Assembly (NCBI GenBank): GCA_036172665.1
Contig: CM069872.1
Location: forward strand, 22,795,001-22,859,000
Length of the DNA stretch: 64,000 nucleotides
Direction of reading: 5' to 3'
From: Prosopocoilus inquinatus
Taxonomy: Eukaryota > Arthropoda > Insecta > Coleoptera > Lucanidae
Each line of letters begins with the position of its first letter. Position 1 is the first letter of the stretch. Below are positions 1 through 64,000 of the stretch, one piece after another. The notes below the pieces were generated by a model that saw only the letters and a program-made list of their open reading frames with translations, made no database searches and was not told the origin of the DNA. Made by a program: the position numbers and the translations under genes.

Positions 1-79
1 TAGAGAAGTTTCACTGTACATACTTTTCCCTGTTCATCACTCTTGTGGCCGATTCCATGGGAGCCAAAACTTTTCTTAA

Positions 80-840
80 GTTACAATATTTTCGAACTTC
101 TCATTTCAAAATATTGGCCAATTTTCTTTACCAAAAGCAACTAGCGTTGCTCTTATCTCTTCTTTCAATTCTATAATTCTTTGGAACGTATAAAATATGG
201 AATTCCATCGAGTCGCCACAGCTTGTTTTATTTTTTTAATCTCTTTTCCGTTTTGTTTTTCATATCTGTTTCTTTTAAAATGCGCTACTAGAGCTTTGGC
301 TTTTCCTATTAGGGGCTCCGTTGATATTAACCAATCTCGCACGATAAAATTAACGGTATGTGCTAAGCAATTTCAAGTTGGTTTTAAGAGCCTTTTTAAT
401 ATTTACACCATTATCTGAAACCGCCAACAATATTTTGTCTTGCAGATTCCACTCCACAACAATCCTCTTTAATTTGTTTGTCAAAATAGCGCTGGTATGA
501 TTTTCATTATAGAGCGTTGTTTCTAATATTATAGTTTTTGCTTCAAAATCCGAACTAATAAAATGTACGATGACTGCAATAAATCCCGCATTACGGGAAA
601 TCCAGCAATCCGTCGTTATAGTGTACAGAAACTGCATCTTTAATTAGCTTCTTTGTTTCATTGTAAACTTCCTTACATTTCGCCGGTAATAAAGCGCTGG
701 AAAGCATTTTTTTGGCTAAGTAATGCTTGGTTTGAATTTTCATTGCAGAAAAAAAACTTTTGTTAATTAAATAGAAGAGCAAGTGCAGTGAAATATGCAA
801 AATGCAAGACATTTCCCGAAAATAATTAGATCCAAGCAAT
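80..840 (-). pseudogene. hAT-family transposase remnant
   Basis: Three overlapping minus-strand reading frames together resemble the middle of a hAT (ZBED-like) DDE transposase. Read from 840 downward they give an N-terminal part, then a block with TTDCW followed by VSDNGVNI, the usual surroundings of the first catalytic aspartates, then a frame break near 360 where CLAHTVNFIV matches the hAT CxAHxLNL block, and finally TRWNSIFY, which is also conserved. The frame changes and the missing C-terminal dimerisation region show it is dead. No terminal inverted repeats were found, because the element runs off the left edge. The family call rests on motif order and is fairly safe; the subfamily is unknown. 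Confidence 0.75.
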
Positions 841-1129
841 TTTATAGAAATTGTGGACCTAGCGTTTTATTTTCTCGTACAAAAATAATAACGAATTTGT
901 ATAAACACTGCTCCACTCTAATCCTACTTAAGTGACTCATTTTGGCGATGGTGCACGAAATTCATTATCGAAATAAGAGAAAGCACTAAATAAACTTGCA
1001 GAATAATTGTCGAATTTGAAAAACTTTGGTAAAAAATTGCAATTTTTTCGGATCTAAGTCTTACTTGCCTAACTGACAGTTACTTATCGGGTGTGCAATG
1101 CCGATAAACATTTAACTAATGGCTACCTC

Positions 1130-1306
1130 TGTTACGTTCCGAGTACGGCCGCCGCAGCATCGCTTATCTCAACACGGTGTAAAACAAGATGTTGCATCGT
1201 GCTGACGCTTTGTTTTTAGTAGATTAGTGCATTGCATTGTAACAGTAGTATTAGTCCGAATTTTTGATTTTTTTTAAATCGTTTTACGCGAGCCCGTAAT
1301 TTAAGT
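1130..1306 (+). repeat. 5' LTR of the gypsy element
   Basis: This 177-bp LTR matches 13964-14192 but lacks roughly 50 bp in its middle that the 3' copy retains. It ends GTAATTTAAGT and runs straight into a primer-binding site. The length difference and scattered substitutions mean the insertion is old. Confidence 0.9.
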
Positions 1307-1323
1307 GGCGCAGTCAGTAGGAT
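1306..1323 (+). other. Primer-binding site of the gypsy element
   Basis: TGGCGCAGTCAGTAGGAT directly follows (and by one base overlaps) the 5' LTR. The TGGCGC start and following bases resemble the tRNA-Ser-type primer-binding sites of the 17.6/297 errantivirus group. The tRNA assignment is from memory of that family and not verified. Confidence 0.7.
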
Positions 1324-1599
1324 ATCCCAAAGGAACCGGACAAAAATCGCCGAAATCTTTCGTTTTAACGATTAATTGGGAAATTCACCTTCCGAAGATC
1401 AGACCACATCGCCGACATTGGGAGCCTTCGACATTGGAAGGTTCGGATAGCATCTCCGAAAATTTTCCACCGTAGGATTAAGTGCTTAGTGTTTAAGAAG
1501 AATTTCAACATTTCAACAGACATGAAAATCATCGTTTTATTAATGTAGGTAACTGCTCATCTTCCTTAATATTGTTTCCGTTATATTTTACCCTATTAT

Positions 1600-2070
1600 A
1601 TGTCCGAATTCGATAATCTTTTACAACAAATTTCTAATTGGTCAATCGATTTTCAATTATCTCCTGAATCTGAAAACCCGAAATCAAATTCTGACCTTAC
1701 AATGGAAAAACCAACCCTATAAAAAATCCATTTAGACGCCGTACCTAATTACGATGGCGATTATTCGACCTTGGCAATTTTTATATCTGCGTGCGAATAT
1801 TTGTTAACTGTGTTTTCCAATCGAGCGCAACCTGCGGATCCGTTAAATGAATATTTGATACGTGCGATAATAAGTAAATTAACTGGCAGAGCACTGTGTT
1901 TCAACCACCACCACGACCCCAATTACCCTTTGCACCACCGCCGAGACCAATGTTTCAACAATTTAATCAACGGACTTTTGCGTGGAAACCTACAATGCAA
2001 AGTTTTACGCAACCAAAACCGGAAATAAATGTTTTTCAACCCGGAATAAAGAAAAATTTGCCTGAACCTA
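1600..2070 (+). pseudogene. gag, 5' part
   Basis: A start at 1600 opens a frame that stops after about 40 codons at a TAA near 1720, then continues in another stretch with typical errantivirus capsid features, including an ACEYLL block and the ending RAIISKLTGRA. A large deletion then joins this to a proline-, glutamine- and phenylalanine-rich stretch. At 2070 the gene is cut by the 5.46-kb DNA element and resumes at 7533. The product would be the structural Gag of virus-like particles. It is not functional. Confidence 0.75.
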
Positions 2071-2179
2071 CACAGATAAAAATGCGGTGTTAGATTTAAT
2101 ACCGTTTTAACTCTTTTTGGTAGTTCCCTCGCGTCCATTTGCACAAGTAGTTAAACCCGAAGATGTTAAAATTTGAAGG

Positions 2180-2860
2180 AGTGAAAGTAACACCAAAAAG
2201 GAAATAAAGGTGTTAATTTGACTACACAAAGGTGTTGAAATTATTCTTTCAAAGACTTGCAATTACACTTTTAATGGTGTTAAAATTACACTTAAAGGTG
2301 TTGCAATTACGCTTTTAAATAGTTACATTTTAAAGCGTTAAAATTACACTGTACGGGTGTTAAAATTACACTGTACGGGTGTTAAAATTACACTGTACGG
2401 GTGTTAAAATTACACTTTAACGGTGTTAAAATTACACTTTAATGGTGTTAAAATTACACCTTAAGGATGTTAAAATTACACTTTAAGGTGTAAAAATTAC
2501 ACCTTGCGGATGTTCAAATTACACTTTAAGGTGTAAAAATTACAATTCACAGGTGTTAAAATTATACTTTAAGAGTGTTAAAATTACATTTGAATGCGTT
2601 AAAATTACACTGTACGGATGTTAAAATTACACTTTAACGGTGTTACAATTACACTTTAATGGTGTTAAAATTACACTTTAAGGATGTTAAAATTACACTT
2701 TAAAGTGTAAAAATTACACTTCACAGGTGTTAAAATTACACTTTAAGGTGTTCGACTTACATTTTAATGGTGTTAAAATTTTACTTTAAAGGTGTTAAAA
2801 TTACACTTTAAGGGGGTTAAAATTACTCTTTAAGGGGGTTAAAATTACTCTCTACGTTAA
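2180..2860. repeat. Subterminal tandem repeat, unit about 22-25 bp
   Basis: Around 25-30 imperfect copies of a unit close to GGTGTTAAAATTACACTTTA are arranged head to tail. Units differ by small substitutions (TTTAAC, TTTAAG, GTACGG variants), and a shorter AAGTGTAAAAATTACAC variant is interspersed. Repeats of this kind near an end are typical transposase-binding arrays in some DNA transposons; here that function is inferred only from position. Confidence 0.9.
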
Positions 2861-3879
2861 GTAATCAAGGAATATATCGTCTCTATCGAATAGAAGCAGC
2901 TTATATACCATTTCTACCAATTGTGTACAGCATACACTGTAAAGGCGACGTTTTATAAAAATGGAACATAAGCTGAAGTTGTTCTACAGGGAAGTATACT
3001 CTGGTATATTGGCTGTAACACCTGTAACGCGTAATGTTAAGCTTCATCTGATAAAAATGATACACAAGTTAATTTGTTTCCACATTTCAATATGAAATAC
3101 AGACCATTAAAATGCAAAATAATAATCAGGCTTACGATTTTGACTCACATCTCTCTTATCCAGTCAGTGTGATAGCAAAGAGTAGGAATATAAAGAGGAG
3201 ACTGCCGGCAAAATGTATTTTGGTTAGGAACTGCACTTATATATTAAGAAAACGATATATTATACCAAAATATATATTTCAATAATAACATTACATTACA
3301 AGAAAACACATAATAGGTTATTCTTATGTGGTGGAACTGACGTTTGCATATTTTTACACATAACTTAAAAAATTTGCCTACGGTAGCGCTACAGTCTTAA
3401 ACTGAAACTTGTATTACATCATAAAATTCAACCAGGTTGGCGGACGCGTATTCCTTACATGAGTACGAAAGGGCTGAAAGTATATTGCTCTCTTCCCAAT
3501 TCACACAAGAAATACGTGATCGTCTATCTACTTGGCTGAATCAGTCTGTAGACTATATCTTGTAACTATATAAATATCAATTGGATTATTGCATGGGTGA
3601 TGGTGTTCCTAAGTCATCAAATGAGTAAAATCCTTTAAACATATTACGGTTTCCTCATTATTGCTTTCTTGAATTTTATGTGCTTGAAAATATTCCGAAT
3701 ATGCGTAAGTTTCCCAAATCTTACAAAGTAAAAATGTGAATTATAAGAAAATATGTATTTTATTTTACCAAATTTTGGGAAATTGTTTTATTAATAAAAA
3801 TGAGTAATAAAAAAAATAACAAATGTACTGTGAGTACAAAGTGATTAAACTAAACCTGAATATTAAAATAAAAATGTTT

Positions 3880-6450
3880 TTGTACTTAATCTACCCGGAC
3901 ATTATTAATTTTTATTTGTATTTCGCGTTCCCGTGGTGTTAATATTATATTTTCGTTCGTTATCAATGAATAAACTTCGGTTTGAATATAAGTCTAGAAG
4001 GATCGCAAGTGATCGACAAAATTTAGTTTTAAAAACAAAATAACTTTAGAATAATTCGTCAAATGCACCCAATGCAGTTTTCGATTCACAAGGTATAAGT
4101 AACACCGTCGAGTATGATATAATAATTTACTATTACTTGCTTACACAATCCAACTGCAAGTAAATATGGTTGGGTTGTCTTCGCCTTATTTAAACCTTCT
4201 GCTAATGGGAGAGAGACCTGAAAAGTAAAGAATAGTAATTATATTATTATGACTCAAGATAAAGAAGTTATTTTACTCAGTTGAACAGTAGGTATTACTT
4301 CCGCGAGGCTGATTAAAATCTTCCTTACCGTGATTAATATAATATTTTTATTTTATTATTACAATGTATTTCTTCACTACTGGTACCTTTCTTTTAAATT
4401 AATCATTAATTTTTCATAAATGAAAATTCTAACGTCAAATCTTAGCTTGTATCTCAAGTTTTCTCTAAAGTCAAGGACCCTTGCGTCAATAGTTGTTACT
4501 GTAATTTAATGTAAAATTGATAGGAAATATTTTAGTTTAACCTAGGGAACTAAATACAAACATTTCTTATCAATCTTACATTAAATACGCAGTAACAACT
4601 ATTGAAGCAAAGGTTCTTGACTTTTGTAAATATTAGAAATGTCAGAAGAGAAATTCAACTCCTCGACCTAAGATAAGGTAATTAAGAAAGGTATGACATT
4701 TTTACAAGTTACTAGTAAAAAAATATTATTCTAGAAACGTAATTAATTACTTATAACTATAACACAATGATATACATACGTGATGATAACTGATGAGTCT
4801 GTCAGTAGCCTCGGTGACATTATTTTTTTACCACCCTTACGGCCTCTAGCAATGGGTGGTAATAAATGAACCAATGCTATCACACCATTCGTATCGTTAT
4901 CCCAGTCTGAATTCAAAAATAGCTGTGTTCTAAATGCAAAAAACAAAAGCAATACAACTCACCTGTTGGCACTTCACTACTTCCTTCTTTTGTTAATACG
5001 TAATATATTTGATTTAATAATTGTGGAAATTTTGTTACGAAACTGCCCGCATATCCATACATAAGATAAAAATCTTGATTTATCTGGAAAACAAATAATA
5101 TGGATTTTAACTGATATAAATATATGGTTGACTAATATACCAGTCCAGGAGTATCCGTAAATCTACGGAATTCTTCTAATATATTTTCACAACTATTCTT
5201 CCTTATGTTGAAAGTTTTTTTCATATACAAAAATATTTCATTTTTTTGGGTTTTCACGCAAGCATTATTTAAAAATTCTACGTATTCACCGTAATCTGTT
5301 ACAACGCTTTCTTCTTCACGCGTTTCCTGGGGACCTTTTTTTTGGGCGTTGTTGCGATTAATAGTGCGCAGTCTGTTTTCTAAAAATCCAGTTCTTTGAT
5401 CTGGATTAAAAAAACAGTTCCTAAAACTTTTTTAGATATTTTAAGTGCCTATACAAATGCATTAACTCACATATCCTCTGCCTTCATTATCTTCGAAGCA
5501 TGGAAATAGCTTTAGCAAACTGTAATTTTATATGTTTGTTTGGATAATTTCCATATTGCTCTATTATAATAGCTGCGGTTACATTAGTCAGCTTTTTTCT
5601 GCTTCCTAGAGTCAGTTCTCTTGTACTGTTATATTCTTTCACAATTGTTGCCCCTTCTGTGTGTGCTTTGAAACGTTCTATAAAATCCTGTGCAAATAAG
5701 AATTATCATTTTTAATTAATTAATTAATTAATTTTATTTTATTAATGACATACTAAAGTGATTAAGTTTTAAAGGGAAATATTTGTAGAGTGATATAACA
5801 CGCAATTTTTACAGATAAAAGTCGTACATTTTAACTTTTTTTACCTATATTGGTTTTCTTAACATAAATTTAAAATATTCCCCTCTCGTTTTTAATAATG
5901 CTGTATATTACCTGCTCATTGAAGGAATAAGACAACATTTGTTTATGTCCTTCAGGCTTCGGTGAAAGTGAACGTTCACAAATTAAACTTTGGGGAACGT
6001 CAGAACTACCAGAAAAATTAGTTAATATTGAAGCAACTGATATGTTGCCGCCAGGAGCTAAGAATTTTTTTTATTAGAATATAATTACTAATTTAAAACT
6101 TTTTAGATAATTACTTGATGGTAAAGAATTGGAATGTATTTCTTCGCCTTCTAGTGTTATATTTAAAATAACGCCTCTTGGATTGAACCAAATAAAGTCT
6201 TTTAATAAATCATTATCTATTTGATAGTGTGCTTCATCCTAATACTGAATTTTTTTTTCAGCAGGTATTTCAAATCGGTGAGCAACTGTAAATAAGCATA
6301 AAGTGATTGAACAAATAATGCCCGATGTATCAAAAGCGGAAAACAATAATTTAAATCTTGCGCCACTTCTTTACCCACGGCCAGAATCAAATAATTTCTT
6401 TTCTTTCTTTCGGCCATTAGGCGGCGTTCGAGAACTATCAGTTTAAATTA
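3880..6450 (-). pseudogene. Decayed multi-exon gene of a widespread uncharacterised insect and fish family
   Basis: Exons bounded by good splice sites can be followed on the minus strand: about 6115-6230, 5912-6057, 5471-5687, 5141-5420, 4963-5083, 4780-4929 and about 3890-4222. Recognisable blocks include FNPRGVILNITLEG, TGFLENRLRTINRN, DWDNDTNGVIALVHLLPP, QPYLLAVG and ALGAFDELF. From memory this combination belongs to a multicopy family of unknown function in insects and fish. A missing base in the 5471-5687 exon, a phase clash at the unusually short 33-nt intron (4930-4962) and stops in the last exon show decay. Its place inside a bounded DNA element suggests it is cargo or the element's own protein. 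I cannot assign a function. Confidence 0.6.
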
Positions 6451-6819
6451 CATGCGTTCGCACTTAAGCGCTTTTTTAACGACCACTGTAGTGTGGACAT
6501 AACTATTAAATCTCGTATGTTCTATTCACGGTGTCAGAAAAAGAGAGCGCTTGAAAGTTTTAGAAAACGCTCTTGCGAACTAGACCTTAACTATTTCAGA
6601 CATTTTATTAATAGCCGCTTGCACCATATCCAATTGAAAATTAAACCAGGTTTAACAGTGAGACCAATCTGCACCATAGCTTAAACCAATTCAATTTAAT
6701 CCGTCTTCCTGTTAAACCTGGTTTAATTTTTAACTAGACACGTTGCAAACAGCTTAATATGTTTAAGCTTGGTCACTGGCTTGGTCTAAAGTCATATAAC
6801 ACAAACAGTCATTGCTCCA

Positions 6820-6897
6820 GTAGGAGCTCGAACCTACGCCGCCGAGCGACATGACTTCGAAAGTCGATTATGTTGACCGCTAAGCCATTCGACGACC
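6820..6897 (-). tRNA. tRNA-like sequence or pseudogene
   Basis: Read on the minus strand, TGGCTTAGCGGTCA matches an A box and AGGTTCGAGCTCC matches a B box, spaced as in a tRNA with a long variable arm. A GAC/GTC stem would hold the loop TTTCGAA. The acceptor ends do not pair, and the anticodon and T stems have mismatches. This is therefore a degenerate tRNA or a tRNA-derived SINE head, not a working tRNA. Confidence 0.35.
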
Positions 6898-7532
6898 TTG
6901 AAATAACTTAATTATCTAAATAGTAAACACTTACCGACTCTATTAATAGCTTCCGTCACATCAACACTTTCCGTGTTAACTATTACCCACCTCTTTTGAT
7001 TATTAAACACAGCTCTGATATATAGGACGGGATTCTCCTCCAACTTCACCTATAAAAGCTAGCGAGAAGTGGAATATTTTCGTGTGAACGTGCCCCTTCG
7101 CATCGAGAGCATGATATCATCGATCAAATCGCCCACAATAATTTACCAACTTAACTACCAATAATTGTTATACTTTAATTTTTACGTGAGAATCTAACAC
7201 ATAAAAGTATAACAAAATGCTTTGGAAACTTTTTAACACCATTTTGTTGTGAAATAATATTTTTCTCCTAAAGTGAGTTAGATATTCACCGGTTCGGAAA
7301 AATTTCAACACACAAATATGTTAAATTTATCTTCAACACCGTAAAAGTGTAATATTTATCCGTTTCGTATATTCAAAATTTTTAACTACTGTACATGTAG
7401 TTAAATAAACATCAGAAAGAGTTACTTTGGTAAAATAAAAGAATAGTTTTCACTACATTATGTGAAATTTTCACTCTTTCAGTATAACGTTTATCTACTT
7501 ACTCCTTAAACTCCGCAAAATTTTTATCTGTG

Positions 7533-7785
7533 TACACCGATGGATACCTCCTCGGGAAATTTTTCCAGACGCACACATATCAGGCAACAACCCCAAGCCC
7601 CAGCACGACATTACATAAGTGAAGAACTTTTCTACCACAAAGACGGTAACAAAGCAGTAATTGACGTAACTCAAAACAAAGAAGATCAATATTATTATGA
7701 TCAACACTACGAGGATCAAGTTACCCAAAAAAACGAAGTTACTCCAGAATACTATGAAAATCAAGAGCAAAATTTTCAGATGTAA
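7533..7785 (+). pseudogene. gag, 3' part
   Basis: The Gag frame resumes after the DNA element with PMDTSSGNF and runs through a tyrosine- and glutamate-rich tail to a TAA at 7783-7785. This tail composition is usual at the C-terminus of errantivirus Gag, which has no zinc knuckle. Together with 1600-2070 it forms the remains of one gene. Confidence 0.75.
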
Positions 7786-7899
7786 TAGAAATAAATTCGA
7801 CTTCTCTGTCAAAATTACCATGTACGTACGTCGATTTCCTCGGTATATGACAGGAGGTATTCAAACTTTGACACATGCATCTTGAGTTTGGGAAAATTC

Positions 7900-8826
7900 A
7901 GGAGCTTTCATAAAGAATAAATTTTTCAGAGAAATCAATAATAAAGAATTTTCCCATATGTAGCCAACTTTCTGGCGGTCACTGTATAATATTGCTTGAA
8001 ACTAATTCAAAATTTATGATCGACACTGGATCAACAAAAACACTTATAAATTCAGAAATTGTGAAAAAATTTTATAATAATTATGTTCGCCAAGATCCAT
8101 TTCAAATTCAATCTGCTCACAATACTTCAGTTCACGGTTATAGCGTAACCATCCCGCTTTCAATTTTTTTTAAACGAACCTAGAAACATAAATTTTACAT
8201 TTTTGATTTTAAGCCTAAGTACGACGATTTAATTGGAGCTGACTTATTGAAATTATTAAACGCTTCGATTAATTTGCATCCGAAAACTTTAATCACCCCA
8301 GAGGCTAAAACACCTATTGTAGGCTGGGGGTATCACATTAACTATATTTCTTTCTTAACACTGGGTTCGTCACAAATAACACGCGAATGGAAAAATAACA
8401 CAAACTGTTTATTAGATTAATAAAATATAAAGTTCTAACATCGGGAAAAAATATAATAGCGGATTTGAAAATGTGAAGTGGAACACTGGCGTCTCGCGGA
8501 TGGCGCGACGCTTCGCGGGGTTCGTAAGACGCCCTTACTAGTTCAAACGCAGGCACTCAAGGTAGACCAGGGCTTGTTCCGCAGCGGAAGCTAGGCCAGG
8601 AGCTAGATGAGAACTGAGTTGAACTCTAGTGTCCGAAGGGCCGAAAGGGCCTTTTATTCCTCAGGGTCGTTGCTGGTCGGCTACTCGGGGTGGTGTCGGA
8701 TACTTGACCGTAGGCGTGGGGGTGAGTGATGGTAAGAAGGGCTCAGCGCGAGTTGGGTATTACGTGGCGCGCTACACTATATATTTTGAAGAGGAAGAAA
8801 CAAAACAATCAGAATTTAATTTTTAA
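7900..8826 (+). pseudogene. Aspartic protease region of gypsy pol, split by a solo LTR
   Basis: MIDTGSTKTLINS near 8025 holds the DTGS active site of a retropepsin. The frame has a stop around 8180 and other lesions before it is cut at 8317 by a solo LTR. It continues at 8777, and removing the solo LTR with one copy of its 4-bp duplication keeps the frame open to a TAA at 8824-8826. The protease would normally cut Gag and Pol. It is dead here. Confidence 0.75.
8318..8776. mobile_element. Solo LTR inserted in the gypsy protease region
   Basis: A 459-bp block starts TGTAGGCTGG and ends GCGCTACA, with inverted TGTAG/CTACA ends. It is flanked by CTAT on both sides (8314-8317 and 8777-8780). An AATAAA lies inside near 8418. 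Its sequence is more GC-rich and unlike the host gypsy LTR, so it comes from another LTR family. The restored host frame supports the boundaries. Confidence 0.85.
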
Positions 8827-8899
8827 ATCACTCTTTCGCCAAGACCAGAACAAATCGTCGAGTTACCAGTAGATAAAAATATTTGGTGAACGTGAAAAA

Positions 8900-10607
8900 T
8901 AAATAATTACCACTATGATTAACGCAAATGAAAATCCTATTTGTATTACGTTAAAAGAACCGCTTCACATCGAAGAATTTGAATGTACCGAAATTAATTA
9001 TTATGAGGAAATGGAAACGGATGAAATAGAAAATCCAGAATTCGACAGGTTGCAGATGAAAAATTTAAAAAATTTACGTTTAGATCATATGAAAGAATGC
9101 CGCTTACTTTTAATAATAAAATTAAGCATGCCATACACTTGAAAGATGACAAGCCGATTTATACAAAGTCATACCGATATCCGCAAGTTCACGAAGAAGA
9201 AGTGAAAAAACAAATAACTTCAATGCTTCAACAAGAAATAATTCAGCCCTCTACATCTCCTTGGAGCAACCTTGTATGGATAGTGCCGGAAAAGATGGAC
9301 GCCTCAGGTAAAAGGAAGTGGAGAACGGTAATTGACTAGCGCAAGCTAAAAGAACAGACTATCGACGATAAATACTCACTGCCGAATATCACCGATATTT
9401 TAGACAAGTTGGAAAGAAGTCAATATTTTAGACAGCACCGAGAACGACCACTATGAATATACGAGGATGCCGTTCGGACTGAAAAATGCACCAGCGACCT
9501 TCCAAACGGTCATAGATAACATCCTTCGAGGGATTCAGAACGAGAAATGCCTGGTGTATTTAAACGATATTATAATATTTACGACATCCCTGCAACAACA
9601 CTGCAAAAGAATAAAAGAAGTGTTCAACAGATTACGTGAAGCCAAACTTCAAAATTCAATTTGGACAAAAACGAATTCCTGAAGAAAGAAGTCGCCTATC
9701 TGGGACAAGTAATTACACCTAACGGAGTAAAACCAAACCCGGAAAAAATAAAAGCACAAAAGGAAATAAAAGGATTCTTAGGCCTTCTTGGATACTACCG
9801 ACGCTTCATCAAAGATTTTGCGAAACTTACTAAACCGCTAACGAAATGCCTCAAAAAGAACGCAAAAATCGAATATGACAAAGAATTCGTAAAAACATTC
9901 GAAAATGTAAACAAATTTTGGTAAATCACCCGATATTGCAGTACCCCGATTTTAATAAGCTATTTATATTAACCACCGACGCTTCAAATGTCGCTTTAGG
10001 TGCTATATTGTCGCAAGGAAAATTAGGAGAAGACCGACCCGTGGCATATGCATCCAGGACATTGGACGAAACCGAACAGCGATACTCTACTATCGAAAAG
10101 GAACCACTGGCCATCGTTTGGGCTACGAAATATTTTAAACCCTGCCTCTACGGACGAAAATTTCTAATTTGTACGGATCATCGACAGCTTCGATGGCTTT
10201 TTAAATTGAAGGAACCTAATTCAAAATTAGCACGTTGGAGACTACGTCTAGAAGAGTCCGATTATGAAATAATTTGTAAAAAAGGTGCCCACAATACCAA
10301 CGCCGATGCCTTATCGCGGATACAGATATATCCAATCGATATAGAATCAATAATCGCAAACCCGGACGAAGAACTAAACGATCTGCTAAAGGAATTAGAA
10401 ACTGATCAAGAAGAAAACCGATATGGATTGCGAGACATCAATACTCCGAAACCGCAAGAAGTACAACAAAAATTATCAGCGAGACGCGTTTCCGAAGGTA
10501 ACGACGATCCCGATGATTTAATTCAGGACATGATTCCGACTGTAAATAGCAACGAAAATAAGGAACCAAATAAGAGCATTTCAATTCTTGCTGACGCGAT
10601 AGAATAG
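8900..10607 (+). pseudogene. Reverse transcriptase and RNase H of the gypsy element
   Basis: RT starts around 9097 (KHAIHLKDDKPIYTKSYRYP) and continues to a stop replacing the residue after the TVID block at 9337. About 150 bp of palm sequence, including the first catalytic aspartate region, is deleted near 9430. The frame resumes with MPFGLKNAPATFQ. The catalytic YxDD box reads YLND, so one of the two metal-binding aspartates is lost. The connection domain and RNase H (TDASNVALGAILSQG, then CTDHRQLRWL) form a long open frame at 9918-10607. Functionally this copy is dead. Confidence 0.9.
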
Positions 10608-10629
10608 AAACCTATCAATATGCACTACT

Positions 10630-11944
10630 GTGTTTAATAATCCGAAACCCACCTCCAGAAAAGTTACACCTGAAAAAACTGTAATTTATTATGTACAAAT
10701 TTCGAAGGAATATAACAAAGACGAAATTATTGATCTTTTAAGGAAATACACGACCGCTTTACATTTCGATACCGATGAACTTTATCAAGATTTTTGCCGT
10801 GTATACACAAAAATATTTTCTGACAATGAACCCATATTAATACGGTGCATGTCAAAAAGAGTTTTTATACCTGATGAAAATGAAAAATTACGAATCATTC
10901 AAAATTATCACGAGGGAAAAACCAACCCAAGAGGAATCACCGAACTCTTAGTAAATTACAAAGAGAATACCACGGGCCTAATATGAAAACGAGGGTCGAA
11001 AATTTTATTAATCGTTGTGACGTTTGTAAAAAAGCTAACTACGAAAGATTAAACCCGCCCATACCGTTAATATTGACCGACACACCGAGTAAACGTTTTC
11101 CAATATTACATATCGATACATTTTCTATAGACAGTGTTCATTTTTTTGAAAATTATCTATGCATTTACAAAACACGGACAAGCAATTCATATAACAAACA
11201 AAAATTCAACCGAAATATCCGAAGCTTTATTAAAATATTTCACATTTTATTGTACCCCCGAAAATATCGTGTTCGATAGTGCTACGGAATTTCATAACAA
11301 TACTATTATACAATTTTTAACATTACACACAATCGATACGCATGTAACAACACCAAGACACCCATAATCTAACGGGTTAATATAACGATAACATTTGACT
11401 CTAATAGAACATTTCCGACTACTGCGCAATGAATCCCGAGACTTGCCTCAAAAATTAATGATTTATGCTCCCATAGCATACAATAATAGTATACATTCGA
11501 GTACGGGATATACGCCTTTTCAATTATTATTTGGCCACGCGTTGTCAAGAAGCCCATATGATGTGTTTTGTAATGAAAACTTCTTTCAACATTATGTCCA
11601 CGATCACAAAGAAAATTGAAAACGACTTGTGAATTAGTAAAGGACAAATTAAATAAGAATAAAACAAAATGCAAACGAAGAGAAATAAGGGACAACCGGA
11701 ACAATAAGTTTTGAAGGTAGAATAAACCGTTTACGAGAAAAATTAAAAGATGAATCGGAAGAAAAGTGTAAATAAATATAAAGGACCCTATACAATTTTA
11801 GAAATAAAAAATAATAATACCTGCAAGGTAATGACGTCAGAAAATCAAGTTAAGAAGATGCATCTAAAAAACCTTAGACAGCCTGTTACAGATGTTGCTG
11901 CTACATTGGAGCAACAACCGACAGCTTCAACATCAAAAGAATAA
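10630..11944 (+). pseudogene. Integrase region of gypsy pol
   Basis: The zinc-binding domain is visible as a histidine segment near 10910 and CDVCKKANYE near 11020. The catalytic core follows as ILHIDTFSID and then VFDSATEFHNN around 11270. The region after TPRHP near 11365 has stops and a frame change where the last catalytic glutamate is expected. A C-terminal part with YKGPYTILEIKNN appears at 11775-11820. At least four frame breaks make it non-functional. Confidence 0.85.
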
Positions 11945-13860
11945 CCGATAACCCCGGGCTCCTTCCCCTAAAATTGGGAACAGCTCAAGATATTGTGGAC
12001 CACTGCTTTATTAAAAGAATACCGCATTCTTACCTCAATGTAAGAAATCTTAACGAAACACTGCAACAAGAAGGAAAGAAACTCACAACAATATTTTCTG
12101 GAACACATGAACATTCAGGTAGGAGAGAAATTTAATCAATTATTTCCTAATCAAGAAACAAGGAAACGAAGAAGATTAATAAATGCATTAGGAACCATAA
12201 TAAAAACAATTACCGGAAATTTGGACAAAAAGGACGCCTTAAAATACGAAAATGCTACAGAAAAACTACAAGCACAACTTAAATAAAAAGCATTGATTGA
12301 TGAACAAATTTCCCTGACTGTATCAGCAACTGTAAAATTCAATTCCTCGATAACGAAATTAATCAGCAATCAATTGGTTCTGGAATCCCGCATAATGCAA
12401 ATTGGTGAAATAATAAGAACAACTGCGATTGAAAATGCCACAGCGTATAGCCTCTTGTTATTGAACACGATATTTAATCAATTAATCACTGCCATGAATT
12501 CTATCTTATTCTGAAACATGCAAAACACATATATTCGTTTGTTGCTAGAATAACGTAATAATTAAATGGCAGCAATTTAATGGCGTCAGTAATAACATAT
12601 CTTGGTCTATTCTTTTTCTTATGGTTAGGAACGATGCACCCATTATTTTTATACTTCTGTACAAACCTACTTATTGTAGCTGGACTGGGTCTTGGACCGC
12701 TACGCTTCTCAATTTGAAATTTGAGTTATACCAGTTCACTTTTTCGATACTCTTCATTCTTTCAAAATGTAAACAAGTTGAGATTAATAATTGTTTTGGC
12801 AATCTATGTTTCAAAATAAAATACAAGCTCTAATACATTGCTGTCATTTAATTATTATGTTACTCCAGCAACACACGGATATGTGTGTTTTGCATGTTTC
12901 AGAATAAGATATATTCACGGTATATTAAGCATATTACAAAACATCGAAAATGCAGTAACGCTCTACACCCTTCAACATTAGAACCCAAAGATTTGTTGAT
13001 AGAGCTCAAAGAAATAGAAAAACATTTAACACACAATAAATTGCGTTTCATTCGATTCCCGATAATATTCTTATTTTCGAAAAACTTTCCACAGTCAAGG
13101 CATATCAAAAAGGCCTTCAACTAATTTTTATTATAGAAATTCCCATAGTCGAAATTGAACTCTATTATCATTAACATTTGTACTCTCTCCCTATTGAAAT
13201 CAAAGAAAATATTTTCCAATTCATTATTCCTAAAGCTAAATTCCTTCTCCTAAATGAGCACAGTTACTGATAAATAATAAGTGCAACGAAATTAATCCCG
13301 GAGAAGCTTTGTGTAAAGTATTGAATTGCAATATGATTAGTGAAGATCCACCATGCGAAGTGCAGCTGCTACGTTTTACAGGAAAATATTCTCAGTGCCA
13401 ATCAGAACAAATTATGTTGACGGAAAACAAAATTCAGAAGCTTGAAGAAAACTACTGGATTGTTATTTTGCCAAATGTTATAACCACCACAAAGAGATTA
13501 CGGCATTACAAGGAAGATTTCTAATTTCTGTGCCGCAAAATTGTTACCTGAAGATTCTCTCCGCAATATTAGAAACGTATCAAGACGCCACTGTGAAAAC
13601 AAAGTTAGTGCACATACCGCAATTGGAGCTTCCGGAAGTCCGAGTGTTTTCAAGACCATTCAAGACATTCAAGACCGGGACCCTGTCCGCTTAGAACCGC
13701 TAAATTTGGACGACCTGAAACCTGTGAGAGACCAAATGAATAAAATTAATCGGGGCTTGAACGAAAACGAAACAAATATTTTGTTCAACAAGACAAGTTT
13801 TTAGACAGTCCTTCTCTACGTGATCCTCAAATCCATATTAGCTGTATTGATGTTGAAGAA
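11945..13860 (+). pseudogene. env-like gene remnant
   Basis: Downstream of integrase lies a broken frame with a basic cluster (RKRRR, near 12160-12175) followed by a small-residue and hydrophobic stretch. This is the usual arrangement of a furin-type cleavage site and fusion peptide in errantivirus Env. A later piece with PKDLLIELKEIEKHLTHN (about 12980-13040) belongs to the same ectodomain. A MITE at 12504-12909 interrupts it, and many stops occur from 13120 on. Presence of env supports the errantivirus call. The gene is not intact. Confidence 0.7.
12504..12909. mobile_element. MITE with about 65-bp inverted ends in env
   Basis: The left end TCTTATTCTGAAACATGC is repeated inverted at the right end, and similarity continues inward about 65 bp with few differences. 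TA flanks both sides (12502-12503 and 12910-12911), as for Tc1/mariner-type MITEs. There is no coding capacity. Confidence 0.85.
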
Positions 13861-13963
13861 ATGGAGGGAACTTCGAGCCGTTCTAAACCCGAACATCAGC
13901 ATCTAGGAATTGGAAATCAAGAAGGAAGAGTAACGACCCTGATTTTTGAATTTCTGAGGGAGG

Positions 13964-14192
13964 TGTTACGTTCCGAGTACGGCCGCCGCAGCATCGCTGA
14001 TCTCAACACGGTAAGATGTTGCATCATGCTGACGTTTTGTTTTTAGTAGATTAGTGTATTGCATTGTAACAGTAGTATTAGTCTGAATCTCGTGGTTTTA
14101 ACATTGCCTTATTCGATTAATCTCAATTTTTGTATTTTTTCCAATAAATTCTTAATTTTTTTAATCGTTTTACGCGAGTGCGTAATTTAAGT
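13964..14192 (+). repeat. 3' LTR of the gypsy element, preceded by a polypurine tract
   Basis: GAGGGAGG (13956-13963) is the polypurine tract. The 229-bp LTR then starts TGTTACG and ends GTAATTTAAGT, followed by the target duplication CCTC. It contains AATAAA near 14150, a plausible polyadenylation signal. Confidence 0.9.
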
Positions 14193-14350
14193 CCTCTAAC
14201 TAGCAGTTACACTAACTACCACTTTAAGTGGGAATGATGCAATTGGGCATTAAACTTGAACACATCAGGAGATATTTAAGGAATGTAACTAAAAATGATT
14301 TTAACATTACACTTATTTGCATATAATTTTGGTGTTTTCGTACCTAGAAT

Positions 14351-14647
14351 TAGTGTTGGACGGTACGTATTGATACTTTGCTGTCCGATACCCGATATTT
14401 TGTAATCGATATATCGGTGTATCGATACAATTAAATTAAATATCGAATAGCAAATTACTATTTAACTAAGCGAAAATTTGTAATTTAATTTATTTTGTAC
14501 AGGCAATACATAATTATTCAAACAGGGACACAACACAAAATCATTTTTCAAATTATATAACCTCACTTCAGATCCTTCTTTTGGATTAAAAAAATCTTGT
14601 ATTGATATTACGAATATCGATACTTTATAAAGTATTGCCCAACACTA
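14351..14647. mobile_element. hAT-type MITE
   Basis: The ends are TAGTGTTGG and CCAACACTA. The flanks CCTAGAAT (14343-14350) and ACTAGAAT (14648-14655) agree at seven of eight bases, which fits the 8-bp duplication of hAT elements. The interior is rich in ATCGATA-type palindromes. No coding capacity. Confidence 0.75.
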
Positions 14648-14655
14648 ACTAGAAT

Positions 14656-15460
14656 GTTTATTTTGTTTTCACCTTTGACTGCTTAGTACTTAAACACAGA
14701 GCAAGATCAATTTCTGTAATTCATTAATTTGAAATATATGTATCATTACAGCATATGATACTCAACATACTTATACTTATATGTGGGCATAAATAATAAA
14801 TGCTATATTGTTACATCTCAGAGAAAATTGGAACAAGAAGCATTACTTGCTATTCAATTACTGGCAGATAATAACGATGTTCCCGGTTTTAATGCTGTGC
14901 TAAACATAGTTACAGTATTTAAAATTAAAAAACAAATTTACTTATACATATTTAATAAAATGCAAGTTCAAATCTTTGACAATCAGTTATGACCAAAATA
15001 TATTGCTTGTGACTGCAAGTGAATTGTACTCTGTGGTTCTTCTACCAAATTCTGATCTATTTTATTGTGGCTTGTTTGTGTTGTGTCTTTTTTATTATCT
15101 GTTTAAATTGTTTTATGATATTTTTTTCCGGTCTCTTCATAGAGGAAATGATGTATTCTGTATGCACTATTTTATCTTGAGCAAAAGTTTCATATCATAG
15201 TATCCCCGTGTTACTCTTTCTCTGTCAGTAGATTTTTTATTGTCATGCATGTGGAAATATGTAGGTGTATTTTTTAGGTTTCTGATTTTTTTATCTAATA
15301 CTTCTTCAGTAACGGAGTAATTGTATTGCCGAAACACTATCTTCATTTTACTCCCCAGATCTCTTTTTCTCAACTTTGGATCCCGGAAAAGAGGGGGTCG
15401 CATATGGTATAATTTTTACTAGCACTCTTGTAGATATTCGTTATCTATCGTTTAGATGTA
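14656..15460. other. No recognisable feature
   Basis: AT-rich sequence with short open frames only. I see no family match, repeat or RNA gene. Confidence 0.5.
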
Positions 15461-16632
15461 CCGTGCCTTCAATTGAATTCCTCATTAAAGTAAGCTGTGA
15501 TTTTTTTATGAAGTTGGCGACACAATTCTAGAGAAAACAGTTGTCATTAACAGTCAGTACTGATCATAACATCAAATAAAAACACAACATTAAAGTTTAA
15601 AGTAGATGCTCAAAGTGCTCTGCTTCAGCTTGAATACATAAGAGTACTCTGCGTTTCATGTTTTCAAACCCGTTTGCTAAGTGTTCGGGGATTATGTTAG
15701 CACACACATCTGTAATGCCCGCAAGTTCTTCGATTGTGTGACGCGTAGTTCTAAACACTGTGTTTTTCATGTGCGGATAAATGAAGTAATCCATAATTGT
15801 GAGATCCGGAGAGCTTGCAGGAAATTCACAATTCGATTATCGAAAAACTGCTGCAGGAAAGTCATTGTTTGATGAGCTGTGTGGGCAGTAGCATTGTCTT
15901 GCTGAAAAAACCCTTCTGTAAGTTCATCATCATGTAGTTGATTAATGAAAGCTTTTAATAACTCATTTCGGTATCTTTCAGCGGTTACTGAGTCGTTAAA
16001 AAATATTGGTCCGATGGTACGCCTTCTTGACACTGATGGCCAAACACCAATTTTTAATGGATGTAATGGAGTATCCACAAATTCATGGGGATTTTCTGCT
16101 GACCATATTCTCATATTCTGTTTATTTAAATACCCTGAGAGATGAAACCAGGCCTCATCGGAAAAGAAACACTTGTCAAGTATGTCGTCGTTGTTTAAGT
16201 TATCAAGAAACCACTGACAATACTCTATTCTTCTGTGAAAATCTACAGGCCTGAGTTCGTGGACTGCTTGAATCTTATATGGATAAAGCTTTAAGTCTCT
16301 TTTAAGAATAGTGTGACATGTTCCCACTGATAGCTGAACTTCTTGTGAAAGATTCGCAATAGATTTCTTGGGAGAGTGTTGCAATCGATCCCGAACATCT
16401 TCAATGCAGGCTGCTAACTGTCCATTTTCTATTCTACCGGTTTGAAAATAACTTTCAACAATAAATATTTTCTGCTGTAATTCTAACATTTTGAATTAAT
16501 TGAAAATACAAAGTGTCAATTTGACATTTGTTTAATTAAATAATTGAACAGCTATCAGTGCTGCAAATCTTAGGAGAAAAAAACAGTGAAATCATAAATC
16601 CACTTTAATGAGGAATTCAATTGAAGGCACGG
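15461..16632 (-). mobile_element. Mariner-type element, copy 1
   Basis: Ends CCGTGCCTTCAATTGAATTC and its inverse are flanked by TA (15459-15460 and 16633-16634). The interior carries a minus-strand transposase. The same element occurs at 56399-57704. This copy is 134 bp shorter because of an internal deletion near the transposase N-terminus. Confidence 0.93.
15600..16489 (-). pseudogene. Mariner-type transposase, copy 1 (deleted and frameshifted)
   Basis: The start at 16489 gives the conserved N-terminal opening (LELQQKIFIVESYFQTG). It then jumps directly to AACIEDVRDR, so most of the first DNA-binding helix-turn-helix domain, about 45 codons present in copy 2, is missing. The catalytic region keeps FFSDEAWFHLSGY and FFQQDNATAH. 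A frameshift after DNRIVNF near 15830 moves the rest, including the third aspartate, into another frame (SPDLTIMDYF-like). The C-terminus HFEHLL is visible near 15600. The product would cut and paste the element at TA sites. It is inactive. Confidence 0.88.
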
Positions 16633-16689
16633 TATTTTGATTGTTTTTCAGAAAGGCGCGCTAATGTTCAAACATTTACAACCATTAAA

Positions 16690-17050
16690 CAACACCTCAT
16701 ATGCAACGCGTTCAATCGTTTTTAGGACAAAGCATAATAGCATGTGAAACTAAATATTTGCGCATACCAATTTTTCGCATAAGATGCTTGAGTTTATCAC
16801 GCGGTAATCCTTTTGTTAGAAAATCAACGCACTATTTTTCAGAAAATACATAACATTGAAAATTCCACTCTCGTATTTCGGGCGAGTGAAATATGCTTGC
16901 TATGCCTATGAAGTTATGGATTTTTCACCAGTCTTATAGTACCTTGATTATCGAAAATGAGCTTTTTCGTATGGACACCCAATCTAATAAGAGCTATATA
17001 AAAGCTGAACTAAATGTTTGTAAAAGTGAAGCGTCATCCTTCAAGAAAAC
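16690..17050 (-). pseudogene. Copia RNase H and C-terminus fragment
   Basis: On the minus strand a frame gives LGVHTKKLIFDNQGTIRL and HRHSKHISLAR, then, after breaks, DFLTKGLPRDKLKHLM. These match the end of Copia polyproteins (DNQxAI, SKHIDI and TKPLP blocks). Frame changes and the short length show a fragment. It is not part of the Copia element at 50790-62260. Confidence 0.7.
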
Positions 17051-17204
17051 ATGAAATCTGGAAGTTCTTACATTTTCCTTGTGTAGATCCTGTGTGAATT
17101 AAATCAGTTTCTTCGCTGGATGATTTCGAGGTAGCAACTGATATTGATAACTCTGTTTTCAAGAGTTGCAATTTTGTGTGCTGCCTACGTGGTGGATAAA
17201 TAGA

Positions 17205-17755
17205 AGATTAGCACCGACTACGATTGACATCGGTGCCGCGGGAACCTACAGTGCACGGATCGGGATTTAATCAAACCAATAGTGAAATTATCCAAAGGGC
17301 AGAGCACCACTCAATATTGTTTGGAAACGCGGGAAAATTTAGAAAAACGCGCATTCGTCCAAGTTATAACAAATTTATTTATTTAACAAAAATGTCAGAA
17401 ACATAAATCGCACAAAGTATTAAAATTAACCCAAGATGCCAATCCAATCAAATAGTGTCAACAGGTTACGTAATAAAGCAAGGGCAAAGGAAGGTGGGTG
17501 TTTACACGTGGCTGAAGGCAGACACTGAAAACAGACAAATTAAATTACCCACAATTTCGCTACGATAAGAATCGGATCCGTTCTCTTTGTTCAAAACTTT
17601 AAAAGTAAACGTACAAAGTTTAAAAGAATCAGCACCGACTACGATTGACTGGGCGGGACTAGTCGGGATTTAATTAAACCAATCGCGAAATTATCCAAAG
17701 GACAGCATCACTCAATTTTATTTGGGAATGCGGGAAAATTTAGAAAAAGGGACAG
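17205..17755 (+). repeat. Direct repeat pair of about 125-140 bp
   Basis: AGCACCGACTACGATTGAC starts a block at about 17212 and again at about 17631. Both go on through GGATTTAAT, CCAAT, GAAATTATCCAAAGG and GGGAAAATTTAGAAAAA. The copies differ by small indels and substitutions and are separated by about 280 bp. No coding capacity or LTR signature is clear. Confidence 0.7.
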
Positions 17756-17759
17756 GAAA

Positions 17760-18540
17760 ACCAAGCGAAAAGAAAGAAATGAAATGAAAAACACCAATCA
17801 CCTGAATTCGTGACATAGGCTTTGTCCAATAAGACGATAATGTCAAGGTTCCCTGAACAAACCTCACTCTGAAGTCGATTGTTCAAAAAAAGAAACAGTT
17901 CGTGACCATTTGGTTGACTTGCTTAACATATCAGGGAGTTTGATAGCAGAGATGCGTTTAGTTTAAAAGTTCGTTTTTTCAAAACGAAGCAAACTATTGT
18001 TTCGAATGTGAGAGAAAATCTCACGCGCAATGACCAATCGCGTCAGATTTAACCTGGCGACTAATGGCAAGTTCACAAATGAGTTGTGATGATAGATGAT
18101 AGCGGAGATTTCAAATAGCGTTGATACAAAGAAACACGTATTCAAATGCTGGTGCTTATATCCTAGCTTCGAGTATAAGCGCTCATATAAGCGATTGTAG
18201 CAATAAGAATTAAACGAGCTATTCTTCTGCGAGAAAAAAACCATCTATCATCACTGATCCGATATGAACTGACCCTAACGTTGGGTTAAGGTTAAGAGAT
18301 GAATAAATTGTCCAGCTTCGGAATTTTAAGGCACAGTTACTAAATTAATGGCTAGCCTATAATAATTTTTATTACTATGTATACTTTGTGTACGAACGAT
18401 TACTAGATGAAAGACAAAGATAACTTTGAAAGTTATTAATCAGGAAAAAAAGAAAGTTTTATTAATAGATGAAGCAATAAGAAACATTTCCACTTACCTT
18501 CATGTTACGAAACAGCAAATAACTTGAGTGATAATTTAAA
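17760..18540. other. No recognisable gene
   Basis: Only a short inverted pair was noted: GATGATAGATGAT near 18086 and ATCTATCATCACTGATC near 18243, about 150 bp apart. No coding match. Confidence 0.4.
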
Positions 18541-18839
18541 TCAAAAAATGGATAACGTTATTGATGCATGTACTCGTAATATAAATTCAGGCCATAGGCA
18601 ATACAATAATCGGAACTACGTTACTCAAGCTCATACTATTTATGTTGAAAAACCATCATAGAATTTCTAGATTTACATTGTTGTTCTCTTCACTGCAATA
18701 TGAAAATATTTTGAAAAAATAATTCTAAGCTCCAAAAATATTATGCCGTTGTCAATTATATGTTTCTTGTCGAAGAAACATAAAATTTTAACTGCCTAAT
18801 CATTTCTGTTATTTATGTAGTATCTAAATCAAGGCTAAA

Positions 18840-18996
18840 TTCATAGAAGAAATGATTAAAACAGAAGATGTAGATTGTTTTTTAATTTCCGTTGATATTA
18901 ATCCTCATGTAAAAAAAATGTTACAAGCAAAACTACGAAAAATTGACCAGCGTCAATTGCGTCTTACCAAATCTAATTTACGCGATATCGTTTAAA
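18840..18996 (+). pseudogene. Possible BESS-motif C-terminal fragment
   Basis: A plus-strand frame reads FLISVDINPHVKKMLQAKLR and ends DIV before a TAA near 18995. The spacing of hydrophobic and basic residues resembles the BESS motif that follows MADF domains in insect proteins. The upstream exon was not convincingly found. Low confidence. Confidence 0.3.
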
Positions 18997-19423
18997 CGCT
19001 AATTTCTTCAATCGTAATTTCACAATTGGAGCATGTAAGCATGACACGCTTAGGCCTAGTACATACATACTTGAATACAAAGTCGCGCAACTTTGTTTCA
19101 CAATCATGTTTCAGGATTGTTTCGCGATTGTTTGGAAACAGTTGCTAGACAAAATGTGATGTACCTCGAGTGTTCGGAGACAAAAATTGCAGAATTTTTG
19201 TTTCCCATTTCAAATGGGAAACTTGAGAAAAAAAGACGAAGGTCACAAATTCGATAAATCTCGCTTACAATCAATCACCTTCGTATTTTATCGACTCTAC
19301 TGTGTTTTTTTTTAATTATGTGGTCACAAAAAAAACTAAAGATTTCCGTGGTGTAGCTTGCTTATAGCTTTGTAGGACGTCTTTTTAGTAGAGTATAAAA
19401 ATCGAATAAAAAAATAGATATAT

Positions 19424-20094
19424 AGGATGTTATCGAATAAGATGGCAATAATTATACCACGTATAGACCACAATAAAATATTACAATTTAATCTAATTTA
19501 TCTATATATAAAACTTTTTCGTTTCTGACGTACAACCTCCTAAAGAGGTAACTTGAAAAGAATATTTTCTCAAATATCTCTGGAACGGTTTGAGGTAGAC
19601 CGTTAAAATTTGACAGTATAAGCAAAATACAGGGATGGATATATCATAAGGAAAATTGAGCGTTCTTTACCAGTGGCGTAGATCCGGGGAAGTAGGTTAT
19701 CATTTTAGTAAATAAGTTTCTTATTGTCACTTTTTAAAGAAAACTGAAACAAAAATTGAAAAGTACGAATAAAATTGTACTAGAAACGAACAAGTTCTAT
19801 CTTAGTCAGATTAACCGTTTTCGAGATAATTAAGTCGAAAGATTTTATTGCAGCAAAAACTCGAAATTTCGAAGAGCTCTAACTTACCTTGAAAACATTA
19901 GATGGAATTTTATCTGCGTATTTTACATGTCAATGTGCTGTACTTAATTGTTGCGTAGTTCTTTTCTCAAGGTATGCTTTTCAAATTGCTTTTATAGGTT
20001 ATATCACTGAAACGAAAAAATTTTGTATATAGATAAATTAGGTTAAATCGTCTATTCGTGGTATAATTATTGCCATCATATTCGATAACACCCT
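19424..20094. mobile_element. MITE with about 100-bp inverted ends
   Basis: AGGATGTTATCGAATA at the left and the inverse of AGGGTGTTATCGAATA at the right begin long arms that continue through GATGGCAATAATTATACCAC and TTTATCTATATA. The centre is unlike any protein. The exact ends and target duplication are uncertain. Confidence 0.7.
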
Positions 20095-20459
20095 GCAGAA
20101 GATTTAATAAAAAATACAAAATTGTAATTTCTGAAGTTGAAAAAGATTTATGACTTTAAAACCCAACTTCGCCGAGAAAATAAATAGTTCTATGTTTTGC
20201 TTTTCTTTTATTTTTAATTTTTTTGTGGGCATCAAGCAGCGATGCTACAGGCAGCAATTGCAATATCGCTGACCATGACAGTGCACGCACCAAAGGTTGA
20301 GGTTTGAATGACCGCAGCTTGTCATACCAGACCACGAAATTTAAAGCAAAATGACGTAAGCTCTTTTGACTCTATTGTTTAGAAATCGAGAAAAACTATT
20401 TTTGACACATTTGGTTTTTGATAAAATTTGATTATAACTGTTTATCTAATGCATTAATG

Positions 20460-20966
20460 AATAGCTTAAATAGCGACATCCTACGATTGCCTTTTTACCT
20501 AACATTGGTTTCAATTCGTCAATCTTAATGCAATTTGTTACATAATAAGTCATCCCAAGCAAGGCAGCCATGCTTGCTGACAAAGCATAACGAAAGTTAA
20601 AAAAAAATGTTGCAATTCGTTTTTGATTGTAGTGGATCCGCCAAGCATCCTCCGTACAGCTGTTTCAGCCTTAATTAGGGTTTCATCAGCAGAAGCGTAG
20701 CTCGAGAATTCCACCGTAAACCAAAACGACTTGTCAAAGGATATTCGCAAATGCAATGCCAGGTCAAAAAGCGATCGTAGGATGTCGTTATTTAGATATT
20801 CATTACTATTACATAGCATATACGAATATCCTTGGTCAAGTCGCTTTGCTTTGGAGTGGAACTCTCGAGTTACGCTTTTGCGAAGCCCTATATAGAACTG
20901 AAACAACAGTACAGAGGACGCTCGAAGCATTCACTGCAATCAAAAATGATTTGCAAAAAATTGGTT
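20460..20966. mobile_element. Hammerhead repeat (retrozyme-like), locus 1
   Basis: The 507-bp insert is flanked by TAATGCATTAATG on both sides (20447-20459 and 20967-20979). It starts with the family's 5' end (AATAGCGACATCC) and ends with TGATTTGCAAAAAATTGGTT. It consists of an antisense part followed by a sense part, so it can fold back on itself. The antisense part holds a hammerhead motif at 20641-20705; the sense hammerhead (about 20860-20935) has lost its CTGANGA box. Confidence 0.85.
20641..20705 (-). ncRNA. Hammerhead ribozyme motif (CUGAUGA form)
   Basis: On the minus strand CTGATGA is followed by an imperfect helix II, GAAA, a CAGCTG helix III and GTA as the cleavage triplet, so cutting would fall between plus positions 20655 and 20654. 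Helix I can pair CTTCTG with CGGAGG, counting wobble pairs. Helix II has a mismatch. It is the only copy with the canonical CTGATGA box. Confidence 0.65.
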
Positions 20967-21441
20967 TAATGCATTAATGTTAGTGGTTGTCTTTTTACTA
21001 TTCTAATACGCTTCAAACAAGAAATATTGGGAAAAATTGCCATTAATTTATTTAAAACTAAAAACAAAAAAAAAACGCAAATCTATCGGATATAAGTAAC
21101 TAAATTTCTATTCACTTAACACTCAAATGGTAAAAATTATATTAATTATTGCGTTCAGCGCTGTCATTTAATGGTAAATTTCCAATTTTATAGAAAATGT
21201 CGCTTATGTCGTTTTGCATTGAACGTACATACATCCGGATAGGTAGGCTAAATGTTTATTTCGAATCGATTTCAGATTGGTTCTTTCAAAAAAAACAACC
21301 AATCAAAAACAATCAGCAAGAAATATTTTGCGTATACAGAACTCAGCATAAGCGTGGACATGCAATAATGTATAGAAACAGTTTCGATATTTTGACGCGC
21401 AACAATGTTTCGCGATTGTTGCGCGACTTTGTATCTAAGTA

Positions 21442-23161
21442 AAATGCGTTCAATTAAATCCGTTATCGAGATGGCTTGGAACTTGCTTTTATTTTATACC
21501 GGCACGTCGTAGCTTAGTACGTATATTGAATAACTGCGAACTGTCAGCGGTGTTTACTGTCAAAGGTTTTGTTTACATTTTCGAGGTATTGTGTTCCGTT
21601 ATTTGTGTTGTCGCTTTAATTCCATTAAAAAACAGTTCTTTTGGCTTATGTCAAATGCAAATTTTACGAAGTCGCGTTAACTTAAGCCACATGATTATAA
21701 TAAACATAACCCAACTTTTTATACCCATTTATGATTTTCTATAAATTGAATAAGCGAATGCAATTAACGAAAACATTTATTTTTTACAAAAGGTGCTTAA
21801 AATGCCCACCACCTACTTCATAACATTTTAAAACTCTACGTTTAAGGGAACTCACGACTACATTTTCTAACAAGTTCGGATTTTGATTAATTTCTTCAAA
21901 TTTTTGCCTTATTCGGTGCTGTAGTTCTTCTAGATTGTTCATAGGGGTTGCAAATATTGAATTTTTAAGGTAAGGCCATATAAAATAATCACAAGGTATT
22001 AAATCGCACGACCTCGAAGGAAATGGTGTTGGAGTGTTGCGACTTATAATTCGGTCATCATAAAATTCATGAAGCATGGCCAATGTTTCTGCTGTACAGT
22101 GGGGTGTTGCACCATCTTGTTGAAAGTAACCACCTTCTAACTCATCATCGTGAACGTTCTCCAAAAATTCATTTAAAATTTCATTTCGGTATCTTGTTGC
22201 ATTAAGCGTACCTAAAAATTAACATGCGAATATAAGTTTAAAGATTATTTTTATGATTTATATATTTATAAACACCTTCAAAGAAAATTGGTCCAATTAA
22301 TCGTCTGCCACTTATAGCGGCCCATACACCAATTTTTTCAGGATGCAATGGACGTTCAACAAACATATGAGGATTATCTGAATTCCAAGATCTCATATTC
22401 TGCGAATTTACATATCCAGACAAATAGAACCACGATTCATCAGTAAAGAAAGTCATCCGTAGGGTATCGTCATCATTATTTAAAGTGTTTATAAACCATT
22501 GGCAAAATTCTAACCTCTGCGGTATATCAATGTCTTTCAATTCGTGAACTGCTGTTAGTCGATAAGGATATAAATGTAAATCCTTTCTTAACATCGCATG
22601 AGATTGTCCAACTGAAACTTCCATTTGTTGCGCTAATTGTCGAACAGTTGTTTTTGGGTTATTTTGCATGATTTCTCGTCCATCATCGATAACCTGTTGA
22701 CTTCGTTTAAGAGGACGACCAGAACCTTCCTTTCTTAAGACACCTCCAGTTTCACGAAATAGCGTAACACATCGATCCAGCGTAGCATTAAAATGGTTGT
22801 AGTCAATAATCAACTCCGGAAATTTAGCTCTGAACTCTTCTAAACAATCTGGTCTAGAATATACCCAATTGCCGTCAATTTTACGTCCATTTCGAAAATA
22901 CGATTCTAACATAAACACTCTATGTTCAGTAGTAAACATTTCTCGGCAGTTTAGTTCCCAAAAGAACTGTTTTTTTAAAGGAATTAAAGCAACAACACAA
23001 ATAACGGTACACAATACTTCGAAAATGTAAACAAAACCTTTGACAGTAAACACCGCTGACAGTTCGCAGTTATTCAATATACGTACTAAGCTACGACATG
23101 CCGGTATAAAATAAAAGCAAGTTCAAAGCCATCTCGATAACGGATTTAATTGAACGCATTT
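21442..23161 (-). mobile_element. Mariner-type DNA transposon with 205-bp inverted repeats
   Basis: Inverted repeats of about 205 bp (21442-21646 and 22958-23161) begin AAATGCGTTCAATTAAATCC. TA flanks both sides (21440-21441 and 23162-23163). It carries a nearly intact transposase on the minus strand. The two long repeats are almost identical, so the insertion is fairly recent. It sits in the right inverted repeat of the Harbinger-like element. Confidence 0.95.
21784..22939 (-). CDS. Mariner-type transposase, DD41D spacing, with one small intron
   Basis: The start chosen is the ATG at 22937-22939 (MFTTEHRVF), which matches the conserved N-terminus; the frame is open further upstream only because it reads through the inverted repeat. 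An intron is proposed at 22275 to 22212 (64 nt, GTGTTT to TTTTTAG). Splicing joins FFEG to TLNATRYR in frame and gives 363 residues without a stop. Domains: N-terminal helix-turn-helix with RETGGVLRKEGSGRP, a second helix-turn-helix (VRQLAQQMEVSVGQ), then the catalytic aspartates in FFTDESWF, FFQQDGATPH and PCDYFIWPYL. The last two aspartates are separated by 41 residues. The C-terminus is GGGHFKHLL. This is the best transposase in the window and may be functional. Confidence 0.88.
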
Positions 23162-23177
23162 TATGTGCTAGGCCTTA

Positions 23178-23480
23178 TAATCCGTCGCGTTGCATTTTTA
23201 CGCAATGCGGAAATGTGCAAATGTGGAGTCTGTCTTCAATGTTCTTTTATGCAGGTATGAAACGCCCTACCAGTTTGCTAACCATTTATTAGAAAATAAT
23301 CATACTTTCCTCAATAATAATATTAAAATACATCATTTCGAAAACAAAGGTAGTAAATTGAACCTCCTGGAATCACTTGATATCCATAAAGCAAAAAGAA
23401 ACCCGAACGTGATTCTGCTTAACGACCAAACCGACCTGATGTACACGCCCCTCTTTGAACCCTGCTTAAATTTAAATTAA
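23178..23480 (+). pseudogene. Penelope-like element, C-terminal fragment
   Basis: The frame ends with YQFANHLLENNHTF, HHFENKGSKLNLLESLDIHK and DQTDLMYTP before a TAA at 23478-23480. These blocks resemble the tail after the GIY-YIG nuclease of Penelope-like proteins and align with the similar tail at 26963-27280. Upstream reverse transcriptase is absent here. Confidence 0.65.
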
Positions 23481-23669
23481 ATTAGAATTCTCAGTACTAC
23501 ACCTCTACCGTTTTAGCGCTAGTTTTAAGTTGAAGTTTTGTTAAAATATTTTAGTTTGATAATGGTATTGTATGCCGAAACTGCAGTCACAATTCTTGTG
23601 TTAAATATAGTGATATATACTAAAATAGTGTTTTATTTAATTTATTCGTGTTAAATGTAAGGGTCTGTT

Positions 23670-23730
23670 GTTATAGTAACAACCAATCATAAAGCTTTTT
23701 GATTGGTTGTTACCATAGCAACAGACCGTT
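23670..23730. repeat. Short inverted repeat (hairpin)
   Basis: GGTCTGTTGTTATAGTAACA and its near-perfect inverse (TGTTACCATAGCAACAGACC) flank a small loop containing AAAGCTTTTT. Arms are about 29 bp. It may be a very short MITE; no function assigned. Confidence 0.75.
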
Positions 23731-23766
23731 TAATTTATCGTTCTCTTACAAAATGATATAATTTGT

Positions 23767-24290
23767 TGAAAATATAAAATAGCGACATCTTACTATCGCT
23801 TTTTGACCTAACATTGCAGATATAATTTGTAATGAACAGATAAAATAGCGACATCTTACGATCGCTTCTTGACCTGACATTGCAGTAGGATAGACAAATT
23901 GAAGCGGGATTTGCTCCTAATAAGTCCTCCATGCAAGGCGGCCATGCTTGCTGTCAAAGCATAATAAAAGTTTTTTAAAAAAATTTGTGCAAATCGTTTT
24001 TGATTGCAGTGAAAACCTCGAGCAGCCTCTGGACAGCTGTTTCAGCCCAAGCAGGCAATATCCTACTGCAATGTCAGGTCAAAAAGCGATCGTAAGATGT
24101 CACTATTTTATCTGTTCATCACTCTTACATCGCATTTGCGAATAAATTGGACAAGTCGTTTTTGTTTGCAGTGGGAATGTCGAGCTACTTCTCTTCTGAA
24201 GAAGCCCCAAGCAGGGCTGAAACAGCTGTCCAGAAACTGCTCGAGGTTTTCACTGCAATCAAAAACGATTTGGACAATTTTTTTTTAATA
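23767..24290. mobile_element. Hammerhead repeat (retrozyme-like), locus 2
   Basis: GATATAATTTGT flanks the insert at 23755-23766 and 24291-24302, and a third copy occurs inside at 23819-23830. The outer 52-bp piece and the main body both begin with the AAATAGCGACATCTTAC end, so two insertions at one site or a nested event are possible. The main body runs antisense, then sense, with the switch inside the hammerhead (about 24040). It ends GATTTGGACAATTTTTTTT. The sense hammerhead is at 24180-24246. Confidence 0.88.
24180..24246 (+). ncRNA. Hammerhead ribozyme motif, helix I weakened
   Basis: CTGAAGA, helix II AGCCC/GGGCT, GAAA, CAGCTG and the GTC cleavage triplet are all intact. Helix I next to the core is weaker than at 42863-42927 (CTCTT against CAGAA). 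The outer helix TCGAG/CTCGA is kept. Confidence 0.75.
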
Positions 24291-24465
24291 GATATAATTT
24301 GTAACGGATTGTTCACATGATCTTAGTGACTATTAAAATATAAGTTTGGAAAGTATTTTTGTTGATGAATTAATAAACAGCTTTTATATCGACTTTGGAA
24401 GCATTTTAGTAACTTAAGGCAAATAGTTTCCAAGCTTATATGACTTAATTTACTTTTCACAAATA

Positions 24466-26128
24466 CTGGGTGTTTCATAACCTACGGGGGAGATTAAAAG
24501 GGTAGCTGGAGAAGTTCAAATTAAAGCTTTTCTCTTAATAAATTTTTGGTAAAAATCCAATAAAAAAAAATTATAAGAATTTAAAGTGAAATTAATTAAC
24601 AAGTAAAAGTTACTCCCTGCAGTAATATTTTAATGATAATAATAATAATGCTTTATTATCACGTATCAAAAGACACGGACATTGTAAATCTGAGAGAATA
24701 CAATTATCTAAAAATAATAAAATTAAGACAAATAAATATATCACTGTTACACTTAAAAGCAAAGCACAATAAAATTGATTTACAGTTCATAATTTTAATA
24801 ATTTTTAATGTTTAAATGGATATCAATGCAAGGGATAATTTACTTGTATTTATTTGTATTCAATAGAGCATTAGTTATCATAGAGTCAAACAGTGATGAA
24901 CTCATTTATATGATAAAAAATTTTTTCGCAAAGAAAAGCTTTAACTAAAATTTTGAAGTGTTTCAGGTTAGTGTTTTTAATTGATGAAGGTAGTGCGTCA
25001 AAGACCTTTATTGCTTTATAATGTGCGCCGGTTGAAAAAATGTAGATTTATGTCTTGGAATACAGAAATCGTTGCGGTATCTGATACTCATAATGTTACA
25101 TGTATAAGTTTCGGGGATATAAATGCTCATGTTGCTTTATGAAAACGGCAATTCTAAAATATATAAACTAGCTAGCGGTAGTATACCTAACCGTTTAAAT
25201 AGCGGTCTACATGGAGTATTCAATCCCTTTTTGAAATATAAATACATTCGTGATGTAACTGCAGGACCCTCAGAATCTTAAGCCGTAGCGTAACTTAGAT
25301 TCTACGTATGCAAAATAAAATGCCTTTAGTGATTCTATTCCTACATTCAATCGTAAGTTGTTTAAAGCAGAACTTCTTATTTAATTTATGGCAGTGCTGT
25401 TCCCAGTCATCATGACGACCTAAAAAGTTGACAACATTTGAGGCAGGTAAAGATGAATTTTTGTGTTTAACATAAATGCTATAATTAGTTGTTTTTAGAT
25501 TGTCAAAACGTTGGTTTTTTTCATATTAAGGCTAAGGTTATTAGATATACACCATTCCTTCATTTATTAAACAATATTACGCTTTTGAGATATTGGCTAT
25601 GCATCCGTCAGAAATGATTACATTTGTATCATCCGCATATTGAGAAAGTCGGTTACATGTTAATGATAAGGACAAATCATTGACATAAATTAGAAATAAT
25701 GTTGGTCTCAAATTGATCCCTGCGGAACTCCACGATGAATAGGTGATTCTAACGATCGATATGTATTAATTGTACCATTAGACTCTGATGTTAATGTAGC
25801 AATTTGATACGGTCACTCAAGTATGACTGAAACATCTTCAAAACTGTACCGCGCACACCGTAGGCTTCCATTTTTGTTATATAATATTATGATTCAACGG
25901 ATCAAACGCCTTGGAGAGATCAAAGAATATTCCTGTTACATTTTGTTTCTTATCCAAGTTTTCATATGTACTGGGTGTCTCATAATCTACGGAGGAGATT
26001 AAAAGGGTAGCTAGTGGAGATCAAAGATTATTTCTTAATACATTTTTGGTAAAAAAGCAATAACTAAAAAGTTACAAGAGTTTAAAGTGAAATTAATTAA
26101 CAATCAAAAGTTTTAAGATTATGTAACA
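24466..26128 (+). repeat. Pair of direct repeats (24466-24625 and 25968-26128)
   Basis: Both blocks start ACTGGGTGT and share GAGATTAAAAGGGTAGCT, CTTAATA, TTTTTGGTAAAAA and TTTAAAGTGAAATTAATTAA. They differ at about one base in five and lie 1.5 kb apart on either side of a LINE reverse-transcriptase fragment. Either two copies of one small element or an old duplication. Confidence 0.7.
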
Positions 26129-26900
26129 GATCCGCTTCAATTTGTTATCCTACTGCAATGTCAGGTCAAAAAGCGATCGTAGGATGTCGCTGTTTTATTT
26201 ATTGACCACTATTACATCGCATTTGTGAATGAATTGGTCAAGTTCTTTTTGGTTTGCAGTGGGAATTTCGAGCTACGTCTCTGCTGACAAAACCCCAAGC
26301 AGGACTGAAACAACTGTTCAGAGGCTGCTCGAGGTTTTCACTGCAATCAAAAACGATTTGCAACAATTTTTTTTTAAACTTTCATTATGCTTTGACAGCA
26401 AGCATAGCCGCCTTGCATGGGGTAGCTTATTATGTAGCAAATCCGCCTCAATTTGTTATCCTACTGCAATGTCAGGTCAAAAAGCGTTCGTAGGATGTCG
26501 CTGTTTTATCTATTCAATAACAATTAACTAAGGTATACTCACTAAGGTACATGTATGGAAGTTCATCATATGACAACCAATGCTCAGTCAAGCAAACTAT
26601 TTCAGGATAGTATAGTTCATGCAATAGTCCTTCAAGATGAGCAGATTTAGATCTTGAACAGCGAATGTTTTAATATTAAAAGCTAAGGTATTTTTGTCAA
26701 TAACGTGTTCATTAGAAAATTCATATCAACAGGATTAATTTGTATGTAGTTGCTAAGGTTGAGATAATTATCCTCTCGCTCCTTCGGAATTGGTTGTACC
26801 CCCTTGTCCGTGGCTTCGCAATTGGTTTTCGTTAAATCTAAGCTGAACATGTGATTAAAAAGTAAAGGATTAATGTTTCTTTTTTTCCTCAATTTTAGAT
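24630..26900 (-). pseudogene. Non-LTR retrotransposon (LINE) remnant, copy A
   Basis: Minus-strand pieces give an endonuclease N-terminus at about 26530-26900 (SFAVQDLN-like, then IVCLTEHWLSYDELP across frames). Next come reverse transcriptase at about 25550-25960 (FFDLSKAFD, GVPQGS, YADDTNVI) and a C-terminal tail at 24890-25200. The 3' end is an (ATT)n tract at about 24635-24655. The 25968-26518 block, a direct repeat and a hammerhead repeat, splits the endonuclease from the RT. Many frame breaks. It is APE-type (Jockey/CR1-like) by motif; the clade is not certain. Confidence 0.75.
26120..26518 (+). mobile_element. Hammerhead repeat (retrozyme-like), locus 3
   Basis: A sense-oriented head-to-tail array of about 1.3 monomers. 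TACTGCAATGTCAGGTCAAA recurs at about 26151 and 26462, a period of 311 bp. The hammerhead at about 26268-26335 is degenerate (CTGACAA instead of CTGAAGA, GTT before the cut). The right end is TCGCTGTTTTATCTATTC. The left boundary is ragged and I could not establish a target duplication. It interrupts the endonuclease of LINE copy A. Confidence 0.8.
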
Positions 26901-27947
26901 GAATTCCTTCCCACGTGTAGTCTTTTACAGAAATAACGGTATTTACGCAAAAAATAAAACATTTACATGATCGTAATTATTAGCCAGATCGTATATTTTA
27001 TTATTATGATTATTATTATTTTACAGGCCAAGTCCTTCCTTAGTTCCCAGTATTGATCTATAATTGGTGTGTTCAGAAATTCAATGTAATTGTTGGTTAC
27101 TTGTTTATTATTGTAAATAGCCCGTTTTATTTCTAAAACTTCGAGTAAGCTTAATTTTTTGCTTTTTTGTACATGGTGTAATAATTTACAGTCATCTATA
27201 TCGAAGAAGTGGTTGTTATCAATGCAATGTTCTGCGAATCCGAAGTTCTTGATATACGCTTGATTGCTTTTTATGCTCATCTAATCTAGTTTTTCGTTTT
27301 CTACCACTTTGTGCGATATAGGTCGCTTCACAGTTTATTTGATAGACACCTGTTTTTTCTAACTTTGTAGTCTTTTGTTTGTTGTTGACAAGCATAGTAC
27401 CGAGATTGCCTTTATTCACACTGACTATTTTGAGGTCTATTTGTTTTAGAGTTGAGGTGTCTTTGTTATTGAAAGGTGCAAAGTAATTTATATAATGCCA
27501 AGTTTTATTGGGGTCATTATTATTTACTGCTTGATAAAATTGTTGTTTTAGTAACTTTTTTTGTTTATTTTTAATCATTTTGTCTATTAAACTTCCTTTA
27601 TATCCGTAATTTTTCGCAGTGGCTTTGATTGTTTGTATTTTTGTTTGGAAATTTTGTTCACTTAGTGGTATGTTAAACAGTCTGTGTGTGTAACTGTGGA
27701 AGGCTACCAATTTTATTTTCCAATTTTGATTAGATTTTGCGTGTAGGATAGTGTCTGTGTACGTGGGTTTTCTGTAAATGCTATACGATAGTTTATTGTT
27801 ATCTCGTGCGATGGTTAAATCTAAGAAGTTTAGTTCTTTGTCTTTTTCTAATTCCATTGTGAATTCTATTTTATTATTTATTGCATTTAGTTGTGTCAGG
27901 AATTCGTTTATTTGTCTTTCTGTTCCTCGCCAGACGCAGAAAATATC

Positions 27948-28074
27948 ATTTAAAAAAAAAATTGTGCAAATCGTTTTTGGTTGCAGTGAAAATCTCGAGC
28001 AGCTTCTGTACAGCTGTTTCAGCCCTGCAATGTCAGGTCAAAAAGCGATCGTAAGATATCGCTATTTTATCTGG
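27948..28074. mobile_element. Hammerhead repeat (retrozyme-like), locus 4
   Basis: A 127-bp insert with AGAAAATATC on both sides (27938-27947 and 28075-28084). Read on the minus strand it has the standard 5' end (AGATAAAATAGCGATATC) and 3' end (CGATTTGCACAA followed by a T tract). In between is only half a hammerhead (CAGCTG, cleavage triplet and the 3' strand of helix I). Removing it with one AGAAAATATC restores the PLE frame after YVDDIF, which proves the boundaries. Confidence 0.92.
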
Positions 28075-28447
28075 AGAAAATATCGTCGACATACCTAGCC
28101 CAAAATTGTACGTGTTTGATATGTTTATGATTACTATTGAAAAGTTTTTCTTCGAAATCATAAAAATTTCCATTAGCAGAGGGCTTAGTGGACTCTCCAT
28201 AGGTAAGCCGTTGATTTGTGTGTAAAACCTTTCTTGGAATTTGAAATAATTCTGTTGTATACTTATAATTAGCACTTCCGGGAAGAGCTGTTTTTTCCGT
28301 TCGTCGGTTTTACTATTGTTGATTTTTTCAATTAATATGCTCTTTAATTTATCTGTAGGTATCGAGGTAAATAGGCTTTTAACGTCAAAAGAGATTAATT
28401 TACATTATTAGGTATTTTGATAACTTCTAGCTTCTTAAGCACTAAAA

Positions 28448-28640
28448 AATGTCTAAAAAAAACCTAATCACACTGACAAAATCATAAAAATGTTTTTAGA
28501 CATTTTTTAGTGCTTTTAAGTTGGTAACGTACTGAAGATGGGAGCTTAGCTGCTGAAATACGTATCTACGGATATAAAAATTATTGTGGGCGGAGGTTAA
28601 TTTCAATTATCTCTTAAACCACAGTCTCCTTTACTATTTT
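28448..28640 (+). mobile_element. PLE-type hammerhead unit inside the PLE RT
   Basis: About 150 bp of this segment recurs in inverted orientation at 30085-30275, yet the flanks are unrelated (PLE RT here, a MITE there), so the unit moves independently. It carries a hammerhead core and an inverted repeat (GCACTAAAAAATGTCTAAAA at 28439 and its inverse at 28493-28513). PLE coding sequence resumes on both sides (LNNELLQTIELQLK and LKKLEVIKIPNN). Confidence 0.7.
28521..28582 (+). ncRNA. Hammerhead ribozyme motif, PLE class, copy 1
   Basis: CTGAAGA (28532-28538), helix II GGGAGC/GCTGCT with one mismatch and loop TTA, GAAA (28555-28558), a tiny TACGTA helix III, then TC. Cleavage would fall between 28566 and 28567. 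CGTA before the core pairs with TACG after the cut. A very short helix III is known for PLE hammerheads, which are thought to need dimers. Confidence 0.7.
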
Positions 28641-29265
28641 AGTTGAAGTTCTATAGTTTGCAATAGTTCATTATTCAGATATTTGCATAGTTTGTAGGCT
28701 GGAGCGTTTATGTATGAAACAATAGGGCGTATGGGTGTATTTTCTTTATGCAATTTAGTTTGTCCGTAGAGAACTGGAGCACTGGGATTCACTAAGTGCA
28801 GTTTTTTGGTTTTAGTCTCGGGAAAGTTTTTTGTTAGTTTTTTGATGTCTTGTTGGTATCTGTTTGTGGGATCCGTTTTTAGTATTTTGAATTCCTCTGA
28901 GGCAAGTAAATCGTTAATCTTCTCAACATATTCAGCTTTGTTTATTATGGTTACAGTGTTACCTTTATCAGCTTTGCAAGTGATAAGGTTATCGTTATGT
29001 ATTTTATCTTTAATGGATTTGATAGTGTGTTTTTCTTTAATGGAGTTAATAAAGTGAATTTTGTTTTTATGTTTTCTAATGTACGTTATGATCTGTTGTT
29101 TTTCTAAATTTTTGTTTTGTGCTGAAGGCTGCTGCTATGTTAACAAATTGTCTAAGTCTCTTTGTGTGTGTATATTTGGACAATGTTTGAATCCTTTCTC
29201 TAAAAGTTGTGTTTCTGTTTGGGTAAAACTTATGTTTGTTAAGTTAATTACTCTTGGGTAAAAGG

Positions 29266-29350
29266 CAGAAAGATAAATAAACGAATTCCTGACACAACTA
29301 AATACAGTAAATAATAAAATATAATTCATAATGGAATTAGAAAAAGACTC
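29266..29350 (+). pseudogene. PLE fragment in opposite orientation
   Basis: A short plus-strand frame contains FLTQL and ELEKD, corresponding to the segment of the minus-strand PLE just after its YVDD box (about 27835-27910). It abuts the PLE N-terminal part head to head, an inverted arrangement common for PLE copies. Confidence 0.7.
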
Positions 29351-30084
29351 AAGCTTATTTATCCTCACCGTCAATTTCTATCACTGCAAACTAAAATTTT
29401 ACTCTGTGATGCTCTAGTAGTCTCTCAATTTAATTACTGCTCAGAAATTTACGGCGTTTGCTTAACACAAGATACGTGTGCTAAAATTCAAAGAGTACAC
29501 AACTCTTGCCTGCGGCTTATCTACGGCATACGTAAATTTGACCGAATATTTAAGAAACTTTGAGATGTTGGATGGCTAAATATGCTCCATAGAAGAATTT
29601 TATCAAGTTCCTGTCTCTTCCATAAAATTATCACCGATCAAATGCCTCTTTATTTATATAGAAAAATCAGATTCGGTGAGGACGTCCACAATGTCAATAT
29701 TAGATTTAAGGGTACATTAAATCCACCTATCCACAGAACTGCTCTTTTCGAACGTTCGTTTAGTTATCAAATCTATTCTGTCTATAACAGTCTGTCCTCT
29801 AATTTCAAATATCTTCCTCCTCTTCCTGTTTAAAAAAAGACTCCGTAGCCTATTGTTTAATAAGCAGTAAATATAACTTTAATTTTACATTTCGTATCAT
29901 ATTTCTCCAGTCTCCTCTGCTCTTTATTATTTCTCATATATAAAATGTTCTTTACTCATGCATACTCACATTAAACATTTGTTGTAACCTCTTCACAGAA
30001 TCATAGTAGTTTTAGATATACAGGTGTTCGTGGGAAGCCGCTACAATAGCTAACTCTCTTATTTGTATTTTTACGAAGTAACTT

Positions 30085-30275
30085 AAATTAAAATAGTAAA
30101 GGAGACTGTGGTTTAAGAGAAAATTGAAATTAACCTACGCCCACAATAAGTTTTAAGTATATTCGTAGATACGTTTTCGGCAGCTAAGCTGCCATCTTCA
30201 GTACGCTACCAACTTAAAAACACTAAGAAAGATTTAAAACCACCTAATCACACATTTGTTTCTTCGAAGGAACCA
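30085..30275 (-). mobile_element. PLE-type hammerhead unit in a MITE
   Basis: AAAATAGTAAAGGAGACTGT begins a block matching the inverse of 28500-28640 for about 150 bp. It lies between two parts of the MITE at 30021-30663. The exact right end is unclear because the two copies diverge after AACTTAAAA. Confidence 0.7.
30150..30220 (-). ncRNA. Hammerhead ribozyme motif, PLE class, copy 2
   Basis: On the minus strand CTGAAGA (30201 to 30195), a perfect helix II GGCAGC/GCTGCC with loop TTA, GAAA (30178 to 30175), a minimal helix III and TC. The cut would fall between 30168 and 30167. Helix I pairs CGTA with TACG and, beyond an internal loop, AAGT with ACTT. Helix II is better than in copy 1. Confidence 0.72.
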
Positions 30276-30882
30276 TAAAATCGAGCAGGGAAGGTCCTGA
30301 AACTTTCCTGATTTAAGCTACTTCGTAAAATTTCAAATAAAAAAGTTAGCTATTGTAGCCATTTCCCGTGAACGCCAAGATTTTGTTACTAAATCATTTC
30401 TAAAATAGTAGGCTTTGGGAGATGATATTTCAGAGACATAATTAATTTGACATCCCGAACGCGATGCGATGATAAAAAACCTAACATTCCATTTAAAAAA
30501 GTTGAAAACAATTGAAAATCTGGAAAACCTGATTATCATTTGTTTTTTTGAAAGTACCATAAAACCGAAGAGGAAAGGTCCTAAATCTTTCCTAATTTAA
30601 GTTACTTCGTAAAAATTCAAATAAGAAAGTTAGCCATTGTAGCGGCTTCCCATGAACACCCTGTATTTTTATATTAGGTTTAGGCACTGACTCAAAATAT
30701 CTGAACTAGAGATTCCCAGGTTTCGGTGGCAGAACATTATTCAGTCCATGAATTGCCTAATGAACCGCGCCTAGTGGTTTCCAAATAAATATAAATTTAC
30801 TATAAGCTTATTATGTTCACAATCTTATACACTATTATATTTATTTGAAAATAAATACATTATTATTATTATTATTATTATA

Positions 30883-31805
30883 TGTCAGATTTACTGAAAT
30901 AAAATTGTGAAACAGTTAAATACTGTAATGGGAACGGACTCTCTCTCTTGGGTATTCATGGGAACCGACAAAAGGGAGTTAGTTTACTTATGACCGTCTT
31001 GTGCAAAAGTACGAGTGGTTTACTTCTGTAAACTTATCTTACCATACAAATACAAGTATTCTTTTATTGCAATTTATTCAAAATTCACCAAGAGCCTACT
31101 GCACAAACAATTAAAGATATAAAATCTGTTAGAATTGGTCAAGAAGTTGTGATTCCTTTAAAAGACTGCCTGCCAAAAACTGGATGTATCCGGAGACATA
31201 GCCTACACGGCTAAAACAAATAACATTACAGAATATTACAGAAATTGAGAAAGGTCCGTACCTATAAAACAACTCGAGTTTAGGTCAAAAAGCAATAAAA
31301 CTCTTCAATCATCCTAAAATTAACCCGAATCGTTGGCGTTTGTAACTTAAATTAATGCTGCAATTCTGCACATCCAGTCGTAATTTCGTAAATCCATAAG
31401 TTCGTAAGCTACAGAAAAATTGTAAGTATGTCAGATACAGATTTATGAAAGATGCAGTTCTGTGCACGAACTTATAACCTTCGAAGTTCCGATTAATTAT
31501 TTACGGTTGGAATCGTTAATCATATGCGCTGCTAAGTTCGCAGATATTGTGTTCAGCCAATCATAAGAGAGAATGTAAATGCAGTTTGGCGCCAACACTT
31601 AAATTTGACTTTGAAAATAAGATAGTAAGATTAGGTAATGTTACGGGTTAATTTCTGACACTGACGGTACTTTTTTGTTGACAGATGACAAGATTTTGCC
31701 GGACTCTAACTAAAGGGTCTCTAGGTGTCTGATTTTCCATTTGATTTTTAATTTCACTTCAAAAATAATATATGAAAAGCACTTATATAGAGCGGCTATA
31801 ACATG
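30883..31805. other. No recognisable feature
   Basis: AT-rich sequence without a convincing coding or repeat match. Confidence 0.45.
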
Positions 31806-31809
31806 AAGA

Positions 31810-32172
31810 GACGAACTTCGAGTTAGAAATGGATTCAAGGGTTTATTATTGAGTTGCATTATCTGGTAAGGTCTGATTAATTAATTTCTAATATATTATG
31901 ACATATTACATGAGGAATGAATGAATCAGGCCTCACCAGATGATTCAACTCAATAATAAACCCTTAAAAAAAATTTGTGCAAATCGTTTTTGATTGCAGT
32001 GAAAACCTCGAGCAGCCTTGCATGGCGGACTTATTAGGACTTAGTAGGAGCAAATCCCGCTTCAATTTGTCTATCCTACTGCAATGTCAGGTCGAAAAGT
32101 GATCGTAAGATGTCGCTGTGTTATCTGTTCAATAAACCCTTAATTCCATGTCTAACTCGAAGCTCGTCGTTT
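31810..32172. mobile_element. MITE with about 80-bp inverted ends
   Basis: ACGAACTTCGAGTTAGA at the left is inverted at the right (TCTAACTCGAAGCTCGTC). The arms continue through AAGGGTTTATT and ATTGAGTTG to CATCTGGTGAGGCCTGATT. The right arm is broken by the retrozyme at 31968-32130. Confidence 0.8.
31968..32130. mobile_element. Hammerhead repeat (retrozyme-like), locus 5
   Basis: A 163-bp insert with AATAAACCCTTAA on both sides (31955-31967 and 32131-32143). Read on the minus strand it begins GAACAGATAACACAGCGACA and ends CGATTTGCACAAATTTTTTT, the standard ends. The hammerhead is nearly all deleted; only CTCGAG with part of helix I remains. The intact MITE arm on the other side confirms the empty site. 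Confidence 0.92.
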
Positions 32173-32456
32173 TTTACTTATCAAGATTTGCGTGATTGCT
32201 CTTCACAGACAGACCAATAATGAGCTAGTATTGCAAACGGTGTATAAACGACATTTCCGAGAGATGTTGCTAAGTTCACCAATAAGCCAAACGCGGAAGC
32301 GTAGTTGCCAGAACGGTTCGGGCAAATCGAACTATAACAATTTACTTTAGTATTGCGTGGATGTTGAAAATAATAACTTTTTTTTTAATTACATGATATA
32401 TTTTTAACGATGGATTTTGATAGAAAATTTCCTTCTCTTTGCGATTGTCTAAGCTA

Positions 32457-32657
32457 AGGGCTGGTCCAGACGGGTCACTCGATATTGCCGCAGAGCGACG
32501 AGATGTCGCTTTAGTATTAAAACCTTGCATTTCTAGAGTAACCAATTCAGACCAGCGAGCATGGCGTGCGTTTGGTCGTTTGCACTTGAGTTTAGCAGAA
32601 AGAAACTTTGTGGCGCTAGTCGGTGGCGCGACTAAGTGACTCGCCTGGGGCAGCCCT
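32457..32657. mobile_element. Small MITE with AGGGCTG ends
   Basis: AGGGCTGGTCCAGACGGGTC at the left and its approximate inverse at the right, with TA on both sides (32455-32456, 32658-32659). 201 bp, more GC-rich than its surroundings, no coding capacity. Confidence 0.75.
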
Positions 32658-32954
32658 TAGAGTTTTGCCACCTTAGAAAACAAAACTTTTCAGAAAAACA
32701 CCAAAAACTTTTCTATCTCATTAAGACGGTATGGTAGGAGAATTTCACTTGTTTCGTTTGTTTTAACAAATAATAGTCGTAAACAATAATTATATATACC
32801 ACACAGGATGTTTTTAAATAAGCACTTCATTGTCGTATTGTTACATTTTGAAAATTACCTTAATCTCGGCAAAGTTAAGAAAAGAAAACAAATTTAACAA
32901 AAATCTATGTTATAATTGGGAATAAAACACCTCAGAGAAAAAAGTTATTTCAAC

Positions 32955-33200
32955 TCAGTTAATGTTCAAATGTACAACCTTCTACAGCAAAACATTTTCT
33001 CGTCCTTTTAACAAAATTTGTTCCTTGGTGTCGAAGCATCTCTGAAGTAACGTTTGCGAAAGCCTTTCTTATTCTGTGTTTATCTTCGATTGTTGTTGGA
33101 GGATCCTTGTAAACTAAACATTTAACATAACCCCATCTTTGTCGATGTGCCCGACAGCAATTAAGGAACCTCTTGGAATGATATGTATTTCTAAAGAAAT
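32955..33200 (-). pseudogene. Mariner-type transposase C-terminal fragment
   Basis: The minus-strand frame contains RQRWGYVKCLVYKDPPTTIE and later NVTSEMLR and EGCTFEH. LWGYVKSLVYKDPPT-like sequence directly follows the third catalytic aspartate in several mariner-type transposases, and GxHFEH is a common C-terminus. The rest of the 164-codon frame (to 33453) has no convincing match. Confidence 0.6.
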
Positions 33201-33459
33201 TCCTGCCCACACCATAACTGAACTCCCTTCGTAGCTGACTCAACAAATCGCTCTTCTTGCCTTCGCCATACTCTTTCACGATCATCTGGAGAACGCAGGC
33301 AAAACCTGGATTCATCTGTATACTAAACGCGCCCCCATTCGTTTTCTTCCCTGTGCTCATGGTTTCTGGAAAAGTGATGTCGCGCTGCGCGATGACACCT
33401 AAGAAGTTCCAGGTCTGTTGCAGCTCTGAGACTTTTGAGATTTGTTGCACCAAGTCTCC

Positions 33460-34320
33460 GTTTAACAGTCCATTCTCTTACATTGAGATTTCGGACGTAA
33501 TGAAGTCTTTATTTGATTTCTATAACTGCAGCACACCGATCTCACCAATTTTCTAAGATGATGAAACGGTCATCATGGGCGTTAGTTTTGCGTTGGGAAC
33601 CAGTTGCAGATCATCTACTGTTACTTTCAGTTTTCAAAAAGCATGTAAAAATATGATGGACTGGTTTGTTGGATACTCCATATTGGCTGGCAGATCGCTT
33701 TATTTTCACTGAATTTAATTCTATCCAATAAAGTCCGGTTGACGCCGTTCTGTCTGTGTTTTTTTGCGCGGATTTCAACATGTTTTTACGATCCGTCTCG
33801 CTCAAACCCAGGCCCCTTCCACAACCTGCGACCTATCAATTCATTCGGTCTCAATCATGTCACGTTTTCGACTGATTGGTGGTTTATTCTTGGTCTCTGT
33901 CTTTTCGGTTGTGTTTTTCCCATTCCTGCTCTGCGGCCAAATACGGCAACATGTTGATTCTTGTTTGAAACTTCCAGTGAACCACACGTTTTGTTGCTGG
34001 TGTTCTATCGTTGTGTGTGATTTATTCCACCGGAGTGAGATAAAATTCCACGGCCGCTTGGCTGGTTATAACGATTTATTTCGTCGTCAAAGCCGCGTGT
34101 TTTACGCGCTTCTACGCGGCCTGGTCGGTATTATCCAGGTAAGATTCTGTCGTCGGTTAATTTGACTTGCTTTCTACGTGTTTGGTTTTATTTTTCCCTT
34201 TTAGGCTCCTACTGCCGGTGTACTTTTATCGCCGATTATTCTACTTTTGGGTTGTTTTCTTCCCCATTGCTTAGTTGTCCTTGGTTTTAATTGTCAATGA
34301 ATTGAACTGAAATTTTACCA
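33460..34320. other. No recognisable feature
   Basis: Short open frames on the plus strand (for example 33764-34165) have no family match and odd composition. I do not call them genes. Confidence 0.4.
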
Positions 34321-34323
34321 TCT

Positions 34324-34943
34324 GCATCATATATAAGGTAGGTGAGTTTTCAGTTGCTTGTACATTCAGCAATGACAATATTTCATTGCCTGTTTCTGTT
34401 AGGATGTTGTCTAAAATTTCTTTCATTGTCTCTTTCTGTTAGGACGTAGTCTGAAATAAGTGGATCTTCACGAGTTCCTTGCATATGGACTTTTTAATGT
34501 GCTCATTTTTTGTTTCATCACCTTCTTGCAGTTTAAAAGCTAGTATTTCATTCTATTCCACTAGTTCATTGCTCTAGTGACGCAATACGGCTGTACTAGT
34601 GCCCATCAACCAATTTATATTCGAATGTTCAATGCATCATATATAAGGTAGGTGAGTTTTCAGTTGCTTGTACATTCAGCAATGACAATATTTCATTGCC
34701 TGTTTCTGTTAGGATGTTGTCTAAAATTTCTTTCATTGTCTCTTTCTGTTAGGACGTAGTCTGAAATAAATGGATCTTCACGAGTTCCTTGCATATGGAC
34801 TTTTTAATGTGCTCATTTTTTGTTTCATCACCTTCTTGCAGTTTAAAAGCTAGTATTTCATTCTATTCCACTAGTTCATTGCTCTAGTGACGCAATACGG
34901 CTGTACTAGTGCCCATCAACCAATTTATATTCGAATGTTCAAT
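34324..34943 (+). repeat. Near-perfect tandem duplication, 2 x 310 bp
   Basis: GCATCATATATAAGGTAGGT starts at 34324 and again at 34634. Nearly every base of the 310-bp units is the same; the one difference I noticed is AAGTGG against AAATGG. Each unit also contains a partial internal repeat of TTTCTGTTAGGAYGT. The near-identity means the duplication is recent, or an assembly artefact. Confidence 0.92.
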
Positions 34944-35369
34944 GCATTTTATCTCAAAAACTATGGATATTAGACCTCCTATGCATATAGACTTTTTTGT
35001 TTTCTTTTTCTGTGTACGACCGGCGGGTGATGGTTCGGACTCTTATTCTGAGTCACCCAGTATAATTAATATTTTTTCTTTGAAAAAAAAATGAAGTTAT
35101 TCTGAAACTGAAGTGTCTAATTCTTAACACTTACTTTTTTTTACTTAAAAGTGCTACTTCAAGGATATTTAGAAAACGGTCTCTTTGATTTTTTGCTATT
35201 CTTAAATGGTTTTATCATTATTTCCGGTTATTTCGCTTTCAGTTCTATTTTCTTCTTACTCTGCATTTAGTGGCTGTGTGACTCTCATTAAAGGAATCCT
35301 GTAAATTTGTGGGATTTGTTTTGTTTTCGCTAATCACGACATTCGTCAATATTTGCCGAGTCGACGTTG

Positions 35370-35870
35370 TATTTGCATTTTTGCAAGACCGAAAAGAATC
35401 AGCACCCATTCGTAATGTCCACCCGGAGTTGAAAAGGCCGTTTTCTCAACATCTTCTTCTGAGTCGACGTGCAAGTAAACACTGGCTAAGTCGAGAAGAA
35501 AGAAGCTCCATTCAGTTGGTTAAGTGTTTCTTGGATGTTAGCTGTTGGGTAGAAATCTCGTTTTGTGCCTGAATTAAGATCTCCATAATCTACACAGACT
35601 CGCATTTTCAAATCTCCTTGCACTGATGCTTTTTTCTCGGCCATTAAACAAGAAGCAGATCATGGAGTTGTTGAAGCATGAATGATTCCTTCGTCTAACA
35701 TTTCCTGTATTTGCTCTTTTAATGTGTTTCTCGGAGTCCAAGGTGTCCTATACGGAGCTTCAGCCACTGGTGGGCATTGTCGACTATGTTTGACTAATGT
35801 GTCACTTTCAGTCTGTTTTTTTTTGCTAAAAAATAAGTCCTTATAAGAACTTATTAAATTTAATAACTTT
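35370..35870 (-). pseudogene. Ty3/gypsy reverse transcriptase fragment
   Basis: The minus strand reads PPVAEAPYRTPWTPRN, LKEQIQEMLDEGIIHAST, LKMRVCVDYGDLNSGTKRD and FYPTANIQETLNQLNGASFF. These correspond to the fingers and early palm of a gypsy RT, ending around the first catalytic aspartate where a frame break occurs. Its sequence is clearly different from the element at 1130-14192. Confidence 0.85.
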
Positions 35871-36268
35871 GGCCCTCATTTAAGTGGTCGAAGTTCAAGA
35901 CCAAAGCACATTTGTGGACGTCGCGCGTTTTTTTATGGTAGACGGGAATTTTCAATAGATATTAATTTGAAATCAATTCACTAAATATGAAGTTATAAGA
36001 GTTTTTTATCACTCAGGGATTTTGGGGTTGGCGTTTTAATAAAAGAAAGTTAACACTTAAAACAAATTAAACAAACAAAACAGATGGTATTTTACCAAAG
36101 AGAACAAGAAAACATTTTATAACGAATCAGAGCGTATTGTCAGCTGCTCACATATTGCGCCAATCTCGACAAACATATTAATTGGTCGTGGGCATTACTT
36201 GAATTCTGGAGCATTGTTGCCAATTCTTAAGGCGGCCGTTACAATGTATAATTATTATAACATATTAT

Positions 36269-36433
36269 TACAGAACGGGACTTGGTAGATGTGATGGTGG
36301 AAGGGAGAAGTAAGAGCAAGCGGTCGCGCTTTCGCGTCCTGTGTTGATTTGAATCACAGTCCTATTACATTCAAATCAACGCAAGATCGCTCCTACTCCC
36401 TTCCACCGGTACATATACCAAGTCCCGCTCTCT
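36269..36433. mobile_element. 165-bp palindromic MITE with 9-bp flanking repeat
   Basis: AACGGGACTTGGTAGATGTG and, inverted, AGCGGGACTTGGTATATGTA begin arms of about 70 bp with TGGAAGGGAG and TTGATTTGAAT. ACATATTAT flanks it at 36260-36268 and 36434-36442. A 9-bp duplication would suit a Mutator-like element, but the flanks are AT-rich so chance is possible. Confidence 0.65.
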
Positions 36434-36739
36434 ACATATTATCAAGTAAGAATGTTTGTCACTAGATAATTTACGTAACTACGTACAAAAAAGTAAGATT
36501 TTGAGAATATATTAGGAAAATAAGGATCTAAATTTTATCTCCTGAATTACAAAACTTTATATATTATTCAAAATTTTATAAATAATGCCGATTGAAGGAC
36601 CCACCATTAGTGAATTTGCACTCTTCAATCCATATCACATTCTGGAGGAAATTGGCGCTCATTTTCAATTGGTTTATTATAAACCTACAAAACTCCATCC
36701 GTCACTCATTATCCACAGGCTGAAGAACTTGTGAAATAT

Positions 36740-38095
36740 GAATTATCCAAGGATGGTACTTATATTTTTATAGAATTCGATATGATAAATCATAAAATGC
36801 TTCTAACTATTTTGCACTATATGGGATTTGATAGTAATTGCGTGAAGTTTTTTAGAAATGCCTAAAGTTTTTTAGAAATTATTTAAGTTATGTATGCAGA
36901 TGATACACAACTCCTACACTTCTTTCCTTTAGATACTTTACATAATGCCGTTGATCAGATGAACTCCGATTTAAGAAAACTTTCTGATTTAGTATTAAAA
37001 CATGGCCTAAGACTTAATACCTCTAAATGTTCAGTTATGGTCTTCTGTAAGGATAAACATAGAGCGGCTGTTACCACACAAATCTCCTTGGATATTGGGG
37101 GTGTTCCTTTGCGTATAGTTGACTGTGTCAAGAACATAGGTTTATTTCTTGATACGAAGTTCCGATTCAAACATCGTCATTAACATCGTTGGTAAGACGT
37201 TTGGCGAAGTTAAAGTTTATTTGGTAGTAGGGATAGTTTAAGTGTACGTACGCGTAAATAGCTTTGTGAATCATTAGCCACGTTGTTTATGGACCATGTC
37301 TTGATAGCATAGACAAACGGCGTGTACAACGAATCCAAAGCGCTTGTCTTTGTCTCATATATGGTATAAAACGACGTAGCCATATTTCTCACACTTTCGA
37401 CTGGGCTAATTGGTTTAACATGGCTCAGAGGCGACACTTTCACGTGGTAGTTTCTTTTTTCTTAAAATAATATCTACTAAATGTCCACAATATTTGTATG
37501 ACAGAATCAGTGTTCGCACCGACGTGCACTATATCAACATCCGAAGTACAGGTCTGCGAACCCTTTCTCTCTATCATACAGCTTTGTTTCACCGGTCGTT
37601 TTCTTATTACATTGCTAAAGTATACAACGATATGCCTCAAAATTTGAAAAGCTTAACTTTGCATTACTTCAAGCAACGATTAAAAGTTGAATTAAGGTTA
37701 AGTCAGATTTCGCTACTTTTCAAAGCACTACTTTTAGACTGAAAAGTTGTGTAAAATAGGATTTTTTTTAATAAATCAGTTTACTCACATCACAATTAAC
37801 TCTTTTTCAAGCCATTGTCTCTCTAGGCTTCACATACACTACGAGGAAACTATATCCCCGCTTCTCCTAATCCATTCAACTCATTTTGGACAAATTTCGA
37901 ATTAACCACTTATTCACCGAGACGACAGATATCTTTGTTGCTAACACCGCACCCTTCTTTAGTTCATCATTTTTTTGAGACTTGGACGCTGACCCAGGTT
38001 CTAATGACCAAGAATTTCATGTTTAAACCTACAAACAGTTTTATATGGTGTGTTGTTATGGTCAATAAAAATTATTATTATTATTACTTGATGTG
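36740..38095 (+). pseudogene. LINE remnant with (ATT)n tail, copy C
   Basis: Plus-strand pieces give FDMINHKMLLTILHYMGFD, then after a deletion YADDTQLLHFFPL with catalytic aspartates, GPCLDSIDKRRVQRIQSACL and HTALFHRSFSYYIAKVYNDM. The fragment ends in an (ATT)n tract at about 38068-38090. Order and motifs match the C-terminal two thirds of a Jockey/CR1-like LINE. Confidence 0.78.
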
Positions 38096-38784
38096 GTATG
38101 TTAAAATGTTAAAATCCACTGCAATTTGCCTAGTTGAGCTCTAAGATTTTTACGGCTTGTAGAATTTCTTCAGTTTTGCCCGTTGTCCGGTAAAGAGACG
38201 ATCGACACTATGACCTTTAGTTCTTTGCCTAAATACTTGCTCGGTAAAGCCTTGGTTTCCTAGGAGAACGGCACCGTAATATAACGGCCGTAATATGATA
38301 GTAAATGACGTCATGTGGCGTTAAAAAATGACATACCTTGACGTTAAATAAGCAAGAAAAAGCGACAATGGCCCATATTCTCATCTCATGATTAATACCG
38401 TCTCTAACTAGAGCCCAGATTAAAATAAAAGTAAACCATATAGCTTTATGTCAATTTCATAAGCAAGAGAGTGAGAGAGAATTTAATCACGACGTTGCTA
38501 AATTAAAGATGAGGTAAGAATACTGGACAATGTGCATTTATTTTGTATATTTCGAAGATTTAAAAACTTGAATCCTCGATCAGTGGTTTACTGGTTTCTT
38601 TAACGTTTTCGGGCTCGGCCGTGTTCGTCATCAGAAGCAGAGAGGGTGAGGTCAGGACGTCTCTACCGAGGATGAGGATGTATATTTCATAATGTTCTAT
38701 TTTGATCTGACGTTACTAATTATTTAAATATTTAGAAAAAAACTTACTATTTTTATATGAGATGGCACTTTCAATTTTCTAGAA
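38096..38784. other. No recognisable feature
   Basis: No convincing coding or repeat match. Confidence 0.4.
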
Positions 38785-38928
38785 AACCGATTTCATAATC
38801 GAACTAAAGGAGTCTTTAAAATAAAAGCCACATCCCTATGTCAAAATAACGATGTTTTCCCATTTCTTTTGACATCTGACTGTGACTTTAATTTTAAAGT
38901 CTCCTTTAGTTTGATTATGAAATTATAT
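38785..38928. mobile_element. Short palindromic MITE
   Basis: TTTCATAATCGAACTAAAGG and its approximate inverse (CCTTTAGTTTGATTATGAAA) are the ends of a block of about 140 bp whose arms pair for about 50 bp. The target duplication is unclear. Confidence 0.65.
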
Positions 38929-39648
38929 TACAGCGCCGTTATCCCAGGAAACCGAGGCTTGAATCGGATGACTTACACGCAAAGCTTCATCGGCGAAGAA
39001 AGGGCCGGCAATAAACGTAGTCGATCGGGACAAAAGAATAACGACGATGAGAGCTTGAGGGGACGATAAGCTGAGAGCGATAGAAGAGTTGTTTTCAAAA
39101 CCGGCGAAACCTATTCGAGTTATGTCCACACATTAGCCAAACGAAACCTAGCACAACCGCTTTCTTCCACAGTCTGCCCAAGCAATGCTCTAGGAGGCTG
39201 TAATGGACAATGCGTACGCGAAAATAAAGACTACGTGCGATAACCGACCAATCGTAAATTAAGAATATATTTTCGAGAAGAATACGCATGCCTGCGAGTT
39301 AGAAACGTGCGATCCTTAGAGTAAAAAAGTAGTAGATAGTGTCGGCTTCACAGAATAGAGGATGTGAACTATCATAATATAATAATAATAATAATATAAT
39401 TTATTCTGTCTACCAGTGGTACTGAATATTGCATTGTTGCATTACTTTGAACTTATGAACACGAGCGCGATTAATAGTTACTGCAGCAATCTTCTTATTT
39501 GTTAGTGTCGGTGATGTATTTTCATTTATATCATTTATCTGCACAAGAGTCCACTGATTCTTTAAGTTTTTTGTTTTGATAAAAACCATTTGTTGTCTAA
39601 AAACCAAACAGGAAATCAAATAACAAACAACTTAAATTTCTTTTGCAG

Positions 39649-40455
39649 AAAGAAGAGAAGATAAGAATTTTTTCGACATTGATAGCGCCCCAAGATTGTT
39701 GCTACCTATCATGGTCGGACAAATATGCACCATGCTAGTAGAAGAAACGTTTCGAGCACAGACCGTGCAGAAGTTGTTACAATCCAATGAGACTTTCGAC
39801 TTGATTATAATGGAGCAGTTTCTCAACGATGCGCATCAAGGTTTTGCGTACCATTTTAAAGCACCTTCGATCGCTTTTAGCACCATCGGTTCATCCCTTT
39901 GGACCAATCGACTGGTCGGGAATCCAGCACCTCCGTCGTACGTTGCCGCTTTGTTTTTGAGTCACTCTAGCAATATGAATTTCCTTCAACGCACTGTGAA
40001 CACGTTTGCCATCATATTAGAGGAAATCTACGCGCATTTATGGTATTTTCCCAAACAAAACGAGATTCTGAGCAAGTACATACCAGGCGCGCCACATATT
40101 TATGATTTGATTTATAATACGTCGTTGGTTCTCGTGAACTCACATGTGAGTTATAGACCTGCGGTGCCTCATGTACCAAACATGATCGAGATCGGAGGAT
40201 TTCACGTTCAGAAACCCCATAAGCTGCCCGATGAGTTGCAAAGATTCTTAGACGAGGCCGACGAAGGAGTGGTTTATTTCAGCATGGGATCAAATTTGAA
40301 GAGCAAAGAAATGCATCCTGATAAATTGGCGATCATTCTGAAAGTGTTTGGCAAATTGAAAATGAAGGTGTTGTGGAAATGGGAAGATCAGGATCTGCCT
40401 GGTCTACCGGCAAACGTGAAGGTTGCAAAGTGGTTACCGCAGCAGGATGTCTTAG
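39649..40455 (+). CDS. UDP-glycosyltransferase, internal exon
   Basis: An acceptor (TTTTGCAG at 39641-39648) opens a frame that runs to a donor at 40456 (TTAG|GTAAGG). It encodes about 269 residues of an insect UGT: the second half of the acceptor-binding N-terminal domain (FFDIDSAPRLLLPI, APSIAFSTIGSS, YIPGAPH, IEIGGFHV) and the start of the UDP-sugar-binding domain (EGVVYFSMGSNLKS, VLWKWED, VAKWLPQQDVLG). UGTs attach sugars to small lipophilic molecules in the ER lumen, for detoxification, cuticle or pigment work. The exon with the signal peptide and catalytic His was not found in the window. No lesion is seen. Confidence 0.93.
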
Positions 40456-40503
40456 GTAAGGAGGTTTCATTGGTCTTGTGACATTTTGACAAGTAGGTTT
40501 CAG

Positions 40504-40723
40504 CTCATCCCAACTTGAGGATTTTAATAACGCATGGAGGTCTTTTGAGCATCATCGAAGCCATTCATTACGGAATTCCGCTGATAGGTATACCGATTTT
40601 TGGAGATCAGAGAATGAACATGGCGGACGCCCAGGAGCATGGTTATGGTATAACAGTTTTCTACAAAGACCTGAATGAAGATACTCTTGGAACCGCCATA
40701 AATGAGTTGGTAGAAAATCCAAA
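40504..40723 (+). CDS. UDP-glycosyltransferase, signature-motif exon (220 nt)
   Basis: The exon follows a 48-nt intron (40456-40503, ending TTTCAG) and ends at a GTATGT donor. With the last base of the previous exon it reads AHPNLRILITHGGLLSIIEA, then IPLIGIPIFGDQRMN and EHGYGITV, completing the UGT signature with its HGG and DQ residues that hold UDP. A 220-nt exon at this place is typical of UGT genes. It ends in phase 2 and joins the exon at 63245 to restore a Lys codon. Confidence 0.93.
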
Positions 40724-42629
40724 GTATGTATTCGTTTATCTATTATAAGATAAAATCTTGGTGACAATTTAAATCTGATGAAAATAGGACTATCTTTTTG
40801 TACTCTCCTCTAAAAATCAATTGTATATGAATCTAATTTATTTAAAATGTTGATAGTTAACTCAGATGACAAGATTTTTTGTGTAATATAATTAAAAAAA
40901 AGTATAGGACCTAAAATTGAGCCCCAATATTGATACAATGGTACTGTTTGAAAAACCCCTTTTTAGAAGTCACCTGTTTATTAAGTTCTATTTTGCGCCT
41001 CTATTTTTATTACGTTAAAAATAATTTTTTGTAATCGTCTCCATCGAAAATTAATTGGATTTTTATAACGCAAATGACCTCATGCCTCGCTTTAGTTACC
41101 TCGCTTCTTTAACCGTTTCTTAGAATACACCGGCCATAAAAGATGGTATAAGTCTCGCTGTTTCGGTATTTGTTTTAGTACTTTAAATAAACAATATCGC
41201 CCGGAGTTTTTATTTTTAGATATGATTGCGTCAAGCGTTATAGTGAATTTTCCGAACTTTGCATGAGAACAGATTGAATGTTTATTTTAAGACATCTAGG
41301 CGGTCATAAATTTCCGGCAGTGTCTGTTTTTGCTGCGTGAGGTCTTGAGAATTACAACTTTTTGTACGTGAATTATTTCAACGGAAAGGTTAAATTGCGT
41401 TCACCTTAATATTTCATGCCATTGGTATGTCTTCCTTACGTCAGCTGCTATTTCGTTGGCTCTTAATGCTGTCACGATGTTTTCGTTTCCTTACTTCGAT
41501 AGGGATACAGCCAATTTTGGCTTTATTAATTTGTAACCCGCTTGGATCAAGTCAGTCCTCTTGTTGTTGGTTGCTGGTTGTTGTTTGAGGGGGACTTGCC
41601 CTAATTTTACGGTGTGTTCGTTTAAGAGACCGCGCACAATTTTGGGTTCTTGTAAAATAATCTTGGTTTCCTTAGTATACCACTTGTTGTCGGTTTTGAT
41701 GTGGCACTGGCGGACTAAAACTCATCCAAGTTGTTGATTAAAATGGCCGCTGACAAATACTTAATCATTTTTAATATAATTACTATCTAGTATATCTTTT
41801 AAAATGTCAATAAATATTAACTGGTCACGAACAGGCGGTTTATACCTACGGACAAACAAGTAAAAATGTTTTATCTAAAACAAAAACAGTAAACCTGTTG
41901 GAATTTGAGCCTTATTGAAATAGCCTGTCTGAATTTGGAACCTTCTGCACTTGATCCTCCCCGTTTCTCTCTCCCTCTCTTGACCAGGGGATGAGCAGGG
42001 TCATAAAATTCATTCACGAGAGTAGGTAATCTGTTAAGCATAGAATAAGAATTCCAGGTAAGGAGAACTGCTTAATTTGTAATGTATTATGACAGTTGTT
42101 ATTAATAAAATTAATTCAGATATAGTTATATTTTGTGAAGTCGTGTTTAGTTTCTTAATTGTTTTTAGTTTAATGTTAATAAAAATAATAATAATACCTA
42201 CCCGGTTTTGTTATATTCAGTATTTTTTATAATTCAATTTAGATTTTCATATTTAAATTGTTAACAAAATTGATAGGTATTAAATCGAAATGTTTTAAAC
42301 TGCCATAAGTTCGGAAAGAGTTTAAATTTAAATTTAAGTTTGAACGTGTTATTGTTGTTGAATAATAAATAAACGAAGTGATCAGAAAAAGAAAATACTT
42401 CTTATGTTTCATATGTTGCAATTTAAAATTGCCAATGCTAATTTAGATCAAACTATTATTCAGTCAAACAAAACGAGAAAGAGTAACAAAGTTGTTTTTA
42501 TGACACATTAATTTTTAATTAGACTTATGGCCGTTTTCATAATCAGACATTAAGGAAGCGTTAAGTCAATTTAAGAATAGGGAAACAAATGTATTTTTTT
42601 TTTAGGTTAAAATAACTTTAAATTTAAAG

Positions 42630-42966
42630 AACATATAAAATAGCGACATCTTACTATCAGATGACGCTTTTTGACCTAACATTGCAGTAGGATAGACAAA
42701 TTGAAGCGGGATTTGCTCCTAATGAGTCCCCCATGCAAGGCGGCCATGCTTGCTGTCAAAGCATAATGAAAGATTTTAGAAAAATTTTGTGCAAATCGTT
42801 TTTGATTGCAGTGAGAACCTCGAGCAGCCTCTGGACAGCTGTTTCCCACTGCAGTGGGAATGTCGAGCTACGTCTCTGCTGAAGAAGCCCCAAGCAGGGC
42901 TGAAACAGCTGTCCAGAGGCTGCTCGAGGTTCTCACTGCAATCAAAAACGATTTGCACAAAAATTT
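42630..42966 (+). mobile_element. Hammerhead repeat (retrozyme-like), locus 6, with the best ribozyme
   Basis: A 337-bp insert flanked by TTTAAATTTAAAG (42617-42629 and 42967-42979). It begins with ATAAAATAGCGACATCTTAC and ends CGATTTGCACAAAAATTTT. The first about 210 bp are antisense and carry half a hammerhead; at about 42847 the sequence turns to sense and carries a complete one. The turn point is CCACTGCAGTGG, a palindrome. Confidence 0.93.
42863..42927 (+). ncRNA. Type I hammerhead ribozyme, intact core
   Basis: All parts are in order. Helix I outer pair TCGAG/CTCGA, an internal loop (CTACGT/GCTG), and helix I inner pair CTCTG/CAGAG. Then CTGAAGA (42879-42885), helix II AGCCC/GGGCT with loop CAAGCA, GAAA (42902-42905), a short CAGCTG helix III and the cleavage triplet GTC. 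The cut is predicted between 42913 and 42914. The helix I loops could give the tertiary contact of natural hammerheads. Helix III is very short and palindromic, so a dimer may be the active form. Confidence 0.88.
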
Positions 42967-42979
42967 TTTAAATTTAAAG

Positions 42980-45123
42980 TCCTATTATGAAATCGGACCT
43001 TACTGTTATATTAATTAATTCATGAACACGTATGATAAAGAATATTCTTAAAAGTGATGCAAATTTCTGTTCATGAAACGGGGAATTTAAATACAAATTG
43101 AGGAATTTAAGCATCTAATAAGAAAATGAAAATTAATACTAAGTAGGTTATTGTCCCTAATATTTAATCCTGTTTAATTATCTTGCCCAGGAAGTATTTT
43201 ATACCTCTACCTCCTATTACATTTGAAAATGTTGGTATTCTGGAAAATTTCCGGTAATATCTGTATTATCCCAATTTAGTGTGTAGATACACAGAGAAAA
43301 ATCAATAGTAAAAAACAACACAAATTGTAGTTAGGGGGGTGGCGCGCTTTTCCGTAACATCTTTAGTAATTTCTCACGCCGTCTCCAATGAGTGAGTATC
43401 GTTACCCATTTCCGATCTACATCTTAGTCTTTGAGAAGACTACCGACCTGGCTTCTGTTACGTGGTAGGTTACGAATTGGCGCAAGTCGTCTCTTTCCCT
43501 GGTTTGTGTCAAAATGCGCTAGAGGCGCTTCCTCTTTCCGACAAACGTGGGGCGAGTGTCGTTGCGAATTTTCTGGTTAAGCGTTGACGTCGAAACATAT
43601 TTTTTAAGATATCAAAGAAAGACCTACTGTGGCTTGCAAAAAAAAAAACGCGTACACCTGTTTTTCGTTGTATTAAGTTGGTCTTGAAATTTCATTTGTC
43701 AGTGTAAAACAATTCAAATTCATACTGACAGAAAACGAGTAACTTAGAAGACGAATAGTGATTCACAGCAGTAGCGAATGATTATAGCTTAAATAAAAAT
43801 ACTATAATGCACAAATAATATGTGGGAAGAGGAAACATTTGCAGATGGAAAAGATGGTTGGAGATAGATGTCCAAAAATGTCAATTTACGATTCGGATAA
43901 TGCCCTTCTGAAATAAGAAAAAATCCATTATAAACCGCAAGGGATTCCATGTTTTAATAAATTTTCCTATATTCTTGTCACCAACACGTCGAAAATTACA
44001 AATTGAGCTTTGAAGAGTCTTGACAAGTGTTAAAAAAATTATATGAATAGGACAGCAATCGACAATTGTATTTCGATTAAATTACATTGCATTTACGGGC
44101 CGTTAAATATTTGGAATGTCGTGAAACATCACGACAGTAGCTTTTCAATAAACATATTGAAAAGCTACTGTCTGACTCATATCAGGTAAAATAGTAATAA
44201 TTTCAACGGCCGTTCCTAACCTGTATGTTTCGAAACATGACAAAATTCTCAAAATACCCATTTACTAAGCAAAAAAATAGGTGAAAACTCGACTACTTGA
44301 TTTTGAAGGTGTACGCGATTTTATTGCAAACAAGTGTACATATCTTTCAAGCAACAAATATACATGAAAAATTTTCTGAATTTGATACTTGAGTTTCTGA
44401 CCGATATACAAAGCGTTACTTTCGGTCGTTTCATTTTCACTTAAATGTAACAGTGGACCGTAGAACTAGTCCTCCAGTACATATATATACATACGTTTCC
44501 GTGATTGGAAAACAGTTTACCCACAGAGTTTTTGTTACAGTTACAGTTCGAAGTTTAGGTTGTCGCGAGTGACCCTGTATATGTATATCAACGTTTCTTT
44601 TCTATTATAATGCAATAAGCTATAATATTTGTACGGCGACATATTTGGAAGAAAAGAAGTTGTCTGACTTTATTTTATTCTTTTGCCTTCCTTTCCTTTC
44701 TAATAATAAGCTTTTACGTCGCAATTTTCCACGATTGTAGTCCAATCCATTTAAAAAATGCGATGTCTTATAAATGAAACAAATCTCTCTTGAAGGTTGA
44801 CCAACCGCTCAACGCGCGGTTTGAGCATTTCATCCCAATAGTTTCCTGTAAGTCATAACATCTTTATTGACTTTGAAGTTCGATGACACTTGAAAGCGAA
44901 TTCAATTGTCCAATTGCAGCGCGGAGTAACGTCCAGTGATTTGCGAATCGCTTAGTTAATTCGAACTGACCATCGTTGTCCATTTTTGTAATGAATTGAC
45001 CGATTTTCTTTTACAAGAGAGATAATTTCATTGACATTATTTTGATTGGGATTCTCTACTACTAATTCATTGCAATGATTTATAACATATAACCGAGTGC
45101 ATCGCGGCGAGCTATAGCCAACG
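42980..45123. other. No recognisable gene
   Basis: Intron sequence. Apart from the hairpin at 44133-44172 I see nothing to annotate. Confidence 0.4.
44133..44172. repeat. Perfect 18-bp inverted repeat, 4-nt loop
   Basis: GACAGTAGCTTTTCAATA, loop AACA, then its exact inverse. It resembles an intrinsic hairpin or the tip of a larger decayed palindrome (ACGGGCCGTT and AACGGCCGT lie outside). Function unknown. Confidence 0.85.
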
Positions 45124-45126
45124 TTA

Positions 45127-46043
45127 AGCTGCCCACACATTCATGAAGCAAAAACGCTTTAAAGCAAAACATTTTGCTGCAATGCAAAACATTTCGGTTA
45201 GTCACACACTGATGAAGCAAAATGTTTTCAGGCAAAACGCTTTCGGGCAAAATGTTTTCGGACAAAACATTTTCACGCAAAACGTTTTACTGCATTATAA
45301 AGCAATGCGACGTAACATCGAAGAGATAAAAAAAATGTTTCGTATGAATTATTTACCTCTTTTTGCTGATTAAACTAAATCGTACAAATAAATCTTACGA
45401 TTTTTAGAAAAATATGATACCTTTGCTGGCTGCCATAATTAATTTCATTTTTTGTTAAACTCGCTATTATAATTAGTTGTTACAATTACTTTGGACGACG
45501 AGTCTGTGGCAGTTTTTGCAAATGTGTGCAAAAGAAGAGATGAGTAATAAAGAAAATGCTATTGGATGCATCCTGTAAATGAAGAAAGAGTTAAAAAAAT
45601 ACTCTGAAAACCTATGCAACCTGTACTACGCTTTGTTCGTTACATTTTTTCTCCTCTTTTCTCTTGTTTCATCGAAAGAAGATATACGCGTCTCTTTATG
45701 CTAAAGAGAAGCGAAATAGTTTAGGACGAGAAAACGTCAACTTCAGCAGAAATATTTTTTTCGGTTGCGTAATATTTAGTTTCACGTTAAAACACATTCA
45801 CAGATCGAAACGCTTTAAGTAAAAACGTTTTGACTGCAATCGCTTTAACGTGCTTTACAGTAAAACGCTTTAAGTAAAAACGTTTTGGCTGCAATTGTTT
45901 TAGCGTGCTTTAAACTGCTTTATGTTTTGCTCTACCAGTGTGTGCTTGGTCCTATTTAAAGCATTGAAAAAGCACGTTCTAACAAGATTAGTCGAAAACG
46001 TTTTGCTTTAAAGCGTTTTTGCTTCATGAATGTGCGGGCAACC
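45127..46043. mobile_element. Harbinger-like non-autonomous element
   Basis: TGCCCACACATTCATGAAGC at the left and, inverted, TGCCCGCACATTCATGAAGC at the right begin arms of about 50 bp that continue into AAAAACGCTTTAAAGCAAAAC. TTA flanks both sides (45124-45126, 46044-46046). Subterminal stretches are full of GCAAAACRTTTT variants in both orientations. No transposase. Confidence 0.82.
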
Positions 46044-46046
46044 TTA

Positions 46047-48779
46047 CGCCGGGAACATAAAGCTCGCCCCGAGTCCTGGGAGCTCCTTATATGATCTGGT
46101 GTCCACAGTCAAAAAATACTCTGCCGCATAGGTTGTTACAGTTCTTGCTTTGGGAAGCCCTGTATAACAAAAGGTTCCGGAATTAGTTGCATTCTGTTAT
46201 CATCGAGCTATTTTTAGTACGCCAGAAAAAGGTGTGTCGCCGTTGGCCGTTTCGACCGCTCGGGCCTGAAAATAAACTTAATTAAATGATAAATTCCCGC
46301 GTCGCTTATTCTTTTCGCTTTTTGTTCAGATCTTCGAAGAATGCATTTCGAATTAGAAATTCATTTCTCGAATTAATTTAGAATTACAGAGAAAATTATG
46401 GTTTAGAACAGGCCTAATCCTGCGAGGGGAATATGTCGGGGTATATTCTCCTTCTACCATCGCACAGGGAGTGCCGGTTCCCGCTTGACGCTCAGTCGCT
46501 TCAATTTCAACAACCAACGATATACAAAACTTATGTAGATAATATTCTTTATGGAAAATGTTGTAGTTACGAGCAATATTATATCGTTTTTCGCTCAACA
46601 GTTTACCGCAAATAATACATTCTGCATTACCTGTACTGTTTATAAAACACAGATACTTAAGTTCATAATTTTGGTTCATGTTTGTATTTCACGAGAGCCA
46701 CACGTTTTATAAGTTCTGTTGGTACACGATCGGCTGGTAGGCTGGCTCGTTGATGTCGACGTTTCATTGATCTATCGAATAGTGGGGGATACTACAACGT
46801 GGCTCTTCTCATATTTTATGCCCAGGCCTGGTTTAGAATTACTCCCGATGTCGCCAGAGCTGCGAATTGCAAAATATTGCATTCGCTTCGTGGACGCGAT
46901 CGTAACCCTTGACATTCAGTTCTCATTGTAAGGGGGTTTATGCAACGTTCTGCCGAATTGGTGCACTCTCTTCGCTTTTCTTCTATTTGTCTTTTTCAAC
47001 CCTTTGCCCCGAATCGAGTTTACAACTAAGTATTCTAGAAGTAAATGTCGGGATGACCAAACGTTTCGTGTTTTGTGTTTGCTTGGTGACATTTTGAAAT
47101 ATTTTGGGTTAATTTTGGTTAAGTTTATCATTGATTGACTGCGTGATTTTGATTCAGATCTGAACATATACATCGTAGGGTCGTGGTCAACTTCGAGTTA
47201 ACTTGAAAGTTAATTCCACGTACAGAGCGGTCGTGTGCTGTTTTTTTTTTGTGTTTATTTTATTTGCTATTTTTGGATTCCCCCTCACCTCCTAGAGTTT
47301 TAATAACCACAGTATTCCTTGACCTAGCGGTGTTCTATTTTCTTGATATTCGATTTTATAATTCGCTGAACCGAAGATTTATTTCAGTAAGATCGATTTG
47401 AAACTTTATTTTTGTATTGATCTTGTAATATGACGAAACATAAAAAAAATTGTGAAATATTTTGGATGAGTCGCGTTTTCTTGATTTTTCCGCGGTATTA
47501 AAAAAGTTCGTCACCGTATTAACCTTGCTATCACCTGTTCAGGTACGCAGCAAGGTGTTTAGTTATTAACACAAACGTATTCCTTATTCTGAGTACCCCT
47601 AAAAGAAACCGCAACAATATCAAAACACTTGAGGACAAATTGAGGAAATAATGTATCCTAACGATATACGTTCCGCTACTGAATCAGTTGCAAGAAATAC
47701 AGTTAATGATTTTGGACCTCACAAATGTTAGTAATCTCCACAAATAAGATTTCATTTGAGTGGAAAATTTCCTTAGACGCCCTCTTCATTATCGGTGTAC
47801 AAATGACGCTGCGTAATGATCTCCGATTTGTCTGATTTGTCCTTGTAATCAAATTTTCTTCTAACTTCGTTAGCATATTTGGCACTATATTTCTCCATAA
47901 TTCATTTATCAAACATTCCACAAAAAAAAAATACCAACAAAGACGGAAATAGGATGGATTGAGGTCTAGAATAAAACTTGGAGAGCATAATGGCTTGAAG
48001 TTAACAAAGCAAATACTTCGATTGAAATTCGCGTTTTCAAAAATGTTTAAGGTGAACCAGACATGAAAGCATCCATTAAAGCAGACAAACGTGACCTCTC
48101 CAGACAATAGCAAAAATTATACTGTATACCGACCGTATACTGTATACCGAGTTTAAACTGTCTTGTGGAAAGTAAACTTCTGGCGTTAAAAATGTAAACA
48201 AGGGATACTTACGAAGGCAAATTAAAATCCGAAGCTAAGTTGATAGTATCGGGAGAATCATAAGCGACTTAAGCAGATGCTTCTTAAAAAGTAACTAAAG
48301 TTTATTTCGTAAAAATCTCAAAGAATCCCTTGCAACGAAACGTAATACATGTTCAACGAAATACACAGCCTTAGCGGAATCTGATGCAAGTATATACTTA
48401 AAAAGAGGTCGGTTCAAAAAATTTTTAATTTTCGGCAAGAAGTCCATTAAAAGACGATAGAGGCAGAGATGGACTCAAGGCCCGTACAGGGCCTGTAAGA
48501 ATATATTTCAACGGATGGAAAACGCAAGGTCTTAGAGTGAAATGAGCCCATAACATATGCTTTCTTCTAAAAATTAAATTCTAGGCCGGGTATCTTTATT
48601 TTTTTCTTTCCTATTGATTAAAGATACAATATATTTTACCATAATATCCGTTATGGTGTACTTTATGTCATCTTTTATAGTGTGTTAGTTACAAAAATCA
48701 GGAAAGGAAACTGTGCTTTCACAAGCAATTCTGATGACTATGACTAAATAATTAAGCCGCTAACTAACTAACCGTCTTC
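46047..48779. other. No confident feature
   Basis: A minus-strand frame at 47703-48113 has a faint mariner-like look but too weak to annotate. The rest shows nothing. Confidence 0.35.
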
Positions 48780-49013
48780 TGTTAAGTTGAGGCAATTCCA
48801 TCAGGGTAACGGCATCAACTTTATCAAGTACTTCAATATCCAAATGTCTTGCCAAATTACCATCGAAGACAATGTTTTTGTTAGAAAAGTATTGCGTACA
48901 CCTTTTAGCAAGTGTGGTGGATCAAAAATATGGATTATTTCTTGCTCATCGATCTTGTAACGGCAGACATCTGAATTTGACACTCTCGTATTGCTCTTAC
49001 ATTTGTTTCTCAT
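48780..49013 (-). pseudogene. P-element-like (THAP9-type) transposase fragment
   Basis: The minus strand reads IIHIFDPPHLLKGVRNTFLT and, after a frame break, remains of ASWxDI and LDKVDAV. FDPPHLLKxxRNxL is a hallmark of the central part of P-element and THAP9 transposases. Only about 75 codons are left, next to a hammerhead repeat array. Confidence 0.75.
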
Positions 49014-49089
49014 TTAATAATTGTGTTTCTCCTAAATTGATTCTATTACCTTTTTGTATACAGTTATACTTTTTCATATCGAATTTTTG

Positions 49090-49735
49090 TTGAACCAACT
49101 GCAAACAAAAACGACTTGTCCAATTTATTCGCAATTGCGATGTAAGAGTGATGAATAGATAAAATAGCGACATCTTACGATCGCTTTTTGACCTGACATT
49201 GCAGTAGGATAGACAAATTGAAGCGGGATTTGCTCCTAATAAGTCCCCCATGCAAGGCGGCCATGCTTGCTGTCAAAGCATAATGAAAGATTTTAGAAAA
49301 ATTTTGTGCAAATCGTTCTTGATTACAGTGAAAACCTCGAGCAGCCTCTGGACAGCTGTTTCAGCCCTGCTTGGGGTTTACTTCAGCAGAGACGTAGCTC
49401 GACATTCCCACTGCAAACAAAAACGACTTGTCCAATTTATTCGCAATTGCGATGTAAGAGTGATGAATAGATAAAATAGCGACATCTTACGATCGCTTTT
49501 TGACCTGACATTGCAGTAGGATAGACAAATTGAAGCGGGATTTGCTCCTAATAAGTTCCCCATGCAAGCCGCCCATGCTTGTTGTCAAAGCATAATGAAA
49601 GATTTTAGAAAAATTTTGTGCAAATCGTTCTTGATTGCAGTGAAAACCTCGAGCAGCCTCTGGACAGCTGAAGAAGCCCCAAGCAGGGCTGAGACAGCTG
49701 TCCAGAGGCTGCTCGAGATTTTGACTTACGGTGGG
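49090..49735 (-). mobile_element. Hammerhead repeat (retrozyme-like), locus 7: tandem array
   Basis: Antisense monomers head to tail: GCAAACAAAAACGACTTGTC recurs at 49101 and 49413, period 312 bp. Almost two monomers are followed by an inverted end (49670-49735) in which the hammerhead folds back. A hammerhead at 49336-49401 (minus) has CTGAAGT in place of CTGAAGA. The one at about 49664-49727 (plus) lacks the 5' strand of helix I and has GAGA for GAAA. The outer ends differ from the other loci and I found no target duplication. Confidence 0.88.
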
Positions 49736-50026
49736 TTTCACAAAAATATGGTTAATCAGCGATTAATTTAATTCTCTGATTAAGGAACATTATTGGATGA
49801 AGTTAACAGTAGATTTGAAACAACCAATTATATTGTTTCACCTAACCAATCATAAGCTTTAGTCAAGCTGTTCAATTAATCAGTGATTAAATAAGTTTTG
49901 TCATATTAAATGAGATTGCCTATAACGAGTCAAATGATTCACAAGGCACAAATAATTCCAGTAACCACTGTAGTTAATTTGAATTTCGCTCTAAATAGCA
50001 ACAATTTGCGAGAAATATTCACAATA

Positions 50027-50247
50027 GGTGTGTTTTTTTTGCCACAAATCTCATCTCAACTCAGATAGACGTCATTTTCGTTGGCTTGATCAAGTAAGTT
50101 TGAACTGTGATTTCGATCTCCCACCTTGTCACTCGTGCACTTCTATGAGTTGCCAGGTTGAAATACTCATTCAAACTTACTTGTTCGCGGGAATGGAAAT
50201 GACGTTTATCTGAGATGAAGTGAGTTTTGCGGTAAAAAGGACACACC
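50027..50247. mobile_element. Palindromic MITE, about 100-bp arms
   Basis: GGTGTGT at the left and ACACACC at the right, TA on both sides (50025-50026, 50248-50249). The arms pair through CTCAGATARACGTCATTT and CAAGTAAGTTTGAA. Confidence 0.85.
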
Positions 50248-50464
50248 TAATGTCTTACCTGTGATGACGAAATGCAAAATAACGCTAAAGCTGACCACTG
50301 GGGGCAAATGTACGAAACACACAAGATGTCAATAACAAAAAGAAAATACGGAACTTGCTTCTCTGATCGTAGAAAGTAAATATCGCGGGAATGGCAAATA
50401 CGCAAGGCACACTCACCGAATATCATCTGTGCGAAGGATCACATTCTAATAAAGTTCACTATTA

Positions 50465-50665
50465 GACATTTAGAAATGTTTATAACATTGTTCGATGTGG
50501 CGCCCATCATTAGCGACAAACAAACGAGCTCGGCGATAAAGATATTCTTGTGTTCATATGCATGTCACGAATAGCGCAAATACCGTCGACGACATTATGA
50601 ATACTGCACTCTGAAACACTTTTCTCGCCATTCGTGAATTGCGACATTTTAATAACTAATAGTGC
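50465..50665 (-). pseudogene. Mariner-type transposase C-terminal fragment
   Basis: The minus strand ends LYRRARLFVANDGRHIEQCY before a stop. RRxxxCIxxxGxHFEHL-like endings close many mariner-type transposases. Only about 40-60 codons are left and the match is loose. Confidence 0.4.
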
Positions 50666-50789
50666 TATGTGGATAGTAATCATATTTAGCTTTAATTCGT
50701 TCAGTCACTTTTCACAAACTAAACTGTTGATCCCAGAGAATACGGAGCAATAAATTGTGTGTCATCATCATAAAAAATGAAGTAAATTC

Positions 50790-50934
50790 TGTTGCAGATC
50801 AATTACACCCACATATATGCAGCGTATCAACGTTAGCTGTGTATTAGATTTTTATTATTGATTTCACGTATGTCGTAATAATATTTCTTTTTTCACTTAA
50901 TTTTGTACACCACTTTAATTAATAAAGCCCAACA
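50790..50934 (+). repeat. 5' LTR of the Copia element, with PBS
   Basis: 145 bp, with AATAAAGCCC near its end. It is followed by GGTTACGGGTCCATAG, close to the internal initiator-tRNA-Met site used by Drosophila copia. The tRNA assignment is from memory of that family. Confidence 0.88.
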
Positions 50935-51099
50935 GGTTACGGGTCCATAGTGCGCGAGATGTACAATTGTGTTATTTGGAAAAACGATACTGAAAAGTTC
51001 CTGAAAAGCTCGAAAGTCGATTAATCTGTTAGTCATCGAGATAATGCATATGAATACGACGCATTCGATGCTACTTTAGGTGTTATCACGTGAATACTA

Positions 51100-52130
51100 T
51101 GATACATAGGTAATACAAGCCGAGGCTTTGCTCGTAATGAATGAAACATGGGCATACGTTTCTGGCGAAATCCTCCAACCCGAAGTAAAAGGCGAAGGCA
51201 CAGAATTCGTCGCATCGCAGGCAGCGCATAAGGCTTGGCTTGCAGCGAATCGTAAGTCAAAAGCTGACTTAATATTGTTCATCCATCCTTCTGAACTAAA
51301 ACATTCGAGGATGCGCTACTTCCCGTGACGTATGGATCAAATTGGAGTCAATTTATGCATCATAAGGACCCGCGCGTCAAACAACCCTACTTAAACGTCT
51401 CATTCAGCATAAAATGCAAGAAGGCGATTACGTGACGGAACAACACAGGTTTTTCGACGCTGTAGATAAATTGCAAGTAATGGAAGTGGATATTAACGGT
51501 GATCTACTGACAATTATGCCGCTATACAGTCTTCCCATCAGCTATGACAATTTCCGTTGTGCTATTGAGTCACTTGATAAACTGCCGGAAACAGAGACAC
51601 TGAAAGTGAAAATTCTGGAAGAATGTAATGCATGACAACAGGGAGGTGAAGATAATCCGAATGGTGCTATGTTTGTGAATTCGAATGAAAGGTTCTCAAG
51701 TAAATCAAAAGGTGATGCAAGTAAAACCGCGGGAACAGAAAAACGGAAGCAAACCAAACCAAAGCCGAAATACAAGTGTGGCTTTTGTGGCAAACAAGGA
51801 CATAAAGAATCCGATTGTTTTCGCAAAAAGAACTTTAACCAACCAGCATACAGAGCAAATGAGGATTACAATTGCTTTTCCGTTGATAAAGAAATGTCAA
51901 AGTAAAATAATGTAAATAATTTATGGTGTATCGACAGTGGTTGCACTTCGCACCTATGCAAAGACGAAAGTGCATTTGCAACCGCGAAAGAAATACAAAG
52001 TAACTTGAGACTTGCAGATAATTTTGTAACGTTAGTGAGAGCGAAAGGTGGCGTGCGAATTAAGACTGCGAACAACGCGATTAACGCGAATAACGTGATT
52101 AAGGCTGTATGCTCGTTTAGAGCTGAACTC
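51100..52130 (+). pseudogene. Copia gag and protease
   Basis: Broken frames give a Gag capsid part, then a zinc knuckle CGFCGKQGHKESDC (CX2CX4HX4C) near 51780-51820. The protease active site follows in WCIDSGCTSHLC near 51933. Gag would package the RNA. After about 52120 the Copia sequence is lost until about 54600. Several frameshifts and stops. Confidence 0.85.
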
Positions 52131-52678
52131 GATTTCAAATGGGCGTATCACTATTTTCGCATATATTTAGAAGAAATATATGTTCAACATGTGTTCCTGC
52201 ATTTTTACACACAAACGAAAAGAACAAAGAACAGAATTACCACCTAAACGTTTTCCTTGTAATTTATGACTCTGCTGTCACTGATCTTTATTTTTGATTC
52301 GTTTACATGCCAGTTTGACACACCCACAAGAGAATATTCGGATAAAGCCTCGTTCTCATGGGCACCGCCCGCGGCCTCCTGCAAATTTTAAGGGCGAGCG
52401 CACACTCAGATGAGTAAAATTTTTTATGGAAAAGTGATGTTAATAAAAACGGCGACCTGATCTAACACAGAAACTACGTAAAACTCGGGAAATAAAACTA
52501 CGTATGTCGGAAAGTGAAAGTTTATCAGAATTGAAATAACGACACAAAAAAAAAAACTCCTCGCATGTTCCTCTGTAAATCAATAACATCATTTTGTTGT
52601 TTCATTACCGTTATTATTATCTTTTGCTTTTTTATCTAGACTACACTTCCGTGCACTAAAATTAGGCACAATGAAATA

Positions 52679-53238
52679 TTGTGGTTTAAAGTGGACGTAA
52701 AGAAAAAATATACATTATACAGAATAAATGTGCGTAAGATTATTGGAATAGGAATTAATACTGCTGTAATGTACCGACGCATGGAAGAAAAAACGCTCAC
52801 AGAGCAAGTTAATGCTTTAAAAACGGACATTATTAATTGCCCAAAGCACGTATTTGGCGATCATTCTGATTGTGACGTTTATTTTGCGCCGGGTTCAAAG
52901 ATAATGAAATTAATTCAGTTCCAGACTTAGTAGAATGTAGATTATTTCATGATATTATTGCTTGATGTAATCATTTGACGCATAATGCATACAGTTTACT
53001 TTTAAATACGAACATTAATGCAGCGGAGACGTACAATTCAATTGTTTCAAAATTTGTTGATGGGAAAAGAGTTAACTTCTCTTTGAAAAATAGGTACGAA
53101 GTCAGATGCCACGCTGCGAGCGTTTCTTATAATTTCAGTGAGCAATATCACCACCGCATTTATAGGAGAATGGTCGGGAAAAGTCCAGGCAAATATACCA
53201 AAGTATATAGTGTGGCCGGATACGTAGGGACAGCTTGA
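52679..53238 (+). pseudogene. Fragment of an unrecognised transposon-associated protein
   Basis: Two plus-strand frames, 52679-52930 and 52975-53238, read CPKHVFGDHSDCDVYFAPGS and NAYSLLLNTNINAAETYNSI, then GKRVNFSLKNRYEVRC and KSPGKYTK. The second looks like a family often seen next to insect DNA transposons, but I cannot name it. It lies in the foreign block within Copia, beside a 399-bp palindrome. Confidence 0.45.
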
Positions 53239-53265
53239 GTAATTTCTGTCTTTGAAGAGATAGAA

Positions 53266-53664
53266 AGATGATTAAATTAGCAAAAAGATGCAGGTTCGAG
53301 AGCTCATTAAGAATCCATTTTCAAACTTACTTCTCATGGCCAACCTGGTTAAAATTTTACAAAAACCAAAATCTCCTAATTTCTTTTATTTACCGTAACT
53401 TTTTTGTTTATTTAAGATATTGAGATGCGGTTTGAACTAGTTTGCATGATAATTTAAGTAATTTTATGGGCACTTATAATTATCGTGCAAATTAGTTCAA
53501 ACCGCATCTCAATATCTTAAGTAACAAAAAGTTACAGCAAATAAAAGAAATTAAGAGATTTTGGTTTTTGTAAAATTTTAACCAGGTTGGCCATGACAAG
53601 TAAGTTTGAAAATGGATTCTTAATGAGCTCTCGAACCTGCATCTTTTTGCTAATTTAATCATCT
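53266..53664. mobile_element. 399-bp palindrome with about 185-bp arms (foldback or MITE)
   Basis: AGATGATTAAATTAGCAAAA at one end and its exact inverse at the other. The arms stay nearly identical through GCTCTCGAACCTGC, TTTTACAAAAACC and GATATTGAGATGCGGTTTGA to a centre of about 45 nt (AATTTTATGGGCACTTATAA). The high arm identity suggests recent insertion or repair. Confidence 0.92.
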
Positions 53665-53714
53665 AAAAAGTACCAATTTTAATTCCAAGGTGTAATAACG
53701 TTTTCATTCTTGCA

Positions 53715-54524
53715 TCAATTTAATTCGGCTAAATATTTCAAAATTTCAGCTTTTGCCATTTTCTTTGTGGCATCATCCAACATAGATAATATTGTGGCAA
53801 CAGCTTGACCAAATTTATCATCTTCGGTTACTTGCTTTGGTCGAGCGATAGCTTCTTGGAGTTTTTGTGAAGTCTCCAAAAAATGCTTTATTAATGTCAG
53901 GTAAGTCGTCTAATTTTCTCTTTCTTTTTACACAAACGCTTCTGGGTGTTTCACTTGAAGTCGCACAACTGCTAGTGCTGGGTGTTTCTGAGGCAGATTC
54001 CCCTTCATGCATCTCTTCTGTATCATCAGCCATTAGGGTTTCTTCATTACAAATTGTAGCCTGAGGTTGTAGGAAATTAGTGGTCGTCCTAGAACACAAT
54101 AATGAAGCTGCTCATAATATTATTTACTTGGTACATACTACCAAGTAAATAAGATTTTGTGAATTTATTTAAAAAAGACAAATTGTCCATTAGTTACCAA
54201 GGAATTTTTTCGTATTGTTGGGATTCAGTTTCAGTTCCTCCTTCCTGTACTATTTTTTTCTTCTCCCTCGTGAAACGATCTCGAAGGGGTTTCCATTTTT
54301 TTGAACAGTCTATATATTCCAACGTGATATTAATTTCTGTAGGTATATTAAACTGTAATATAAATTAGTCCTACCTGTTAAACCCAAACGATTACCAATT
54401 TCGATCCATATTTTTGTTTTTGGCATAACATTTTGTAATTCATGTTCTGCTTATTATACAAACATTCATATTTCCGCACTTCCTCGATTAAATGCCCAAA
54501 GTTTACAACATTTATAGCATCCAT
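53715..54524 (-). pseudogene. MADF-domain gene, frameshifted
   Basis: The start at 54522-54524 gives FGHLIEEVRKYECLYN, the opening of a MADF (Myb/SANT-like) domain. A one-base shift leads to WIEIGNRLGLTG, then a GT-AG intron (about 54338-54375), then KKWKPLRDRFTREKKK and LSFLNKF, the rest of MADF. The later frame has a serine- and threonine-rich linker with KRKRK and, after another shift, a helical C-terminus ATILSMLDDATKKMAKAEIL. MADF proteins bind DNA and are also carried by PIF/Harbinger transposons as their second gene, which is a likely origin here. Confidence 0.7.
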
Positions 54525-54701
54525 CACGAAAATATTAGTGATTACTGATTACTTATTAGGTTTAAGGTTATGTTCGTAGCGTTAACGGCGCGGACGACGC
54601 GAAAGTTAAAAGTTGACCAACTTCCAACGTAATTCGGCGTTTGGCCTGCTTGTTAACAAAGGAGAAGCCGTCAAGAAAACGGCCGGACATCTCCATCTGT
54701 T

Positions 54702-56398
54702 ATGGCTGAGTTTGAATGCGAACATATCTACGAAGATTTCTCTCCAAAGAATGAGACTCATCAAACCTTAGGAAAAAGTCTTAAACAAGAGACGTCCTTA
54801 CCAAAAATAGTCGAAGTTGACCGGAATGTTACCAATCCAGGAAATCCAGATGATGACAATACACATTTCCATGGTTTCAAGAAGGTAATCGATCCAAAAA
54901 TACCGGATGTCGACGATCAACCATTTCTTGGATTTGAGAGAAAATTTAATTCATCAGAAGTCCTTGAAGAAAGCCAACAAAGTCATCAGAACAATCTTCA
55001 GAATGACGTTCCAAAGAGACGAATACCTGGTAGACCGAAGAAAGTGATGACAGGCAGAAGAGGTCGACCTGCCAAAGCACGTGAGTCTGCTGAGCAACAA
55101 GGAAGTCATGACGATGTCAGAGCAACAGTTAATACCTCTGCTCCTGAAAATTTGAGTAATAGCACTAATCTTGAAAAAGGAGATGATTCTCTTTACGACA
55201 CGCAAGTCGCAATGAACGCATCGGAGATTCCCGTCAGGGATGCGATGGAAGGACCAGATCGAAAAGAGTGGTTTAATGCTCTATATTCTGAAATTAAATG
55301 CTTAGTCTCAAATGATACTTCGGAGATAGTTCAACGACCAGTCGACAATCAGGTGATTGACTGCAGAACAATATTACGGAATAAATACAATCCAGACGGA
55401 ACATTGCACCGAAGAAAGGCAAGAATAGTCGCACGAGGTTTTAGTCAAAGGCCGGGGATAGACTTTGTGGACACTTTTTCTCCTGTAGCCAGAATTGAAT
55501 CTTTTCGCTTGCTCATGGCGCTATCGGCAAAATTTAAATTGCAAATTTCACAACTGGATATCACAACGGCTTACCTGAATAGACAATTTATTATTTATGG
55601 AACAGCCAGACTTGTTAGTGGAATCACTGCAACAAATTATCGCGGCGAAGAAGGACGATATTATCATCAGTAAAGCAAGGAACATGCTAGAAAAGCTAAA
55701 ATCCGGAGACAAGGTTTGCAAACTGCAAAAAGCAATTTCGTGGACTTCGGTAAATGGCCGACAGTAGCATGCTAAGCTGAGCAAAACACTTGAATCAATT
55801 GGATTAAAGCCTACAAATTCAGATCCCTGTATTTATACTGATGAACGACGAGCATATTCTATTTTTATACTCATCTACGTTGACATTTTAATCGCTTCTC
55901 GAGATCAGAAAAGAGCGCAGGAGATCAAGAAGGCACTCTCCACCAAATTTTACGTGAAGGACCTGGATACTGGTATCGGAGTGGAACAAACCAAAAACAA
56001 GATTACCTTATGTCAAAGCGGTATTGCAATATTGCAGAAATTCTAAATGCTTGATTGCAAAGTTGTGAAGGCCCCAGTAGCAATCGGAATCAAGTTTGAT
56101 ATTCATACAAATCCCGAAGAAGAAAGTACACAACTCCCATTCAGAGAGTTGATTGGGGCGCTCATGTACGTTGCTGGTGTTACTAAACCTGACATTGCTT
56201 ACGCAGTCAACATGTTGAGTCAATATAACAACTGTTATAATCAAACCCATTGGCAAGCTGCAAAACGAATCCTCCGTTACCTAAAAGGAACGATTGACAA
56301 AAAGTTGTTTTATACTCGAGATGATAAGGGAGTTCTTGGCTATGCAGACGCTGACTGGGGGAACTGCAACAATGACCGGAAACCTTATTCTGGATATA
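54702..56398 (+). pseudogene. Copia reverse transcriptase, first part
   Basis: A long open frame (54702-55673) has an acidic linker with two AT-hook-like boxes (GRPKK, RRGRPAK), then RT (HRRKARIVARGFSQRPGIDF, TFSPVARIESFRLLMAL, QLDITTAYLN with the first catalytic aspartate). It shifts frame after YLN. Later comes IYVDILIASRDQ, where the family has YVDDxL, so one catalytic aspartate codon is missing. RNase H starts ELIGALMYV, KRILRYLKGT, GYADADWG and is cut in SGYT by the mariner-type element. Confidence 0.92.
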
Positions 56399-57704
56399 CC
56401 GTGCCTTCAATTGAATTCCTCATTAAAGTAAGCTGTGATTTTTTTATGAAGTTGGCGACACAATTCTAGAGAAAACAGTTGTCATTAACTGTCAGTACTG
56501 ATCATAACATGAAATAAAAACACAATATTAAAATTTAAAGTAGATGCTCAAAGTGCTCTCCTTCAGCTTAAATACATAAGAGTACTCTGCGTTTCATGTT
56601 TTCAAACCCGTTTGCTAAGTGTTCGGGGGTTATGTTAGCACACACATCTGTAATGACCGCACGAAGTTCTTCGATTGTGTGACGCGTAGTTCTAAAAACT
56701 GTGTTTTTCATGTGCGGATAAATGAAGTAATCCATAATTGTGAGATCCGGAGATCTTGCAGGAAAATTCACAATCCGATTATCGAAAAACTGCTGCAGGA
56801 AAGTATTTGTTTGATGAGCTGTGTGTGCAGTAGCATTGTCTTGCTGAAAAAACCCTTCTGTAAGTTCATCATCACGTAGTTGACTAATGAAAGGTTTTAA
56901 TAACTCATTTCGGTATTTTTCAGCAGTTACTGAGTCGTTAAAAAATATTGGTCCGACTATACGCCTTCTTGACACTGCTAGCCAAACACCAATTTTTAAT
57001 GGATGTAATGGAGTTTCCACAAATTCATTGGGATTTTCTGCTGACCATATTCTCATATTCTGTATATTTAAATACCCTGAGAGATGAAACCAGGCCTCAT
57101 TGGAAAAGAAACACTTGTCAAGAATGTCGTCGTTGTTTAAGTTATCAAGAAACCACTGACAATATTCTGTTCTTCTGTGAAAATCTACTGGCCTGAGTTC
57201 GTGGACTGCTTGAATCTTATATGGATAAAGCTTTAAGTCTTTTTTAAGAATAGTGTGACATGTTCCCACTGATATCTGAACTTCTTGCGAAAGTTTCGCA
57301 ATAGATTTTTTGGGAGAGTGTTCCATTCGATCCCGAACATCTTCAATGCAGGCTGCAGTCCTTTTCTTAGCTGCTCCGCTCCCTGTTTTGCGACCAAGTG
57401 ATCCTGTTTCACGAAATTTAAGAACACAAGCATGGATGTATTTAACTAGCTGTTCATAAGTAATAGCAAAATTAAGAAACTGCTGTCGAAACTTCTGTAC
57501 ACACTGATTAATTGATTAAACTAACTGTCCCTTTTCTATTCTACCGGTTTGAAAATAACTTTCAACAATAAATATTTTCTGCTGTAATTCTAACATTTTG
57601 AATTAATTGAAAATACAAAGTGTCAATTTGAAATTTGTTTAATTAAATAATTGAACAGCTACAGTGCTGCAAATCTTTAATGAGGAATTCAATTGAAGGC
57701 ACGG
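56399..57704 (-). mobile_element. Mariner-type element, copy 2, in Copia RNase H
   Basis: Same ends as 15461-16632 (CCGTGCCTTCAATTGAATTC). TA flanks both sides (56397-56398 and 57705-57706). Removing it restores the Copia SGYT-FIMSG junction. 1306 bp, so it keeps the N-terminal part deleted in copy 1. Confidence 0.95.
56535..57596 (-). pseudogene. Mariner-type transposase, copy 2 (two premature stops)
   Basis: From the ATG at 57594-57596 the frame is kept over the whole gene, with a TAA at codon 27 and a second TAA near the end where copy 1 has CAA (CIQAEAEHF). The helix-turn-helix with FRETGSLGRKTGSG is present, then KLSQEVQISVGTCHT and the catalytic blocks FFSNEAWF, FFQQDNATAH and TIMDYFIYPH. 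The first catalytic aspartate is Asn here (SNEAW against SDEAW in copy 1). The last two aspartates are 35 residues apart. Confidence 0.9.
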
Positions 57705-57870
57705 TACCTTCATCATGTCCGGAGCAGCAATTTCATGGTGCTCTCGTAAGCGTTGCATTATCATCGGCCGAGGCCGAATACATAAACCTCAGTGAATCTG
57801 CGAAAGAAGCCATCTTTGTTAACAAACTTCATAAAGGAATTGCGCTTCGGAGAATTATCAAAGATTGAAA
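57705..57870 (+). pseudogene. Copia RNase H, middle part
   Basis: Between the two insertions the strand reads FIMSGAAISW and then VALSSAEAEYINLSESAKEA. These are standard Copia RNase H blocks (SSAEAEY). The gene is cut at 57871-57876 by the LINE. Confidence 0.9.
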
Positions 57871-57881
57871 AATTGTGTAGT

Positions 57882-58838
57882 ATGGCGCCAGGCGAGACAG
57901 CTGCAAAGTCGACAGCTCCTCACAAAGTGTGTAAACGTTGCAAAACAACAGCCCAAACGGGCCTTAAATGTGTAACGTGCGGTGTAATATCACATAATAG
58001 TTGCGTGGAGCTGCTAAAAAAAGAGAGAAATGTGTTAGTTATCGATAATAAGTTTATAAACTGTTGCAACGCGGAGCCCAAGGCTAGAGATGATACTCTC
58101 CACACTACGCATGTGCCTAGTTTGAGCAGTGTTGGTAATGTTGATAATCTGAATGCCAGCGCAGTTGAAATCTTGTATCTGAAGGAATTGCTTAAACAAA
58201 AAGATCTAATAATCTGTAACCAACAAGAAACCATAGTTTCGCTTAAACAACAAATTTTACTATTGAACGCATTCAACGATTCTGACAAAAGTAAGGCGAT
58301 TGTGATTAACAAAGTCGAATTAGGTAAGACAACTAATGACGCCAGTAATTCGGTGGATACGATTAATAAGCATGATCCAAAAAGTTACTCCAACTGCGAT
58401 ATACTCAATACCGATGTCCCAGCAACGACCAAGAAGGCAACCTCCTATGCATCTGTAACCGGCGAACGTACTGCAGTGCAACCTAAAGGAGGCAACTCTG
58501 ACAGGAAAACAAACAAACCGCAAAACACGCGCGTGTCAACCGGTACTAGTGAGTCTTCGATTAGTGGACTAAAAAGCGCTGAACGTTATGGTTATTTACA
58601 CGTTTTTAGACTTGATTCTTTGACTGATGTGCAAGTGTTACAAAAACATTTAAACTCATTTTCTCCTAGCGCTCGCTGTGAAAAATTGACGTCTAAACAT
58701 CCGGAGCAATACGCGTCTTTTAAAATCACCGCACCATTTTCAGATCTTGATAAAATTAAGAATCCAGAAATCTGGCCAGTTGGGGTTTGTATAAAGCGGT
58801 TTTTTCTCCCAGGAAGGCCGGGCAAGAGTACAAGATAA
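57882..58838 (+). CDS. LINE ORF1 protein
   Basis: 318 residues from the first ATG (MAPGETAAKS). A PHD-like zinc module near the N-terminus (CKRC, then CVTCGVISHNSC) follows the pattern CX2CX9CX2CX4HX2C. A coiled-coil stretch comes after it (YLKELLKQKDLIICNQQ) and a hydrophilic linker. The end has an RNA-recognition-like look (YGYLHVFRLDSL). ORF1 proteins of such LINEs bind the element RNA. No stop or frameshift. The end overlaps the ORF2 frame. Confidence 0.85.
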   Translation: MAPGETAAKSTAPHKVCKRCKTTAQTGLKCVTCGVISHNSCVELLKKERNVLVIDNKFINCCNAEPKARDDTLHTTHVPSLSSVGNVDNLNASAVEILYLKELLKQKDLIICNQQETIVSLKQQILLLNAFNDSDKSKAIVINKVELGKTTNDASNSVDTINKHDPKSYSNCDILNTDVPATTKKATSYASVTGERTAVQPKGGNSDRKTNKPQNTRVSTGTSESSISGLKSAERYGYLHVFRLDSLTDVQVLQKHLNSFSPSARCEKLTSKHPEQYASFKITAPFSDLDKIKNPEIWPVGVCIKRFFLPGRPGKSTR

Positions 58839-58839
58839 T

Positions 58840-61719
58840 CTGAAACAAAGTAAGTTAAAAATCATACATGTTAATGTACAAGGTTTAGGCAATAAACTGG
58901 ATCCTCTTCAAACATTCTTACACGAAGAAATGCCTGATATCCTATGTGTATCTGAACATTGGTATTCCAGTGACACTTCAAATGAAATTTCAGTGGACAA
59001 GTATGCCTTAGCGGCAAGTTACTGTCGTCAAACTCACGGAAGGGGAGGTGTCGCGATTTTTGTAAATAAATCATTGAACATTATCGCTAGTGAAATCTTT
59101 GAAATTAAACAATTTTCACTCGAAAAATGTTGCGAATATTGTGCCACGCAATTTGTATTGGACGGACTTCGTGTATGTCTGGTAGCTGCATACCGCTCTC
59201 CGGACGGATCTTTTGATTCATTTGCAGAATCAATTACAGAAGTTCTCTTAATATCTAGTCGCTATGATATAATTCTTATCTGCGGTGACATGAATGTCAA
59301 TGTTCTTAATTCTACCTACCAAACATTGGCATTGATGGACATACTAAGCTCTTTCAACTTGCATATCACCACTGCTGAGCCAACTCGTATACAAATCAAC
59401 AAGAATGGAACAGTAACCTCTACAGCGATTGATTATATGATTGTTAATCTTGATAATACCAAGTATGAATGTTCTGTGATTGACCCTAATTTAGCTGATC
59501 ATCTGGCCCATAGACTTCTAATATATCTTGGTCCTGATCGATATAATGAACCACCACTAAAGACCAAATTCCGGCGTATTAATAAATATAGTCTTGATGA
59601 TATACGCAGGAATTTGTTATTGGAGGACTGGCAGGCCGTTTACCAACATGACGAAATAAATGCCGCGTTTACTGATCTTATAAATACTGTAGAGTGGTAT
59701 TTTAATGTTGCGTGTCCGCTTCGAGAATCAACATCAAAAAAGAAGTCAACAAACATGCAATTTGTTAGTCCACAAATATTGAAAGCAGGGCAGGAGTTGA
59801 GAGAATTCTATCAATTGGTTCGTGCTACGGGATGCCCGCAATTACTAGATGCCTATAGACTAAAAAAACGACACTATAGGCAATTAATCCTACAGACCAA
59901 AAGACAAAATGTTAATGATCAGATAAACCGGACGCATAACACAAGCAAAGGTTTGTGGAATGTCGTTAACAGAGTCACTGGCCGTACAAATAAAGATACG
60001 GCACAGTTACCAACATTATGTATTGATGGAGAAACTTTGGCTGATCCGTTAGCGATTTCAGAGAAATTTTCTGAACATTTTTCTAGTGTAGCAAAGAATA
60101 TGCTCATAACTCATTTACAGCAGAACCTTTCGACCGATTGTACGCTGACACCTAGCGTCCAACAATCGATTTATTTTCCCGAAATTACTGTTTATGAAGT
60201 ATTAAGCGCTATTAAAACCTTGAAACTCTGCAATCCTTCTGGTATAAATGGGCTACCAACATGTATAATAAAACAAAATATGGACGTTTTGGCGCCACCT
60301 CTGACACACCTCTACAATCTATCTGTTAAACAGTGTACTTTTCCTGATATTTTAAAATCGTCAACCGTAATACCCATTTTCAAAAATAAAGGCAACAGAT
60401 CTGATATCTTAAATTACCGACCAATAACGATTATTAATGACTTCTCCAAGATATTTGAAAAAATTATATATCAAAGAATCTATAGTTACCTAGAACATTT
60501 TAACTTGTTTTCTGACACATAACATGGCTTCCGTAAAGGTATGTCGACCGCTAATGCATGTATAGAGTTTTCTGAATACGTCTACAATGCTCTCGACAGC
60601 AATAAGCTAGTTGCGGCTATCTACTTTGATCTCAGTCGAGCATTTGACTCGGTGCAAATTGATTTTCTAATCCACAAACTGTACGCACTTGGCATTAGGG
60701 GCAAGCTGTTGGACTGGCTGATGTCTTACCTCACAGATAGGACAATTGTGGTGAACTTGCGTGGCCAGTTATCGTCTAATCAGGTAATGGAGTTAGGTGT
60801 TCCTCAGGGGTCCGTACTAGGACCCCTGTTATTTTTGATATTTATTAATGACCTGGTCGAAAATCTTCATACATCGGGCAAGCGAGTGTCATTTGCCGAC
60901 GATGCAACAGTTTTACTGGCCTGTGATGATGTCGCTGATTTGGAGATGGGTTTGAACAATATTGCCTCACAGTTTAGCACCTGGTGTAAGAGAAACAACC
61001 TAATACTAAACTGCGATAAAACTATTAGAGTAAACTTCTACAAACGAAGACTTGTGCCGGACATGAATGTGCGACTAATGGGCGATACCATAGATGTCTC
61101 GGACAGTACGTCCTTACTTGGTGTCACACTGGACAGCAGCCTATCTTGGAATCTCCAAATTGATAAAGTATGCAAGAAGGTCAACAGCGCTTATTTTGCA
61201 ATCCTTAAAATGAAGCCATATATTGACAGAATCTACCTACTTCAATTATACTTTGGACTAGTCCACTCTGTTCTTTCCTACTGTTGTGAACTCTGGGGTA
61301 ACGCCAGCAGTGCGAGAAGGGCATTTGTAGCACAGAAAAGAGTTATAAGGTTGATCTTTGATATAAAACGTCGAGACACATGTAGAAATACGTTCATTGA
61401 ATCCAAAATATTGACACTGGCGTCAATTCACATATACCGTTGCGTCCTATACATCGTCAACAACAAGACTAAGTTTGCGACTAATCGTGATATCCACGGC
61501 CGCGAAACTAGATTTGCTGATTGTTTCAGTACGCTTCCACACAGTACGACAACATACGAGAAATCGCCAATTTATTCCGGATTAAAGTACTTCAATAAGC
61601 TGCCCCAGGACTTGCAGAGAATCACTGACCGCAGTAGTTTCAAAGTACAACTGAAGAAGTTTCTACAAGTTAATGCCTACTACACAGTAACCGAGTTTCT
61701 TAACAGCTCAAATGTTTAA
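58840..61719 (+). pseudogene. LINE ORF2: endonuclease and reverse transcriptase, one stop
   Basis: The frame begins around 58840 (IIHVNVQGLGNKLDPLQTF). The APE-like nuclease shows CVSEHWYSS, GRGGVAIFV, CGDMNVN and LADHLAHR. RT has YRPITIINDFSKIFEKIIYQ, HGFRKGMST, DLSRAFDSV, GVPQGSVLGPLLFL and the active site FADDATVLLA. The C-terminus runs to a TAA at 61717-61719. The only lesion I see is a TAA at about 60520, before HGFRKG, where a Gln codon is expected. Catalytic aspartates are present. Confidence 0.88.
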
Positions 61720-61863
61720 ATATGTTAATTAATTCTAAGTATTCTTTTTCTTTTTTTTGTACTTGTTTGTATTTTATTTTTTTTTTTTCATCTTTAAAAT
61801 TGACGAACACATCTGATATGTACTTATTAGCAAGTGTAATAAAGATTGAATTGAATTGAATTG

Positions 61864-62114
61864 AATTGTTATCTACAACGACAATCAATCAGCTGGAAAA
61901 CTAGCTCATAATTAAGTTTGTAGATGTAAACATACAGACATCAAATACCATTTCATCAGGCAGGCACTTCAAGATCATCCCTTAAAACTTGACTATCTAC
62001 CGAAGAGATGATTGCTGATATCCTGACCAAGCCACTTCCTACCTTCAAGCACGAATTCTGCGTTGAGGAATTATGATTATAAATTTGAATTTCGGGCTTA
62101 TAATTGAGGGAGGG
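61864..62114 (+). pseudogene. Copia RNase H end and polypurine tract
   Basis: IYNDNQSAGKLAHN, KHTDIKYHFIRQAL and DILTKPLPTFKHEFC finish the Copia polyprotein with one in-frame stop or shift around 61912 and another near 62000. GAGGGAGGG at 62106-62114 is the polypurine tract. Confidence 0.85.
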
Positions 62115-62260
62115 TGTTATAGATCAATTATAATCCCCACATATATGTAGTGTATCAAAGTTAGCTGTGTATTAGATTGTTATTAATGATTTCACGTATG
62201 TCATAATAATATTTTTTTCCAGTTAATTTTGTACATCAATTTCATTAATAAAGCCCAACA
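62115..62260 (+). repeat. 3' LTR of the Copia element
   Basis: 146 bp, starts TGTTATAGATC and ends GCCCAACA. It differs from the 5' LTR at many positions, so the insertion is old. Confidence 0.9.
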
Positions 62261-62265
62261 AATTC

Positions 62266-62900
62266 TTTCGCTCAGCTGTAATACGACTTATTGCGACGTT
62301 AAAAACAACGCTTTTATTGTCCTCTCGACTTCGGCAAAGGTCACTGCTCGATTGCACTTCTGTTTTTTTTTTCAATCAAATTTACTTTTCTTGACCGATA
62401 TGTCAAAGACATAGACGAACGATTATTTCTTGCCCGATTTTCTCGAAATGCTCTCGAACATTACCATTTTAATGTTATTAACTGTTCTCTCGCTGAAGAA
62501 ATATCACTTTCGTCACTCGTTAAACAATACATCCTGTTCAAAAATAACTCGGCATTATTGCTTTTTTATTATTGAAAATTACAGATGCGGTTAAATTAGC
62601 AAAGTAGTAGTACCTTTTGCCCTGATTGCAACGATGCATTCAAAAGAACAAATGAACATCGCATTTATGAAATAAAGGGAAAAGAACGCTTATTTTAAGT
62701 GCTACTACCCTATATATTATTTGACCAATCGACAGAGAATAAAAGTCTGAATTAAAATTGTTCTTTATCATTTTATTGGAAATTAATAAATAAAGAAGAT
62801 ATTTTGATTTTTTACAAATTCTTTAAGATGGCTGTGTTCCAAGAACAAAACATTAGAAAACCGTGTATGTATGTGAAAACATTAAGTTTGGTTTGGTTTT
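62266..62900. other. No recognisable feature
   Basis: AT-rich intron sequence. No coding or repeat match seen. Confidence 0.4.
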
Positions 62901-62906
62901 GAACAA

Positions 62907-63140
62907 TCCCAAGCAACACGCTTTGGTTTAATTTTCGTCTATTCAACCATATTTTGGTTTTGGTTGGATATTTTTACATTTATTAAACGGTTACTGTCAA
63001 CGTACATGTTTTAAGCCGTCTAATAAACATATAGGTTATACTACTTTAATACAGAAACAGTACATGGAACACGTTTTTTCAACATCTATCTCGCGGACAT
63101 TTTATCCTTTATTAAACGTATATGTGTATTGCTTGGGGTC
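62907..63140. mobile_element. Possible small MITE
   Basis: CCCAAGCAACAC at the left and GTATTGCTTGGGG at the right are inverted, and TTTGGTTTAAT/CTTTATTAAACG-like sequence lies inside both. The target duplication is unclear. Confidence 0.4.
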
Positions 63141-63244
63141 TGTATACTATATTCAGTCTTATAATAACTTAATCTGTTGCGTTCCTATTCATATTGCTTC
63201 TCGTTAGATAACATTGATTTTACTTATGGACCTTTCTTTTTAAG

Positions 63245-63509
63245 GTACAGGACCATCGCGAAAATTCGATCTCAAATTTTGAGGGATCAGCCTCTAAAAC
63301 CAGTGGATAGCGCAGTGTACTGGATCGAATATGTAATCAGGCACAAAGGAGCTCCTGACCTGCGAGCCTCGTCAGTAACTCTTCCTTGGTACCAATACTT
63401 CCTTCTGGACGTTATAATATTTTTATTTTCTTTTATATTTATTGTAGCTTATTTAATTTGTTCTATTATAAAATTTTGTTACGGGAAATCAAAAACAAAA
63501 ACTGAATGA
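63245..63509 (+). CDS. UDP-glycosyltransferase, last exon
   Basis: The acceptor TTTTTAAG precedes GTACAGGACC. With AA from 40722-40723 the first codon is Lys. The exon reads DQPLKPVDSAVYWIEYVIRH and GAPDLRASSVTLPWYQYFLL, the standard C-terminal end of the UGT domain. A membrane segment (DVIIFLFSFIFIVAYLICSI) and a basic cytosolic tail KSKTKTE follow. This anchors the enzyme in the ER. The stop is TGA at 63507-63509. A possible AATAAA lies at about 63680. Confidence 0.94.
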
Positions 63510-64000
63510 TTTAGTATTTATGAATGTACGTTGTTAAATACTGTGATTATTGTTAATTAAAGTAGTAATAATATAAATGTATTGATCCGTGTAGTATGTA
63601 TGTAAGTTTTACGAATGTTTTGATCTATACCAGAGGCTGAAATTTACAACTAAAACAAAAGCAGGTTGAAAAAAATACAAATAAAAACAAAAATTACTTA
63701 ATATTTAGTTTTACATAAATTACTCAATAGAATTCGTGAACTTTAAGCACCAAAATACCTGTCCACCAGTTTACGTAATAATTGGAGCTTGAAATGCATA
63801 AATGGCTACTTTTTTTATTTAGAAAAAATAAATTCTGGAGAAGCAGTGGTAGATGTAGCGAATAACAGTGTCTGTTCATATTCAATCAGTTCGAAATGTT
63901 TTTTATGATGAAAAAGTTTTAAACTCGTCCTTGCCTTGCCTTGCTACCATCTGAATTAATTTATTATATCTCCTGAGTAATTAACGAAAAACGATAGCAA

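Follow-up and report, generated by a model that had tools for sequence, protein, structure and literature searches.

A hammerhead-bearing 312-bp repeat of the beetle Prosopocoilus inquinatus and the Penelope-like layout of its insertions

A stretch of 64,000 nucleotides of the Prosopocoilus inquinatus genome (assembly GCA_036172665.1, contig CM069872.1; hereafter the window) contains a short repeat with a hammerhead ribozyme, which raises the question of what kind of element the repeat is and how its copies enter new sites. A sequence-only reading of the window had described a dispersed 312-bp family with seven loci, had noted every element of a type I hammerhead within the repeat, and had proposed a retrozyme candidate. 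The period of 312 bp is borne out by a 1.8-copy tandem at 49098-49670, and BLAST matches in the window do group into seven loci, of which one passes a descriptor of the intact ribozyme. Positions on the monomer are given here on H, the ribozyme-sense monomer, which is the reverse complement of window positions 49098-49409. The features of the window are collected in Table 1.

The repeat family and its ribozyme

All elements of a type I hammerhead are present at 42863-42927 on the forward strand, as judged from the sequence and a list of its pairs. The structural descriptor, which requires CTGANGA and GAAA, a U-H cut site, and a minimum of 4 pairs in helix II (one mismatch being tolerated), 2 in helix III and 5 in inner helix I, has a single match on the two strands of the window, as against a mean of 0.03 matches per window in 100 mononucleotide shuffles, and it too places the predicted cut after position 42913. 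The two sequence checks that had been suggested for the ribozyme, a covariance-model search and a look for compensatory changes, each gave a divided result. Rfam model RF00163 aligns significantly at 42873-42919 when 111 bases are searched (25.8 bits, E 9.8e-5), but below its gathering score of 34. It was absent from two scans of the whole window, of which the one at the gathering score returned nothing and the one at E up to 10 returned sub-threshold microRNA and snoRNA matches and one sRNA match, and it was not found by Rfam at E up to 1 in the young copy L026 (1,241 bases). Pairing is retained in most cells of a comparison of 64 unique copies, but two-sided changes are few, most being one-sided, and 13 of the 64 have A-C at one of the helix II pairs. 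On sequence and predicted pairing, the hammerhead observation at 42863-42927 is confirmed. The short arm at 49667-49726 is a hairpin and is the source of the sub-threshold microRNA matches.

The genome assembly that was searched comprises 650 Mb in 173 contigs. A UDP-glycosyltransferase fragment of the window has 333 relatives, and among the 120 listed, those given with a species name are from beetles. The assembly contains 12,040 exact copies of the ribozyme core pattern (5,975 forward and 6,065 reverse) and no match to the pattern read backwards; scans of viral contigs gave no match to the core and none to the sequence of site A (defined below). Two samples of the family were drawn. One is a set of 32 loci from the best matches of the repeat unit (the 40 best of 1,501 candidates scored), thus chosen by similarity, which together with the window were mapped on H and yielded 58 segment clusters. 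The other is the first 100 of the 12,040 core matches, taken in genome order and not by similarity, which were used for counts of orientation only. Of 157 full-length copies from the window and the 32 loci chosen by similarity, 146 have an intact core. Among units of 19 elements that cover the position, the base before the predicted cut is C in 66 and A in 14, and never G or T. The core diverges less (0.006) than the remaining monomer (0.029), but not significantly so (resampling, P 0.10; rank test, P 0.14).

Table 1. Features of the repeat family, its ribozyme and a Penelope-like element in the window (sites A and B are positions on the monomer H; see text)
Feature	Position	Strand	Details
Full retrozyme insertion	42629..42972		anti-ribozyme arm 42629-42845 from site A; ribozyme-sense arm 42850-42972 to site B
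Target-site duplication of 42629-42972, 12 bp, left copy	42618..42629		
Target-site duplication of 42629-42972, 12 bp, right copy	42968..42979		
Type I hammerhead ribozyme, complete	42863..42927	+	sequence, pair list, Rfam RF00163, structural descriptor
Outer helix I	42863-42868/42922-42927	+	one part of the two-part helix I
Inner helix I	42873-42878/42914-42919	+	internal loop between both helix I parts
CTGAAGA core box	42879-42885	+	
Helix II, 5 bp	42886-42890/42897-42901	+	
GAAA core box	42902-42905	+	
Helix III, 2-3 bp	42905-42906/42911-42912	+	
Predicted self-cleavage site, H17 = C42913	42913..42914	+	by descriptor
Tandem copy and short inverted arm (49667-49726)	49095..49726		period 312 bp; mutated ribozyme core, on minus strand
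Short B-A insertion, 10-bp target-site duplication	27948..28072		within reverse-transcriptase frame of Penelope-like element
B-A insertion, 13-bp target-site duplication	31964..32131		sits in hairpin repeat (hairpin judged by eye)
A-B insertion (23829-24288) and adjoining 56-bp A-end fragment (23764-23819)	23764..24288		
Old A-B copy (76-77% identity with the 49098 unit)	20457..20962		inside amplified larger repeat, about 19049-21441
Single-orientation copy, ribozyme-sense, one end at site A	26132..26516	+	
Degraded Penelope-like element, interrupted by insertion 27948-28072	27219..29134	-	ORFs; RVT_1 below cut-off

Layout of the insertions

The more informative feature, absent from the sequence-only reading, is the build of the insertions: they are inverted composites, joined head-to-head, whose two outer ends are fixed. 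A typical insertion consists of an anti-ribozyme arm followed by a ribozyme-sense arm, and its outer ends lie at monomer positions A (about H 251-265) and B (about H 110-124), with a spacing of about 140 nt. When end classes were scored with H 240-270 for A and 106-132 for B (the B end of L034 maps at 129), the 58 clusters comprised 26 A-B, one A-A (L022), two B-B, 14 with one such end and 15 with none; one or both ends are thus missing in 29 of the 58. Twelve of the 15 clusters without an A or B end are internal pieces of a single long array, L035-L036 (G000:C1, about 22602500-22615985), which spans at least about 13.5 kb and in which the anti-ribozyme arm comes first and the ribozyme-sense arm second. 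Of the B-B cases, L024 arose by a later palindromic duplication (99.6% identity) that took in the flank, and L019 looks like two adjacent pieces. L013, filed as one-ended, has a 12-nt B arm beside its duplication.

The anti-ribozyme arm precedes the ribozyme-sense arm in 30 of 31 two-segment clusters; the single cluster in reverse order (L029 83-505), in which a B end abuts an A end, reads as two neighbouring elements. Adjacent segments over all clusters are '-+' in 38 cases, '++' in 3, '+-' in 3 and '--' in 2. Neighbours within 1.5 kb at the first 100 core positions are '-+' in 17 cases, '--' in 5, '++' in one and '+-' in none, and extension to 3 kb gives 19, 5, one and one, respectively. The stretch L034 1639-4125 consists of six segments, anti-sense and sense in alternation, whose joints recur, which suggests that the template was switched several times or that the locus was rearranged later.

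Direct repeats of 8-13 bp were found near the ends of 21 of the 25 A-B elements away from locus edges (the old copy at 20457 included), and 67 of 2000 random pairs reach 8 bp. The A-B elements without a direct repeat are L015, L016 (1253), L017 and L034; one repeat copy lies 9-14 bp off the mapped end in L025, L031 (2043) and L037. The AT content of the repeats (18 of the 21, with those of the one-ended copies L013 and L032) is 81%, as against 65% in the window.

Individual loci of the window add to this picture. The insertion at 27948-28072 interrupts the reverse-transcriptase frame of a Penelope-like element (PLE), and when its flanks are rejoined at the 10-bp duplication the frame is restored (...RYVDDIFCVWRG..., YVDD motif included). 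The tandem copy at 49095-49726 ends at neither site A nor site B and has no clear duplication, and a short palindrome lies at the arm junction of the 42629 copy. An 11-12 bp direct repeat is present three times at 23764-24300, flanking a fragment with an A end only and then a full element; diagnostic positions differ (by eye) between 23764-23819 and 23829-24288, so the same site may have been hit twice, or one event may have been aborted. The larger repeat around the old copy (19049-21441) yielded 5,797 first-look candidates in the genome, of which the 40 best were scored and are nearly full-length. Elsewhere in the window, a 310-bp tandem duplication (two copies, 99%) at 34323-34947 has no BLAST match to the retrozyme unit, and three long minus-strand ORFs (15767-16495, 21784-23122 and 56568-57515) have by eye the look of mariner-like transposases; a profile search with ORF 22238-23122 gave a DUF4817 HTH match just under the cut-off.

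The arms also carry information on the template. Among the 60 arms of 30 two-arm elements, 49 pass the predicted cut site, and inner arm ends show no departure from a uniform distribution on the monomer (KS P 0.18); thus, the template is not usually a linear monomer that begins at the cut. Arms longer than one monomer (312 nt) number 38 of 60. The two inner ends of an element are separated on the monomer by more than 10 nt in 29 of the 30 and by more than 20 nt in 26, which argues against snap-back copying. Junction overlaps of 1-7 bp were found in 20 of the 30 elements and one of 16 bp in another, and nine have none. Private variants are common to both arms of an element in 174 of 266 cases; when arms were re-paired among 19 elements (the old copy at 20457 and elements with an arm shorter than about 120 nt being left out), sharing had a mean of 0.21 and a maximum of 0.44 in 2000 trials. 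The two arms were thus copied from a single RNA, or else from several RNAs with the same source.

Circular folds were predicted for the 23 natural monomers of 310-312 nt in the 32 loci, and helix II is present in all 23. The mean predicted unpaired probability in these folds is 0.72 at site A (n=21) and 0.75 at site B (n=22), as against 0.35 overall, which places the two sites at the 94th-95th percentile of windows for unpairedness; their AT-richness may contribute. The predicted circular energy of one monomer is -110.4, as against -74.7 (s.d. 5.1) in 100 dinucleotide shuffles.

Penelope-like elements, a LINE control and the route of insertion

Homologues of the degraded PLE at 27219-29134 carry RVT_1 and GIY-YIG domains. 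Its reverse-transcriptase fragment (27219-28037) has at least 144 matches in the genome (the best 142 of 24,582 candidates were scored), which merge into 135 copies, and among these scored copies all 20 neighbours within 6 kb are head-to-head '-+'. Five PLE pairs from two families, picked because they are paired, proved to be near-perfect palindromes (96.9-99.9%). In each of the five, exactly one outer end has an extra tail of 37-47 bp and the other end is untailed, and duplications of 12-14 bp are present (in L075 by eye, the script having chosen another repeat there). RVT_1 and GIY-YIG were found on both arms of L075, and GIY-YIG on the one arm of L073 that was tested. By eye, no end in nine PLE loci (L071-L079) resembles A or B, and no hammerhead was found by Rfam at E up to 1 in five PLE loci. 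In the five PLE loci searched for the retrozyme, long matches occur only at L071 1-711, and the PLE arms of L071 begin at 1127.

The control was a LINE-type reverse transcriptase at 60523-61719, of which the upstream frame (58795-60522) has an endonuclease domain. It has at least 104 matches (the best 104 of 11,869 candidates were scored), giving 103 copies of the family and its relatives, and among these scored copies there is no '-+' neighbour within 6 kb and one '++' neighbour. Copies in '-+' pairs therefore number 40 of 135 for PLEs versus 0 of 103 for LINEs (Fisher P 9e-12 if copies are independent). As far as genomic copies can tell, the insertion fingerprint of the retrozyme is that of the co-resident PLEs, not of the LINE examined. 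Since the mirrored layout with two start sites is common to the retrozyme and the PLEs, it points to the PLE enzyme as the copier.

By the sequence features tested, the repeat is a metazoan non-LTR retrozyme, and the earlier proposal of a retrozyme is supported. It has a canonical type I hammerhead with a two-part helix I and a short helix III; its 312-bp monomer falls within about 170-400 nt and occurs in short tandems, from dimers to multimers and arrays; its copies are dispersed with target-site duplications of more than 4 bp (8-13 bp in 21 of 25); and PLEs co-exist with it in the genome. The repeat contains no coding region for a reverse transcriptase and GIY-YIG, for which a 312-bp monomer is too short, and it is therefore not filed as a PLE. 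Its insertions are nevertheless of the Penelope type in layout, with inverted arms and one end per start site (26 A-B of 58 clusters, and all five PLE pairs).

Arm layout, preferred ends, duplications, template polarity, passage of the cut site and the matching PLE layout are features of the DNA itself, and a model was built on them. Ribozyme-sense RNA would be transcribed from genomic copies, and the hammerhead would presumably cut the transcripts to 312-nt monomers, which would be closed to circles. A Penelope-like protein with reverse transcriptase and GIY-YIG endonuclease, the putative helper, would make staggered cuts in AT-rich DNA. Both target strands would then prime on the same RNA at RNA-internal positions, one at site A and one at site B, and each cDNA would be extended along the circle, in many cases for more than one full turn, up to the joining of the two. 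This would leave two inverted arms, head to head, between duplications of 8-13 bp. We hold it to be quite probable that the retrozyme is copied in this manner, by a PLE reverse transcriptase from both target strands on circular hammerhead RNA, a single model that accounts for the main features. Against the model stand the spacing of A and B, about 140 nt as compared with 37-47 nt between the two PLE ends, the A-A element and the 29 clusters in which one or both ends are missing, the lack of A- or B-like ends in the nine PLE loci, the sub-threshold Rfam score, the few two-sided pair changes, and the choice of retrozyme loci by similarity and of PLE loci by pairing. Long linear multimers may instead have served as template, and arrays may have grown after insertion.

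Other routes have to account for the same layout. A LINE might have moved the retrozyme, the inversions arising by ordinary twin priming of the L1 type: LINEs exist in the genome, and twin priming also yields duplications of 8-13 bp and short junction overlaps, such as the 1-7 bp overlaps seen in 20 of 30 elements. This explanation is already strained, because two-segment clusters are inverted as a rule (30 of 31), with a second start at a preferred site other than the first (26 A-B against one A-A and two B-B), no head-to-head neighbours within 6 kb occur among the 103 scored LINE copies, and no poly(A) tract was evident by eye at the retrozyme ends inspected; we consider it unlikely. Separation of the inner ends (more than 20 nt in 26 of 30 elements, more than 10 nt in 29) and the preferred outer end that the second arm has for itself make it very improbable that the first cDNA folds back and copies itself to give the inverted arm, even though such self-priming is offered in PMC3846280 as the cause of the inverted junctions of bdelloid PLEs, where junctions are palindromic, and a short palindrome is present where the arms of the 42629 copy meet.

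Two further explanations deny the repeat its independence as a mobile RNA. One takes it for a satellite that recombination of DNA or extrachromosomal circles have spread, its ribozyme having no part in this, and in favour of that reading there are tandem arrays of up to about 13.5 kb (L035-L036); dispersed copies with duplications and preferred ends, the restored empty site inside a PLE gene, and the polarity bias of the first 100 core positions (17 '-+' versus 0 '+-' within 1.5 kb) leave it scarcely credible. The repeat might instead be the pseudo-LTR of an autonomous PLE, given that its layout is PLE-like and that PLE pseudo-LTRs can contain hammerheads, as described in parts of PMC7229834 and PMC7761336. 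This is a most doubtful reading of a repeat that is found alone with its own ends and duplications, as no PLE end in L071-L079 matches A or B by eye, the long retrozyme matches in five PLE loci are confined to L071 1-711, outside the PLE arms, and no PLE copy bounded by the 312-bp unit was found among the PLE loci examined.

Copying of hammerhead RNA by a PLE enzyme thus remains the preferred explanation, and it has a broader form towards which we lean with rather less assurance: animal retrozymes may be parasites of PLEs, whose RNP would hold one circular hammerhead RNA at two fixed sites while both nicked strands prime, one per site, and two rolling-circle cDNAs meet head to head. If this is true, the two-site rule would mark PLE-driven mobilisation in genomic sequence, could be applied to any animal genome, and would show circular RNA to be the template of reverse transcription. 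The insertion layout links the retrozyme and PLE families structurally within one genome, with a LINE as control, and it is sequence-level evidence that the template is ribozyme-strand RNA, probably circular. Priming from two strands at two RNA sites is also suggested as the insertion route of the PLEs themselves in this genome.

Comparison with known systems

The beetle repeat resembles the metazoan non-LTR retrozymes described in the main text of Cervera and de la Pena (2020, PMC7229834) in its type I hammerhead, tandem monomers of about 300 bp, duplications of more than 4 bp and co-resident PLEs, and differs from them in host and sequence. The words inverted, inversion, head-to-head and orientation have no use in that main text, and two-ended inverted insertions are not mentioned in it. 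PLEs are proposed there, not demonstrated, as movers of animal retrozymes (a 'strong candidate'), and portions of a December 2024 review name LINEs or PLEs as possible movers (PMC11722881). No two-armed retrozyme was found in titles and abstract openings on retrozymes, hammerheads and PLEs, a scope beyond which most subscription papers and preprints lie. The pDo500 repeat of Dolichopoda cave crickets (PMC2837043) is likewise an insect repeat with a hammerhead; it differs in being described there as satellite DNA. Plant LTR retrozymes, as outlined in PMC4918200 and PMC7229834, are also non-autonomous, with a hammerhead and a circular RNA intermediate such as is presumed for the beetle retrozyme, but they differ in having type III hammerheads, LTRs and 4-bp duplications.

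The relevant passages on PLEs concern Anolis and bdelloid rotifers. The Anolis PLE protein is reported to cleave and extend both strands and to start reverse transcription at two RNA-internal sites (PMC11167929), which explain the PLE tail. Two results of the same study limit the model: the start site did not appear to be strand-dependent, and ribozyme mutants left insertion unaffected in vitro, with unprocessed RNA as the main substrate, so the enzyme may not need ribozyme processing. Bdelloid PLEs are described with inverted pseudo-LTRs (pLTRs), an optional tail on one of these, and duplications of 8-10 bp (PMC3846280). The beetle retrozyme differs from PLEs in being a 312-nt unit with a canonical hammerhead, with start sites about 140 nt apart where those of PLEs are separated by 37-47 nt. 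It is like them, as far as the accounts in PMC3846280 and PMC11167929 extend, in its inverted arms, one extra-tailed end and duplications within 8-14 bp, and in the internal initiation of reverse transcription and the cutting and extension of both strands that are presumed for it.
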